IMG/VR virus record: IMGVR_UViG_3300042884_000653
Span: 1-32,357 of that record
Reading direction: 5' to 3' (one strand)
Length of the DNA: 32,357 nt
Source of the DNA: a virus
Shown here: in pieces, positions 1 through 32,357 of the stretch
How the letters are laid out: every line of letters begins with the position of its first letter
How positions within the stretch are numbered: the stretch's first letter is position 1
The notes under the pieces: model-generated
The model's database searches: none
What the model was told of the DNA's origin: nothing
The model's input: the letters and a program-made list of their open reading frames with translations, nothing else
Made by a program: the position numbers and the translations under genes

Positions 1-202
1 CGAATTTCTGGACGACCTTGGCCCCGGCTGTGGTGGCGAGCGTGATCTCGAGGAGGCTTCCGACGCCGTGCGGGATGTCCTGCCCGGTAATGAGCCAGCG
101 GCAGATCACGAGGACGACGAGCGAGAGGACGACCGCCAGCGAGAATCGGGTCATCGAGGGCGAACCGGGGGCGTCGGAGAGCAGGCCGCGAAGGAAGGTC
201 AT
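1..202 (-). CDS. Holin-like membrane protein, left-end copy (3' end cut by window)
   Basis: This is the left-end version of the gene at 32009-32233; the C-terminus runs off the window. It encodes a short protein with a hydrophobic helix after a polar N-terminus of about 16 residues, then a second weakly hydrophobic segment, as in small phage holins that permeabilise the inner membrane for the endolysin. The start is the ATG at 202, preceded by a C-run and the CTTCAGC-type repeat with no Shine-Dalgarno. Compared with 32032-32233 there are five base differences in 202, and all are synonymous. The holin role is inferred from size, membrane segments and the neighbouring spanin and endolysin; the family is not identified. 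Confidence 0.6.
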   Translation of the reverse strand, partial: MTFLRGLLSDAPGSPSMTRFSLAVVLSLVVLVICRWLITGQDIPHGVGSLLEITLATTAGAKVVQKF

Positions 203-247
203 GGGGGAAGGCTGATGAGGGATGAAACTTGAGACCTGAGACCTGAG
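203..247. repeat. Leader repeat (ACCTGAG / AGGCTGA type)
   Basis: The short gap between the 81-aa gene and the holin copy is filled by degenerate heptamers, first AGGCTGA-like and then ACCTGAG-like. There is no promoter or Shine-Dalgarno sequence that I can see. Confidence 0.6.
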
Positions 248-493
248 TCAGAGGGAGGGGACGGCCCCGCATTTCCGGGCGCGTTCCATCCAGTTCCTCT
301 TCCACTTGTCGTTGTATGGAGACCCGCCGCCGTGGATCTCCACGATGTCATAGGCTCCGTCAATGAGGGTGAGCATATCCTCCATGCGGGCGGCAGCTTC
401 CCAGAGGCAGGCATTGACCACACCGTCGTCCGTCTTCGTGGTGTCAGAGATAATGCGGAGGGCCTTGATGAGGGTTTCTGTTTCGGAGGTCAT
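248..493 (-). CDS. Hypothetical protein, 81 aa, present in only one version of the lysis locus
   Basis: I do not recognise the family. The protein is soluble and mostly helical, with an N-terminal half that looks like a small helical bundle and a basic, Trp-containing C-terminal third (KWKRNWMERARK). The ATG at 493 is preceded by the same C-run plus CTTCAGC repeat leader as the holin. The gene sits between the small membrane protein and the holin copy at the left end. At the right end of the window the holin (32233) is followed directly by the sequence matching 505 onward, without this gene. It is therefore a dispensable insertion flanked by the repeats at 203-216 and 491-530. Confidence 0.6.
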   Translation of the reverse strand: MTSETETLIKALRIISDTTKTDDGVVNACLWEAAARMEDMLTLIDGAYDIVEIHGGGSPYNDKWKRNWMERARKCGAVPSL

Positions 494-530
494 GGGGGAA
501 GGCTGAAGGCTGAAGGCTGAAGGCTGTTAG
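494..530. repeat. Tandem heptamer AGGCTGA, about 4 copies
   Basis: Perfect tandem AGGCTGA units precede the ATG at 493 (read on the minus strand as CTTCAGC units). The matching spot at 32234-32263 has one unit fewer. This is a plausible recombination point for loss or gain of the 81-aa gene. Confidence 0.85.
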
Positions 531-624
531 GTATGAGAACTGATGCGGATCACCGCTTAAATCGTGAAAGGAAGTCACCGATCTCGGGGGAGAAGGCGAT
601 CAGGATGAACATGGCCAGAACACC
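505..624. repeat. Terminal overlap, copy 1 (120 bp, identical to 32238-32357)
   Basis: This is a base-for-base match to the last 120 bases of the window, in the same orientation. It is the expected signature of a circular molecule, or a terminally redundant phage genome, assembled as a linear contig. Confidence 0.9.
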
Positions 625-654
625 GAGTGCGCCTGATAGGAAGCAGAGGAGCAT
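550..654 (-). CDS. Small single-pass membrane protein, 34 aa
   Basis: The protein has one hydrophobic helix from about residue 1 to 22 followed by a short polar tail ending in SRFKR. The ATG at 654 lies two bases after the spanin stop (657-659), so the two are probably translationally coupled. Lying between the spanin and the holin, it could be an antiholin, a second holin or a lysis regulator. Nothing in the sequence decides between these, and the longer upstream extension in this frame overlaps the spanin and is not needed. Confidence 0.5.
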   Translation of the reverse strand: MLLCFLSGALGVLAMFILIAFSPEIGDFLSRFKR

Positions 655-656
655 GG

Positions 657-1034
657 TCACAGGGCGAGCTTGAGGCCGGAGCGCAGCGCAAACCACGCTG
701 CGACGCTTCCGAGCATGAGGGCGGCGAGTCCTCGCCACATCCAGAGTTCCTTCAGGGCCTTGGAATGCTTGGCCTGCCAGTAAGCCACATCATTCTGAGC
801 CTGATGGAGGGCGGTGGATTGATCGGTGACGGCCTGCTCGTAGATGGTCACGGCCTGCTCGAGTTCGGCGATGGCTGGCACTCCTGCCGGGGTCACATGG
901 GGGCGCAGCTTCTCGAGGCCTGTCTTGACGGCTACCACGGACGGGGCGGCGTAAGATGGCTGGGGCTTGGAAGCGCATCCAAGGAGGAAAAGCTGAAAGC
1001 TAAAAGCTAAAAGCGAAAAAAGGGCAGTCTTCAC
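657..1034 (-). CDS. Unimolecular spanin (lipoprotein with C-terminal membrane anchor), 125 aa
   Basis: The architecture is that of a u-spanin, as in phage T1 gp11. Residues 1-19 are a signal peptide ending in a lipobox (FLLGC) with Cys20 as the lipid-accepting residue. Residues 21-93 are periplasmic and end in a helical, coiled-coil-like stretch. Residues about 98-117 form a transmembrane helix, with a short basic cytoplasmic tail. Such proteins link outer and inner membrane and fuse them in the last step of lysis. The size fits (T1 gp11 is 131 aa). GTG at 1034 is chosen because TTGACA lies 13 bases upstream and the signal peptide begins there. Next come a tiny membrane gene, the holin and, across the junction, the endolysin. 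The call rests on topology, not on a family match. Confidence 0.75.
   Translation of the reverse strand: MKTALFSLLAFSFQLFLLGCASKPQPSYAAPSVVAVKTGLEKLRPHVTPAGVPAIAELEQAVTIYEQAVTDQSTALHQAQNDVAYWQAKHSKALKELWMWRGLAALMLGSVAAWFALRSGLKLAL
988..1019. repeat. AGCTAAA-type heptamers inside the spanin signal peptide
   Basis: The coding strand carries about four AGCTTTT/AGCTTTC units read in frame. They encode the Ser/Leu/Phe-rich hydrophobic core of the signal peptide (residues about 6-16). Confidence 0.8.
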
Positions 1035-1047
1035 AATAGCAGGCCCG

Positions 1048-1054
1048 TGTCAAT
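1048..1054 (-). promoter_or_regulatory. TTGACA element, 13 bases before spanin GTG
   Basis: The heptamer reads ATTGACA on the minus strand, followed by 13 bases and then the GTG at 1034. No Shine-Dalgarno is present in the spacer. Confidence 0.6.
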
Positions 1055-1061
1055 TAGCCCG

Positions 1062-1092
1062 CCTTTGCGGCCTTTGCGCCCTTTGCGTGAAA
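1062..1092. repeat. CCTTTGCG nonamer repeat, copy 1
   Basis: Three near-tandem units of CCTTTGCGG/C are followed by TGAAAC. The same array recurs at 1444-1475, so the two copies bracket the non-coding region. Confidence 0.85.
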
Positions 1093-1443
1093 CAGGGAGA
1101 TTCACCACGAAAAGCACGATGTAGGTAATGAACTACTAAATCATTTACAATTACTCATATAACAGGTCGGACGGGGTCCAGGTCGCTATCACCATTCCGA
1201 TTTCAAGTCGGATTCGTGACCCCTCAATGCCCCGCCCGATTAAGCTGGAACTTGTAAGGATTGCTTACCAGTTCCGCAGCGGTTCACCGAAGATCCCCGC
1301 GAAGCTGACCATCCAACCTACTCTTTCGAGAAAGCCCGTGGGCTTTTGTCAATCAGATGGAACCTTTGAAAGAACACATGGGGTGAGATAGCTGATCTGA
1401 CGGGAAGCCCCCCATGTCTACTGCCAAGAACCTCATGTCAAAA
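1093..1443. other. Non-coding region with nested inverted repeats
   Basis: No convincing gene lies here. The stretch holds an outer stem GGGGTC/GACCCC (1173-1178 with 1218-1223) enclosing TCCGA-7-TCGGA (1196-1212). A longer hairpin follows at 1247-1275 (GGAACT/AGTTCC and GTAAG/CTTAC around a 5-base loop). A third inverted repeat lies at 1331-1346 (AAAGCC/GGCTTT). This could be a structured RNA, an attachment or origin site, or a 3' untranslated region; the sequence does not decide. A tRNA was considered and not supported. Confidence 0.5.
1331..1350. terminator. Short hairpin, possible terminator
   Basis: A six-base stem AAAGCC/GGCTTT encloses the loop CGTG. The T-tract after it is TTTTGTC on the plus strand and only TTT on the minus strand, so efficiency for the leftward genes is doubtful. 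Confidence 0.3.
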
Positions 1444-1475
1444 CCTTTGCGGCCTTTGCGCCCTTTGCGTGAAAC
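1444..1475. repeat. CCTTTGCG nonamer repeat, copy 2
   Basis: This is the same array as at 1062-1092. It lies immediately 3' of the stop codon of the gene at 1481-1723. Confidence 0.85.
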
Positions 1476-1480
1476 TCTGC

Positions 1481-1723
1481 TTAGCGTTTCTCGAGCGTCC
1501 GCAGCCGGGTTTCGTGGTCGGCAAGGAGGATGTCGTGCCGCTTGTCTGTCTCTGCATTGGCCTCCATGCGGATCAGGACGGCCTCGATCTTCTCGATCCG
1601 GGTATTGGCCGCCGTGAACTCCTCCTTGGTCACGAACTTCGTGCCGAGCAGGGCGACTCCTAGCAGGGCGGCGGTCGTGGCGACCTTGAGTGCCAGGTCG
1701 AAGTATCGGGCCACTTCGCTCAT
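1481..1723 (-). CDS. Small membrane protein with cytoplasmic or periplasmic coiled coil, 80 aa
   Basis: Residues about 10-29 form one transmembrane helix (LALKVATTAALLGVALLG). After it, KEEFTAANTRIEKIEAVLIRM and the remaining residues make a long heptad-like helix. This topology is shared by small phage proteins of the hemolysin XhlA/BhlA kind that help holins, but I cannot assign it to that family. The ATG at 1723 lies two bases after the stop of the preceding gene (1726), so translation is probably coupled. It lies between the fibre genes and the lysis genes, which fits a lysis accessory or membrane role. Confidence 0.6.
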   Translation of the reverse strand: MSEVARYFDLALKVATTAALLGVALLGTKFVTKEEFTAANTRIEKIEAVLIRMEANAETDKRHDILLADHETRLRTLEKR

Positions 1724-1725
1724 GA

Positions 1726-1986
1726 CTATGATCCAGCCAGTTGCTGAACGAGAGCTTTGAGTTGTTCCTGCTTGTCGATGGGGAGAGTGGCGGCAAGTTC
1801 AAAGAAGGCGGCGTTCTCCTGCTTTACGCGCTCCACCTCGGCGGCGTCGTAGGAGCTTAGAATCTCTTCGACTCGAGCGAGGAGGTAGGCTTCGGGAGTG
1901 GTCTGCTCTGCACCCTCGACGCTGTTGGCGCGGGAGACGATGGCGGTCAGGCCGCTTAATTTGGATGGATCAATCGTTAGTTGCAT
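1726..1986 (-). CDS. Hypothetical phage protein, 86 aa
   Basis: I do not recognise a named family. The N-terminal third is an extended, Ser/Thr-containing segment; residues about 34-83 form two helices (AYLLARVEEILSSYDAAEVE and a Gln/Leu-rich C-terminus). The start at ATG 1986 overlaps the end of the upstream 57-aa gene by 17 bases. Lying just after the collagen-like fibre, it may be a fibre-assembly chaperone or a small virion protein. That is only positional inference. Confidence 0.55.
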   Translation of the reverse strand: MQLTIDPSKLSGLTAIVSRANSVEGAEQTTPEAYLLARVEEILSSYDAAEVERVKQENAAFFELAATLPIDKQEQLKALVQQLAGS

Positions 1987-2143
1987 GGTCTTCGGAGGGT
2001 TCGGGTTTGATTGCTTCGGCTAAGACTTCGATTGCCTGTTGTATGGAGCAGAAGCCGCTTCGCGATATTTGGTTTAGGTTGCGTGGCTCCAGAGCTTCGG
2101 AGAGGAGTTGCAGGGCTTGTTCGGGCGTCATTTGTGTGTTCAT
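1970..2143 (-). CDS. Small helical protein, 57 aa
   Basis: This short gene opens with MNTQMTPEQALQLLSEALE and continues as a predicted two-helix protein that ends in an acidic tail. The ATG at 2143 follows the fibre stop (2147-2149) by three bases, and its end overlaps the next gene by 17 bases, so it fills what would otherwise be a gap. The spacing and absence of internal stops support it, but there is no family match. It could be a fibre-associated factor. Confidence 0.5.
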   Translation of the reverse strand: MNTQMTPEQALQLLSEALEPRNLNQISRSGFCSIQQAIEVLAEAIKPEPSEDHATND

Positions 2144-2146
2144 AAA

Positions 2147-3538
2147 TCAAGAGAGGGCCACGGAAACCATTGTGCCGTTATTGTTGGCCCAGAGCCGGAC
2201 GGTTCCGCTTGTCGTGTTGCGGTGGACTTGCCAGTTGCCGTTCGTGATCGTGGTCGTCGTCGGGTCTGTGGAAGCGGAGGTGTAGTTACAGGTCGCTAGT
2301 CCCGAGATATTGCTTCCAACAAGAGTCATATTGGCGCCAGTCGTGAATGACCGAGCGTTAATATCGACCCCTGATCCAGCAGCGGAGAAGACTACACCTG
2401 AACTCTGCGTCCCTATCAGCAACCTTACGCTTCGATTAGCCGTCCCCGTGCCGCCAGCCTCGGTGCCGATTTCGAGGACGTTGCTGTTCCAGCGCATGAA
2501 CCCGCGCTCGAAATTTGTCAGTCCAGCGTCCGTGTAGTTATACAGGCGGAATGTCTGAGGCACAGGCGTTCCTGCCGTGCCGCCATTACGCAGGGCAAGC
2601 GTGTTGGCAGCATCGCGGGCGAGAATGGTATCGGGATTGACTGCCGGATTGCTCGACAACGTAAACCCAAGAGTGGAATTTAAGGCAATCCTCACCCCTG
2701 CTGTAAGAGCTACGGAGTTAGTGTATAGGTCACTCGGAGTGCTAAACTGTCCCGATTTCAGAACGGTAAACCGACTCGTACCTCCAACCTGCAAATCGAG
2801 GAGGCGACTCGTTGCCGAACTCGCCGTGTCGGTGATGTTGAGCAGAATGCCCCTTGCAACTCCCGTCGTGTTCCAAGTTCCGCTTAGATCCAGCAGCGGG
2901 GTCGTGTTCGCGCCCGTGACGCTGTAGGAGGCCGTCAGGGCCGAGGTGTTCGCGGATGCCGTGATCGTCTGGCCTGCCGTGAAGTTGTTGTTTAGGTCGT
3001 CTCGCGCTACGAGGGGATCAAGTCGCGCAAGGGCAAGGGTGCCTGTGGAGAGATCACTTGCCGATCCGCTGGTGGCGACGGGGGCGAGGCCCGTGACCTC
3101 GGTCGCCGGGTGGGTATGCGCGGATGGGGCGAAGGTCGTCGGCTTGCCGCTAATCGCCTCCCATGTGGAGGCTCCGTCTGCTCCGGCTGGGCCTTGGGGG
3201 CCTGTTGCACCAGTGGCTCCAGCAGGCCCCTGCGGTCCGGTATCCCCCGTGTCGCCCTTCAATCCTTGCGGGCCTTGGGGGCCGGTGGCACCGGTAGGAC
3301 CAGTCGGTCCGGTATCCCCCGTGTCGCCCTTCAATCCTTGCGGGCCTTGGGGGCCGGTGGCTCCTTGGGGACCTTGTGAGCCTGTTGCTCCGGTTGCTCC
3401 GGTATCCCCTTTCAGCCCTTGGATTCCCCGCTCGCCCTGATCCCCTTTATCACCCTTCAATCCCGGTGCGCCAGTGGACAACTCGACCTCGAGGACGGCG
3501 GGGGCGGTTACGACTTCGATCTCGATTTCGGCGGACAT
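2147..3538 (-). CDS. Tail fibre with collagen-like Gly-X-Y domain, 463 aa
   Basis: Residues 1-22 are a short lead, then residues 23-124 are 34 uninterrupted Gly-X-Y triplets ([12 protein letters not shown] and similar). The rest begins with [10 protein letters not shown] and the [12 protein letters not shown] motif typical of phage fibre shafts, followed by a long beta-rich, Thr/Ser/Asn-rich C-terminal part that probably carries receptor binding. Collagen-like stretches in phage fibres are known to trimerise as triple helices. The gene sits in the host-recognition cluster after the baseplate-like protein. The ATG at 3538 has a CCCCC plus repeat leader and no Shine-Dalgarno. Length variation of the collagen block by recombination is likely because it contains a 57-base direct repeat. 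Confidence 0.85.
3233..3361. repeat. 57-bp direct repeat in the collagen block (3233-3289 and 3305-3361)
   Basis: The two copies are identical over 57 bases with a 72-base period, a multiple of nine. Unequal exchange would change the rod by whole Gly-X-Y triplets without a frameshift. Confidence 0.85.
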
Positions 3539-3582
3539 GGGGGAAGGGGATTAGGCTGAAGGCTGAAGACTGAAGGTAGGAA
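3539..3582. repeat. AGGCTGA-type leader repeat before the fibre gene
   Basis: Units of AGGCTGAAGGCTGAAGACTGAAGG fill the 44 bases between the stop at 3583 and the fibre ATG. Confidence 0.8.
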
Positions 3583-3957
3583 TCAAGCAGGGACGGTGAT
3601 GCGGTCGTCCACTTCGACGAGGCCCTGATGCAGGACGATCCTCGTGCCATCGGCGCGGATCATGAGGAGGTCATGCTCGAGGTATGACTCGGGCTTCGTG
3701 CCGGGGAGGGTCGCCGTCACCGATGCTGGAAGAGCAAGGGTCGCCTCCCCATTCGCCGCCGAGGTGATGGTCACCGTGAACTCTGCCAGGACAGGCGATC
3801 CCGATTTCTTGCGGATCTGGCTCTTGAGCGTGGCACCGACGAGCGAGAGGGCGACCTTCGGAGTGACAGAGCGATTCCAAAGCTTCACGCCGTAGGAGAA
3901 GTCGGCACCCTGCATGATGCGGTTATCGGAAGTCAGGTCAAACGTCGCGGCGGCCAT
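3583..3957 (-). CDS. Baseplate/tail-tip protein with Ig-like beta fold, 124 aa
   Basis: The N-terminus (MAAATFDLTSDNRIMQGADF) followed by a beta-strand pattern resembles the N-terminal domain of phage baseplate or upper-baseplate proteins, in which a polarised beta-sandwich describes a T-D-x-x-I-x-x-G start. No catalytic motif is seen. The ATG at 3957 is chosen because the beta domain begins there. The frame is open further upstream, but that part is repeat sequence. Placed directly before the collagen-like fibre, it may anchor the fibre. The assignment is from the sequence pattern and position. Confidence 0.55.
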   Translation of the reverse strand: MAAATFDLTSDNRIMQGADFSYGVKLWNRSVTPKVALSLVGATLKSQIRKKSGSPVLAEFTVTITSAANGEATLALPASVTATLPGTKPESYLEHDLLMIRADGTRIVLHQGLVEVDDRITVPA

Positions 3958-3974
3958 GGGGGAAAAGTGGAAAG

Positions 3975-4007
3975 CTAAAAGTTGAAGGTGAAAGGACGGG
4001 GACCCAT
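3975..4007 (-). other. Possible 10-codon leader ORF marked by TTTGACA
   Basis: An ATG at 4007 stands exactly 13 bases after TTTGACA (4021-4027), the same spacing as at full genes. It reads ten codons (MGPRPFTFNF) and stops inside the AGCTTTT-type repeat. It may be a leader peptide or an ancestral start that a repeat insertion has separated from the gene at 3957, which is in another frame. Confidence 0.35.
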
Positions 4008-4020
4008 ACGGAGGCCCTAG

Positions 4021-4027
4021 TGTCAAA
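4021..4027 (-). promoter_or_regulatory. TTTGACA element, 13 bases before ATG 4007
   Basis: This exact heptamer points to an out-of-frame ATG rather than to the main gene start 63 bases away. Confidence 0.45.
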
Positions 4028-4133
4028 CCTCTGACCTAACAGTCTTCAGCCTTCAGCCTAATAGCCTGTTTAGCAGTCCAATCATCCCCGTTGGGAGGGC
4101 CGGGGGGATCGTCTCTCCAGAGGATGTCTCTCT

Positions 4134-5183
4134 TCATACCGAAACGAAAGGCTGTGGTCTCTGGCGCAGATGACCCCTGCATTCCCCCTCCTGCTCATGG
4201 TAGGCGCGGAAATGGGTGATCTCGGTCTTTCCGTCCCGATCCTGACGCTTGATATGGTCGCAGACGATGTGCGGGACACAGGCGATGCGGAGGGCGGCTG
4301 GATGCCAGCGGGACCAGCAAAGGAATAGATCCTGAGTGCCCTTGCCCTCATAGCCCGTGAAGTCGGAGTGTGCGAGCGCGGCCTTAGATAACAGGGTGCA
4401 CCCTAGCCCACACCAATCAGAAGGGACGACTGCCCCGATGCCGATGCCAGGATAAGCGAAGTCCATCCACCCCCTCCTTCGATAGCCTTTGGCGTTCAAC
4501 TCAAAGACGTTTCCCTTGGGAGATGATTTCTTTATCCACTCACGCAATCTCCCCATGCGCTTGCCCTCCTTCTCGCCTGTCTTTTTCGCGGCCTCTGCCT
4601 CCTTGGCATTGGTTGGTGGCTTGATTGCCTTCAGTCGCTCCTCGCATTTCTCAAGCAGGAGTTTGAGGCGGGGCTTGAGATTCCTCTCCTCTGGAAGGAA
4701 ATCCTCGGCGATCTGATGCTGGGGAGAGCCGAACCCTCCAAGGAACAACCCATTCGGGTAGGTAGCGGCTGCGATGTCGTAGTAGGGACGGCCATCGGCT
4801 TGCGGCATGGCAAGAGTCCATTCCAGAACACGGAGGCCGTGCGCCGGAACGATGGTGTCGCTCTCCACCACCCAGCATAGGTCAGCGCGGATCTTCCGAG
4901 CGAAGGCGAATCCTGCCCCCTGCAAAGCGGCAATGCGGAGTTGCGCCGCTTCCTTGTAGTCCTTGGCATCATCCTTGAAGGGATGCTTCAGCACGCTCAC
5001 CTTCCAGCCTTCGGGCAGCTCGCGCTTGGCAATCTCTGCGGCGGCTTCACCTTCCTTGCTCTCATCCGTCGAGAAGATGAAATGAGCCTCTTCGTGGTGA
5101 GCGGCGGCGGCGGCGATGCCGCGAACGCATTGAGGCCATGCGTGAAGGTAGCCCTTGGTGGCTGAGGTGCAGATGGCGATCAT
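4134..5183 (-). CDS. Glycosyltransferase-like protein (GT-A type), 349 aa
   Basis: The N-terminus (MIAICTSATKGYLHAWPQCV) and a central acidic ESD motif at residues 107-109, which stands where GT-A enzymes have the metal-binding D-x-D, suggest a nucleotide-sugar-dependent glycosyltransferase. Downstream, GLGCTLLSKAAL and the GTQDLFLCWSRW segment resemble the acceptor-side GXG and ED-like motifs of GT2-type enzymes. A charged, Lys/Glu-rich insert lies at about residues 188-220. The gene lies one base after the Ser/Thr-rich tail protein and before the fibre genes, so it may decorate virion proteins or alter host surface sugars. The fold is inferred by pattern only and the substrate is unknown. 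Confidence 0.6.
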   Translation of the reverse strand: MIAICTSATKGYLHAWPQCVRGIAAAAAHHEEAHFIFSTDESKEGEAAAEIAKRELPEGWKVSVLKHPFKDDAKDYKEAAQLRIAALQGAGFAFARKIRADLCWVVESDTIVPAHGLRVLEWTLAMPQADGRPYYDIAAATYPNGLFLGGFGSPQHQIAEDFLPEERNLKPRLKLLLEKCEERLKAIKPPTNAKEAEAAKKTGEKEGKRMGRLREWIKKSSPKGNVFELNAKGYRRRGWMDFAYPGIGIGAVVPSDWCGLGCTLLSKAALAHSDFTGYEGKGTQDLFLCWSRWHPAALRIACVPHIVCDHIKRQDRDGKTEITHFRAYHEQEGECRGHLRQRPQPFVSV

Positions 5184-5184
5184 T

Positions 5185-7035
5185 TTATTCTGTGTAGACG
5201 TATTTCGGTATCACGCTCAGAGTCGGACCATAGATTGCTGGAACAAACTCCATCACGGCTCCCCCTTTGGAAAAGTCATATGTCGAGGTCGTGGCACAGG
5301 TGAACGAAGTCTTCGAGCTGCTTGTCCCCTGCGAGACCATGAGCACTCCAGCCTGTGGCATGTAAGCCGTCAGTGTCTTGGACGTCTCATAGAAGTGAGG
5401 GACAGGCACTATGGTTGTCGGAATGCTTCCAGTCGGCGCATAGCTCATGGAGCCTGATCCAGTCGATGTGCCAGCGGTCGTGGTGTAGTGGAAAGCTCCT
5501 CCACCCCATGACACCTGAACGCTGGTCATATTACCCGAAAGCGATCCGGTGACCGTGGTTGTCCAATCTAGCAGAGGCATGGGAACTAGCACCGAGTGCC
5601 GGGCGGTCACATGGGGGTAGCTCAAGGTCACATTGGGAATCTGTCCTGTGAAGACTGCACTAGCCGCGCGCGTGGCAAATCCACCATCAGGGGAGACAAA
5701 CCCCCTGGACTTAGGCTCTATGCCGAACCAACTGAAAACATCGGCATTCCACCCAATGTCCACGCCCCCCATCCAGTTTGTGAAAAGAAATGAGTTTGAA
5801 TTGTAGGGTGGGAGAGTGTTTGCGGTGGAGACTGAAGACGTTTTCTGCCCTGAAACAGAGTAATTAGGGATGTCAATAATAACATCAGGTTCGGTATAAC
5901 CTACAGTCGAGGCTTTCGAGAAATAGGCTGTTTTGAACTGACCGTTGGGCAATGAAAACGTGACATTGTTATAGGTCACTGCTGCGTAGGTGATATTCCC
6001 TCTGACGGTATTCCAGAACTGAGCAAATGTTTCAGAAATAAGGGGCAGGGTTTGCGGAGGGGCTTGTGATGAGGAGGAAGTATTTGCAGGCCACCTTTCA
6101 GGAGATCCCAAGGTAGGTTCAGGTGGAAGACTTGTGCCTGCGTAAGTCGTGCTATCGACCTGAGAATATGTCTGCCAGTAGGTATCCCACGCCTCGTATG
6201 AGCTAGTATCAGAATAGGTAATCCCCTCACTCTCGTAAGTGTATTCTTCTGAACTGGCAGTTGTAGTGTAGCCCATGTAGCTCTCCGTCCTTGATGATGT
6301 GGAGAGGTAGTAGGTCAATGTGAATGTCGCAGGTGCCATGGACTCCGTAAAGGGGCCCTGGGAAGAGTTCTTAACAATCAACGGAAGATATTCATAAGAT
6401 TGCGTCACCTCATAGGTTGACGATGAAACGAAGCTTATCGCTTGGTCGCAAAAGTTGACGCCGTGTTTCGTGTAAAGAATCCCGAGCGCATCGTTGTTCA
6501 GATAGACGGAATGCCTTGCCCGAGTAACGGGGCCGATCTGGTCTGCTTGGGCGAACGCACCTTGGGTTCCTCCATCCTGAAGGTAACGATAACTTGTTGA
6601 TACTGATATGTGTTGCCCAAGGCTTTGAATCACCTTGCTTCTCGTTGTCGATTTGGTGGTGAAGTAGGTTGAAGTGCCGCTTCCTGACGTGGTGGGAACT
6701 AGCGACGAAGACCCACCGGAACTGGTCATTTTTTGAATCTCGGAAGCTCCAAAAGTAATGAGACTATAGTCTGCCACATTAAAAACCCTTCGTTCACCTT
6801 TATAGTTGTTTCCGGGATATGTGGTGGCTGATACCCTGTTCAGGAAGGCTGCCGAGTATGTGTTAGTCGCAGTGGTCGTAGATGGCACTTCGTAAATGCC
6901 ATGAAACCATTTGGTGACAGTGCTCCCGTAATCAAACAACAAGAACTCTCCATTGGTATAAGCCGTAGTAGGAGCAGGGCCGCTAAAATCCTGAACAATC
7001 TCTGCCCCGGCAAAGTCGAAAGCAATCAGGCCCAT
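5185..7035 (-). CDS. Ser/Thr/Tyr-rich tail-tip protein, 616 aa
   Basis: No family is recognised. The protein is conspicuously rich in Ser, Thr, Tyr and Gly, with almost no charged clusters and a beta-strand alternation throughout, as in secreted or virion-surface proteins. Low-complexity stretches such as SSGGSSSLVPTTSGSGTST occur. It overlaps the preceding tail gene by 10 bases (start 7035, previous stop 7026) and is followed after one base by the glycosyltransferase-like gene. Base composition is more AT-rich than in the head genes. Its position, size and composition suggest a tail-tip or receptor-contact protein; glycosylation by its neighbour is a speculation. Confidence 0.6.
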   Translation of the reverse strand: MGLIAFDFAGAEIVQDFSGPAPTTAYTNGEFLLFDYGSTVTKWFHGIYEVPSTTTATNTYSAAFLNRVSATTYPGNNYKGERRVFNVADYSLITFGASEIQKMTSSGGSSSLVPTTSGSGTSTYFTTKSTTRSKVIQSLGQHISVSTSYRYLQDGGTQGAFAQADQIGPVTRARHSVYLNNDALGILYTKHGVNFCDQAISFVSSSTYEVTQSYEYLPLIVKNSSQGPFTESMAPATFTLTYYLSTSSRTESYMGYTTTASSEEYTYESEGITYSDTSSYEAWDTYWQTYSQVDSTTYAGTSLPPEPTLGSPERWPANTSSSSQAPPQTLPLISETFAQFWNTVRGNITYAAVTYNNVTFSLPNGQFKTAYFSKASTVGYTEPDVIIDIPNYSVSGQKTSSVSTANTLPPYNSNSFLFTNWMGGVDIGWNADVFSWFGIEPKSRGFVSPDGGFATRAASAVFTGQIPNVTLSYPHVTARHSVLVPMPLLDWTTTVTGSLSGNMTSVQVSWGGGAFHYTTTAGTSTGSGSMSYAPTGSIPTTIVPVPHFYETSKTLTAYMPQAGVLMVSQGTSSSKTSFTCATTSTYDFSKGGAVMEFVPAIYGPTLSVIPKYVYTE

Positions 7036-7637
7036 AAGTAGTAGCGATCATAGGACCTGAGACCCGGCGTCGGACTCTGCTTGTCGATGGTTAGCTCCGC
7101 GCTGGTTTGCAGCACAATACTCCCCGCGCCAATCGTCCGATAAACCGATCCATTGCAAGTAACCCCAAAGATATGGGAATAGGTTGTCGGCATTGCATTG
7201 ACCCCATGCGTCTGAGGCGTAGGGGGCGATGTGCTGGTGCTAATCGTGGCCGCAGTGACTTCAAAACCATTGCTCTCGATGTTCACTGTCCAATAGGTGA
7301 AATCCGCTGCAACTTGAAACTCAGTGAAATCCCCTCCCGTCGTGAGGTTCGACGGTAGCACCCCGTTCACCGTTCCGGGAACTATGGTGGCCAGATAGCT
7401 GTTAGGATTTCCAGGGGCCCCCGATAGCTGAATATCGAAGGGCTGAAGAGCAGGCCGAGACGATCCACCTCCCCCATTGATCGAGAGTGAAAATCCTCCC
7501 CGTGATGCGGTGTAGCTGTAGCCGACGCCCGGCTGGATCTCCCGAGCGCGTAACTCGGCATCCAGCCACGAGGCGAAGCGATCCCATGAGGCAGGAGTCA
7601 ACTCTCCTCCACTCTGAAGCCGTGGGCATCGGGACAT
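7026..7637 (-). CDS. Tail-associated protein, 203 aa
   Basis: The N-terminal 40 residues include a helical SWDRFASWLDAELRAREIQPG segment. The rest is beta-rich with a GGGGSS linker near residue 63. No family is recognised. The ATG at 7637 follows the preceding stop (7640) by two bases, so it is probably co-translated. The order tape measure, three tail genes, fibre matches the distal-tail and tip region of siphoviruses. This protein and the 228-aa one may form the hub, but that is inferred from position. Confidence 0.6.
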   Translation of the reverse strand: MSRCPRLQSGGELTPASWDRFASWLDAELRAREIQPGVGYSYTASRGGFSLSINGGGGSSRPALQPFDIQLSGAPGNPNSYLATIVPGTVNGVLPSNLTTGGDFTEFQVAADFTYWTVNIESNGFEVTAATISTSTSPPTPQTHGVNAMPTTYSHIFGVTCNGSVYRTIGAGSIVLQTSAELTIDKQSPTPGLRSYDRYYLWA

Positions 7638-7639
7638 GA

Positions 7640-8326
7640 CTAGTTGGCTATTCCGTAGACCGTCGGCTCCCACCCACCCTGTCCGCTGGCCCGATACTCT
7701 TGGGTCACGCGCCACTTCCCGTCGATCAAAGCAACGGCATTCATTCCGGTGAGTATCCAGTTCCCCCCGCTGGGCAGTGCGGGTGCATTGGTGAGGTTTG
7801 TGGCGATCTTCCCGATCTCACTCATGCTGGGCAGAGTTGTCTTATCGGCGGTGATCGAGAGGGTGATCGATGGCTTCAGCACCGAGTCCTGCCCCTTGAG
7901 GATCAGACGGGCGTAGGCGGCCAGCCCTGTGGAGCCAGCATCCGGATCAGTGTATTTACTCCAACTCTCGGTTCCATTCTCGCAATTCTGGATGATCTTA
8001 TGTGCATTCGCATCCAAGGCCCAAGGTTGTCCTGATGCAAATTTCCAGAAGCTCTTCAGCGGTTCGCTCGAGGTGGTCGTGTGGATCTCGTAGTTCCAAG
8101 TCTGTGAGGAACCACCGCCGCCACCGCCACCGCTGCCGCCATTTGATAGATCGCCGTCCGAATCATAGGTGAGGCGATAGACGCCGTCCGAGAAACTCTT
8201 GGTGACGTTGACCGCGCCCTCCGGAGCTGAAGGATAGGTACTCAGGCTCTCAATCGTAGTCGTGGTAACGAACTTGCCAAGGCTGGCGACCCACTTGGAG
8301 GAGGTGGAAACTGTAGTGTCGGCCAT
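7640..8326 (-). CDS. Distal tail-like protein, 228 aa
   Basis: This is the first gene downstream of the tape measure, where siphoviruses encode the distal tail protein. Residues 1-60 form a beta-rich, Thr/Ser-rich domain, then comes a Gly/Ser linker (about residues 63-73) and a second domain with a WNYEIHTTTSSEPLKSFWKF start that ends in GWEPTVYGIAN. Enzyme motifs are absent. The ATG at 8326 lies 13 bases after the tape-measure stop. Confidence 0.55.
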   Translation of the reverse strand: MADTTVSTSSKWVASLGKFVTTTTIESLSTYPSAPEGAVNVTKSFSDGVYRLTYDSDGDLSNGGSGGGGGGGSSQTWNYEIHTTTSSEPLKSFWKFASGQPWALDANAHKIIQNCENGTESWSKYTDPDAGSTGLAAYARLILKGQDSVLKPSITLSITADKTTLPSMSEIGKIATNLTNAPALPSGGNWILTGMNAVALIDGKWRVTQEYRASGQGGWEPTVYGIAN

Positions 8327-8339
8327 GATCGTGAGGTGG

Positions 8340-9959
8340 TTAGTAGGAGGGCGCGAACTCGGCCATGACGGGCGACATCATGCCCTTGGCCAAGTTCTGG
8401 TTGATGGATTGCAGGAGGCTGGTCTGACGCTTGTTCTCCTCGAGGATGGGATTGCTCCCCCCGCCGACCGAGATGCCGCCGCCGCCGATCTTGGCGAGGC
8501 TGTCGGCGAAGATGGACTGCTTGGCGACCTGCCCGATCTCGGCTCCGTTGAAGGTGCTCTGCCCCATGACTCGGCTTGCGTTATCGGCGGTCGCCTTGGC
8601 GTTGGCTTCATCACGTGCCGTAATTGTGTCCGCAATGGCTCCACTAAGCGCGGCCCGTTCCGCATCGGTATTCCCCATGATCTGACCGTTCCCTCGGAAG
8701 TTGTTCATGAACTCAGAGCCAAGTCCTATCATGTTGTCTTTTAGCGCAGCCCCTAGCTTGCTGACGGCTGCGCTCATGCCTCCATTCGCTGCGCTCTCTG
8801 AGTAGGCCGCAGACTGCTGGAACTGGTCGGCTGACAATTTGCTGACAAAATCAGAAGCCTTACCCATTTTTTCACCGATGCCAGGAAGATTGCGAAGGGC
8901 GTCCAGTATATTTGCCACCCCCATCAGCATGGTTCCACGGAAGGCGGCGGCAACTGACAGGAAGCTGTCTTTCAGACCACTCCAAAACTCAGGGTTTGTC
9001 AGAAGCTCAAAATAAGCCACAAAGTTTTTTCCAATCGTGCTGATGTAAGCGGGTATGGTCTGAAAAACTGCAAAGAATCCAGCCGCCAGAAAATTGATCG
9101 ATTCCTTGATGCCTATCATGAATGCCGAGGAAATGATCGTGGTGAAATTACCAGAGGTGAACGCTGCAATGAAAAGACCGATGGCGTCTCCGATGGATTT
9201 ACCAATCCCGGCTAGGTCGATCCCGTCGATCCCATTTGCCAGTGAGTCCAACAGTCCGGTCATGCCGCTGGCCATCCCAACGAAGAGTCCTTGCAGCTTG
9301 GGGCCGACACGACCCAGCGAGTCGCTCGCCTTGTCGAAGATCCCGGCATTCTCACCCAGCAGGCGCGCGGTCTCGGAGATGTTCCCGGCAGACTTGAAAT
9401 TCGGGTCCATGAAGACCTGAAGCAACTCGCCGCCCGATTTCCCAAAGAGGGCCATGGCCGCTGCCGACCTCTCCACACTATTGGGAAGCTGGGCGATTGC
9501 ATTGCCGATCTGGGCGAAGGCTTGGCCTGAATCCATTGAGGCTAGGCTCTGAGGGTCGAGGCCGAGCCCCTTGAGCACGTCACCCTCCTTGCCCCCTCCG
9601 ACCGCAGAGGCGAGGGCCTTCTGCATCTTGTTCACCGCAGGGCCTAGCTTCTCTGCATCCACTCCGGCATCCTTAAACGCGGTCCGCAGCCCGTAAAGTG
9701 ACTCGACGGCGACTCCTGTCCTGTTGGAGAGATCCACCATCTCACTCCCAAGGTCGAGGGCACCCTTCATTCCGGCCATGATGGCTGTGATGGAACCCAC
9801 TCCGGCGGCCACTGCGGCAATCGGACCAAGCAACTGGCCGAAGCCTGCCGAGGCCATCCGGGAGGTCGCCGAGGCGACGGCTGAAGTCGCCCTGTTCAGG
9901 GACTGCTGGAGGCCGGAGGTATCGCCTCCAATCCCGAAGATGATGCTATCGTTGGCCAT
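8340..9959 (-). CDS. Tail tape-measure protein, 539 aa
   Basis: The N-terminus (IGGDTSGLQQSLNRA) followed by Ala/Ser/Gly-rich coiled-coil is the classic tape-measure opening. Residues about 40-110 contain the conserved MDLSNRTG-like helix of the TP901 family, and hydrophobic, membrane-like segments occupy roughly residues 245-330, which in this family help DNA pass the host membrane. At about 0.15 nm per residue the length predicts a tail near 80 nm. It lies directly downstream of the chaperone pair, as in lambda. TTTGACA stands 16 bases before the ATG at 9959; an alternative start is not obvious. Confidence 0.9.
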   Translation of the reverse strand: MANDSIIFGIGGDTSGLQQSLNRATSAVASATSRMASAGFGQLLGPIAAVAAGVGSITAIMAGMKGALDLGSEMVDLSNRTGVAVESLYGLRTAFKDAGVDAEKLGPAVNKMQKALASAVGGGKEGDVLKGLGLDPQSLASMDSGQAFAQIGNAIAQLPNSVERSAAAMALFGKSGGELLQVFMDPNFKSAGNISETARLLGENAGIFDKASDSLGRVGPKLQGLFVGMASGMTGLLDSLANGIDGIDLAGIGKSIGDAIGLFIAAFTSGNFTTIISSAFMIGIKESINFLAAGFFAVFQTIPAYISTIGKNFVAYFELLTNPEFWSGLKDSFLSVAAAFRGTMLMGVANILDALRNLPGIGEKMGKASDFVSKLSADQFQQSAAYSESAANGGMSAAVSKLGAALKDNMIGLGSEFMNNFRGNGQIMGNTDAERAALSGAIADTITARDEANAKATADNASRVMGQSTFNGAEIGQVAKQSIFADSLAKIGGGGISVGGGSNPILEENKRQTSLLQSINQNLAKGMMSPVMAEFAPSY

Positions 9960-9975
9960 TTCTATCAGAGAGGGG

Positions 9976-9982
9976 TGTCAAA
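9976..9982 (-). promoter_or_regulatory. TTTGACA element, 16 bases before the tape-measure ATG
   Basis: The spacing is one codon longer than the usual 13. The element overlaps the stop codon (9978-9980) of the preceding gene. Confidence 0.5.
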
Positions 9983-10529
9983 ATCCCCTGACCTTTAGAC
10001 CAGGATATTTCTTGGCGATGGCTGAGACCTTCGAGAAGACTCCGCGCCGGAGGTTATTTCTGAAGTAGGAGGTGCGGCCATTGATAGCCTTGAGCAGGGC
10101 GACGCGGCCCATGCTCTTGACGGCGGCCTGCATGGAGTTTTCGATAATCAGAGTGAACCGGGCTCCCCCCCGTCGCTCGGAGGTCGAAACCTGCTGGTCA
10201 TAAGCCTTGCCCATGACGGTGGCCTTGGTGACGTAGGCGGGGGCCTGGATCGGCACACCAAGCTTCCGGGCAATGGCCAGCCAGGACTGCTTGGCGAGAC
10301 CGCGACGCCGCAGGAGTTCCTGCATTGTTGACTTGGAAATCCTTCCTTTGGCCTGCCGGGCGCGGATCTTGGAGGCATCAGCCGCGATCTGATTCGCGAT
10401 GGTCTTTTGCAGGATAGCCCCTGTCTCCGAGAGGATGACTTGCTTGAAGCTGACTCCACTCAGCCGGGAGAGGTCGCGCATGGCCCGGTTGAAGTTGCTG
10501 GTGTCGATGGTCAGGGCTTTCTTGCTCAC
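9978..10529 (-). CDS. Minor tail / tail-completion-like protein, 183 aa
   Basis: This basic protein lies between the chaperone pair and the tape measure. Helical N-terminal residues (SNFNRAMRDLSRLSGVSF) and a C-terminal MGRVALLKAINGRTSYFRNN segment are reminiscent of HK97 gp10-like and minor-tail proteins, but its position after the chaperone is unusual for these. The GTG at 10529 is chosen over 10532 because it forms a GTGA overlap with the upstream stop (10526-10528), has GGAGGAG just upstream and sits 13 bases after TTGACA. The function is not certain. Confidence 0.6.
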   Translation of the reverse strand: MSKKALTIDTSNFNRAMRDLSRLSGVSFKQVILSETGAILQKTIANQIAADASKIRARQAKGRISKSTMQELLRRRGLAKQSWLAIARKLGVPIQAPAYVTKATVMGKAYDQQVSTSERRGGARFTLIIENSMQAAVKSMGRVALLKAINGRTSYFRNNLRRGVFSKVSAIAKKYPGLKVRGF

Positions 10530-10749
10530 CACTCCTCCCCCGTGTCAACTGCCGCAAAGGCCAGCAACTCACCGATCTGGACATCGGCAGGAGCCGACTC
10601 CTTCACCGTCCAGACATCGTGACTCCTGAGCGCGGCGTGGTAGTAGGCATTCACCCGATACACAGGCATCTCCAGAATCGCTTCCTCACTGAAGCCCCCT
10701 TCCTTGGCCAAGGTGAAGACCAAGGCCGCGAGGGAAGGAGGCTCGATCA
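10526..10749 (-). CDS. T extension of tail-assembly chaperone, reached by -1 frameshift
   Basis: The frame is open from 10843 to 10526 but has no good start of its own; it continues the upstream chaperone after a -1 slip at CCCAAAC. The extension is about 74 residues (from LIEPPSLAALVF to FAAVDTGEEW), which fits a lambda gpGT-type T domain that contacts the tail tube. It ends in GTGA with the next gene. In lambda-like phages the minor G-T fusion and the major G form are both needed for tail assembly. This placement between tube and tape measure matches the known gene order. Confidence 0.75.
10543..10549 (-). promoter_or_regulatory. TTGACA element, 13 bases before GTG 10529
   Basis: The heptamer is GTTGACA. 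This is the one case where a Shine-Dalgarno-like GGAGGAG lies within the spacer. Confidence 0.5.
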
Positions 10750-11133
10750 GTTTGGGGGTGCGGTCTCCGAGGAAGAAGAAGAGGGCTTCGCGATCACCTC
10801 GACAGCCGTCTCCTTCTCCAGCCCCGTGACGACTACGAACCAATCGGCTGCGGCCTTCAGGTCGTCGTCACTCACCCCCTCGAGGAAGGCATCCTTGTCC
10901 ACAAGGTAGGCCGATTTGTTCAGCGTATTCAGGGCGACCCGATCAATGGGGGCGGCGATCAGGTAGATGAAGGCAAAGAGGATCTCCTCATTCCGATCGG
11001 CATCGTCGATGTCGAGCCAGCGCAGGATGCGAGAGAGCTTGAGCTTGACCCGGTTCGAGTAGGGGCGAACCTTCACCCCGGCGATCACCGGCTCCTCGGC
11101 GTAGAGGCGTTCGTTCAATGTTTCCTCGCTCAT
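10747..11133 (-). CDS. Tail-assembly chaperone, G-like product, 128 aa
   Basis: A short helical protein ends in a Ser-rich stretch (AKPSSSSSETAPPN) and a stop that directly follows a slippery heptamer. Such a product, lying between tail tube and tape measure with a second overlapping frame, is the signature of the G/GT system in siphoviruses. The family sequence is not recognisable by eye, as is usual for these proteins. The ATG at 11133 is four bases after the upstream TAA. Later residues (AADWFVVVTGLEKETAVEVI) are predicted helix. Confidence 0.75.
   Translation of the reverse strand: MSEETLNERLYAEEPVIAGVKVRPYSNRVKLKLSRILRWLDIDDADRNEEILFAFIYLIAAPIDRVALNTLNKSAYLVDKDAFLEGVSDDDLKAAADWFVVVTGLEKETAVEVIAKPSSSSSETAPPN
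10750..10756 (-). promoter_or_regulatory. Programmed -1 frameshift slippery site CCCAAAC
   Basis: The heptamer C CCA AAC fits the X XXY YYZ rule in the zero frame and is followed at once by the TGA (10747-10749). After slippage the reading continues with CTG ATC GAG in the -1 frame to 10526. Confidence 0.75.
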
Positions 11134-11137
11134 AACA

Positions 11138-11587
11138 TTACAGCTTGGAGAGGAGCTTCTGCCGCTCGGCCTCGGTGGCATTCGCCGGGATGTAGGCGGC
11201 GCGGCCTCCACGGGTGACCTTGATCGTCGGGGAGGCATTCTTGATCTGGTCGCGGAGTGAGTTCACATTCTCCATGAGGCACTTCATGAAGGCGATGGGG
11301 TGGTCGGGATTCGCCGCGATCCATTCCCTGTCCTGGTATCGCTTCAGGAACTCGGCCTGACTGACCTTCTCACCCTCAAAGGCGCGAAACTCGATCTCGG
11401 CATCCTTGAGCAACCAGACAACCGTGCGCCGGGGCTTGCCGTCATTCCCCTGCTCGATGGTGTCGAGGTAACCATTCTCACCGAGGGAGCCGCCAGAGGT
11501 GAGTGCCGCCGCGACGGCGTGGGTATTGGCAGAGGAGAGTGGGTGCTGGTGATCGACCAGCACGGAGAGCTTTTCGTTGGTATTCAT
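11138..11587 (-). CDS. Tail-module protein between tail tube and chaperone, 149 aa
   Basis: I do not recognise the family. It is mixed alpha/beta, with a region KPRRTVVWLLKDAEIEFRAFEG near residue 52 and a helix-rich C-terminus that ends in ATEAERQKLLSKL. It sits between the tail-tube pair and the chaperone pair, so a role in tube polymerisation or as a tube-binding factor is likely. The ATG at 11587 is preceded by a short spacer with no Shine-Dalgarno. Confidence 0.6.
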   Translation of the reverse strand: MNTNEKLSVLVDHQHPLSSANTHAVAAALTSGGSLGENGYLDTIEQGNDGKPRRTVVWLLKDAEIEFRAFEGEKVSQAEFLKRYQDREWIAANPDHPIAFMKCLMENVNSLRDQIKNASPTIKVTRGGRAAYIPANATEAERQKLLSKL

Positions 11588-11622
11588 GGGTTCATTCCAG
11601 ACTGTTAGTGGCGTGGTGGCTG

Positions 11623-11952
11623 TTAGGCCGTGGCTCCGGGGAACTGCTTCCCGCTATACTTCCACGAGGCGAAGTCGTCGTTCTTCTCGGTCTTGCTGAA
11701 GGAATCGATGACGATGATCCCTCCCGAGATGGTGGAGGGGATGTTCGAGGAGGCCACTCCTAGCGTGATCGAAGGGTAGTCGCCCGATCCCTCCACGGAG
11801 AACTCGGCTGTCGGGTCGTAGGTGCAGGCGGCAGAGAAAGCCCCGGTGCGATCCTTGAGCACCTTGGTCTCGGTCTTGCGCGAGGTCGTGACCTTGGAGA
11901 TGGTGCCGGAGGTGAAGGAAGAGATGCCAATGGCGGCGGTGACGGCGGGCAT
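11623..11952 (-). CDS. Tail-tube-like protein B, 109 aa
   Basis: The protein is beta-strand-rich and paralogous to the next upstream gene. Both start with MPA, share an I-x-x-V-T strand with a following charged K-x-E-x-K-x-x-(K/R)-D segment, and have a glycine-anchored (E/K)-(F/L)-S-V-(E/K)-G-(S/K)-G motif near the middle. Tube proteins of siphoviruses often have this beta-sandwich character. The start is ATG 11952, which follows an ACCCACC leader. A second tube subunit, or a tube-terminator partner, is the likely role. Confidence 0.6.
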   Translation of the reverse strand: MPAVTAAIGISSFTSGTISKVTTSRKTETKVLKDRTGAFSAACTYDPTAEFSVEGSGDYPSITLGVASSNIPSTISGGIIVIDSFSKTEKNDDFASWKYSGKQFPGATA

Positions 11953-11985
11953 GGTGGGTGGTCGGTTAGGGGTGGTGGGTTGCTC

Positions 11986-12303
11986 TTAGCTCCACTTCAT
12001 GGCCTCGAGGGAGAAGTCGGGGAAATCCTCGTTGGACTCATCGACGGAGACGGAGGTCACGACCGCCGTGCCGGAGCTGACATTGGCATTGGCAGCCGCA
12101 AGCGTGAGCGCAGGAGCACCCTTGCCCTTGACCGAGAGCTTGGTCTCGGTGAACGGAAGCACTCCGACCTGCTTGGTAACTCCGCTTGAGTCCCTGATTG
12201 TCTTGATCTCCTTGGACTCGTCCTGAGTCACCTCAGTGATGACGCAGCCAGTGAGCGCGGAGCTGAGTGACTGAAAAGCTGTGGAGATTCCGATGGCAGG
12301 CAT
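11986..12303 (-). CDS. Tail-tube-like protein A, 105 aa
   Basis: This is the first of the tandem tube-like pair. A conserved strand block (ITEVTQDESKEIKTIRDSSG) precedes TETKLSVKGKGAPALTLAAA, then DESNEDFPDFSLEAMKW closes the fold. The ATG at 12303 follows the stop of the 28-aa gene by three bases. In lambda-type tails one such protein polymerises to make the tube. The two paralogues may alternate in the ring or be used at different points of the tail. Confidence 0.6.
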   Translation of the reverse strand: MPAIGISTAFQSLSSALTGCVITEVTQDESKEIKTIRDSSGVTKQVGVLPFTETKLSVKGKGAPALTLAAANANVSSGTAVVTSVSVDESNEDFPDFSLEAMKWS

Positions 12304-12306
12304 ATA

Positions 12307-12393
12307 TTACTTGGAGGGCTGGGGTTCGGGAGCAGGGGCGGGTGATTTCACGACATCCTTCTCGAGGATGAGGGGGTTGGGCTTCTCGCTCAT
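12307..12393 (-). CDS. 28-aa proline-rich peptide
   Basis: A tiny gene starts with MSEKPNPLILEKDVVKSP and ends in a proline-rich tail (PAPAPEPQPSK). It begins exactly 13 bases after TTTGACA (12407-12413) and stops three bases before the tube gene. Function is unknown; it might be a leader peptide or a small virion factor. Confidence 0.55.
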   Translation of the reverse strand: MSEKPNPLILEKDVVKSPAPAPEPQPSK

Positions 12394-12406
12394 GGAAGTG
12401 AAGGCG

Positions 12407-12413
12407 TGTCAAA
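12407..12413 (-). promoter_or_regulatory. TTTGACA element, 13 bases before the 28-aa gene
   Basis: The element lies 8 bases beyond the stop codon of the 134-aa gene, so the spacing is not simply fixed by that stop. Confidence 0.55.
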
Positions 12414-12421
12414 TCTCCCAA

Positions 12422-12826
12422 TCACTCCGAGACGCCGACCACGGCCTCGACCTCAGCGACCCATGAGTTCCCCTCCTGGCTTGTCTTGGTTCCAGTTGAC
12501 CAGACTCCGCAGAATGCCGGGGTGCCGCTGACGCTTGGCCAGTTGGCTGTGAGAGAGGTGGAGGTCAGGGCGGCGGCCAAGCCATCGAGCACGGCATCGA
12601 GATCGGATAGCGCGGAGGCTCCCAACAGGGCCGGGGAGACAACACGGATGGTCACGGGGGCCTTCCAGAGATTCCCAGCCACATGGTCAACCGTGGCCGC
12701 AGAGATAACCAGTGTCGTGGTCTCCGGGGGGATCTCTTCGTAGCTTGTGCCGGTATGGATCACAGCCGTCGGGAAGGAGACGGCGAGGGCCGTCTTGAAA
12801 GCGGCTTCGATGGCTAAAGGATTCAT
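12422..12826 (-). CDS. Tail-terminator or neck-like protein, 134 aa
   Basis: A helix (residues 1-17, MNPLAIEAAFKTALAVS) precedes a beta-strand domain with Val/Ile/Thr alternation, the pattern of tail-terminator (lambda gpU type) proteins. Order after the major capsid and connector supports a neck or tail-end role. The ATG at 12826 follows a repeat-filled leader. There is no enzymatic motif. The call is mostly by position. Confidence 0.55.
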   Translation of the reverse strand: MNPLAIEAAFKTALAVSFPTAVIHTGTSYEEIPPETTTLVISAATVDHVAGNLWKAPVTIRVVSPALLGASALSDLDAVLDGLAAALTSTSLTANWPSVSGTPAFCGVWSTGTKTSQEGNSWVAEVEAVVGVSE

Positions 12827-12828
12827 TT

Positions 12829-12866
12829 AGGAAATGATGAATGATGAAGGATGAATGATGAATGGA
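12829..12866. repeat. ATGAATG-type repeat in the leader of the tail-terminator-like gene
   Basis: Tandem ATGAATG/ATGAAGG units lie between the stop at 12870 and the ATG at 12826. Confidence 0.75.
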
Positions 12867-12869
12867 GGC

Positions 12870-13202
12870 TCACCGGCTCGATATTTCCGCATTGACGACG
12901 ATCACAGGATTCGAGATGTCGCCCTTATTTCTGTCCGCGAATCTGACGCGATAGCTCTCATTCTCATCCACGAGAAGCAGTGTCGCCCCATGGGGTGGCT
13001 TGGGTGCTCTGCCAATCGGCCAGGTGACCGTGATATTCTTCGAGATGGCAAACCCTCCAATTTCAAGGCTTTCAGTGCGCTGAGAAAATGGAACCTGTGC
13101 AAGAAACGGAGTGCCGCCGTTGATGCTGATTCTGCAGCCTTCGGAATCTGCAAGATGCTTTACTCGCTTCTTGTGTGCTCTCTCTGTGGTGCTGCGCTTC
13201 AC
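12870..13202 (-). CDS. Head-tail connector-like protein, 110 aa
   Basis: Beta-rich, with a basic N-terminus (KRSTTERAHKKRVKH) and strand-forming repeats such as GGTPFLAQVPF and LLLVDENESYRVRFADRNKGD. Location between capsid and neck fits an adaptor. The GTG at 13202 is favoured because TTTGACA lies 13 bases upstream; no ATG in frame is near. Family membership is not established by sequence alone. Confidence 0.5.
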   Translation of the reverse strand: MKRSTTERAHKKRVKHLADSEGCRISINGGTPFLAQVPFSQRTESLEIGGFAISKNITVTWPIGRAPKPPHGATLLLVDENESYRVRFADRNKGDISNPVIVVNAEISSR

Positions 13203-13215
13203 ACCAGATCGTAGG

Positions 13216-13222
13216 TGTCAAA
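13216..13222 (-). promoter_or_regulatory. TTTGACA element, 13 bases before GTG 13202
   Basis: The element supports a GTG start that would otherwise be hard to choose. Confidence 0.55.
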
Positions 13223-13242
13223 GGATCACCCCTGTGAAGCAG

Positions 13243-13274
13243 AAGGCCGTCCCCCACGCACGAGGGACGGCCTT
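13243..13274 (-). terminator. Strong hairpin after the capsid gene
   Basis: An 11-base perfect stem (AAGGCCGTCCC/GGGACGGCCTT) with a 10-base loop stands 29 bases after the capsid stop. The following tract is CTTCTGCTTC rather than a pure T-run, so it may be a partial terminator or a stabilising hairpin that raises capsid mRNA. Confidence 0.55.
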
Positions 13275-13303
13275 GCTTGGTTTGCCTAGTCCTAGTGGGA
13301 GAC

Positions 13304-14161
13304 TTAGGCGGCGGCGACGATGAGGCCCATCGTGCCGGAAGTGACGGCCTTCGCGGCTCCGAACATCACCTCGGCGGAGGCGACGATCGCGCGGCTGGAA
13401 GGATCGCTCCAGACGTTGTAGTAGATCGAGAGGCCGATCTGGTCGAGGGTCACCACATCGCTGACGAGCATGCGATCACGCACATGATCCATTGCAGGAG
13501 CGGCGGAGGCAATCGCCAGAGCCTCGGGCGAGCAAGCGAAACCAGCGAGGCGGGTCTGACCGCTGAACTGGTTGGCATAGAACACGCCGTTGTCGAACCC
13601 ATACGCGCCCTTGTCGAGCGTGATCGAGGTCGTCGCGGTCGGGATGATGCCGGAGTAGAGAGTCGGCGAGAGCACGAGGCCCTTGCTGCTGCTCTTGCTC
13701 ACGGAAGCCCACAGCTTGGCGAGGTCGCCAGCGGCGAAGTTCGCGGAAGCAGTGGCTGGAGCGACGACCGCCGCGCCGTAGTTGGCAACGGTGATCGGGG
13801 CGGTGACGATGCTCCAGATCTTGTCGGCGAGAGCATTGAGGTTGATCTTCACCAGCTTCTCGAGCTTGATCGCGCTCTGGATGTCAGAGTAATCAAGGCC
13901 GAAGGGCTGATAGATGTGGTCGAGGGCGACGGTGGCCTTGTCCAGAGTCGTGCCGCCAGTGCTGTTGAAGCTGGTCGGGTTGGTCTGGGTGGAGGCGGTG
14001 GCCGTGGCGATGGGCACCTGGATGGTGTCCTTGGGCTTCTTGACCTCTGAGGAGTGATCCGAGCTAAAAAGCGTCAGGGCGGCCAAGCGATTGGCTAGGA
14101 CCGTCTGCGCCTGCTCCGAGATCGTGGACGCGATAAGCGCGCTGTCGATTGTGTTGGGCAT
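13304..14161 (-). CDS. Major capsid protein, 285 aa
   Basis: Position after a protease/scaffold gene, the Ala/Ser/Thr-rich composition and the motifs QVPIATATA, LDYSDIQSAIKLEKLVK and MFGAAKAVTSG agree with a HK97-fold or P22-like coat protein. The N-terminus has a helical domain (IASTISEQAQTVLANRLAALTL). Length, about 285 residues, is typical. The ATG at 14161 follows an ACCCACC leader lacking a Shine-Dalgarno. A strong hairpin follows the stop. Confidence 0.8.
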   Translation of the reverse strand: MPNTIDSALIASTISEQAQTVLANRLAALTLFSSDHSSEVKKPKDTIQVPIATATASTQTNPTSFNSTGGTTLDKATVALDHIYQPFGLDYSDIQSAIKLEKLVKINLNALADKIWSIVTAPITVANYGAAVVAPATASANFAAGDLAKLWASVSKSSSKGLVLSPTLYSGIIPTATTSITLDKGAYGFDNGVFYANQFSGQTRLAGFACSPEALAIASAAPAMDHVRDRMLVSDVVTLDQIGLSIYYNVWSDPSSRAIVASAEVMFGAAKAVTSGTMGLIVAAA

Positions 14162-14220
14162 GGTGGGTGGGGTTGGGTTGGGGTTTGCTTGGCTTTCCTG
14201 AGAGTTAGTCCCTCATGAAA

Positions 14221-15276
14221 TTAGTTGCGCCTTGCCGCGAAGATCGCGGTCTTGTGCGCCTTGAAAAGTTCGGCTGCGAGCTTCTTGTCGCCTGCCTCGA
14301 CGGCGGCGGCATAAGCCTCGACGGGATTGAATGGGGCGGCCTGTGCGTCCATCTCGATCTCGACATCGGAGGGGAGGAGGCCCACGGCCCGGAGGGCGGT
14401 GCGCTTGATCTCCTCAAGCTTGGCGATGGCCAGATCACGCTTCTCGACTTCAGCCTTCAGCGCGGTGAGATTCCGATGGGCGGTCTCGAGATCGGCGCGG
14501 AGATTGATGACTTCAGCCTTGGTGTTCTCAAAATTAAGAACGACATCGGAGAGCCGGGAGGAGAATCCTTCTGGAAGTTCGGTCACGACATCATCATCTT
14601 TTGCGTCAGGCTCGGCAGGAACTTCCTCGGCCTTCACTTCCTCGACCTTCTCGACGGGGGCCTCGGCAGGGGCGGCTTCCTCGGGGAGGTTCTGAGTCCC
14701 CTCGGGGCCTTTGACTTCGAGTTCGGCGGTGACTTCCTCGACCTTGATCTCCTCGACGGGAGCCTCGGCGGGAACTTCTACGGGGGCGGTTTCGGGTTCG
14801 CTCATAGCTTGAAAAAGGCCGGATGGGTTAGCCGCTGGCTGATCGACCAGTGCCACGGCGTAGATTTCTACAGGCCGGGCGTAACGGTATTCGTCGATCT
14901 CCTCGGAGACCCCGGAGAACTCGATGGAAAGCCCAAAGCTGGAAGGCATCATTTCGGCCATCTCGCAGATGCGCTCATATTCCTCGCCGCTCTTGATGAG
15001 GTGGAAATCAGCGCGGAGTTGGTTGCCGTCGATCACGAAGTCACGAAGGACTCCCTCGATCTCTCCGAAGCCGCTCCCGTGGTCGCTTTTCACCTGGAGG
15101 CCGTCGACGTAGGTCTCAGCGGAAGCCTTGACCATTTCGAGGGATGTCTGGTCGATCCATATGCCGTGACCCTTGGCCTCGACCCCTGCGGTGATGACAG
15201 AGACGCCGCGAAGGACTCCAGCCTCACGGTCAACCCGTGAGCCAGTGGCGGCGGCGAAGAGAGTCAGCTTCTGCAT
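14221..15276 (-). CDS. Prohead protease fused to scaffold, 351 aa
   Basis: Residues 1-155 are a S78/U35-like prohead protease with a likely His66 (SDHGSG), Ser117 (FGLSIEF) and an aspartate near 145. Residues about 158-250 are an Ala/Glu/Pro/Val-rich low-complexity linker (EVPAEAP, VEEIKVEEV) and 250-351 are a coiled coil. The second half looks like a scaffold, so protease and scaffold are one polypeptide. An internal ATG (Met158, 14805) could express scaffold alone, like lambda Nu3 within C. TTTGACA is 17 bases before the ATG at 15276. It lies between portal and capsid, the normal order. Confidence 0.75.
   Translation of the reverse strand: MQKLTLFAAATGSRVDREAGVLRGVSVITAGVEAKGHGIWIDQTSLEMVKASAETYVDGLQVKSDHGSGFGEIEGVLRDFVIDGNQLRADFHLIKSGEEYERICEMAEMMPSSFGLSIEFSGVSEEIDEYRYARPVEIYAVALVDQPAANPSGLFQAMSEPETAPVEVPAEAPVEEIKVEEVTAELEVKGPEGTQNLPEEAAPAEAPVEKVEEVKAEEVPAEPDAKDDDVVTELPEGFSSRLSDVVLNFENTKAEVINLRADLETAHRNLTALKAEVEKRDLAIAKLEEIKRTALRAVGLLPSDVEIEMDAQAAPFNPVEAYAAAVEAGDKKLAAELFKAHKTAIFAARRN
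14803..14805 (-). other. Possible internal start for a free scaffold protein
   Basis: This in-frame ATG opens MSEPETAPVEV. No Shine-Dalgarno precedes it, so use as a start is only suggested by the lambda precedent. Confidence 0.35.
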
Positions 15277-15293
15277 ATTGGAGAAATGCGGAG

Positions 15294-15300
15294 TGTCAAA
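15294..15300 (-). promoter_or_regulatory. TTTGACA element, 17 bases before the protease ATG
   Basis: It overlaps the portal stop codon (15296-15298) and has the longest spacing found. Confidence 0.45.
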
Positions 15301-16783
15301 CGGCGGGGTCAGTCACCGGGTCTGGTGCCGGAGGTGGAACAGGTGATCCGGGCGCAGGAGGAAAGACTTCCTGAACGCTGATCTCGACTCCCTCCTCGGC
15401 GGCGATCTCCATCACACGCTTCTTGCGGCGGACGGCTGCGCGGATGGTATCGTCGAGAACCTTGTCGTGATCCTTCCCCTGCATGTTGTAGAAGTCCTGT
15501 GGGGAGATCTGACCACGGAGCAACATGTCGCTGTAGAGGCGACCATCCCGACCGATGTCCACGCTGACCTTCTGCGGGGCGGTAAACTCGCACCTCCACC
15601 AATCTTTGCCATCGTTCGGCATCGGGAGTCGACCAGCCTCGATCTCCTGCCATACCCAGAACCGCCAGAAGGGGGCGGCAAAGCTCTGGATTATTATCTC
15701 CTGAATGCGGCCAATCGTCTTGGCGGCATCCTCCATGGCGAAGCGCATGGTCGCACCCCCGGCCTCCTCGGGATCGAACAACACCGAGGCAGGCATGTTG
15801 AACCCGTGAGCGATGTCGCGGCGAAGATACTTCAGGAAGGTGTCGAGGTTCGCGGAGGGGTGAGTGTTATTCACCGTCTCAATCGACTCGCCGGGGAGAA
15901 GCCTTGGGACTATCGAACCCTCCATCATCTGGTCACGGGTGACGGTTCCGCTTCCTGTGGAAGTCTTCTGAAGCGAGCTTCCCAGCCCAATGCTCTGCGC
16001 GTCTGGCGACTTGATGATGAAGGCTAGGGAACTAGCTAATTTACTGCTCATCTTCTCATAGCCAAGGATCTCGGTGATGTCCTGGAGGTGATCGGCGGCG
16101 CGGTGGAGCCACGGGCGGGAGCGCACCTGACCGATGCGATCAACCTTCCCAACGCGGGTGAGGTCGTCGGCAGAGATCTCGTTGTATTCGGCATAGTTGC
16201 CGGGGGCCTTCAGAACGCGGTAGCGGGTCGGCGCACCGAGCTTGCTGACCTTCACGCCGTCCACCCATCCATCCTTCACATCCCCGTGAGCCGATCCGAC
16301 GTTCTCGCCCGGCACGATACGGAACATGGCGCGGCCTGAGTTGCTGGTCTGCTTCTGCCAGAAGCAATCGCCAGCGAGGGCCATCTGCTTTACCAAAAGC
16401 TCCTGTGCGTCGTAGAAGTTGACCGACTTGGAGACATCGACGCCAAAAGCGGAATTGCCACAGGCATCCTCGAAAGCCTGCTCTGCCATGCGGTTCCAGT
16501 TCTCATCGGCGGTCTTGGCCTGTGGCACTAGAGGCCCGACGAACTTCGCCACGCCGTCCACCGCACGGGCGGCTAGGCCGATATTCTCATAGAGGAAAAA
16601 CGATTTCTTGGTCTGCTCGATCCGGGCGGAGGGAGTGAGTGCCTTGCTCGCGTCCAAGGTCGGCGTGTAAATCCACATCCGCTGGGGCGATGCGATGCCA
16701 TCAGCAGAGGAGAAGTTGGTTGCCTTCTTCGGGCGACCCGCTCCGGGTCGATAGCCACCACGCTTTGATTTTGGTTCGCTCAT
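15296..16783 (-). CDS. Portal protein, lambda gpB type, 495 aa
   Basis: The protein has features of the lambda-type portal family: an early FFLYENIGLAARAVDGVAKF segment, a GDCFWQKQ region, a long LRRDIAHGFNMPASVLFDPEE helix that in this family forms the crown or stem, and a Trp-rich APFWRFWVWQEIEAG segment. A Pro-rich tail ends the sequence. The ATG at 16783 is chosen because TTTGACA lies 13 bases before it; the GTG at 16795 adds only four residues. The N-terminus contains RGGYRPGAGRPKK, an AT-hook-like motif more typical of terminase small subunits. Confidence 0.8.
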   Translation of the reverse strand: MSEPKSKRGGYRPGAGRPKKATNFSSADGIASPQRMWIYTPTLDASKALTPSARIEQTKKSFFLYENIGLAARAVDGVAKFVGPLVPQAKTADENWNRMAEQAFEDACGNSAFGVDVSKSVNFYDAQELLVKQMALAGDCFWQKQTSNSGRAMFRIVPGENVGSAHGDVKDGWVDGVKVSKLGAPTRYRVLKAPGNYAEYNEISADDLTRVGKVDRIGQVRSRPWLHRAADHLQDITEILGYEKMSSKLASSLAFIIKSPDAQSIGLGSSLQKTSTGSGTVTRDQMMEGSIVPRLLPGESIETVNNTHPSANLDTFLKYLRRDIAHGFNMPASVLFDPEEAGGATMRFAMEDAAKTIGRIQEIIIQSFAAPFWRFWVWQEIEAGRLPMPNDGKDWWRCEFTAPQKVSVDIGRDGRLYSDMLLRGQISPQDFYNMQGKDHDKVLDDTIRAAVRRKKRVMEIAAEEGVEISVQEVFPPAPGSPVPPPAPDPVTDPAV

Positions 16784-16796
16784 GACAGAGCGCACC

Positions 16797-16803
16797 TGTC
16801 AAA
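16797..16803 (-). promoter_or_regulatory. TTTGACA element, 13 bases before the portal ATG
   Basis: It decides in favour of 16783 rather than the GTG at 16795. Confidence 0.55.
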
Positions 16804-16815
16804 AAATCAAAGAAA

Positions 16816-17136
16816 TCAAACCGACATGCGGATGCCGCTGAAGTCGGGACTCGTGCCAAGCTGACGGCCACCGGGGCCTTCATCGATGACCTCCTCAATG
16901 GCGGCGAGAAGGAGATTCGCCGGGGCACTGATCTGTCCGCTCACTCCACCGCCCTGACCTGAGGAGGAGATGATGACGCTCTCATCAACCTTCCCATAGT
17001 GCTCTTCTGACAAGGCATCGAGTTCTGCATTCTCATATTTACTGCCGTTCCATGTCCATGCGGTAAACTTCCGCCTAAGATACTTCTTTACCCCGGAGAG
17101 GTTCTGAAGATGGTTGATTGAGTAGGAGTCGGCCAT
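16816..17136 (-). CDS. Head-tail joining protein, gpW-like position, 106 aa
   Basis: Position between terminase and portal matches lambda gpW. The N-terminus (INHLQNLSGVKKYLRRKF) is helical and basic, the middle is acidic, and a Gly/Ser-rich SSSGQGGGVSG segment near residue 60 precedes an Ala/Leu helix (PANLLLAAIEEVIDEG). I cannot match it to gpW by sequence. TTTGACA stands 13 bases before the ATG at 17136. Confidence 0.5.
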   Translation of the reverse strand: MADSYSINHLQNLSGVKKYLRRKFTAWTWNGSKYENAELDALSEEHYGKVDESVIISSSGQGGGVSGQISAPANLLLAAIEEVIDEGPGGRQLGTSPDFSGIRMSV

Positions 17137-17149
17137 GTAGGCCGCCCCG

Positions 17150-17156
17150 TGTCAAA
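17150..17156 (-). promoter_or_regulatory. TTTGACA element, 13 bases before the gpW-like ATG
   Basis: It lies in the 50-base gap after TerL stops (17187), so it is not part of a neighbouring stop codon. Confidence 0.55.
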
Positions 17157-17186
17157 GGGTCAGAGACGACTGCCGTAAAAGGGTCA

Positions 17187-18980
17187 CTAGGCATCCACGG
17201 AGGCTGGCGCGGAGGGGGTGGCGCGTCCGAAGTTGTTCCTCATGACGGCCCATGCCACGCAGTGGAGCTTGGTGCAGTCGCCGAAGTGGTCATTGGCTAC
17301 TTTCTTCCAGTAGAAGGGGGAGACTCGGGAGTTCTTATTCTCCAGTAACTGCTGGCCGGTGTGCCCCTCGATGAAGTCACGACCGACATCGCTCGGGAGA
17401 TGAAGCTGTGGCGGCAGCCGCTTCTTGATCCTCTCCAGATAGAGGTGGGTCTTCCAGATGGTGTCGCCGTAGGTGTAGAGCAGGATATTCAGCCCCTTGA
17501 TGGTGGTGACGGCGTAGTTTCCGAAGGTGCTCTCTGATCCCTTCGAGGGGTAGTAGAGACCACCCGATTTCGCACAGACGGAGTAGACCCGCTCGGTGAG
17601 GAAGCCCGAATCGATCAGCCCGGCCACCGGCGCGACGATCTCCTCACTGCCCGGCAACTGGTAGCGGCGAGCGGCAAGGAACTCGGGGGAGATCAGATCC
17701 TCGACGGATAGCACGGTGCCGTAGTCCACGACCCAACTCTCTCCCTGGTCATTCCGAGCCTCGACCGACCAGTGAGTCTGCTTCTCGCCGGGATCGGCGC
17801 AGAGTGTCAGGATCGCAGGCGATCCGCCGTCGGTGACCTCCCCGGGGATCTCGCGCAGCCGGTAGCCGCCGCGCAGATCGAGGATGGCATCCTCCTTCAC
17901 GGAGGCGGTGCGGTTCTCGAAGGGGAGCCCTTCGTAGGTATTCCGAAAATCATGGAGCCCTCCGGGGGTGGAGGACTTCTGAAGGAAGAGCTTGGCAAGT
18001 TCCCCCCAAGTCATCTGGGGGGAGTAGAGGGCGGAGATGTGGCAGGAGATATGGTCGCGGGGGGCTAGGGGATTCCCCGCGATCCACCGGCCACCCGAGA
18101 CAAGCTTTCTCTGCATCTCCTGGGGCCAGAGTTCGCCGCACTCGCGGCACTGGTAGCAGGCGGTATCGGCCACGCCGTCCAGATCCCACGCCCCATCCGA
18201 ACCGCGAAGCTCATCCGACCAGCGGACTTGCTCGAACTCTAGGTGCTGCCACTCTCCGCACGAGGGGCAAGCGACATGGTAGCGGTGCTGGCTCCCGGCC
18301 ATGAACTGCGACCAGATCGCCCCGGTCTCGACGGTCGGAGTCGATGCCAGGACGCGCTTGCAGATGGTCCTGTAGAAGTTCGTCCTAGCCATGGCAAGCT
18401 CGAGCGATGGGGCCTCGGTGGCGGAGGCGTCCGGCCACTTGTCAGTTTCATCAGCGAAGAGGTAGCGAATCGCACGACTGGCCAACTGGTTGACGGAGTT
18501 CGACCCGCGAAGTGCCAACGTGCAGGATGTGAAGGCCATTTCCGTTTTCTTCAGCAGATCAGGATCATCTGGAAGGAAGCTTCTCAGCGCGGCACATGAA
18601 CGAATACGCGGCATGAGTTCCCGCTCACTCCATGACTTGGCATTATCAGCGGTCGAGGTGACATAGAGGATCGGGCCGGGATCCTCGGCGATGGCATACT
18701 GGATGAGATTCGCCAGTAGGGTGGTGCCGCCGATCTGGGCACTCTTCACGAAGGTGATCTGCCTGATCTTCCTGTCGCCGAACCAGAGATGAAGCTGGCG
18801 GAGGTAGGGGGTGAAGTCGCAGGAGAACCTCCCAGGGCGCGGCGAGAAGCGCGGATCCAGCACGATCTCCCTCTCTGCCCATGTCAGCGGGTCCGGTCGC
18901 TCCTTTGGCTCCCACATGGAAGCCAGATCGGCCTCAAGCTTCTGGAGTGCCGGTGACATCGGGGGCTGGGGCCTTGGCAT
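17187..18980 (-). CDS. Terminase large subunit, GpA family, 597 aa
   Basis: The ATPase domain shows a degenerate Walker A (VKSAQIGGTT, residues 78-87) and Walker B (FADET, 175-179). A zinc-binding module follows with Cys238-x2-Cys241 and Cys278-x2-Cys281. The nuclease half has LCADPGEKQTHW, with an acidic residue expected for the RNase H-like site. These are features of lambda gpA-type large terminases that cut and package DNA at cos sites. It overlaps TerS by 47 bases. Length is usual for the family (about 600). Confidence 0.9.
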   Translation of the reverse strand: MPRPQPPMSPALQKLEADLASMWEPKERPDPLTWAEREIVLDPRFSPRPGRFSCDFTPYLRQLHLWFGDRKIRQITFVKSAQIGGTTLLANLIQYAIAEDPGPILYVTSTADNAKSWSERELMPRIRSCAALRSFLPDDPDLLKKTEMAFTSCTLALRGSNSVNQLASRAIRYLFADETDKWPDASATEAPSLELAMARTNFYRTICKRVLASTPTVETGAIWSQFMAGSQHRYHVACPSCGEWQHLEFEQVRWSDELRGSDGAWDLDGVADTACYQCRECGELWPQEMQRKLVSGGRWIAGNPLAPRDHISCHISALYSPQMTWGELAKLFLQKSSTPGGLHDFRNTYEGLPFENRTASVKEDAILDLRGGYRLREIPGEVTDGGSPAILTLCADPGEKQTHWSVEARNDQGESWVVDYGTVLSVEDLISPEFLAARRYQLPGSEEIVAPVAGLIDSGFLTERVYSVCAKSGGLYYPSKGSESTFGNYAVTTIKGLNILLYTYGDTIWKTHLYLERIKKRLPPQLHLPSDVGRDFIEGHTGQQLLENKNSRVSPFYWKKVANDHFGDCTKLHCVAWAVMRNNFGRATPSAPASVDA

Positions 18981-19539
18981 TCCAAGGCGCGGAAGCGGAG
19001 GCGGCGGCTAGTTCGCGGAGGATGGCGACCACCTCGTCGCGGACGATCCCTGCTACATCGGACTGAGACTCGATCCGGGCGGCCAGAACGTCGGGAAGGT
19101 TCTCCATCAGGCCCTTCGCCATGGCCATGTTCCCCAGGATGAACTCCGAGACCTTCGAGACCTCGACCAGACGCCCGGCAGCGGTGGCCAGCTTCAGGTT
19201 GTTCTCGGCGACTTGAAGCCAGAGCTTGTGAGCCTCCGATGCCGCCTTGAGGAGGGCACCGAGGGAGTTGAAATTCCCCGCCTCTTCAGTCTTATCACAG
19301 AGGAGAGAGAGCCGGGCATGGCGCACGGCGGCTGCCAACTCCGTCTCCTCAGGGGTCATCGGCTTGGCTGCGGCCTCGGGACGGGCGAAGGCGAAGGTCG
19401 AGTCCTGGGCGCGGGACCGGATGAACTCCCTCCACCGGGGGTCGTCCTTGACCCGCCAGTTCCTGACCGCCCGGACGGAGACGGAGTGAGCGGTGGCGCA
19501 CTCCTCGATGAGCGCGGACTCGTGACGGGAATTCCTCAT
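18934..19539 (-). CDS. Terminase small subunit-like protein, 201 aa
   Basis: The N-terminal HTH (ALIEECATAHSVSVRAVRNWRVKDDP) is like small terminases that recognise packaging sites. The central residues are coiled coil (AELAAAVRHARLSLL) and the C-terminal half is helical and Ala/Ser-rich. It is immediately upstream of TerL and overlaps it by 47 bases. TTTGACA is 13 bases before the ATG at 19539. It is the first gene of the late operon. Confidence 0.7.
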   Translation of the reverse strand: MRNSRHESALIEECATAHSVSVRAVRNWRVKDDPRWREFIRSRAQDSTFAFARPEAAAKPMTPEETELAAAVRHARLSLLCDKTEEAGNFNSLGALLKAASEAHKLWLQVAENNLKLATAAGRLVEVSKVSEFILGNMAMAKGLMENLPDVLAARIESQSDVAGIVRDEVVAILRELAAASASAPWNAKAPAPDVTGTPEA

Positions 19540-19552
19540 GGCTTCCGTTCCG

Positions 19553-19559
19553 TGTCAAA
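19553..19559 (-). promoter_or_regulatory. TTTGACA element, 13 bases before the TerS ATG
   Basis: No gene ends here, so this copy shows that the element is independent of stop codons. The spacer contains the direct repeat GGAACGGAA. Confidence 0.6.
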
Positions 19560-19671
19560 GGAACGGAACGGAAGGGGCGCGGAAGGTCGGGAACTAATCG
19601 GCTTCCCTAACGTTCCAAGCTAATTCACGCAAAAACAACGCCAGTGCGCCCAACCGCGAGGAGGGCGAGGT

Positions 19672-19689
19672 GGTAAGAGATTCCTTACC
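19672..19689. promoter_or_regulatory. Inverted repeat GGTAAG-6-CTTACC
   Basis: This is a perfect six-base dyad. Its core resembles the inner stem of the hairpin at 1254-1268 (GTAAG-GATTG-CTTAC). Confidence 0.4.
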
Positions 19690-19792
19690 GAGGGGGGAGT
19701 CACCGGACGATCCGACGCTCGACGCCGTTTTCTGCCAGTTTCTACTCGAGCGACCGAGAGAAAAACTAGCTGGGATATCAGAATATCGTCAT

Positions 19793-19809
19793 TATCTCCT
19801 TAAGAGATA
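19793..19809. promoter_or_regulatory. Inverted repeat TATCTC-5-GAGATA in AT-rich DNA
   Basis: A perfect six-base dyad lies beside the possible late -10 element. It could be an operator, but nothing proves it. Confidence 0.35.
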
Positions 19810-19874
19810 GTATAAGAGTATGATGGTAAGCTGTTTGAAAGCCTAGGAGATGGTGCGGAAGCATCGTCCAAGCG

Positions 19875-19891
19875 AGGACGTTCATCGTCCT
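19875..19891. repeat. Dyad AGGACG-5-CGTCCT, copy 1
   Basis: A perfect inverted repeat (AGGACGTTCATCGTCCT) recurs identically 73 bases further at 19948-19964. This repeated, symmetrical arrangement is typical of operators or iterons. Confidence 0.65.
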
Positions 19892-19947
19892 CAAAGTAAC
19901 CCAAAACTAAAACCCCACTCCCTTTCTGCTAGATCAATGGCTTATTC

Positions 19948-19964
19948 AGGACGTTCATCGTCCT
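19948..19964. repeat. Dyad AGGACG-5-CGTCCT, copy 2
   Basis: This is the second copy. Its last base touches the stop codon (19964-19966) of the lipoprotein-like gene. Confidence 0.65.
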
Positions 19965-20149
19965 CATTGCTTCTGCCTACCAAGGGCGCGGGGCGGACGG
20001 TGGGATTGAGGCGGATCGGCCTGATCCATGTCCCTAATTGCATCCATCCTACCCATCATATAGGCGGCGAGAAGCAGCTTGGAATCTGGCGATTTAGTGG
20101 ATGAGCATCCGGTGGTAACTATGGCCAGAAAAAGGAAAACCCTGTGCAT
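19964..20149 (-). CDS. Small lipoprotein-like protein, 61 aa
   Basis: Signal peptide MHRVFLFLAIVTTGC with a lipobox-like TTGC and Cys15, then a short helical segment (LLLAAYMMGRMDAIRDM) and a basic, proline-rich tail. It might be a second outer-membrane lipoprotein, but the ATG at 20149 lies inside the terminator hairpin (20139-20170) of the early operon and its hydrophobic residues are encoded by the T-rich tail of that hairpin. So it could also be a chance ORF. Rz1-like roles are not favoured because it lies far from the lysis genes. Confidence 0.4.
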   Translation of the reverse strand: MHRVFLFLAIVTTGCSSTKSPDSKLLLAAYMMGRMDAIRDMDQADPPQSHRPPRALGRQKQ

Positions 20150-20170
20150 GGCCGTAACCTTGCACAGGGT
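20139..20170 (-). terminator. Rho-independent terminator of the early operon
   Basis: A perfect 10-base stem (ACCCTGTGCA/TGCACAGGGT) with a 12-base loop is followed on the minus strand by TTTTCCTTTTTC. It lies 27 bases after the helicase stop. This is the best terminator in the window. Confidence 0.8.
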
Positions 20171-20197
20171 GATCGTTCCGCAACTTCCTTTAAGGCA

Positions 20198-21301
20198 TCA
20201 GCTCACGCGCCACTTCCTGTCATTCTTCCCTCCCACACGCTCGAGCTTCACCGTTCCCAGTTCCTCCCCGAAGCGGAAGACCCGGCCATTGTAGCGGGCA
20301 AAGAGTCGCGACATCTTTGTCCTGGCTGAAGTGTAGATCTCGAACTCCTTGGTCTCCCTGTCCACCTTCCCCTTGATCTGCTCCTCGAAGAGGCCACGGT
20401 TTCGGCAGATCCAGATCACCTCATCGAATGTCACGCCCTCACGGGTGCGGAGTTCAAGGCCATCTTGGAAAATCCCCTCGGCCATCGCCTGCACTAGATC
20501 GCGCATGTCGGCGGCGTCAGGATCGCCGAAGTCCTCGCTCTCTGGCTTCCGCAGCGGATCACCGAAGCCCGCATTCTCCACGATCCCGCCGATCACGCGA
20601 CTCCAGTCCTCGAAGCCAACGAGCCGCGACGAGCAGGCAGGACGACCGGCCTTGTCCCATGCCACGATGAGCGACCAGAGAGCCGAGAGAATGGCGAATC
20701 GCACCTCCGGCCTCGCCAGATACTCAGCCCCCATCGGACGCTCGATCTTACGCGCCTGAGGGTCTGCCTCCTTCTGGAATAAATCGATGAAGATCGAGCG
20801 ACGGGCAATGTCAGAACTGACCTCTGCCTGATTGCTGGTGAACATCAGCATGGTCTGCTTCGCCACCTCATACTTGGCCGACGAGCCGAGCCGACGCACC
20901 GAGACCACCGAGGAAGTGCTGAATTGCTCCAGATATGAGCTATCCAGCTTGTCCTTCACATTGTCGAAGATCACCGAGTCCGACCCCGCCAGCACCTCCG
21001 AGTCCAGCACCTTCTGAAGCTCCTCGCGTTCCTCCGGCAGTGCTCGCATCGCGGCGAAGCCCCTCACCGGCACCTCCACCACCATGGCGAGAAGCGACTT
21101 GCCTGCGGCTGGGCCGTTGGCATTCCAGATGACCAGCGGCACTTGAGCCTGCTCAGGCAGGAGCGAGACCGCGAAGCGCGTTATCATCGCCGCGATCTGA
21201 CAGGAGAGGGATCGTCCCCCATCGTCGGCAAATGGGAACTCGTGGAGGAGATCCGTCAGATAATCGACGGCAGCCTCCTTTGGCATCAGGTCGTAGGTCA
21301 T
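20198..21301 (-). CDS. Replicative helicase, P-loop ATPase part, 367 aa
   Basis: Walker A GPAAGKS (63-69), Walker B VIFDN (110-114) and a sensor-like MLMFTSNQ (151-158) define a P-loop NTPase of the primase-helicase kind. It begins directly with a helical segment and lacks a primase. The ATG at 21301 overlaps the stop of the 47-aa gene (ATGA). In the phage proteins I recall with this domain, the 175-aa upstream product is part of the same polypeptide, so the present helicase looks split. It ends in a winged-helix-like C-terminus (TKMSRLFARYNGRVFRF). Confidence 0.7.
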   Translation of the reverse strand: MTYDLMPKEAAVDYLTDLLHEFPFADDGGRSLSCQIAAMITRFAVSLLPEQAQVPLVIWNANGPAAGKSLLAMVVEVPVRGFAAMRALPEEREELQKVLDSEVLAGSDSVIFDNVKDKLDSSYLEQFSTSSVVSVRRLGSSAKYEVAKQTMLMFTSNQAEVSSDIARRSIFIDLFQKEADPQARKIERPMGAEYLARPEVRFAILSALWSLIVAWDKAGRPACSSRLVGFEDWSRVIGGIVENAGFGDPLRKPESEDFGDPDAADMRDLVQAMAEGIFQDGLELRTREGVTFDEVIWICRNRGLFEEQIKGKVDRETKEFEIYTSARTKMSRLFARYNGRVFRFGEELGTVKLERVGGKNDRKWRVS

Positions 21302-21441
21302 GGTTTGTGCGTGTTTTGTTTTGGTTTTTCTTCCTTCTTCTTCCAGTTGATCGCCGCATACCGGCGGCGATACTCCTTTGAGAAATTATTTCTTGGCGCA
21401 TCGCCCTTGCCGTTCTCGGCTCGGTTCTTCTTGTTCTCCAT
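21298..21441 (-). CDS. 47-aa basic protein between the two helicase parts
   Basis: A Lys/Arg/Asn-rich peptide (MENKKNRAENGKGDAP and NNFSKEYRRRYAAINWKKKEEK) ends in an ATGA overlap with the helicase. Part of it, SKEYRRRYAAINWKKK, resembles the basic motif next to HNH endonuclease domains. Its place exactly between two halves of a helicase is unusual. A DNA-binding accessory, or remains of an intron endonuclease, are possible. Confidence 0.5.
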   Translation of the reverse strand: MENKKNRAENGKGDAPRNNFSKEYRRRYAAINWKKKEEKPKQNTHKP

Positions 21442-21446
21442 GACGC

Positions 21447-21974
21447 CTACGCCTCCTTGACTAGGATCTTGGTCTCCGCGTCATAGCCCGCCGACTGAAG
21501 CGCGAGTTCACCACCTCGCAGGATCGGCACCGGGACGCGCGAGATCCGGCGCAGGGGCCTCTGGAGTTCCAGAAACATGTGGGATGTCAGGACAGCCTCC
21601 GCCTGCATCTTGTTCATCGAGTCGGGCCGCGCCTCATAGGCATCTGAGCCGTCCTCCTTCTTCCATGGCATCTTCACCAGCTTCACCGTGCGGAGATTCT
21701 TCTCAGCGTAGGTGCGGAAGCAGGCAGGGGTCAGGGGCTGCATCCGGTCAGTCTTCGGCTCCAGCACCACGGGAAGCCCGTCTTGGAGGAAGACCCCGTT
21801 CGTGCTCATCACCGCCCCCACATCCCGGGCGAACTCCGAGAGGATCCGCCCCACCCGTGGCAGCTCGATATGCGGAAGCTCGTTTTGAGAGGCATCGCCC
21901 CCCCCCTGATTTTTTTCAGCCCCTGCCGGAGAGCCACCGGGGGGGGTATTGTTAGTCGGATTATTTTCAGTCAT
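21447..21974 (-). CDS. N-terminal helicase-loader-like fragment, 175 aa
   Basis: A disordered Pro/Gly/Asn-rich start (about 25 residues) leads into LPRVGRILSEFARDVGAVMSTNG, and a C-terminal SRVPVPILRGGELALQSAGYD. The pattern resembles the N-terminal domain of a family of phage helicases, and the next gene carries the ATPase domain. It would then be a natural split. The ATG at 21974 has a CACGCAC leader. No primase motif is seen here. Confidence 0.5.
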   Translation of the reverse strand: MTENNPTNNTPPGGSPAGAEKNQGGGDASQNELPHIELPRVGRILSEFARDVGAVMSTNGVFLQDGLPVVLEPKTDRMQPLTPACFRTYAEKNLRTVKLVKMPWKKEDGSDAYEARPDSMNKMQAEAVLTSHMFLELQRPLRRISRVPVPILRGGELALQSAGYDAETKILVKEA

Positions 21975-22010
21975 GTGCGTGAGTTCCTTCAGTCAGTCAA
22001 ATGTTTGGTT

Positions 22011-22041
22011 TCTTCAGCCTTCAGCCTTCAGTCTTCAGCCC
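22011..22041. repeat. CTTCAGCC-type repeat between primase and the 175-aa gene
   Basis: Four units of CTTCAGCC/CTTCAGTC lie in the 78-base gap, in the sense opposite to that of the late-gene leaders. Confidence 0.8.
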
Positions 22042-22052
22042 TGCTCCCACCC

Positions 22053-23252
22053 CTAGCGGTGGTGGAGATCGGCCAGAGCCCCCGCATCCCGTCGTAGCTC
22101 CTCCGCCATCGGGGGGAATTTCCCATTGCAGGGAGCGTAAAACTCCAGCCTCTCCGCGCAGGCCAGCATCGCCTCGGCATCCTCACCCCACGCCGCAGCG
22201 CGAGCCGCCTCCACCGCATCCCTCAGCGCATCGCGGACGGGTGGCCGGTCGATGATCCTCTCGCCGAAGGGAGGCCACGGATTCACATAGAGTAGCTTCT
22301 GGAGAGCCCCCTTCTCAGGGCGATACTGCTGCGGCAGACGGGTCAGCCTCACCGCAGTCAGAGCCTTCGGATCAGCCCCGATCCGGGCCAGAGTAGCCTT
22401 CTGAGCGCGAGCCCAGGCATCCCACTCCGCCTTCGAGGTAGGGCCGGAGAGAGCCGACATACCAGTTCCAGTGCCGGGCACACGGATCAGGGCATGGACA
22501 GACCGACCCCCAGAGGAATAGATCGCACTGACAGGAAGTGTCGTTTTCGCCAGCGCACCGAGCCAGATGCGAGGATCAGCCTCGTCCGACTCCAGCAGGG
22601 CGAACTTCCAGCGCGTCACCGACTCCTCCGAGCGGCGTGATGGCTTGCCCGTGCGCGGGTTCGGGTATTCGCGGCCATCGACCGGGTTGGCCAGATACCA
22701 CATCCCACGAGGACCGCAGGCCGGGATCGGCTCATCAGGATAGAGGGCCTGACCTTGGGACTTATCATCTGAGAAAATTAAAACCTTCTCACCCGCATAG
22801 AGGAGAGAGAGATATCCTGCCGAGTCGAGCAGGGAGGGATCGGCATAGGATCGGGCCGCGAACCAATCCAGCCGGGGGCGGAACTCCCCAGCGAGAGCCG
22901 CTAGGGCCGCAGGGTCGAACTCCACCGGCTCAGGCTTCGGCATCGGCTTGTAGTCTTCAGCCTTCAGCCTTCCGCCTTCAGCCTTCCCTTGCAGCAGATA
23001 GCCAGAGCCCTTCGAGGAGTGAGAGTTCGCGGCGGATCGCAGCTTATAGGCCAGCTCCCGTTCAGACCATGGAGGGGCGCAGCGCAAATTGTATTCCTGC
23101 ATGAGCGACATCGCCTCCGATTCGCCCAGGGCGAACCCATGCACGAGAGCGCAGGCCACCGCGAAGGTCGCATCATGGCCCCCTGATCCGGCGACCGCAG
23201 CATCCATCCGCGCGATATAACGGGAAGCCCGTTCGTAGATCGTCACGCTCAT
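22053..23252 (-). CDS. Primase-like replication protein, 399 aa
   Basis: An N-terminal helical domain (YERASRYIARMDAAVAG, GGHDATFAVACALVHGFAL, PPWSERELAYKLRSAA) is typical of the PriCT/primase C-terminal-1 family. The part after residue about 115 has a WYLANPVDGREYPNPR segment and ends in a helical region. Start is the ATG at 23252, which overlaps the previous stop by one base (TGATG). Upstream open frame is not needed. Between residues about 88 and 100 the linker GKAEGGRLKAEDYKP is encoded by the heptamer repeat. Primase activity itself is inferred from similarity. Confidence 0.65.
   Translation of the reverse strand: MSVTIYERASRYIARMDAAVAGSGGHDATFAVACALVHGFALGESEAMSLMQEYNLRCAPPWSERELAYKLRSAANSHSSKGSGYLLQGKAEGGRLKAEDYKPMPKPEPVEFDPAALAALAGEFRPRLDWFAARSYADPSLLDSAGYLSLLYAGEKVLIFSDDKSQGQALYPDEPIPACGPRGMWYLANPVDGREYPNPRTGKPSRRSEESVTRWKFALLESDEADPRIWLGALAKTTLPVSAIYSSGGRSVHALIRVPGTGTGMSALSGPTSKAEWDAWARAQKATLARIGADPKALTAVRLTRLPQQYRPEKGALQKLLYVNPWPPFGERIIDRPPVRDALRDAVEAARAAAWGEDAEAMLACAERLEFYAPCNGKFPPMAEELRRDAGALADLHHR
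22954..22989. repeat. Heptamer repeat inside the primase gene
   Basis: Units of AGGCTGA, AGGCGGA and AGGCTGA are in frame and encode the KAEGGRLKAED linker. Confidence 0.85.
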
Positions 23253-23455
23253 CAGAGATCCAGATTGGCTGGCGTTGACCGCAGGCCGGGCACCTCGAGG
23301 GCATCCAGCTTCACCCAGATCCCGGGGCCGCCGGTCGAGTCGGCAGGAACCACGCAGACCTGACTGGTCTTGAGATGGGTCTGGATCACCTTCATCACGC
23401 GACCATTGGACTTGAGCGTCACTAGATCCCCTACCTTGGTTGTTTCGCTTTTCAT
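23252..23455 (-). CDS. KOW/SH3-like small protein (DUF2158-type), 67 aa
   Basis: The core GDLVTLKSNGRVMKVIQ is the usual motif of DUF2158/YodC-like proteins, a small SH3-like barrel of unknown role. A Gly/Pro segment and LDALEVPG end it. The ATG at 23455 is three bases after the previous stop. It ends with TGATG overlap with the primase. Confidence 0.65.
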   Translation of the reverse strand: MKSETTKVGDLVTLKSNGRVMKVIQTHLKTSQVCVVPADSTGGPGIWVKLDALEVPGLRSTPANLDL

Positions 23456-23458
23456 GGG

Positions 23459-23851
23459 TCAGACCTCCGTGCGAGCCCGTTCCCACCGGCGGAAGAGGGC
23501 GAGGGAATTGTGGAACTTCTGGATCTCAGCCATCGTCAGCGGAGCCACTGAGGAGGGGATCAGCCCGATCCGCTTGCGGATGCGGCAGGCGTGGTGATTC
23601 GTCAGCTTGCAGAGGTATTCCAGCCCGTGACCGGCCAGCCACCCGATCAGCTCGAGGACAGACGAGGCCGACTCATAGCCGATGGGCTTACAGTAGCCAC
23701 GAGTGCCACCGCGCCGAGCCCATGCCGAGACATCGACTTCGCGGCCTCTGATGATCGCCTTCTCCTTGAGATTCACATAGTCCTCCACAGCTTGCAGGAT
23801 GATCGCCTCGGCGAGTTCGATCAGCGCGTCATCCACCTCGACCTGCCTCAT
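23459..23851 (-). CDS. Phage accessory protein, 130 aa
   Basis: Two helical halves: an N-terminal ELAEAIILQAVEDYVNLKEKA and a C-terminal LEYLCKLTNHHACRIRKRIGL. Small phage proteins near replication genes share this pattern, but I cannot name the family. A basic HHACRIRKR could bind nucleic acid. The ATG at 23851 overlaps the upstream stop (ATGA). Confidence 0.6.
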   Translation of the reverse strand: MRQVEVDDALIELAEAIILQAVEDYVNLKEKAIIRGREVDVSAWARRGGTRGYCKPIGYESASSVLELIGWLAGHGLEYLCKLTNHHACRIRKRIGLIPSSVAPLTMAEIQKFHNSLALFRRWERARTEV

Positions 23852-24069
23852 GGCTTCCTCCTCTTCTTGGGAGCGTCCATGACCATCGACGGGGCGAATC
23901 GGTCGAGTTCTATCTGGAGCTTCCGCACGGCCTTCCCGAGTTCGGCAAGCTCCTCCTGATTGGAGAAGGAAGACTTGTCCACCACATGGGAGGCAGCCGC
24001 CCGGATCCGACGGCACTCGGCCTTCAGAGCTTGGATCTCATCGCAGAGATCGAGAACGCCGGAGTCCAT
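23848..24069 (-). CDS. Coiled-coil protein, 73 aa
   Basis: An uninterrupted predicted coiled coil (residues about 5-55) with a basic C-terminus (APKKRRKP). The start at 24069 has the only perfect AGGAGG of this area, seven bases upstream. It ends with ATGA overlap with the next gene. No family. Confidence 0.6.
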   Translation of the reverse strand: MDSGVLDLCDEIQALKAECRRIRAAASHVVDKSSFSNQEELAELGKAVRKLQIELDRFAPSMVMDAPKKRRKP

Positions 24070-24105
24070 CAGTTGGCCTCCTGATCGATTTCTAATGTCA
24101 TATAA

Positions 24106-24900
24106 TTAATTCCCAAAAATTAGGTGAGAAATTTTTTTGAACTCGGACTTGGCTTCGTCTGACCACTTATAGAGTTTTTTGTAGTCTTTTTTTGATGGGT
24201 TAAATACCCGCATAGCTGCTGCAAAAACCTCGTCGGCCCTTGCGCCTGACAATTCATTTGTCGCTACTCTTCGTGCAAAGAGTGCCGAGATCTTTGTGAA
24301 ATCCTCATAATTATGATTGGCGAGTGCCCTGTATTGGGAAAATGCATATTCCTGATCACCATTTAGTGCCCAATAGGTCGCCGCGCACTTAACAGGAGCA
24401 GCTGAGAAAACCTTTGAGTTCTTGCCGCAATAATCCACCAGCTCTTGAACTTTAATGCCAAAAGGACTGTCTGCCATTGAAAGGACAGATCGTGCTGAAA
24501 CATCTCTACCGCATTGATTTGTTATAATCCTGCTGGCGTATAAAAGAGTCTCTGTGACTTTTCTATCTAGCCCAGTTAGATCTGATGTTGTTCTGATTTT
24601 GCCCTGATCGAGAGCAAGAATATCGGCATCAGATAACCCTCGAGCCACCCACATTTCTGCTGGAATACCAGCAATGCAAATTGCCTTCAATCGGTGATGG
24701 GCATTTGCAAGCCATCCATCTTGATGAAATGCCACGCCATCGGGCAACCCATGCTGAAACTCTCCACCCTGTAAGAACCTAACAAACTTATTGACGTGTT
24801 TTGCAATAAGCTGAGTTCTCCTAACCCCATTTCCTCGGGACAGAGATAAATAAAACTCTGCCTTCTGCGGTGTTATGATTTCCAATGTTTGTGTTTTCAT
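24106..24900 (-). CDS. ParB-like phage protein, 264 aa
   Basis: Residues about 28-104 follow the pattern of a ParB/sulfiredoxin-like family that is frequent in phages: RTQLIAKHVNKFVRFLQGGEF, then a strand, then NAHHRL at 66-71 in place of GQHRL, then GIPAEMWVARGL and LDQGKIRTTSD. The remaining 160 residues are helical. The gene is clearly more AT-rich than its neighbours. Its role in DNA binding or nicking is not known. The leader carries ACACGCAC, like two replication genes. It may be a recent acquisition. Confidence 0.65.
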   Translation of the reverse strand: MKTQTLEIITPQKAEFYLSLSRGNGVRRTQLIAKHVNKFVRFLQGGEFQHGLPDGVAFHQDGWLANAHHRLKAICIAGIPAEMWVARGLSDADILALDQGKIRTTSDLTGLDRKVTETLLYASRIITNQCGRDVSARSVLSMADSPFGIKVQELVDYCGKNSKVFSAAPVKCAATYWALNGDQEYAFSQYRALANHNYEDFTKISALFARRVATNELSGARADEVFAAAMRVFNPSKKDYKKLYKWSDEAKSEFKKISHLIFGN

Positions 24901-24947
24901 TTTGTGCGTGTTTGTTTGGTTTCTCCTCAGCGTTATTGCCTTGGAAA

Positions 24948-25376
24948 TTAGTTGCTTTTGCGCTCGATCAGAGCGTCGAGTTGGACAGCTAGGGCCACCA
25001 CCGGGGTGATGAGCCTCCTCAGCCTGACCAGCCTGTTCTCATCCCATTGCTGGATCTCTTCCTCCATTTTCCTGAACCAGATCCCGAATCCTCCCATCAC
25101 CCCCTCGATGGAAAGGAACCCCGTGGCTTTCCCCCCAGGATTCAGTGACTCTTTGGGTTCTTCTGGATTCTTTAAGCCAAGATCTAGCTCAATCTGATCC
25201 CATGAATCCCTGACGAAAGGACGCTTCCATTTCTTGACCCCGATTGTGATCCAGTTCTTGTGACTGCCCTTGACCTTGGTGCTGCTAAGGGCAATCTTCC
25301 GACCGGCATCCATCCACTCGTCAACAGTGCAGGATTCCGATATAGTAATATCATCGTTTTTTATTAGTTCGCTCAT
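24948..25376 (-). CDS. Hypothetical protein, 142 aa
   Basis: Acidic N-terminus, then a charged region SHKNWITIGVKKWKRPFVRDSW and a helix MEEEIQQWDENRLVRLRRLITPVVALAVQLDALIERK. No family is recognised. The ATG at 25376 overlaps the stop of the previous gene (ATGA). Expression with the early operon suggests a replication or host-takeover role. Confidence 0.55.
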   Translation of the reverse strand: MSELIKNDDITISESCTVDEWMDAGRKIALSSTKVKGSHKNWITIGVKKWKRPFVRDSWDQIELDLGLKNPEEPKESLNPGGKATGFLSIEGVMGGFGIWFRKMEEEIQQWDENRLVRLRRLITPVVALAVQLDALIERKSN

Positions 25377-25924
25377 ATTAGTTTTTTTATTGGTTTCTTT
25401 AATGACCCACCGTGCTGTTTGTATTTCTCAACGGCATCCTGGGATTTTCCAAACTTGGTGATGTAGATCCCAAAGAAGTCCCCGGCTGCCCTTTTGTAAT
25501 GAGAGAGCAATGCCCTTGTGACCTTCATCTCCCTTGCTACCTCAGCTAGGGACCGCTTCCCGTTGAGTTGGTCGAGACCGAAGGCGAATGCTATTCCATA
25601 GACGCATGCCTTCACGTTCTTGGCCGTGAGTAAGTAGGTGAATACGCCTCCGAACATCTCCCAAGCCTGACCGGCGAGATTCTTCCTCTCCCTCTCCCGA
25701 ACCGTCAGCCCCCACTGCCCGGCACAGGCGATCACCTCCCGCATCACCAGCCAGTCGATCTGCATCTTCGAGGGGGGGATGTTCTTTTGGACGAACCAGA
25801 AGAACTCCTCTGCCAACTCATCCCCCTCCCCGTCGATCTCGGCGGCATAGTCGGGCGTGTAGGCCGACTCAGCCGTGTCATTGCTATAGGCGCGGAACGC
25901 CTCCTGGGGAGATGCAGAGATCAT
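25373..25924 (-). CDS. HTH protein, sigma-like or repressor-like, 183 aa
   Basis: Residues about 124-146 (RSLAEVAREMKVTRALLSHYKRA) make a good helix-turn-helix that resembles sigma-70 region 4 or a winged HTH. The middle part is helical (ERKNLAGQAWEMFGGVFTYLL) and the N-terminus is acidic. The C-terminus is Lys-rich (GGSLKKPIKKLI). ATG at 25924 overlaps the stop of the cysteine-rich gene. A regulator of early or late transcription is likely, but no direct evidence exists. Confidence 0.6.
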   Translation of the reverse strand: MISASPQEAFRAYSNDTAESAYTPDYAAEIDGEGDELAEEFFWFVQKNIPPSKMQIDWLVMREVIACAGQWGLTVRERERKNLAGQAWEMFGGVFTYLLTAKNVKACVYGIAFAFGLDQLNGKRSLAEVAREMKVTRALLSHYKRAAGDFFGIYITKFGKSQDAVEKYKQHGGSLKKPIKKLI

Positions 25925-26184
25925 TCCTTTTTCAGAGCCTCCAGCTTGAGCATCCGCTGACGCCGTGCCCGGGCCGCCTCGATGCACCACTGCACCTCAT
26001 CGGGGAAGTCGATCCCGGCAATGGCCAGCACCCGATCCGCCGCCACCACCGACTCGTGGCAGCAGTCGCAGAGTTCCCATGGGAAGACCTGCTCTCCACC
26101 GTCGTCGAGGGGAGTTCCGTGAACCCACTTAGCCTGAGTCAGGCAGCCGGGCATCGTGCAGATGCCGAGATTGGTGGCATTCAT
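25921..26184 (-). CDS. Cysteine-rich protein, possible zinc ribbon, 87 aa
   Basis: Cys9 and Cys14 with Cys39, Cys41, Cys42 and His43 could hold one zinc. The C-terminal half is helical and basic (AARARRQRMLKLEALKKE). The ATG at 26184 has AGGAGGTGG at the right distance and overlaps the previous stop. It ends in ATGA overlap with the HTH gene. Confidence 0.65.
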   Translation of the reverse strand: MNATNLGICTMPGCLTQAKWVHGTPLDDGGEQVFPWELCDCCHESVVAADRVLAIAGIDFPDEVQWCIEAARARRQRMLKLEALKKE

Positions 26185-26273
26185 CGTCCACCTCCTGACT
26201 TGTAGAGATTCCAGAGCAGGGCCGAGGCCGTGACCGCCAGCAGCACTTGGTAGAAGGGAGTGCAGTCCTTCAT
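26181..26273 (-). CDS. 30-aa membrane peptide
   Basis: The peptide opens MKDCTPFYQVLLAVTASALL and holds one hydrophobic helix. Stop and start overlap by four bases on both sides. The operon arrangement is the main support. Confidence 0.5.
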   Translation of the reverse strand: MKDCTPFYQVLLAVTASALLWNLYKSGGGR

Positions 26274-26383
26274 TTTGCCCTCCCCTTGATGCGGAACTTC
26301 GGAGCCAGATGGAGCAACTGCTGCACGAAGGCCGAGACGAACTCCTCACGGGTCGCGTAGAAATCGAAGTGAAGCTGGTTCAT
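26270..26383 (-). CDS. 37-aa peptide
   Basis: An amphipathic helix (MNQLHFDFYATREEFVSAFV) with a basic C-terminus (FRIKGRAK). ATGA overlaps both neighbours. Function unknown. Confidence 0.5.
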   Translation of the reverse strand: MNQLHFDFYATREEFVSAFVQQLLHLAPKFRIKGRAK

Positions 26384-26559
26384 TTGCCCCCCTTTAGGTT
26401 CTTCTCCACGCGCATGTATTCGCGCCAGAGGGTGGCCTTCACCGCCGCCTCATACCCAGTGATGCGCTTATACCAAGCCCAGATCCGAGCCCAGAACCCG
26501 ACCGGCTTCTGGAACTCACGTGCATAGGCGAGAGCCGCCTCGAGAGTGGGATCGCTCAC
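26380..26559 (-). CDS. 59-aa protein, Trp- and Tyr-rich
   Basis: GTG start (SDPTLEAALAYAREFQKP), then GFWARIWAWYKRITGYEAAV, a short aromatic-rich helix, then WREYMRVEKNLKGGK. GTGA and ATGA overlaps at both ends. May associate with membranes; no family. Confidence 0.5.
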   Translation of the reverse strand: MSDPTLEAALAYAREFQKPVGFWARIWAWYKRITGYEAAVKATLWREYMRVEKNLKGGK

Positions 26560-26666
26560 TTTGCACCCCCCGTGAAACGGGCAAGAAGCCCGGCAAGAAC
26601 CTCAGCCAACTCACGACGGCCAATGAAGAGGACCACCGTCAACGCCGCAAAAAGCAGGGCGATCAC
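26556..26666 (-). CDS. 36-aa membrane peptide with strong Shine-Dalgarno
   Basis: The GTG at 26666 has AAGGAGGT just upstream. The N-terminal 15 residues (IALLFAALTVVLFIG) form one hydrophobic helix, then a basic helix. GTGA overlap at both ends. Confidence 0.5.
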   Translation of the reverse strand: MIALLFAALTVVLFIGRRELAEVLAGLLARFTGGAK

Positions 26667-26836
26667 AGGGCACCTCCTTCAGCTTGCAAGAGAAGTGTGA
26701 ATCCTTCACACTGCCCCCTGAAATCGACGGCCTCAATAGCACGAATTGTGAAACTCGTGTGAAACAGGTCACGATTTACAGAGTAAATCACTGCCCTGTG
26801 GTGTAACGGTAATTTGGATTTTGGTGTTTTTTTCAT
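26663..26836 (-). CDS. 57-aa basic peptide, first gene of the early operon
   Basis: The frame from 26836 is open for 57 codons (MKKTPKSKLPLHHRAVIYS at the start) and ends in GTGA with the next gene. The strongest argument for it is that stop overlap. It also contains two DNA dyads and a GTGAAAC repeat, so part of it may act as operator DNA. Other evidence for expression is lacking. Confidence 0.45.
   Translation of the reverse strand: MKKTPKSKLPLHHRAVIYSVNRDLFHTSFTIRAIEAVDFRGQCEGFTLLLQAEGGAL
26695..26711. promoter_or_regulatory. Dyad GTGTGAA-3-TTCACAC
   Basis: A perfect 7-3-7 inverted repeat within the first early gene. Same geometry as the dyad at 26773. An operator or integrase arm site is possible. 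Confidence 0.5.
26748..26765. promoter_or_regulatory. GTGAAAC direct repeat, copy 1
   Basis: GTGAAAC followed after two bases by GTGTGAAAC. Nearly the same double unit stands at 26888-26904. Confidence 0.6.
26773..26789. promoter_or_regulatory. Dyad GATTTAC-3-GTAAATC
   Basis: A perfect 7-3-7 inverted repeat. Could be an integrase core-type site (attP) or an operator. Confidence 0.4.
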
Positions 26837-26913
26837 GGTTTCTACTCTGTTAGGCTGACTTCTGCGCGGTTAGATTTCTTGCTTCATGTGAAACTGTGTG
26901 AAACTTTTCAGGC
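26837..26913. promoter_or_regulatory. Divergent promoter region between early operon and integrase
   Basis: The 77 bases hold GTGAAACtGTGTGAAAC (26888-26904) directly before the integrase ATG. A clear -10/-35 pair is not seen. Binding of a repressor here would control both directions. Confidence 0.5.
26888..26904. promoter_or_regulatory. GTGAAAC direct repeat, copy 2
   Basis: Second double unit, nine bases before the integrase start; likely operator or integrase arm site. Confidence 0.6.
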
Positions 26914-28014
26914 ATGGCGTTCTTGGTTCGCAAAAAGCGGTCCCCGTTCTGGTATGTGCGCTACCGCGATCTCGACACCCAGCGTTGGCGCGATGAGAAC
27001 CTGAAGCTGCGCGTCGATTGCCCGAAGGAGTCGGCCAAGGCCGTGAAGGAGGCGGCACGGCGTGGCTCCCAAGAGTCCATCGTCAGACCGAACAGGGGAG
27101 GGGATTTCGTCGAGTGGGTTCCCGACTACATCACCGCGCACTACAAGAACCCGCGCACTCTCCTGCGCTCCCGATACTTCTGGAGCACTGTCCATGTCTT
27201 CCTGCACGAGCAGGGGCTCCGCATGCCGAGCGAGGTCACCTACAAGCACGCCCAAGCCTACCTCGACTGGAGGAAGGGGGCCGGAGGGGAACACGCCAGC
27301 CACAATACCGCCCGTGCCGAGTTGAAATTCCTCAGCTTCCTCATGAGCGAGGCGATCCGTAGAGGGTTTGCCGAGTCGAACGGCCTCGCCCTGGCACGTG
27401 TCCCGATGACCCCTCCGAAGGAGAAGCGCGAGATCACCACTGCCGAGATCACCGCCGTGAGAAAGGCCCTGCGCGACCAGCCCGGATGGATGGCTACCGC
27501 CTTCGAGCTTCAGCTTCACCTCGGATGCCGCTTCTCCGAGACCCGCATTCCCATGGATCGGATCGACCTTAAGAGCAAGACCATCCAGATCCGAGATGCC
27601 AAGCGGCAGGAGGGAGACCCGAGGAAGTGGTTCAGCGCACCGATCAATGACCAGCTTGCCTGCTTCCTGAAGGGCATCACCCCCCATGACGGCCACACCC
27701 TGCCCGAGATCGAGCGCACGATGAACCGAGACTTCAACCGGGTGCTGGGCCGTGCGGCTAATGGATTGACGAGTCATTGTCTGCGGGTCTCCTTTATTTC
27801 ACGGCTCCATCGAGCCGGGCTCTCCGAGAGCGAAGCGATGCGACTGGTGAATCACTCGACGCGGATGGTCCACCGGCTCTACTCGAAGCTGAACGTCGAG
27901 GACGCACGGCTCGCGATGAAGCGGGTGCCGCTGCCCCCGCCTCCGCCGCCAAAAAAGCGCGCACCCAGCGCAGGGTCGTCTTCTTCCCGAAAAAAGGGCA
28001 CCCGCGCCGCTTGA
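26914..28014 (+). CDS. int: Tyrosine recombinase (integrase), 366 aa
   Basis: Catalytic residues are Arg206 (LGCRFSE), His288 and Arg291 (SHCLR), His314 (VNHST) and nucleophile Tyr323 (HRLYSKL). The N-terminus (VRKKRSPFWYVRYRDL) is an arm-binding-like domain and residues 65-155 form the SAM-like core-binding domain. It inserts phage DNA at an attB site. The last 29 residues (338-366: proline run, then Lys/Ser/Arg) are low complexity and lie over the HTH gene on the other strand. No Shine-Dalgarno precedes the ATG. The family assignment is secure. Confidence 0.93.
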   Translation: MAFLVRKKRSPFWYVRYRDLDTQRWRDENLKLRVDCPKESAKAVKEAARRGSQESIVRPNRGGDFVEWVPDYITAHYKNPRTLLRSRYFWSTVHVFLHEQGLRMPSEVTYKHAQAYLDWRKGAGGEHASHNTARAELKFLSFLMSEAIRRGFAESNGLALARVPMTPPKEKREITTAEITAVRKALRDQPGWMATAFELQLHLGCRFSETRIPMDRIDLKSKTIQIRDAKRQEGDPRKWFSAPINDQLACFLKGITPHDGHTLPEIERTMNRDFNRVLGRAANGLTSHCLRVSFISRLHRAGLSESEAMRLVNHSTRMVHRLYSKLNVEDARLAMKRVPLPPPPPPKKRAPSAGSSSSRKKGTRAA

Positions 28015-28111
28015 GCGAGGAGAGTTCCGTCGGGCTCATCCCGACGAGCGGGGCGAGGGCCTTGGGGAACTCCAGCCGGTCGAGGTCGATCATCGCGGTG
28101 GTGGATGCCAT
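27794..28111 (-). CDS. HTH excisionase-like protein, antisense to the integrase end, 105 aa
   Basis: Residues about 12-55 (FPKALAPLVGMSPTELSSLK and GKKTTLRWVRAFLAAEAG) form a winged-HTH typical of excisionases or of small DNA-binding phage proteins. After residue 58 the sequence is Ala/Ser/Arg-rich and is antisense to the integrase catalytic domain, so the functional part is the N-terminal half. The ATG at 28111 lies three bases after the RHH stop, so it is co-transcribed with that regulator. Its product may direct excision. Confidence 0.6.
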   Translation of the reverse strand: MASTTAMIDLDRLEFPKALAPLVGMSPTELSSLKRRGCPFFGKKTTLRWVRAFLAAEAGAAAPASSRAVRPRRSASSRAGGPSASSDSPVASLRSRRARLDGAVK

Positions 28112-28114
28112 GGG

Positions 28115-28312
28115 TCAGGAAACGGTTTGATCGGCGGGTTCGAGGTCTTCGTGCAGGAGATCGATGGCATCCTCGACTTTTCCGAGTCCGGCAGTGATGG
28201 CCTGTCGGAGGATCGCGGCTTCGCTGATTCCTGTCCTCTCCTTGAGGGCCTCCGTTCTGGCCGCGAGGGCTGATGGGAGCTTGATCGAAAGGGTTTTTGA
28301 TTCAGTGGTCAT
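28115..28312 (-). CDS. Ribbon-helix-helix regulator 1, 65 aa
   Basis: A CopG/Arc-like pattern: strand TLSIKLP, helix LAARTEALKERTG, turn, then helix SEAAILRQAITAGL. The start at 28312 is chosen because the domain begins there. It resembles the plus-strand neighbour (AAIL…AGL in both), so the two are paralogues. It heads an operon with the HTH gene and is the probable repressor of the lysogenic state. Confidence 0.75.
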   Translation of the reverse strand: MTTESKTLSIKLPSALAARTEALKERTGISEAAILRQAITAGLGKVEDAIDLLHEDLEPADQTVS

Positions 28313-28402
28313 GTAAGCAATATGCGTATCTTTTGTAGTGTTTCGGTTACATTTGCAATTAAAAAATGCAAAAGGTTTCAAAAATGTTACGGTGTCAAAG
28401 TC
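28313..28402. promoter_or_regulatory. Divergent operator region between the RHH genes
   Basis: Contains TTTGCA-9-TGCAAA (28352-28357 with 28367-28372) and the imperfect pair GTTACATTT / AAATGTTAC (28346-28354 with 28382-28390) around it. The nested dyads fit a RHH operator. No clear -10 box is seen. Confidence 0.55.
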
Positions 28403-28645
28403 ATGACCAAGAAAAAAACAGACCCCTACAGCCTACGCATTGACGATGAACTGAAGACCCGAATAGAACGCATCGCTAAGAAATCAGGCTTGGCCAAAGC
28501 CGCAATCTTGCAGCTTTGCGTGCGAGCGGGATTGCCGCTGCTTGAATCGGGAAAGGTTAACCTGATTGCAACTGAACCCTACCCGCTTGAAGAGGTCACC
28601 GCGCTCGGGGCTGCTGAGGCACCGAAAAAATCACGAACCCAGTGA
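28403..28645 (+). CDS. Ribbon-helix-helix regulator 2, 80 aa
   Basis: Strand YSLRIDD, helix ELKTRIERIAKKSG, helix AKAAILQLCVRAGLPLL, then an acidic/hydrophobic C-terminus. The ATG at 28403 is favoured over the upstream ATG 28322, which would read through the operator. It may oppose RHH1, as Cro opposes CI, but by a different fold. Confidence 0.7.
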   Translation: MTKKKTDPYSLRIDDELKTRIERIAKKSGLAKAAILQLCVRAGLPLLESGKVNLIATEPYPLEEVTALGAAEAPKKSRTQ

Positions 28646-28692
28646 TTTTATCCTTTCCCGACGGGCTACCTTTGTAGAACAAATGCCATCTC

Positions 28693-28959
28693 ATGAATAG
28701 CGTATTTTTTCTAGCCGATGCCGGTGGGGCTTTTGCGGCTTTCGGAGTCTTTGGGATCCTTGCCGGAGTGGTGGTGGGGGTGCTCTATGCCCTCTTCCCC
28801 CTGATCGTCATGTGGCAGATCGGCGGGGTGAAGCAGCGGATCGACCGGCAGCGCACTGAGGAATTGAAGGCCATTGCCTCAGCCACCGAGGAACTTCAGA
28901 GGCAGAACGCCCTCACCCGTCAGCTTCTCAGGGCCTACGGCCACGAGCCGGAAGCCTAG
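28693..28959 (+). CDS. Membrane protein with a coiled coil, 88 aa
   Basis: One hydrophobic segment (residues about 14-42, AAFGVFGILAGVVVGVLYAL) then a charged helix GGVKQRIDRQRTEELKAIAS with heptads. Co-oriented with RHH2 and 47 bases after it, it may be expressed from the prophage, so superinfection exclusion is a possible role. It ends in a CTAG that also serves as the stop of the gene on the other strand. Confidence 0.6.
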   Translation: MNSVFFLADAGGAFAAFGVFGILAGVVVGVLYALFPLIVMWQIGGVKQRIDRQRTEELKAIASATEELQRQNALTRQLLRAYGHEPEA

Positions 28960-29207
28960 AACTCGACGCGCCGGTAGCCGTCCTTCCAGAGGAAGTCTGT
29001 CAGGCGGGAGGCGTAGGCCCTCACCATCATCTCGCTTGCCTCGGGAATCAAGAGATGCAGGGCCTCATGGATTTTAGTGTCCAGGGCTTCTTTCGCAGAG
29101 GGATGCTTGGGATCCACCACCACCACGTCGGGAGAGATCGCCAGACCGTGAGCCCCTTCGCGACCGAGGCTGCGGTAGGTGAGCTTCAGTCGGCGGGGGA
29201 GCTTCAT
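28956..29207 (-). CDS. Small HExxH protein (metallopeptidase-like), 83 aa
   Basis: HEALH at residues 47-51 fits the zinc-binding HExxH; the flanking IPEASEMMVRAYASRLTDFL helix matches a small phage family with this motif. A third zinc ligand is not obvious. The ATG at 29207 follows a repeat leader. Last gene of the late block. Confidence 0.65.
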   Translation of the reverse strand: MKLPRRLKLTYRSLGREGAHGLAISPDVVVVDPKHPSAKEALDTKIHEALHLLIPEASEMMVRAYASRLTDFLWKDGYRRVEF

Positions 29208-29242
29208 GGATGGGCAGGCTGAAGGCTGAAGACTGAAGGCTG
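29208..29242. repeat. AGGCTGA-type leader repeat
   Basis: Four units of AGGCTGA/AGACTGA separate the HExxH gene from the preceding stop. Confidence 0.8.
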
Positions 29243-29437
29243 TTAGTCGGGAAGCTGCTGGATCTTGTCCATTAACATAGAATGGAAATCTGCGAGGGCT
29301 TCGAGCATGGTTTCGTGGTCGTCTGTCGAGAAGCGGAGCCGGAACGGAAGCTCGATCCCGTCGATCTTCACGTCAAGGCAGAGCTGCCAGCGGATCTTGC
29401 CCTCTGGAAGTTGCTCGCTCTCGGTGACGACGCTCAT
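29243..29437 (-). CDS. Hypothetical protein, 64 aa
   Basis: Beta strands (KIRWQLCLDVKIDGIELPFRL) then a helix MLEALADFHSMLMDKIQQL. No family recognised. The ATG at 29437 stands beside a repeat leader; the stop TAA is followed directly by the next repeat. Confidence 0.55.
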   Translation of the reverse strand: MSVVTESEQLPEGKIRWQLCLDVKIDGIELPFRLRFSTDDHETMLEALADFHSMLMDKIQQLPD

Positions 29438-29449
29438 GATGGGAGGCTA

Positions 29450-29752
29450 TTAGGCTGAAGGCTGAAGGCTGTTAGTTTCCGAAAGGGATGCTTTCAGAGA
29501 GTTGAGTTCGTTGACGAAAGCGGGAAAGACAAGTTCGCTCGACAATGCTTCGCCGATGGTGACGGCACGGGATAGTTGCGCCTTCAGCCTCTCGACTTCG
29601 GCTTGTGCCTTGCATTGGTTCTCTAGCGAGATGGCAAGCTCTTGCTCAATCATTCGGCAGATTGTGTAATGCACCCAGTCTGAGGTTTTGCCGTCATAGT
29701 AGCGCTCACGAGCGGCATCGGTGCGCGGCGTGTCGGTTTTTTCATTCTTCAT
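29450..29752 (-). CDS. Hypothetical coiled-coil protein, 100 aa
   Basis: The N-terminal PRTDAARERYYDGK is a motif seen in many phage proteins of this type, followed by a coiled coil (ISLENQCKAQAEVERLKAQL). The last residues (NSLQPSA) come from the AGGCTGA repeat, so the C-terminus is repeat-derived. The ATG is within an ATGAAAA repeat. Role unknown. Confidence 0.55.
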   Translation of the reverse strand: MKNEKTDTPRTDAARERYYDGKTSDWVHYTICRMIEQELAISLENQCKAQAEVERLKAQLSRAVTIGEALSSELVFPAFVNELNSLKASLSETNSLQPSA

Positions 29753-29772
29753 TTTTCATTCTTCATTTTTCA
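29736..29772. repeat. ATGAAAA/ATGAAGA repeat covering the start codon
   Basis: Several near-tandem units. One of their ATGs serves as the start of the 100-aa gene. Confidence 0.75.
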
Positions 29773-29785
29773 TTTCCCCTACCGC

Positions 29786-30241
29786 CTACTTCGCCAGTCT
29801 CAGCTTGGATTGCTGGCTCTTGCTGGGCAGGGCGATGCGGCCATCCTCCCACTCGATCCTGCCACCATTCACGAAGCCGATCCGGGGGGAGTCCATGCGG
29901 CGGATCTTCGCCCCCTCGAAGAAGGGCCAGCGGTCACGAGGCCGAGTCGAGGGTCGAGAGTCGAGAGTCGAGGGCTTTTCAGGTTTCAGGTTTCCGGTCT
30001 CAGGTTTCTTCTGCCCTCCGATGCGGAAGCCGGTCTTGATGACCTTCCTGCCTGTCTCGGCATCCCAGATGGTGAACTGCTTGCACTCGACTTCGCCTGC
30101 CCGGATCGATGGGGCAAGGTGTTCGCGGACTCGCTCAGGGGAACATTCCAACTGCTCGGCGATCTGCTCGGCAGTATCCCAGCCGGGAGGCCATGCGTAG
30201 TGACGGGCGTTCTGCTTATGCAGGAGTTTTTTCCATTTCAT
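29786..30241 (-). CDS. Winged-helix-like protein with repeat-encoded linker, 151 aa
   Basis: Residues 20-55 (TAEQIAEQLECSPERVREHL) form an HTH. Residues about 78-99 (PETGNLKPEKPSTLDSRPST) are encoded by two repeat arrays in frame, and the rest is a beta-rich domain (GAKIRRMDSPRIGFVNGGRI). No family beyond the HTH. It lies in the late block before the small genes. Start ATG 30241 has a CTCCC leader. Confidence 0.6.
   Translation of the reverse strand: MKWKKLLHKQNARHYAWPPGWDTAEQIAEQLECSPERVREHLAPSIRAGEVECKQFTIWDAETGRKVIKTGFRIGGQKKPETGNLKPEKPSTLDSRPSTRPRDRWPFFEGAKIRRMDSPRIGFVNGGRIEWEDGRIALPSKSQQSKLRLAK
29944..30009. repeat. GTCGAGA and AGGTTTC repeats inside the HTH gene
   Basis: Tandem GTCGAGA units (29944-29974) and then AGGTTTC units (29975-30009) keep the reading frame open. 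Confidence 0.85.
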
Positions 30242-30256
30242 GGGAGGGAGGTGGTT

Positions 30257-30315
30257 AGGCTGAAGGCTGAAGGCTGAAGGTTATCCCGCAGAGACGCAGA
30301 GGCGCAGAGAGAGAG
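30257..30315. repeat. AGGCTGA and CGCAGAGG repeats downstream of the phosphoesterase
   Basis: Two unrelated repeat families lie side by side in the 80-base gap between the phosphoesterase stop and the next start. Confidence 0.8.
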
Positions 30316-30321
30316 CAGGAA

Positions 30322-31320
30322 TCAGGAGCGATTCTTGAGGAGCATGGAGGCGAAGCTCTGGCCGTCGTCGATGGTGACGTTCACCATCTGGAAGGCCCCT
30401 GTCTTGCGGCTGATGAACCTGACCAGATAGCCGTGGGTCCACTCGGTGGGATTCGTATTGGCGTAGAGCGGTTGCCGCTTGCAGAGACAGCCGGGATTCC
30501 ATGCGGCGATCAGGCCGAGCGATGCCTTGAACTTCGGCTTGAAGCTGGCCCGATGGGTGTCGAAATAGACGATATTCCCAGCAGCCTTAGAGAGGGCCAC
30601 ATCGGCGGCGTCCGAGGAGTTGCTGATCTTGTGGACGAAGTTGATCTTGTCGAACTTCACCCAGCCCGGAACCGTGCAGTCGCCATGGGTCTGGCCCTGC
30701 CGATAGTAGGTGATGCCGCGCTCCTTGAGGCGCAGGACATACTCCGGGGCGAATGTGCGGCGCAGGAGTTCGACATCCTTGAAGTGGGCCAGCTTGGAGT
30801 TGACCGCCCACCGCTCGACACGCCATTCGTGGTTGCCCTCGATGTAATGTAGCTCGGCACCGGGAGCCGCCTTGATGATCTCATCAAGCAGGAGGTTGGA
30901 GACCTTCACATCCTCCTCGTAGCTGTCCTCGGTGTCGGCGACGTAGCCCATCGTGTGGTGCTCGGCGAGGAAGCCGCCGCAGTTGATGAAGTCGCCGCCG
31001 ATGATGATGCGGTCGGGTCGGATGATCTTGAGATCCTGAATGAGCCTGCCGAATGCGGCAGGATCATGCTGGTTCCCATGGACATCGGAGAAGATGACTT
31101 CCACGAGATCGTCAGCCGATGACTTGGAGGCCGGGGCCTTCTGGATCTTGACGCAGCGGGTGGAGGCTAGACGGGCCGATTCCAGAGCGCGAAGCGTCTC
31201 CTGGTGGGCGTTGTTTGCGGCCTTGAGTTCGGCCTTGATGGTTTCCAGTTCGTACTGGTGCGCTCTGTCTGAGGCTGACCGGGCGACACTGCCCCAGTCC
31301 GTGGCGGGTTTTTTAGCCAT
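30322..31320 (-). CDS. Calcineurin-like metallophosphoesterase, 332 aa
   Basis: The metal-ligand motifs are D79-x-H81 (SDVHGN), GGD (108-110), GNHE (162-165), H230 and H256 (DTHR), in the order of the calcineurin superfamily. Residues about 18-55 are a coiled-coil N-terminal extension. Related phage enzymes dephosphorylate nucleotides or nucleic acids, but substrate is unknown. ATG 31320 has TTTGACA 13 bases upstream. It follows the endolysin by 15 bases. Confidence 0.85.
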   Translation of the reverse strand: MAKKPATDWGSVARSASDRAHQYELETIKAELKAANNAHQETLRALESARLASTRCVKIQKAPASKSSADDLVEVIFSDVHGNQHDPAAFGRLIQDLKIIRPDRIIIGGDFINCGGFLAEHHTMGYVADTEDSYEEDVKVSNLLLDEIIKAAPGAELHYIEGNHEWRVERWAVNSKLAHFKDVELLRRTFAPEYVLRLKERGITYYRQGQTHGDCTVPGWVKFDKINFVHKISNSSDAADVALSKAAGNIVYFDTHRASFKPKFKASLGLIAAWNPGCLCKRQPLYANTNPTEWTHGYLVRFISRKTGAFQMVNVTIDDGQSFASMLLKNRS

Positions 31321-31333
31321 ACAGGATTGATGC

Positions 31334-31340
31334 TGTCAAA
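31334..31340 (-). promoter_or_regulatory. TTTGACA element, 13 bases before the phosphoesterase ATG
   Basis: It overlaps the endolysin stop codon (31336-31338). Confidence 0.55.
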
Positions 31341-31911
31341 GAACCAACTCTTTCTTGATCGCCTCGAGGCGGTTCATCCAGCCGTTGCGGAATCGCTCGA
31401 GCTTGGGATTGCCAGCGATGATGGCCTCGTAGCGACGGCGGGATTTTTGCAGGAAGGCCATTGCGAGGCCCGTGGAGTCTGGCACGGACATGGCGGCGCG
31501 GCGGCTCTTCTCGCCGAGGATGCCGTCCACGGAGAGCTGGAAGCCGTAATCGTTTGTCGCGTTCTGGAGCATCCTGATCGCGGTGCGTGTCCCTTGGTTC
31601 ACTCCCTGGACAAAGGCCACCTCCTGCACGGGTGAAGGAAGCCCGGCGAAGGGCATCCAGTCGCTTTCGTAGTAGTGCGCGGCGATGGCACGGGCGGTCG
31701 GCTCGGCTGGAGGTGCTGCGATCCGGTCATGGAGGACAGTTAGCCCGGCGAAGGTCGCGCCACCCGGATCGGCGGGATCGTTCTCCCAGCGGATGGTCTC
31801 GCCGTCGGGGAGATAGACGCATTCCCAGCGCAGGACGAGGCCGAGGGACTTGCGGAATCTGGCAGGGAGGCCAGCGTCTTCAGCGGCGGCGAGGATGTCG
31901 GAGCGTTTCAT
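31336..31911 (-). CDS. Endolysin, GH108-type muramidase with C-terminal peptidoglycan-binding part, 191 aa
   Basis: Residues 29-57 (WECVYLPDG and WENDPADPGGATFAGLT) show the GH108 signature, with Glu30 as the likely catalytic acid. The VNQGTRTAIRMLQNA and VDGILGEKSRRAA segments fit the C-terminal PG_binding_3 domain. No signal sequence is present, so release needs the holin. It sits between holin and phosphoesterase. The ATG at 31911 has no Shine-Dalgarno. Confidence 0.85.
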   Translation of the reverse strand: MKRSDILAAAEDAGLPARFRKSLGLVLRWECVYLPDGETIRWENDPADPGGATFAGLTVLHDRIAAPPAEPTARAIAAHYYESDWMPFAGLPSPVQEVAFVQGVNQGTRTAIRMLQNATNDYGFQLSVDGILGEKSRRAAMSVPDSTGLAMAFLQKSRRRYEAIIAGNPKLERFRNGWMNRLEAIKKELVL

Positions 31912-32008
31912 GGTAGGAGGTGGAGAGAGTGATGATTCACCATGGAGAGCATGAAGATCATGAAGTTGTTAAAGATTGGCGGTCACCCTTCATGCCCCTT
32001 CATGTGCT
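31912..32008. repeat. CATGAAG-type repeats between holin and endolysin
   Basis: Units such as CATGAAGATCATGAAG and, in the opposite sense, CTTCATGCCCCTTCATG occupy this gap. No gene is seen. Confidence 0.75.
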
Positions 32009-32233
32009 TCATGGTGAGTTCTTACCCTCGGCGAATTTCTGGACGACCTTGGCCCCGGCTGTGGTGGCGAGCGTGATCTCGAGGAGGCTTCCGACGCCGT
32101 GCGGGATGTCCTGCCCGGTAATGAGCCAGCGGCAGATCACGAGGACGACCAGCGAGAGGACGACCGCCAGCGAGAAGCGGGTCATCGAAGGCGAGCCGGG
32201 GGCGTCGGAGAGCAGACCGCGAAGGAAGGTCAT
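32009..32233 (-). CDS. Holin-like membrane protein, right-end copy, 74 aa
   Basis: This is the complete version of the gene at 1-202. Residues 1-16 (MTFLRGLLSDAPGSPS) are polar, residues 17-38 (TRFSLAVVLSLVVLVICRWL) form one transmembrane helix, then a polar turn and a weakly hydrophobic second segment (GVGSLLEITLATTAGAK). Directly upstream of the endolysin. Start at 32233 by the CCCCC leader; a longer frame upstream is only repeat. Protein sequence equals the left-end copy over the shared part. Confidence 0.65.
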   Translation of the reverse strand: MTFLRGLLSDAPGSPSMTRFSLAVVLSLVVLVICRWLITGQDIPHGVGSLLEITLATTAGAKVVQKFAEGKNSP

Positions 32234-32237
32234 GGGG

Positions 32238-32357
32238 GAAGGCTGAAGGCTGAAGGCTGTTAGGTATGAGAACTGATGCGGATCACCGCTTAAATCGTGA
32301 AAGGAAGTCACCGATCTCGGGGGAGAAGGCGATCAGGATGAACATGGCCAGAACACC
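32238..32357. repeat. Terminal overlap, copy 2 (120 bp, identical to 505-624)
   Basis: Same sequence and orientation as 505-624; joining the two gives a circle of 31,733 bases. Confidence 0.9.

Follow-up and report, generated by a model that had tools for sequence, protein, structure and literature searches.

The stretch of DNA analysed here (the window) is the 32,357-bp IMG/VR record IMGVR_UViG_3300042884_000653, taken at its full length (positions 1 to 32,357). Two divergent ribbon-helix-helix (RHH) genes, rhh1 and rhh2, lie at 28115-28645, and the features in and around this segment are as follows.

26773-26811, plus strand: probable attP, comprising an inverted repeat (GATTTAC-AGA-GTAAATC) and a 20-nt match to the start of a tRNA-Gln(TTG) gene
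26914-28014, plus strand: tyrosine integrase gene, int (PF00589, 2e-7; PHROG 1 integrase, 3e-35)
27794-28111, minus strand: xis-like gene, downstream of rhh1
28115-28312, minus strand: rhh1, 65 aa (ATG at 28312, stop at 28115), first gene of the lytic strand
28313-28402, no strand assigned: putative divergent promoter/operator region, 90 bp, AT-rich, conserved within a cassette class and replaced between classes
28335-28346, plus strand: GTAGTGTTTCGG, once per phage, shared by classes a and b; may be an RHH1 site or part of a promoter
28352-28372, no strand assigned: dyad TTTGCA-N9-TGCAAA, possible RHH2 operator in class a; class b has another element in its place
28392-28399, minus strand: TTTGACAC, one of eight copies of a family-wide strand-biased element
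28403-28645, plus strand: rhh2, 80 aa (ATG at 28403, stop at 28645)
28580-28642, plus strand: constant C-terminal tail of RHH2, YPLEEVTALGAAEAPKKSRTQ, retained when the DNA-binding domain is swapped
28693-28959, plus strand: small membrane protein gene downstream of rhh2, in a variable slot with a rex/sie-like position

The window is a temperate tailed phage, and the hosts of its virus family are Verrucomicrobia bacteria. TGCCCTGTGGTGTAACGGTA (26792-26811), just 5′ of int, had an exact match in 5 of the 188 verrucomicrobial genomes searched and corresponded to the first 20 nt of the tRNA-Gln(TTG) gene in all three loci checked, which places attP at 26773-26811 and marks the phage as temperate. 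The closest annotated relative of the terminase large subunit was found in Akkermansia phage Moulinsart (33% identity), and relatives of the xis-like gene were present in Chthoniobacter, Spartobacteria and Verrucomicrobiaceae assemblies. A tblastn search of phage GenBank with RHH1 and RHH2 returned no relatives, so the family is absent from the annotated phage records, and a scan of genome contigs with RHH1 gave no match. These virus records are linear by IMG/VR class, and some may therefore be fragments.

The original prediction had called two divergent RHH genes at 28115-28312 (minus strand) and 28403-28645 (plus strand), with a 90-bp gap, and both calls held. RHH1 scored 26.9 bits (4e-6) against Pfam RHH_1, above the cut-off of 20.5 bits, and its AF2 model (pLDDT 78) had PDB structure matches that included CopG, Arc, VapB26 and PutA RHH, none of them with E<0.001. 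RHH2 scored 14.1 bits against the same family, under the cut-off, and its fold prediction was of low confidence and uninformative, with structure matches that contained no RHH; it is placed in the RHH superfamily, as RHH1 is by Pfam and model, through a match to PHROG 582 'Arc-like repressor' (8e-4) and through its relatives, one of which (the protein at the RHH2 position of L014) exceeds the RHH_1 cut-off. A PDB sequence search gave weak matches to RHH antitoxins only. Interphage dN/dS was about 0.05-0.18 for RHH1 and about 0.09-0.12 for RHH2, indicating that both are real genes under purifying selection.

An excisionase-like gene had also been predicted in the rhh1 operon; the description stands as regards HTH-like sequence and a fixed place against int, and searches of Pfam and PHROG returned no family match for this gene. 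By alignment, its place and its overlap with int are the same in relatives. In the window this gene and int, on opposite strands, share 221 nt at their 3′ ends (27794-28014), over the integrase C-terminal codons; across the phages and prophages examined, including L046, L048 and L049, the length of this tail-to-tail overlap ranged from about 77 to 221 nt. The overlap may provide antisense control of integration versus excision.

Downstream of rhh2, a conserved non-coding stretch at 28646-28680 (TTTTATCCTTTCCCGACGGGCTACCTTTGTA) is retained whatever gene comes next, and may be a promoter or terminator for that slot. The slot itself (also in L002, L004, L006 and L011) holds varied small membrane or secreted proteins, which are candidates for superinfection exclusion or lysogenic conversion. 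Beyond it, 28956-29207 encodes a small protein with a HEALH zinc-protease-like motif, kept in most relatives and without a family match.

Exchange of the RHH pair and the control region

A divergent RHH pair occupied the slot in every family phage examined, and on the alignments the RHH pair and its candidate operator region demonstrably move between phages as one unit. The swapped segment runs from the end of the xis-like gene to about codon 59 of RHH2, and includes both genes and the operator region. L015 and the window are 93% identical (aa) in int, 92% in the xis-like protein, 99% in the membrane protein and 100% in the HEALH protein; between these flanks similarity of RHH1 and of the RHH2 N-terminal domain was undetectable, and L015 carries a different divergent RHH pair. 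L011 and L016 likewise share the backbone and carry another cassette. DNA of L011 was 97.6% identical to the window up to 28123, had no match until 28578, and was 90.7% identical thereafter, so the exchanged segment ends on the left at the rhh1 stop codon and on the right within rhh2, where the tail YPLEEVTALGAAEAPKKSRTQ begins. L003 and L039 have the same backbone with another RHH2: L003 keeps RHH1 (89%) and joins a different RHH2 domain to a related tail, and L039 has yet another cassette type. The RHH2 N-terminal domain is replaced in L003, L011, L015 and L039. The converse was also observed, with the window's pair found in L002 (RHH1 94%, RHH2 N-terminal domain 95%) and L006 (74% and 75%) on backbones whose int is only 24-30% identical to that of the window (L002: int 24%, xis-like 30%). 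Exchange of this kind, read from sequence, is the signature of an immunity (heteroimmunity) cassette. Exchange per se is not unique to the RHH pair: mosaicism is common in these phages, and other genes are swapped too.

The RHH2 tail was 50-81% identical in most relatives irrespective of the attached RHH domain, and had dN<dS in divergent phage pairs, where the protein was conserved despite many synonymous changes, which argues that the tail has its own job; speculatively, it may serve in oligomerisation, as a protease tag or in docking of an antirepressor. The tail was not detected in L042; L041 and L042, in which it is absent or altered, may be natural variants with changed induction, or may reflect sequence errors.

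The gene after rhh2 is reassorted as well. The same membrane gene follows different RHH2 variants in L015, L016 and L039, and is replaced in L002, L006 and L011. This bears on a reading of RHH1 and RHH2 as toxin-antitoxin or partition-type regulators with no part in lysogeny, which fits the weak matches of both proteins to RelB-like antitoxin models (far under cut-off) and of class-C RHH1 proteins to CopG_antitoxin, and which we regard as very improbable. Reassortment of the downstream gene and the RHH2 variants in both directions means that there is no cognate toxin, RHH1 is followed by the xis-like gene, PADLOC gave no match to RHH1, RHH2 or the membrane protein, and a toxin-antitoxin operon does not consist of two divergent DNA-binding proteins. 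Membership of both proteins in a toxin-antitoxin pair, the outcome that would have overturned the original prediction, was not observed, as RHH2 variants and downstream genes reassort freely and no toxin family was recognisable; the toxin-antitoxin reading was rejected for these reasons.

The intergenic gap (90-100 bp) is swapped together with the RHH pair. Nested dyads had been predicted at 28313-28402, and they exist, although dinucleotide shuffles yield dyads as good as the best of them (p 0.14). Since the dyads alone are within the shuffle range, the case for operators is built on conservation, position and uniqueness: TTTGCA-N9-TGCAAA and GTAGTGTTTYGG are conserved in L002 and L006, and each occurs a single time in the whole phage, which sets them above chance. 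A scan for sigma-70-like promoters gave 0 sites. In class a (window, L002, L006), the region contains TTTGCA-N9-TGCAAA and GTAGTGTTTYGG; in class b (L003, L004), GTAGTGTTTYGG is retained and the central element is GGCAAG..ATTGGAAAT. This pattern fits a model in which RHH2 would read the central element and RHH1 the conserved one. In the class-C phages G009 and G010, TTGGTATAC occurs exactly twice per genome, with one copy about 15 nt 5′ of each start codon and none elsewhere, and L014 has TTTGTGCC and GGCACATTGTGCC at those same two positions (GTGCC / GGCACATTGTGCC sites).

Paralogy of the two RHH proteins

RHH1 and RHH2 of the window aligned by BLASTP over most of their length (EAAILRQAITAGL / KAAILQLCVRAGL) at 27% identity (E 1e-6, single comparison), bearing out the similarity that the original prediction had taken for paralogy. 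For comparison between cassettes, phages were grouped into superclass A (window, L002-L004, L006, L039) and superclass C (L011, L014-L016, L042). Within a superclass, RHH1 and RHH2 aligned with a mean score of 67, as against means of 27 (RHH1-RHH1) and 28 (RHH2-RHH2) between superclasses, and these values support the predicted origin of the pair by duplication of a single regulator. A third superclass is represented by L046, a 66.8-kb phage whose two RHH proteins resemble each other (score 84) and no others (best score 29). In a relabelling test on seven cassettes, 9 of the 5040 relabellings reached the observed sum, a signal that stems mainly from the separate subfamilies C and E. Window RHH2 scored 105 against F1, a partner from another cassette, and 70 against its own RHH1.

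RHH pairs were also found beyond the phage family. A profile search of 286 verrucomicrobial genomes with RHH1 and RHH2 gave 12 matches, at least 5 of which adjoin a second, divergent RHH gene, and the class-C search yielded two further RHH pairs. One pair (L063) is located upstream of a gene that encodes Mu-B and TniB domains, and carries the dyad CGTATAT-N5-ATATACG; close to another (L068) are genes for a tyrosine integrase and a DUF4234 membrane protein. Not all of the host-genome pairs are clearly in prophages. When the host-genome pairs were included, paralogy was clear for superclasses A, C, E and F, and unsupported for the host-genome pairs G, H and I, in which a protein other than the partner scores best. 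For A, C, E and F these scores suggest that the pairs probably arose by repeated duplication, or by gene conversion inside a cassette; for the weaker host-genome pairs this is unproven.

A candidate lysis-lysogeny switch

The likely genes of the window divide by strand, as judged partly by inspection, with only int, rhh2 and the gene after rhh2 on the plus strand, and rhh1, the xis-like gene and all recognisable lytic genes on the minus strand. The prediction that a CI/Cro type HTH pair is missing was borne out, since ten of these phages contained neither an HTH_3 match over the cut-off nor a peptidase S24 domain, in a search that found P22 c2 as a positive control (9e-19 and 7e-34). Given this strand logic and the lack of an HTH_3/S24 repressor, the lysogenic repressor is taken to be RHH2, with RHH1 opposing it on the lytic side; RHH2 would probably correspond to CI and RHH1 to Cro, an assignment made by strand logic only. 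The proposal of a lysogeny switch, made in the original prediction, gains support from this strand logic, from the lack of a CI-type repressor in the ten phages and from cassette exchange with matching candidate operators, and we consider it likely, as far as this can be read from sequence, that this temperate verrucomicrobial phage has the core of its lysis-lysogeny switch and superinfection-immunity cassette at 28115-28645.

In the proposed mechanism, RHH2, co-transcribed with a variable moron-type membrane gene, would be the lysogenic repressor and specificity determinant, binding the control region and shutting off the rhh1 promoter. That promoter would start the lytic strand, reading rhh1, the xis-like gene, antisense to int, and then the early genes, and RHH1 would shut off rhh2 in Cro-like fashion, so that mutual repression by sister proteins could give two stable states. 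Given the tail-to-tail overlap of int with the xis-like gene, rhh1-side transcription would be antisense to int, and antisense RNA together with the Xis-like protein may favour excision over integration. The constant RHH2 tail would be used by the induction machinery or for oligomerisation, regardless of the DNA-binding domain to which it is joined.

The lytic early genes begin past int, at a distance of about 1.4 kb, and a separate promoter for them could lie near 26,670-26,900. This distance, and the restriction of the candidate operators to the switch region, would suit a pair that governs only int/xis and the moron, with the lytic operon independent. Such integration control appears improbable, as swapping of a regulator with its operator is selected for by superinfection immunity and is unexpected for a mere int/xis regulator.

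The closest known layout to that of the proposed switch is the immI region of P22 (NC_002371), where Mnt and Arc are likewise two mutually similar, divergent RHH repressors whose genes are 90 bp apart (mutual alignment score 93, versus 70 for the window pair). There the longer RHH protein is lysogenic, the shorter lytic, and the operators lie within the gap (PMC7549136), and immI is a secondary immunity region beside c2/cro (PMC8022706, PMC7549136). immI controls ant and is located inside the late region, whereas the window has no ant and no c2/cro, and its pair adjoins int and the xis-like gene. Similarity of RHH1 and RHH2 to Arc and Mnt was at background (scores 17-31), with only the generic PHROG Arc-like match, giving no sign of orthology. 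On these three grounds (no ant, no c2/cro, background similarity), the window pair is immI-like in layout and is not an immI member.

The pair could nevertheless act as immI does, controlling an antirepressor or moron while a main repressor elsewhere keeps lysogeny. P22 employs exactly such a gene pair and geometry in a secondary role (PMC8022706), and no function is known for about 87% of PHROG families, so a non-canonical repressor could be missed; an unrecognised repressor elsewhere is conceivable, and the early gene at 25373-25990 has a weak HTH in relatives. We nevertheless judge this secondary role unlikely: HTH_3 over the cut-off and S24 were absent from the ten phages with the P22 control positive, no Ant-like gene adjoins the RHH pair, the pair directly adjoins the int/xis-like block and heads the lytic strand, and besides int and the moron no further plus-strand lysogeny gene is evident.

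Read as the main switch, the cassette resembles lambdoid immC (CI-Cro), which also has two divergent repressors, a short common operator region and exchange as a cassette, with the lysogenic repressor followed by a moron (cI-rexAB) and the lytic one heading the early operon, the same layout as proposed here. Exchange of repressor and operator together (heteroimmunity) is seen here as a sequence pattern only. The fold is RHH rather than HTH, no SOS-cleavable S24 domain is present, both partners are clear paralogs, and the candidate operators are in a single shared region only. Mu repressors are HTH-type. In L063, the divergent RHH pair upstream of the MuB-like gene occupies the place of c/ner in Mu, and both of its proteins are RHH instead. 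In the archaeal virus SSV1, the RHH protein F55 is a CI-like lysogeny repressor (PMC5569661); it is a single RHH protein with tandem-repeat operators at several early promoters in an archaeal host, and the account of it describes no divergent paralog partner (PMC5569661).

Evenly balanced, in our estimate, is the wider claim that a divergent paralogous RHH pair is the sole lysogeny switch and defines a distinct temperate-phage immunity class, with specificity cassettes on a constant RHH2 tail, at least three independent duplications, and members in both integrating and Mu-like phages of Verrucomicrobia. In the part of the literature that was searched for RHH-pair lysogeny switches, only P22 Arc/Mnt and SSV1 F55 were found, and no system uniting a sole-switch role with cassette exchange and repeatedly paralogous pairs turned up. 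If the reading as a main switch is right, an arrangement known as a side module of P22 would be the main decision circuit in a phage family of a poorly studied phylum, and the sister-repressor pairs would be a natural experiment in building a bistable switch by duplication of a single regulator. With the sets of swapped RHH domains and candidate operators, RHH-DNA specificity and heterodimer avoidance could be tested directly, and the cassettes would predict immunity groups among uncultured phages.

A strand-biased 8-mer

TTTGACAC, one copy of which falls in the control region, is independent of the RHH cassette. Its eight window copies are on the minus strand (plus-strand coordinates 4020, 9975, 12406, 13215, 15293, 17149, 19552 and 28392), and it is the most strand-biased 8-mer of the family, with all 55 occurrences in 11 records (window and 10 related phages; 324 kb) on the coding strand. 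A role as a cassette-specific RHH operator or stoperator was rejected, since class-C phages such as G009 have equally many copies, and a role as promoter was rejected because the element ends just 12-16 nt ahead of many start codons. Copies lie between late genes, often 12-16 nt 5′ of a start codon and often 3′ of a hairpin, and resemble the start-associated sequences of Cluster K mycobacteriophages (PMC3203893) or the L5 stoperators (PMC9283540).
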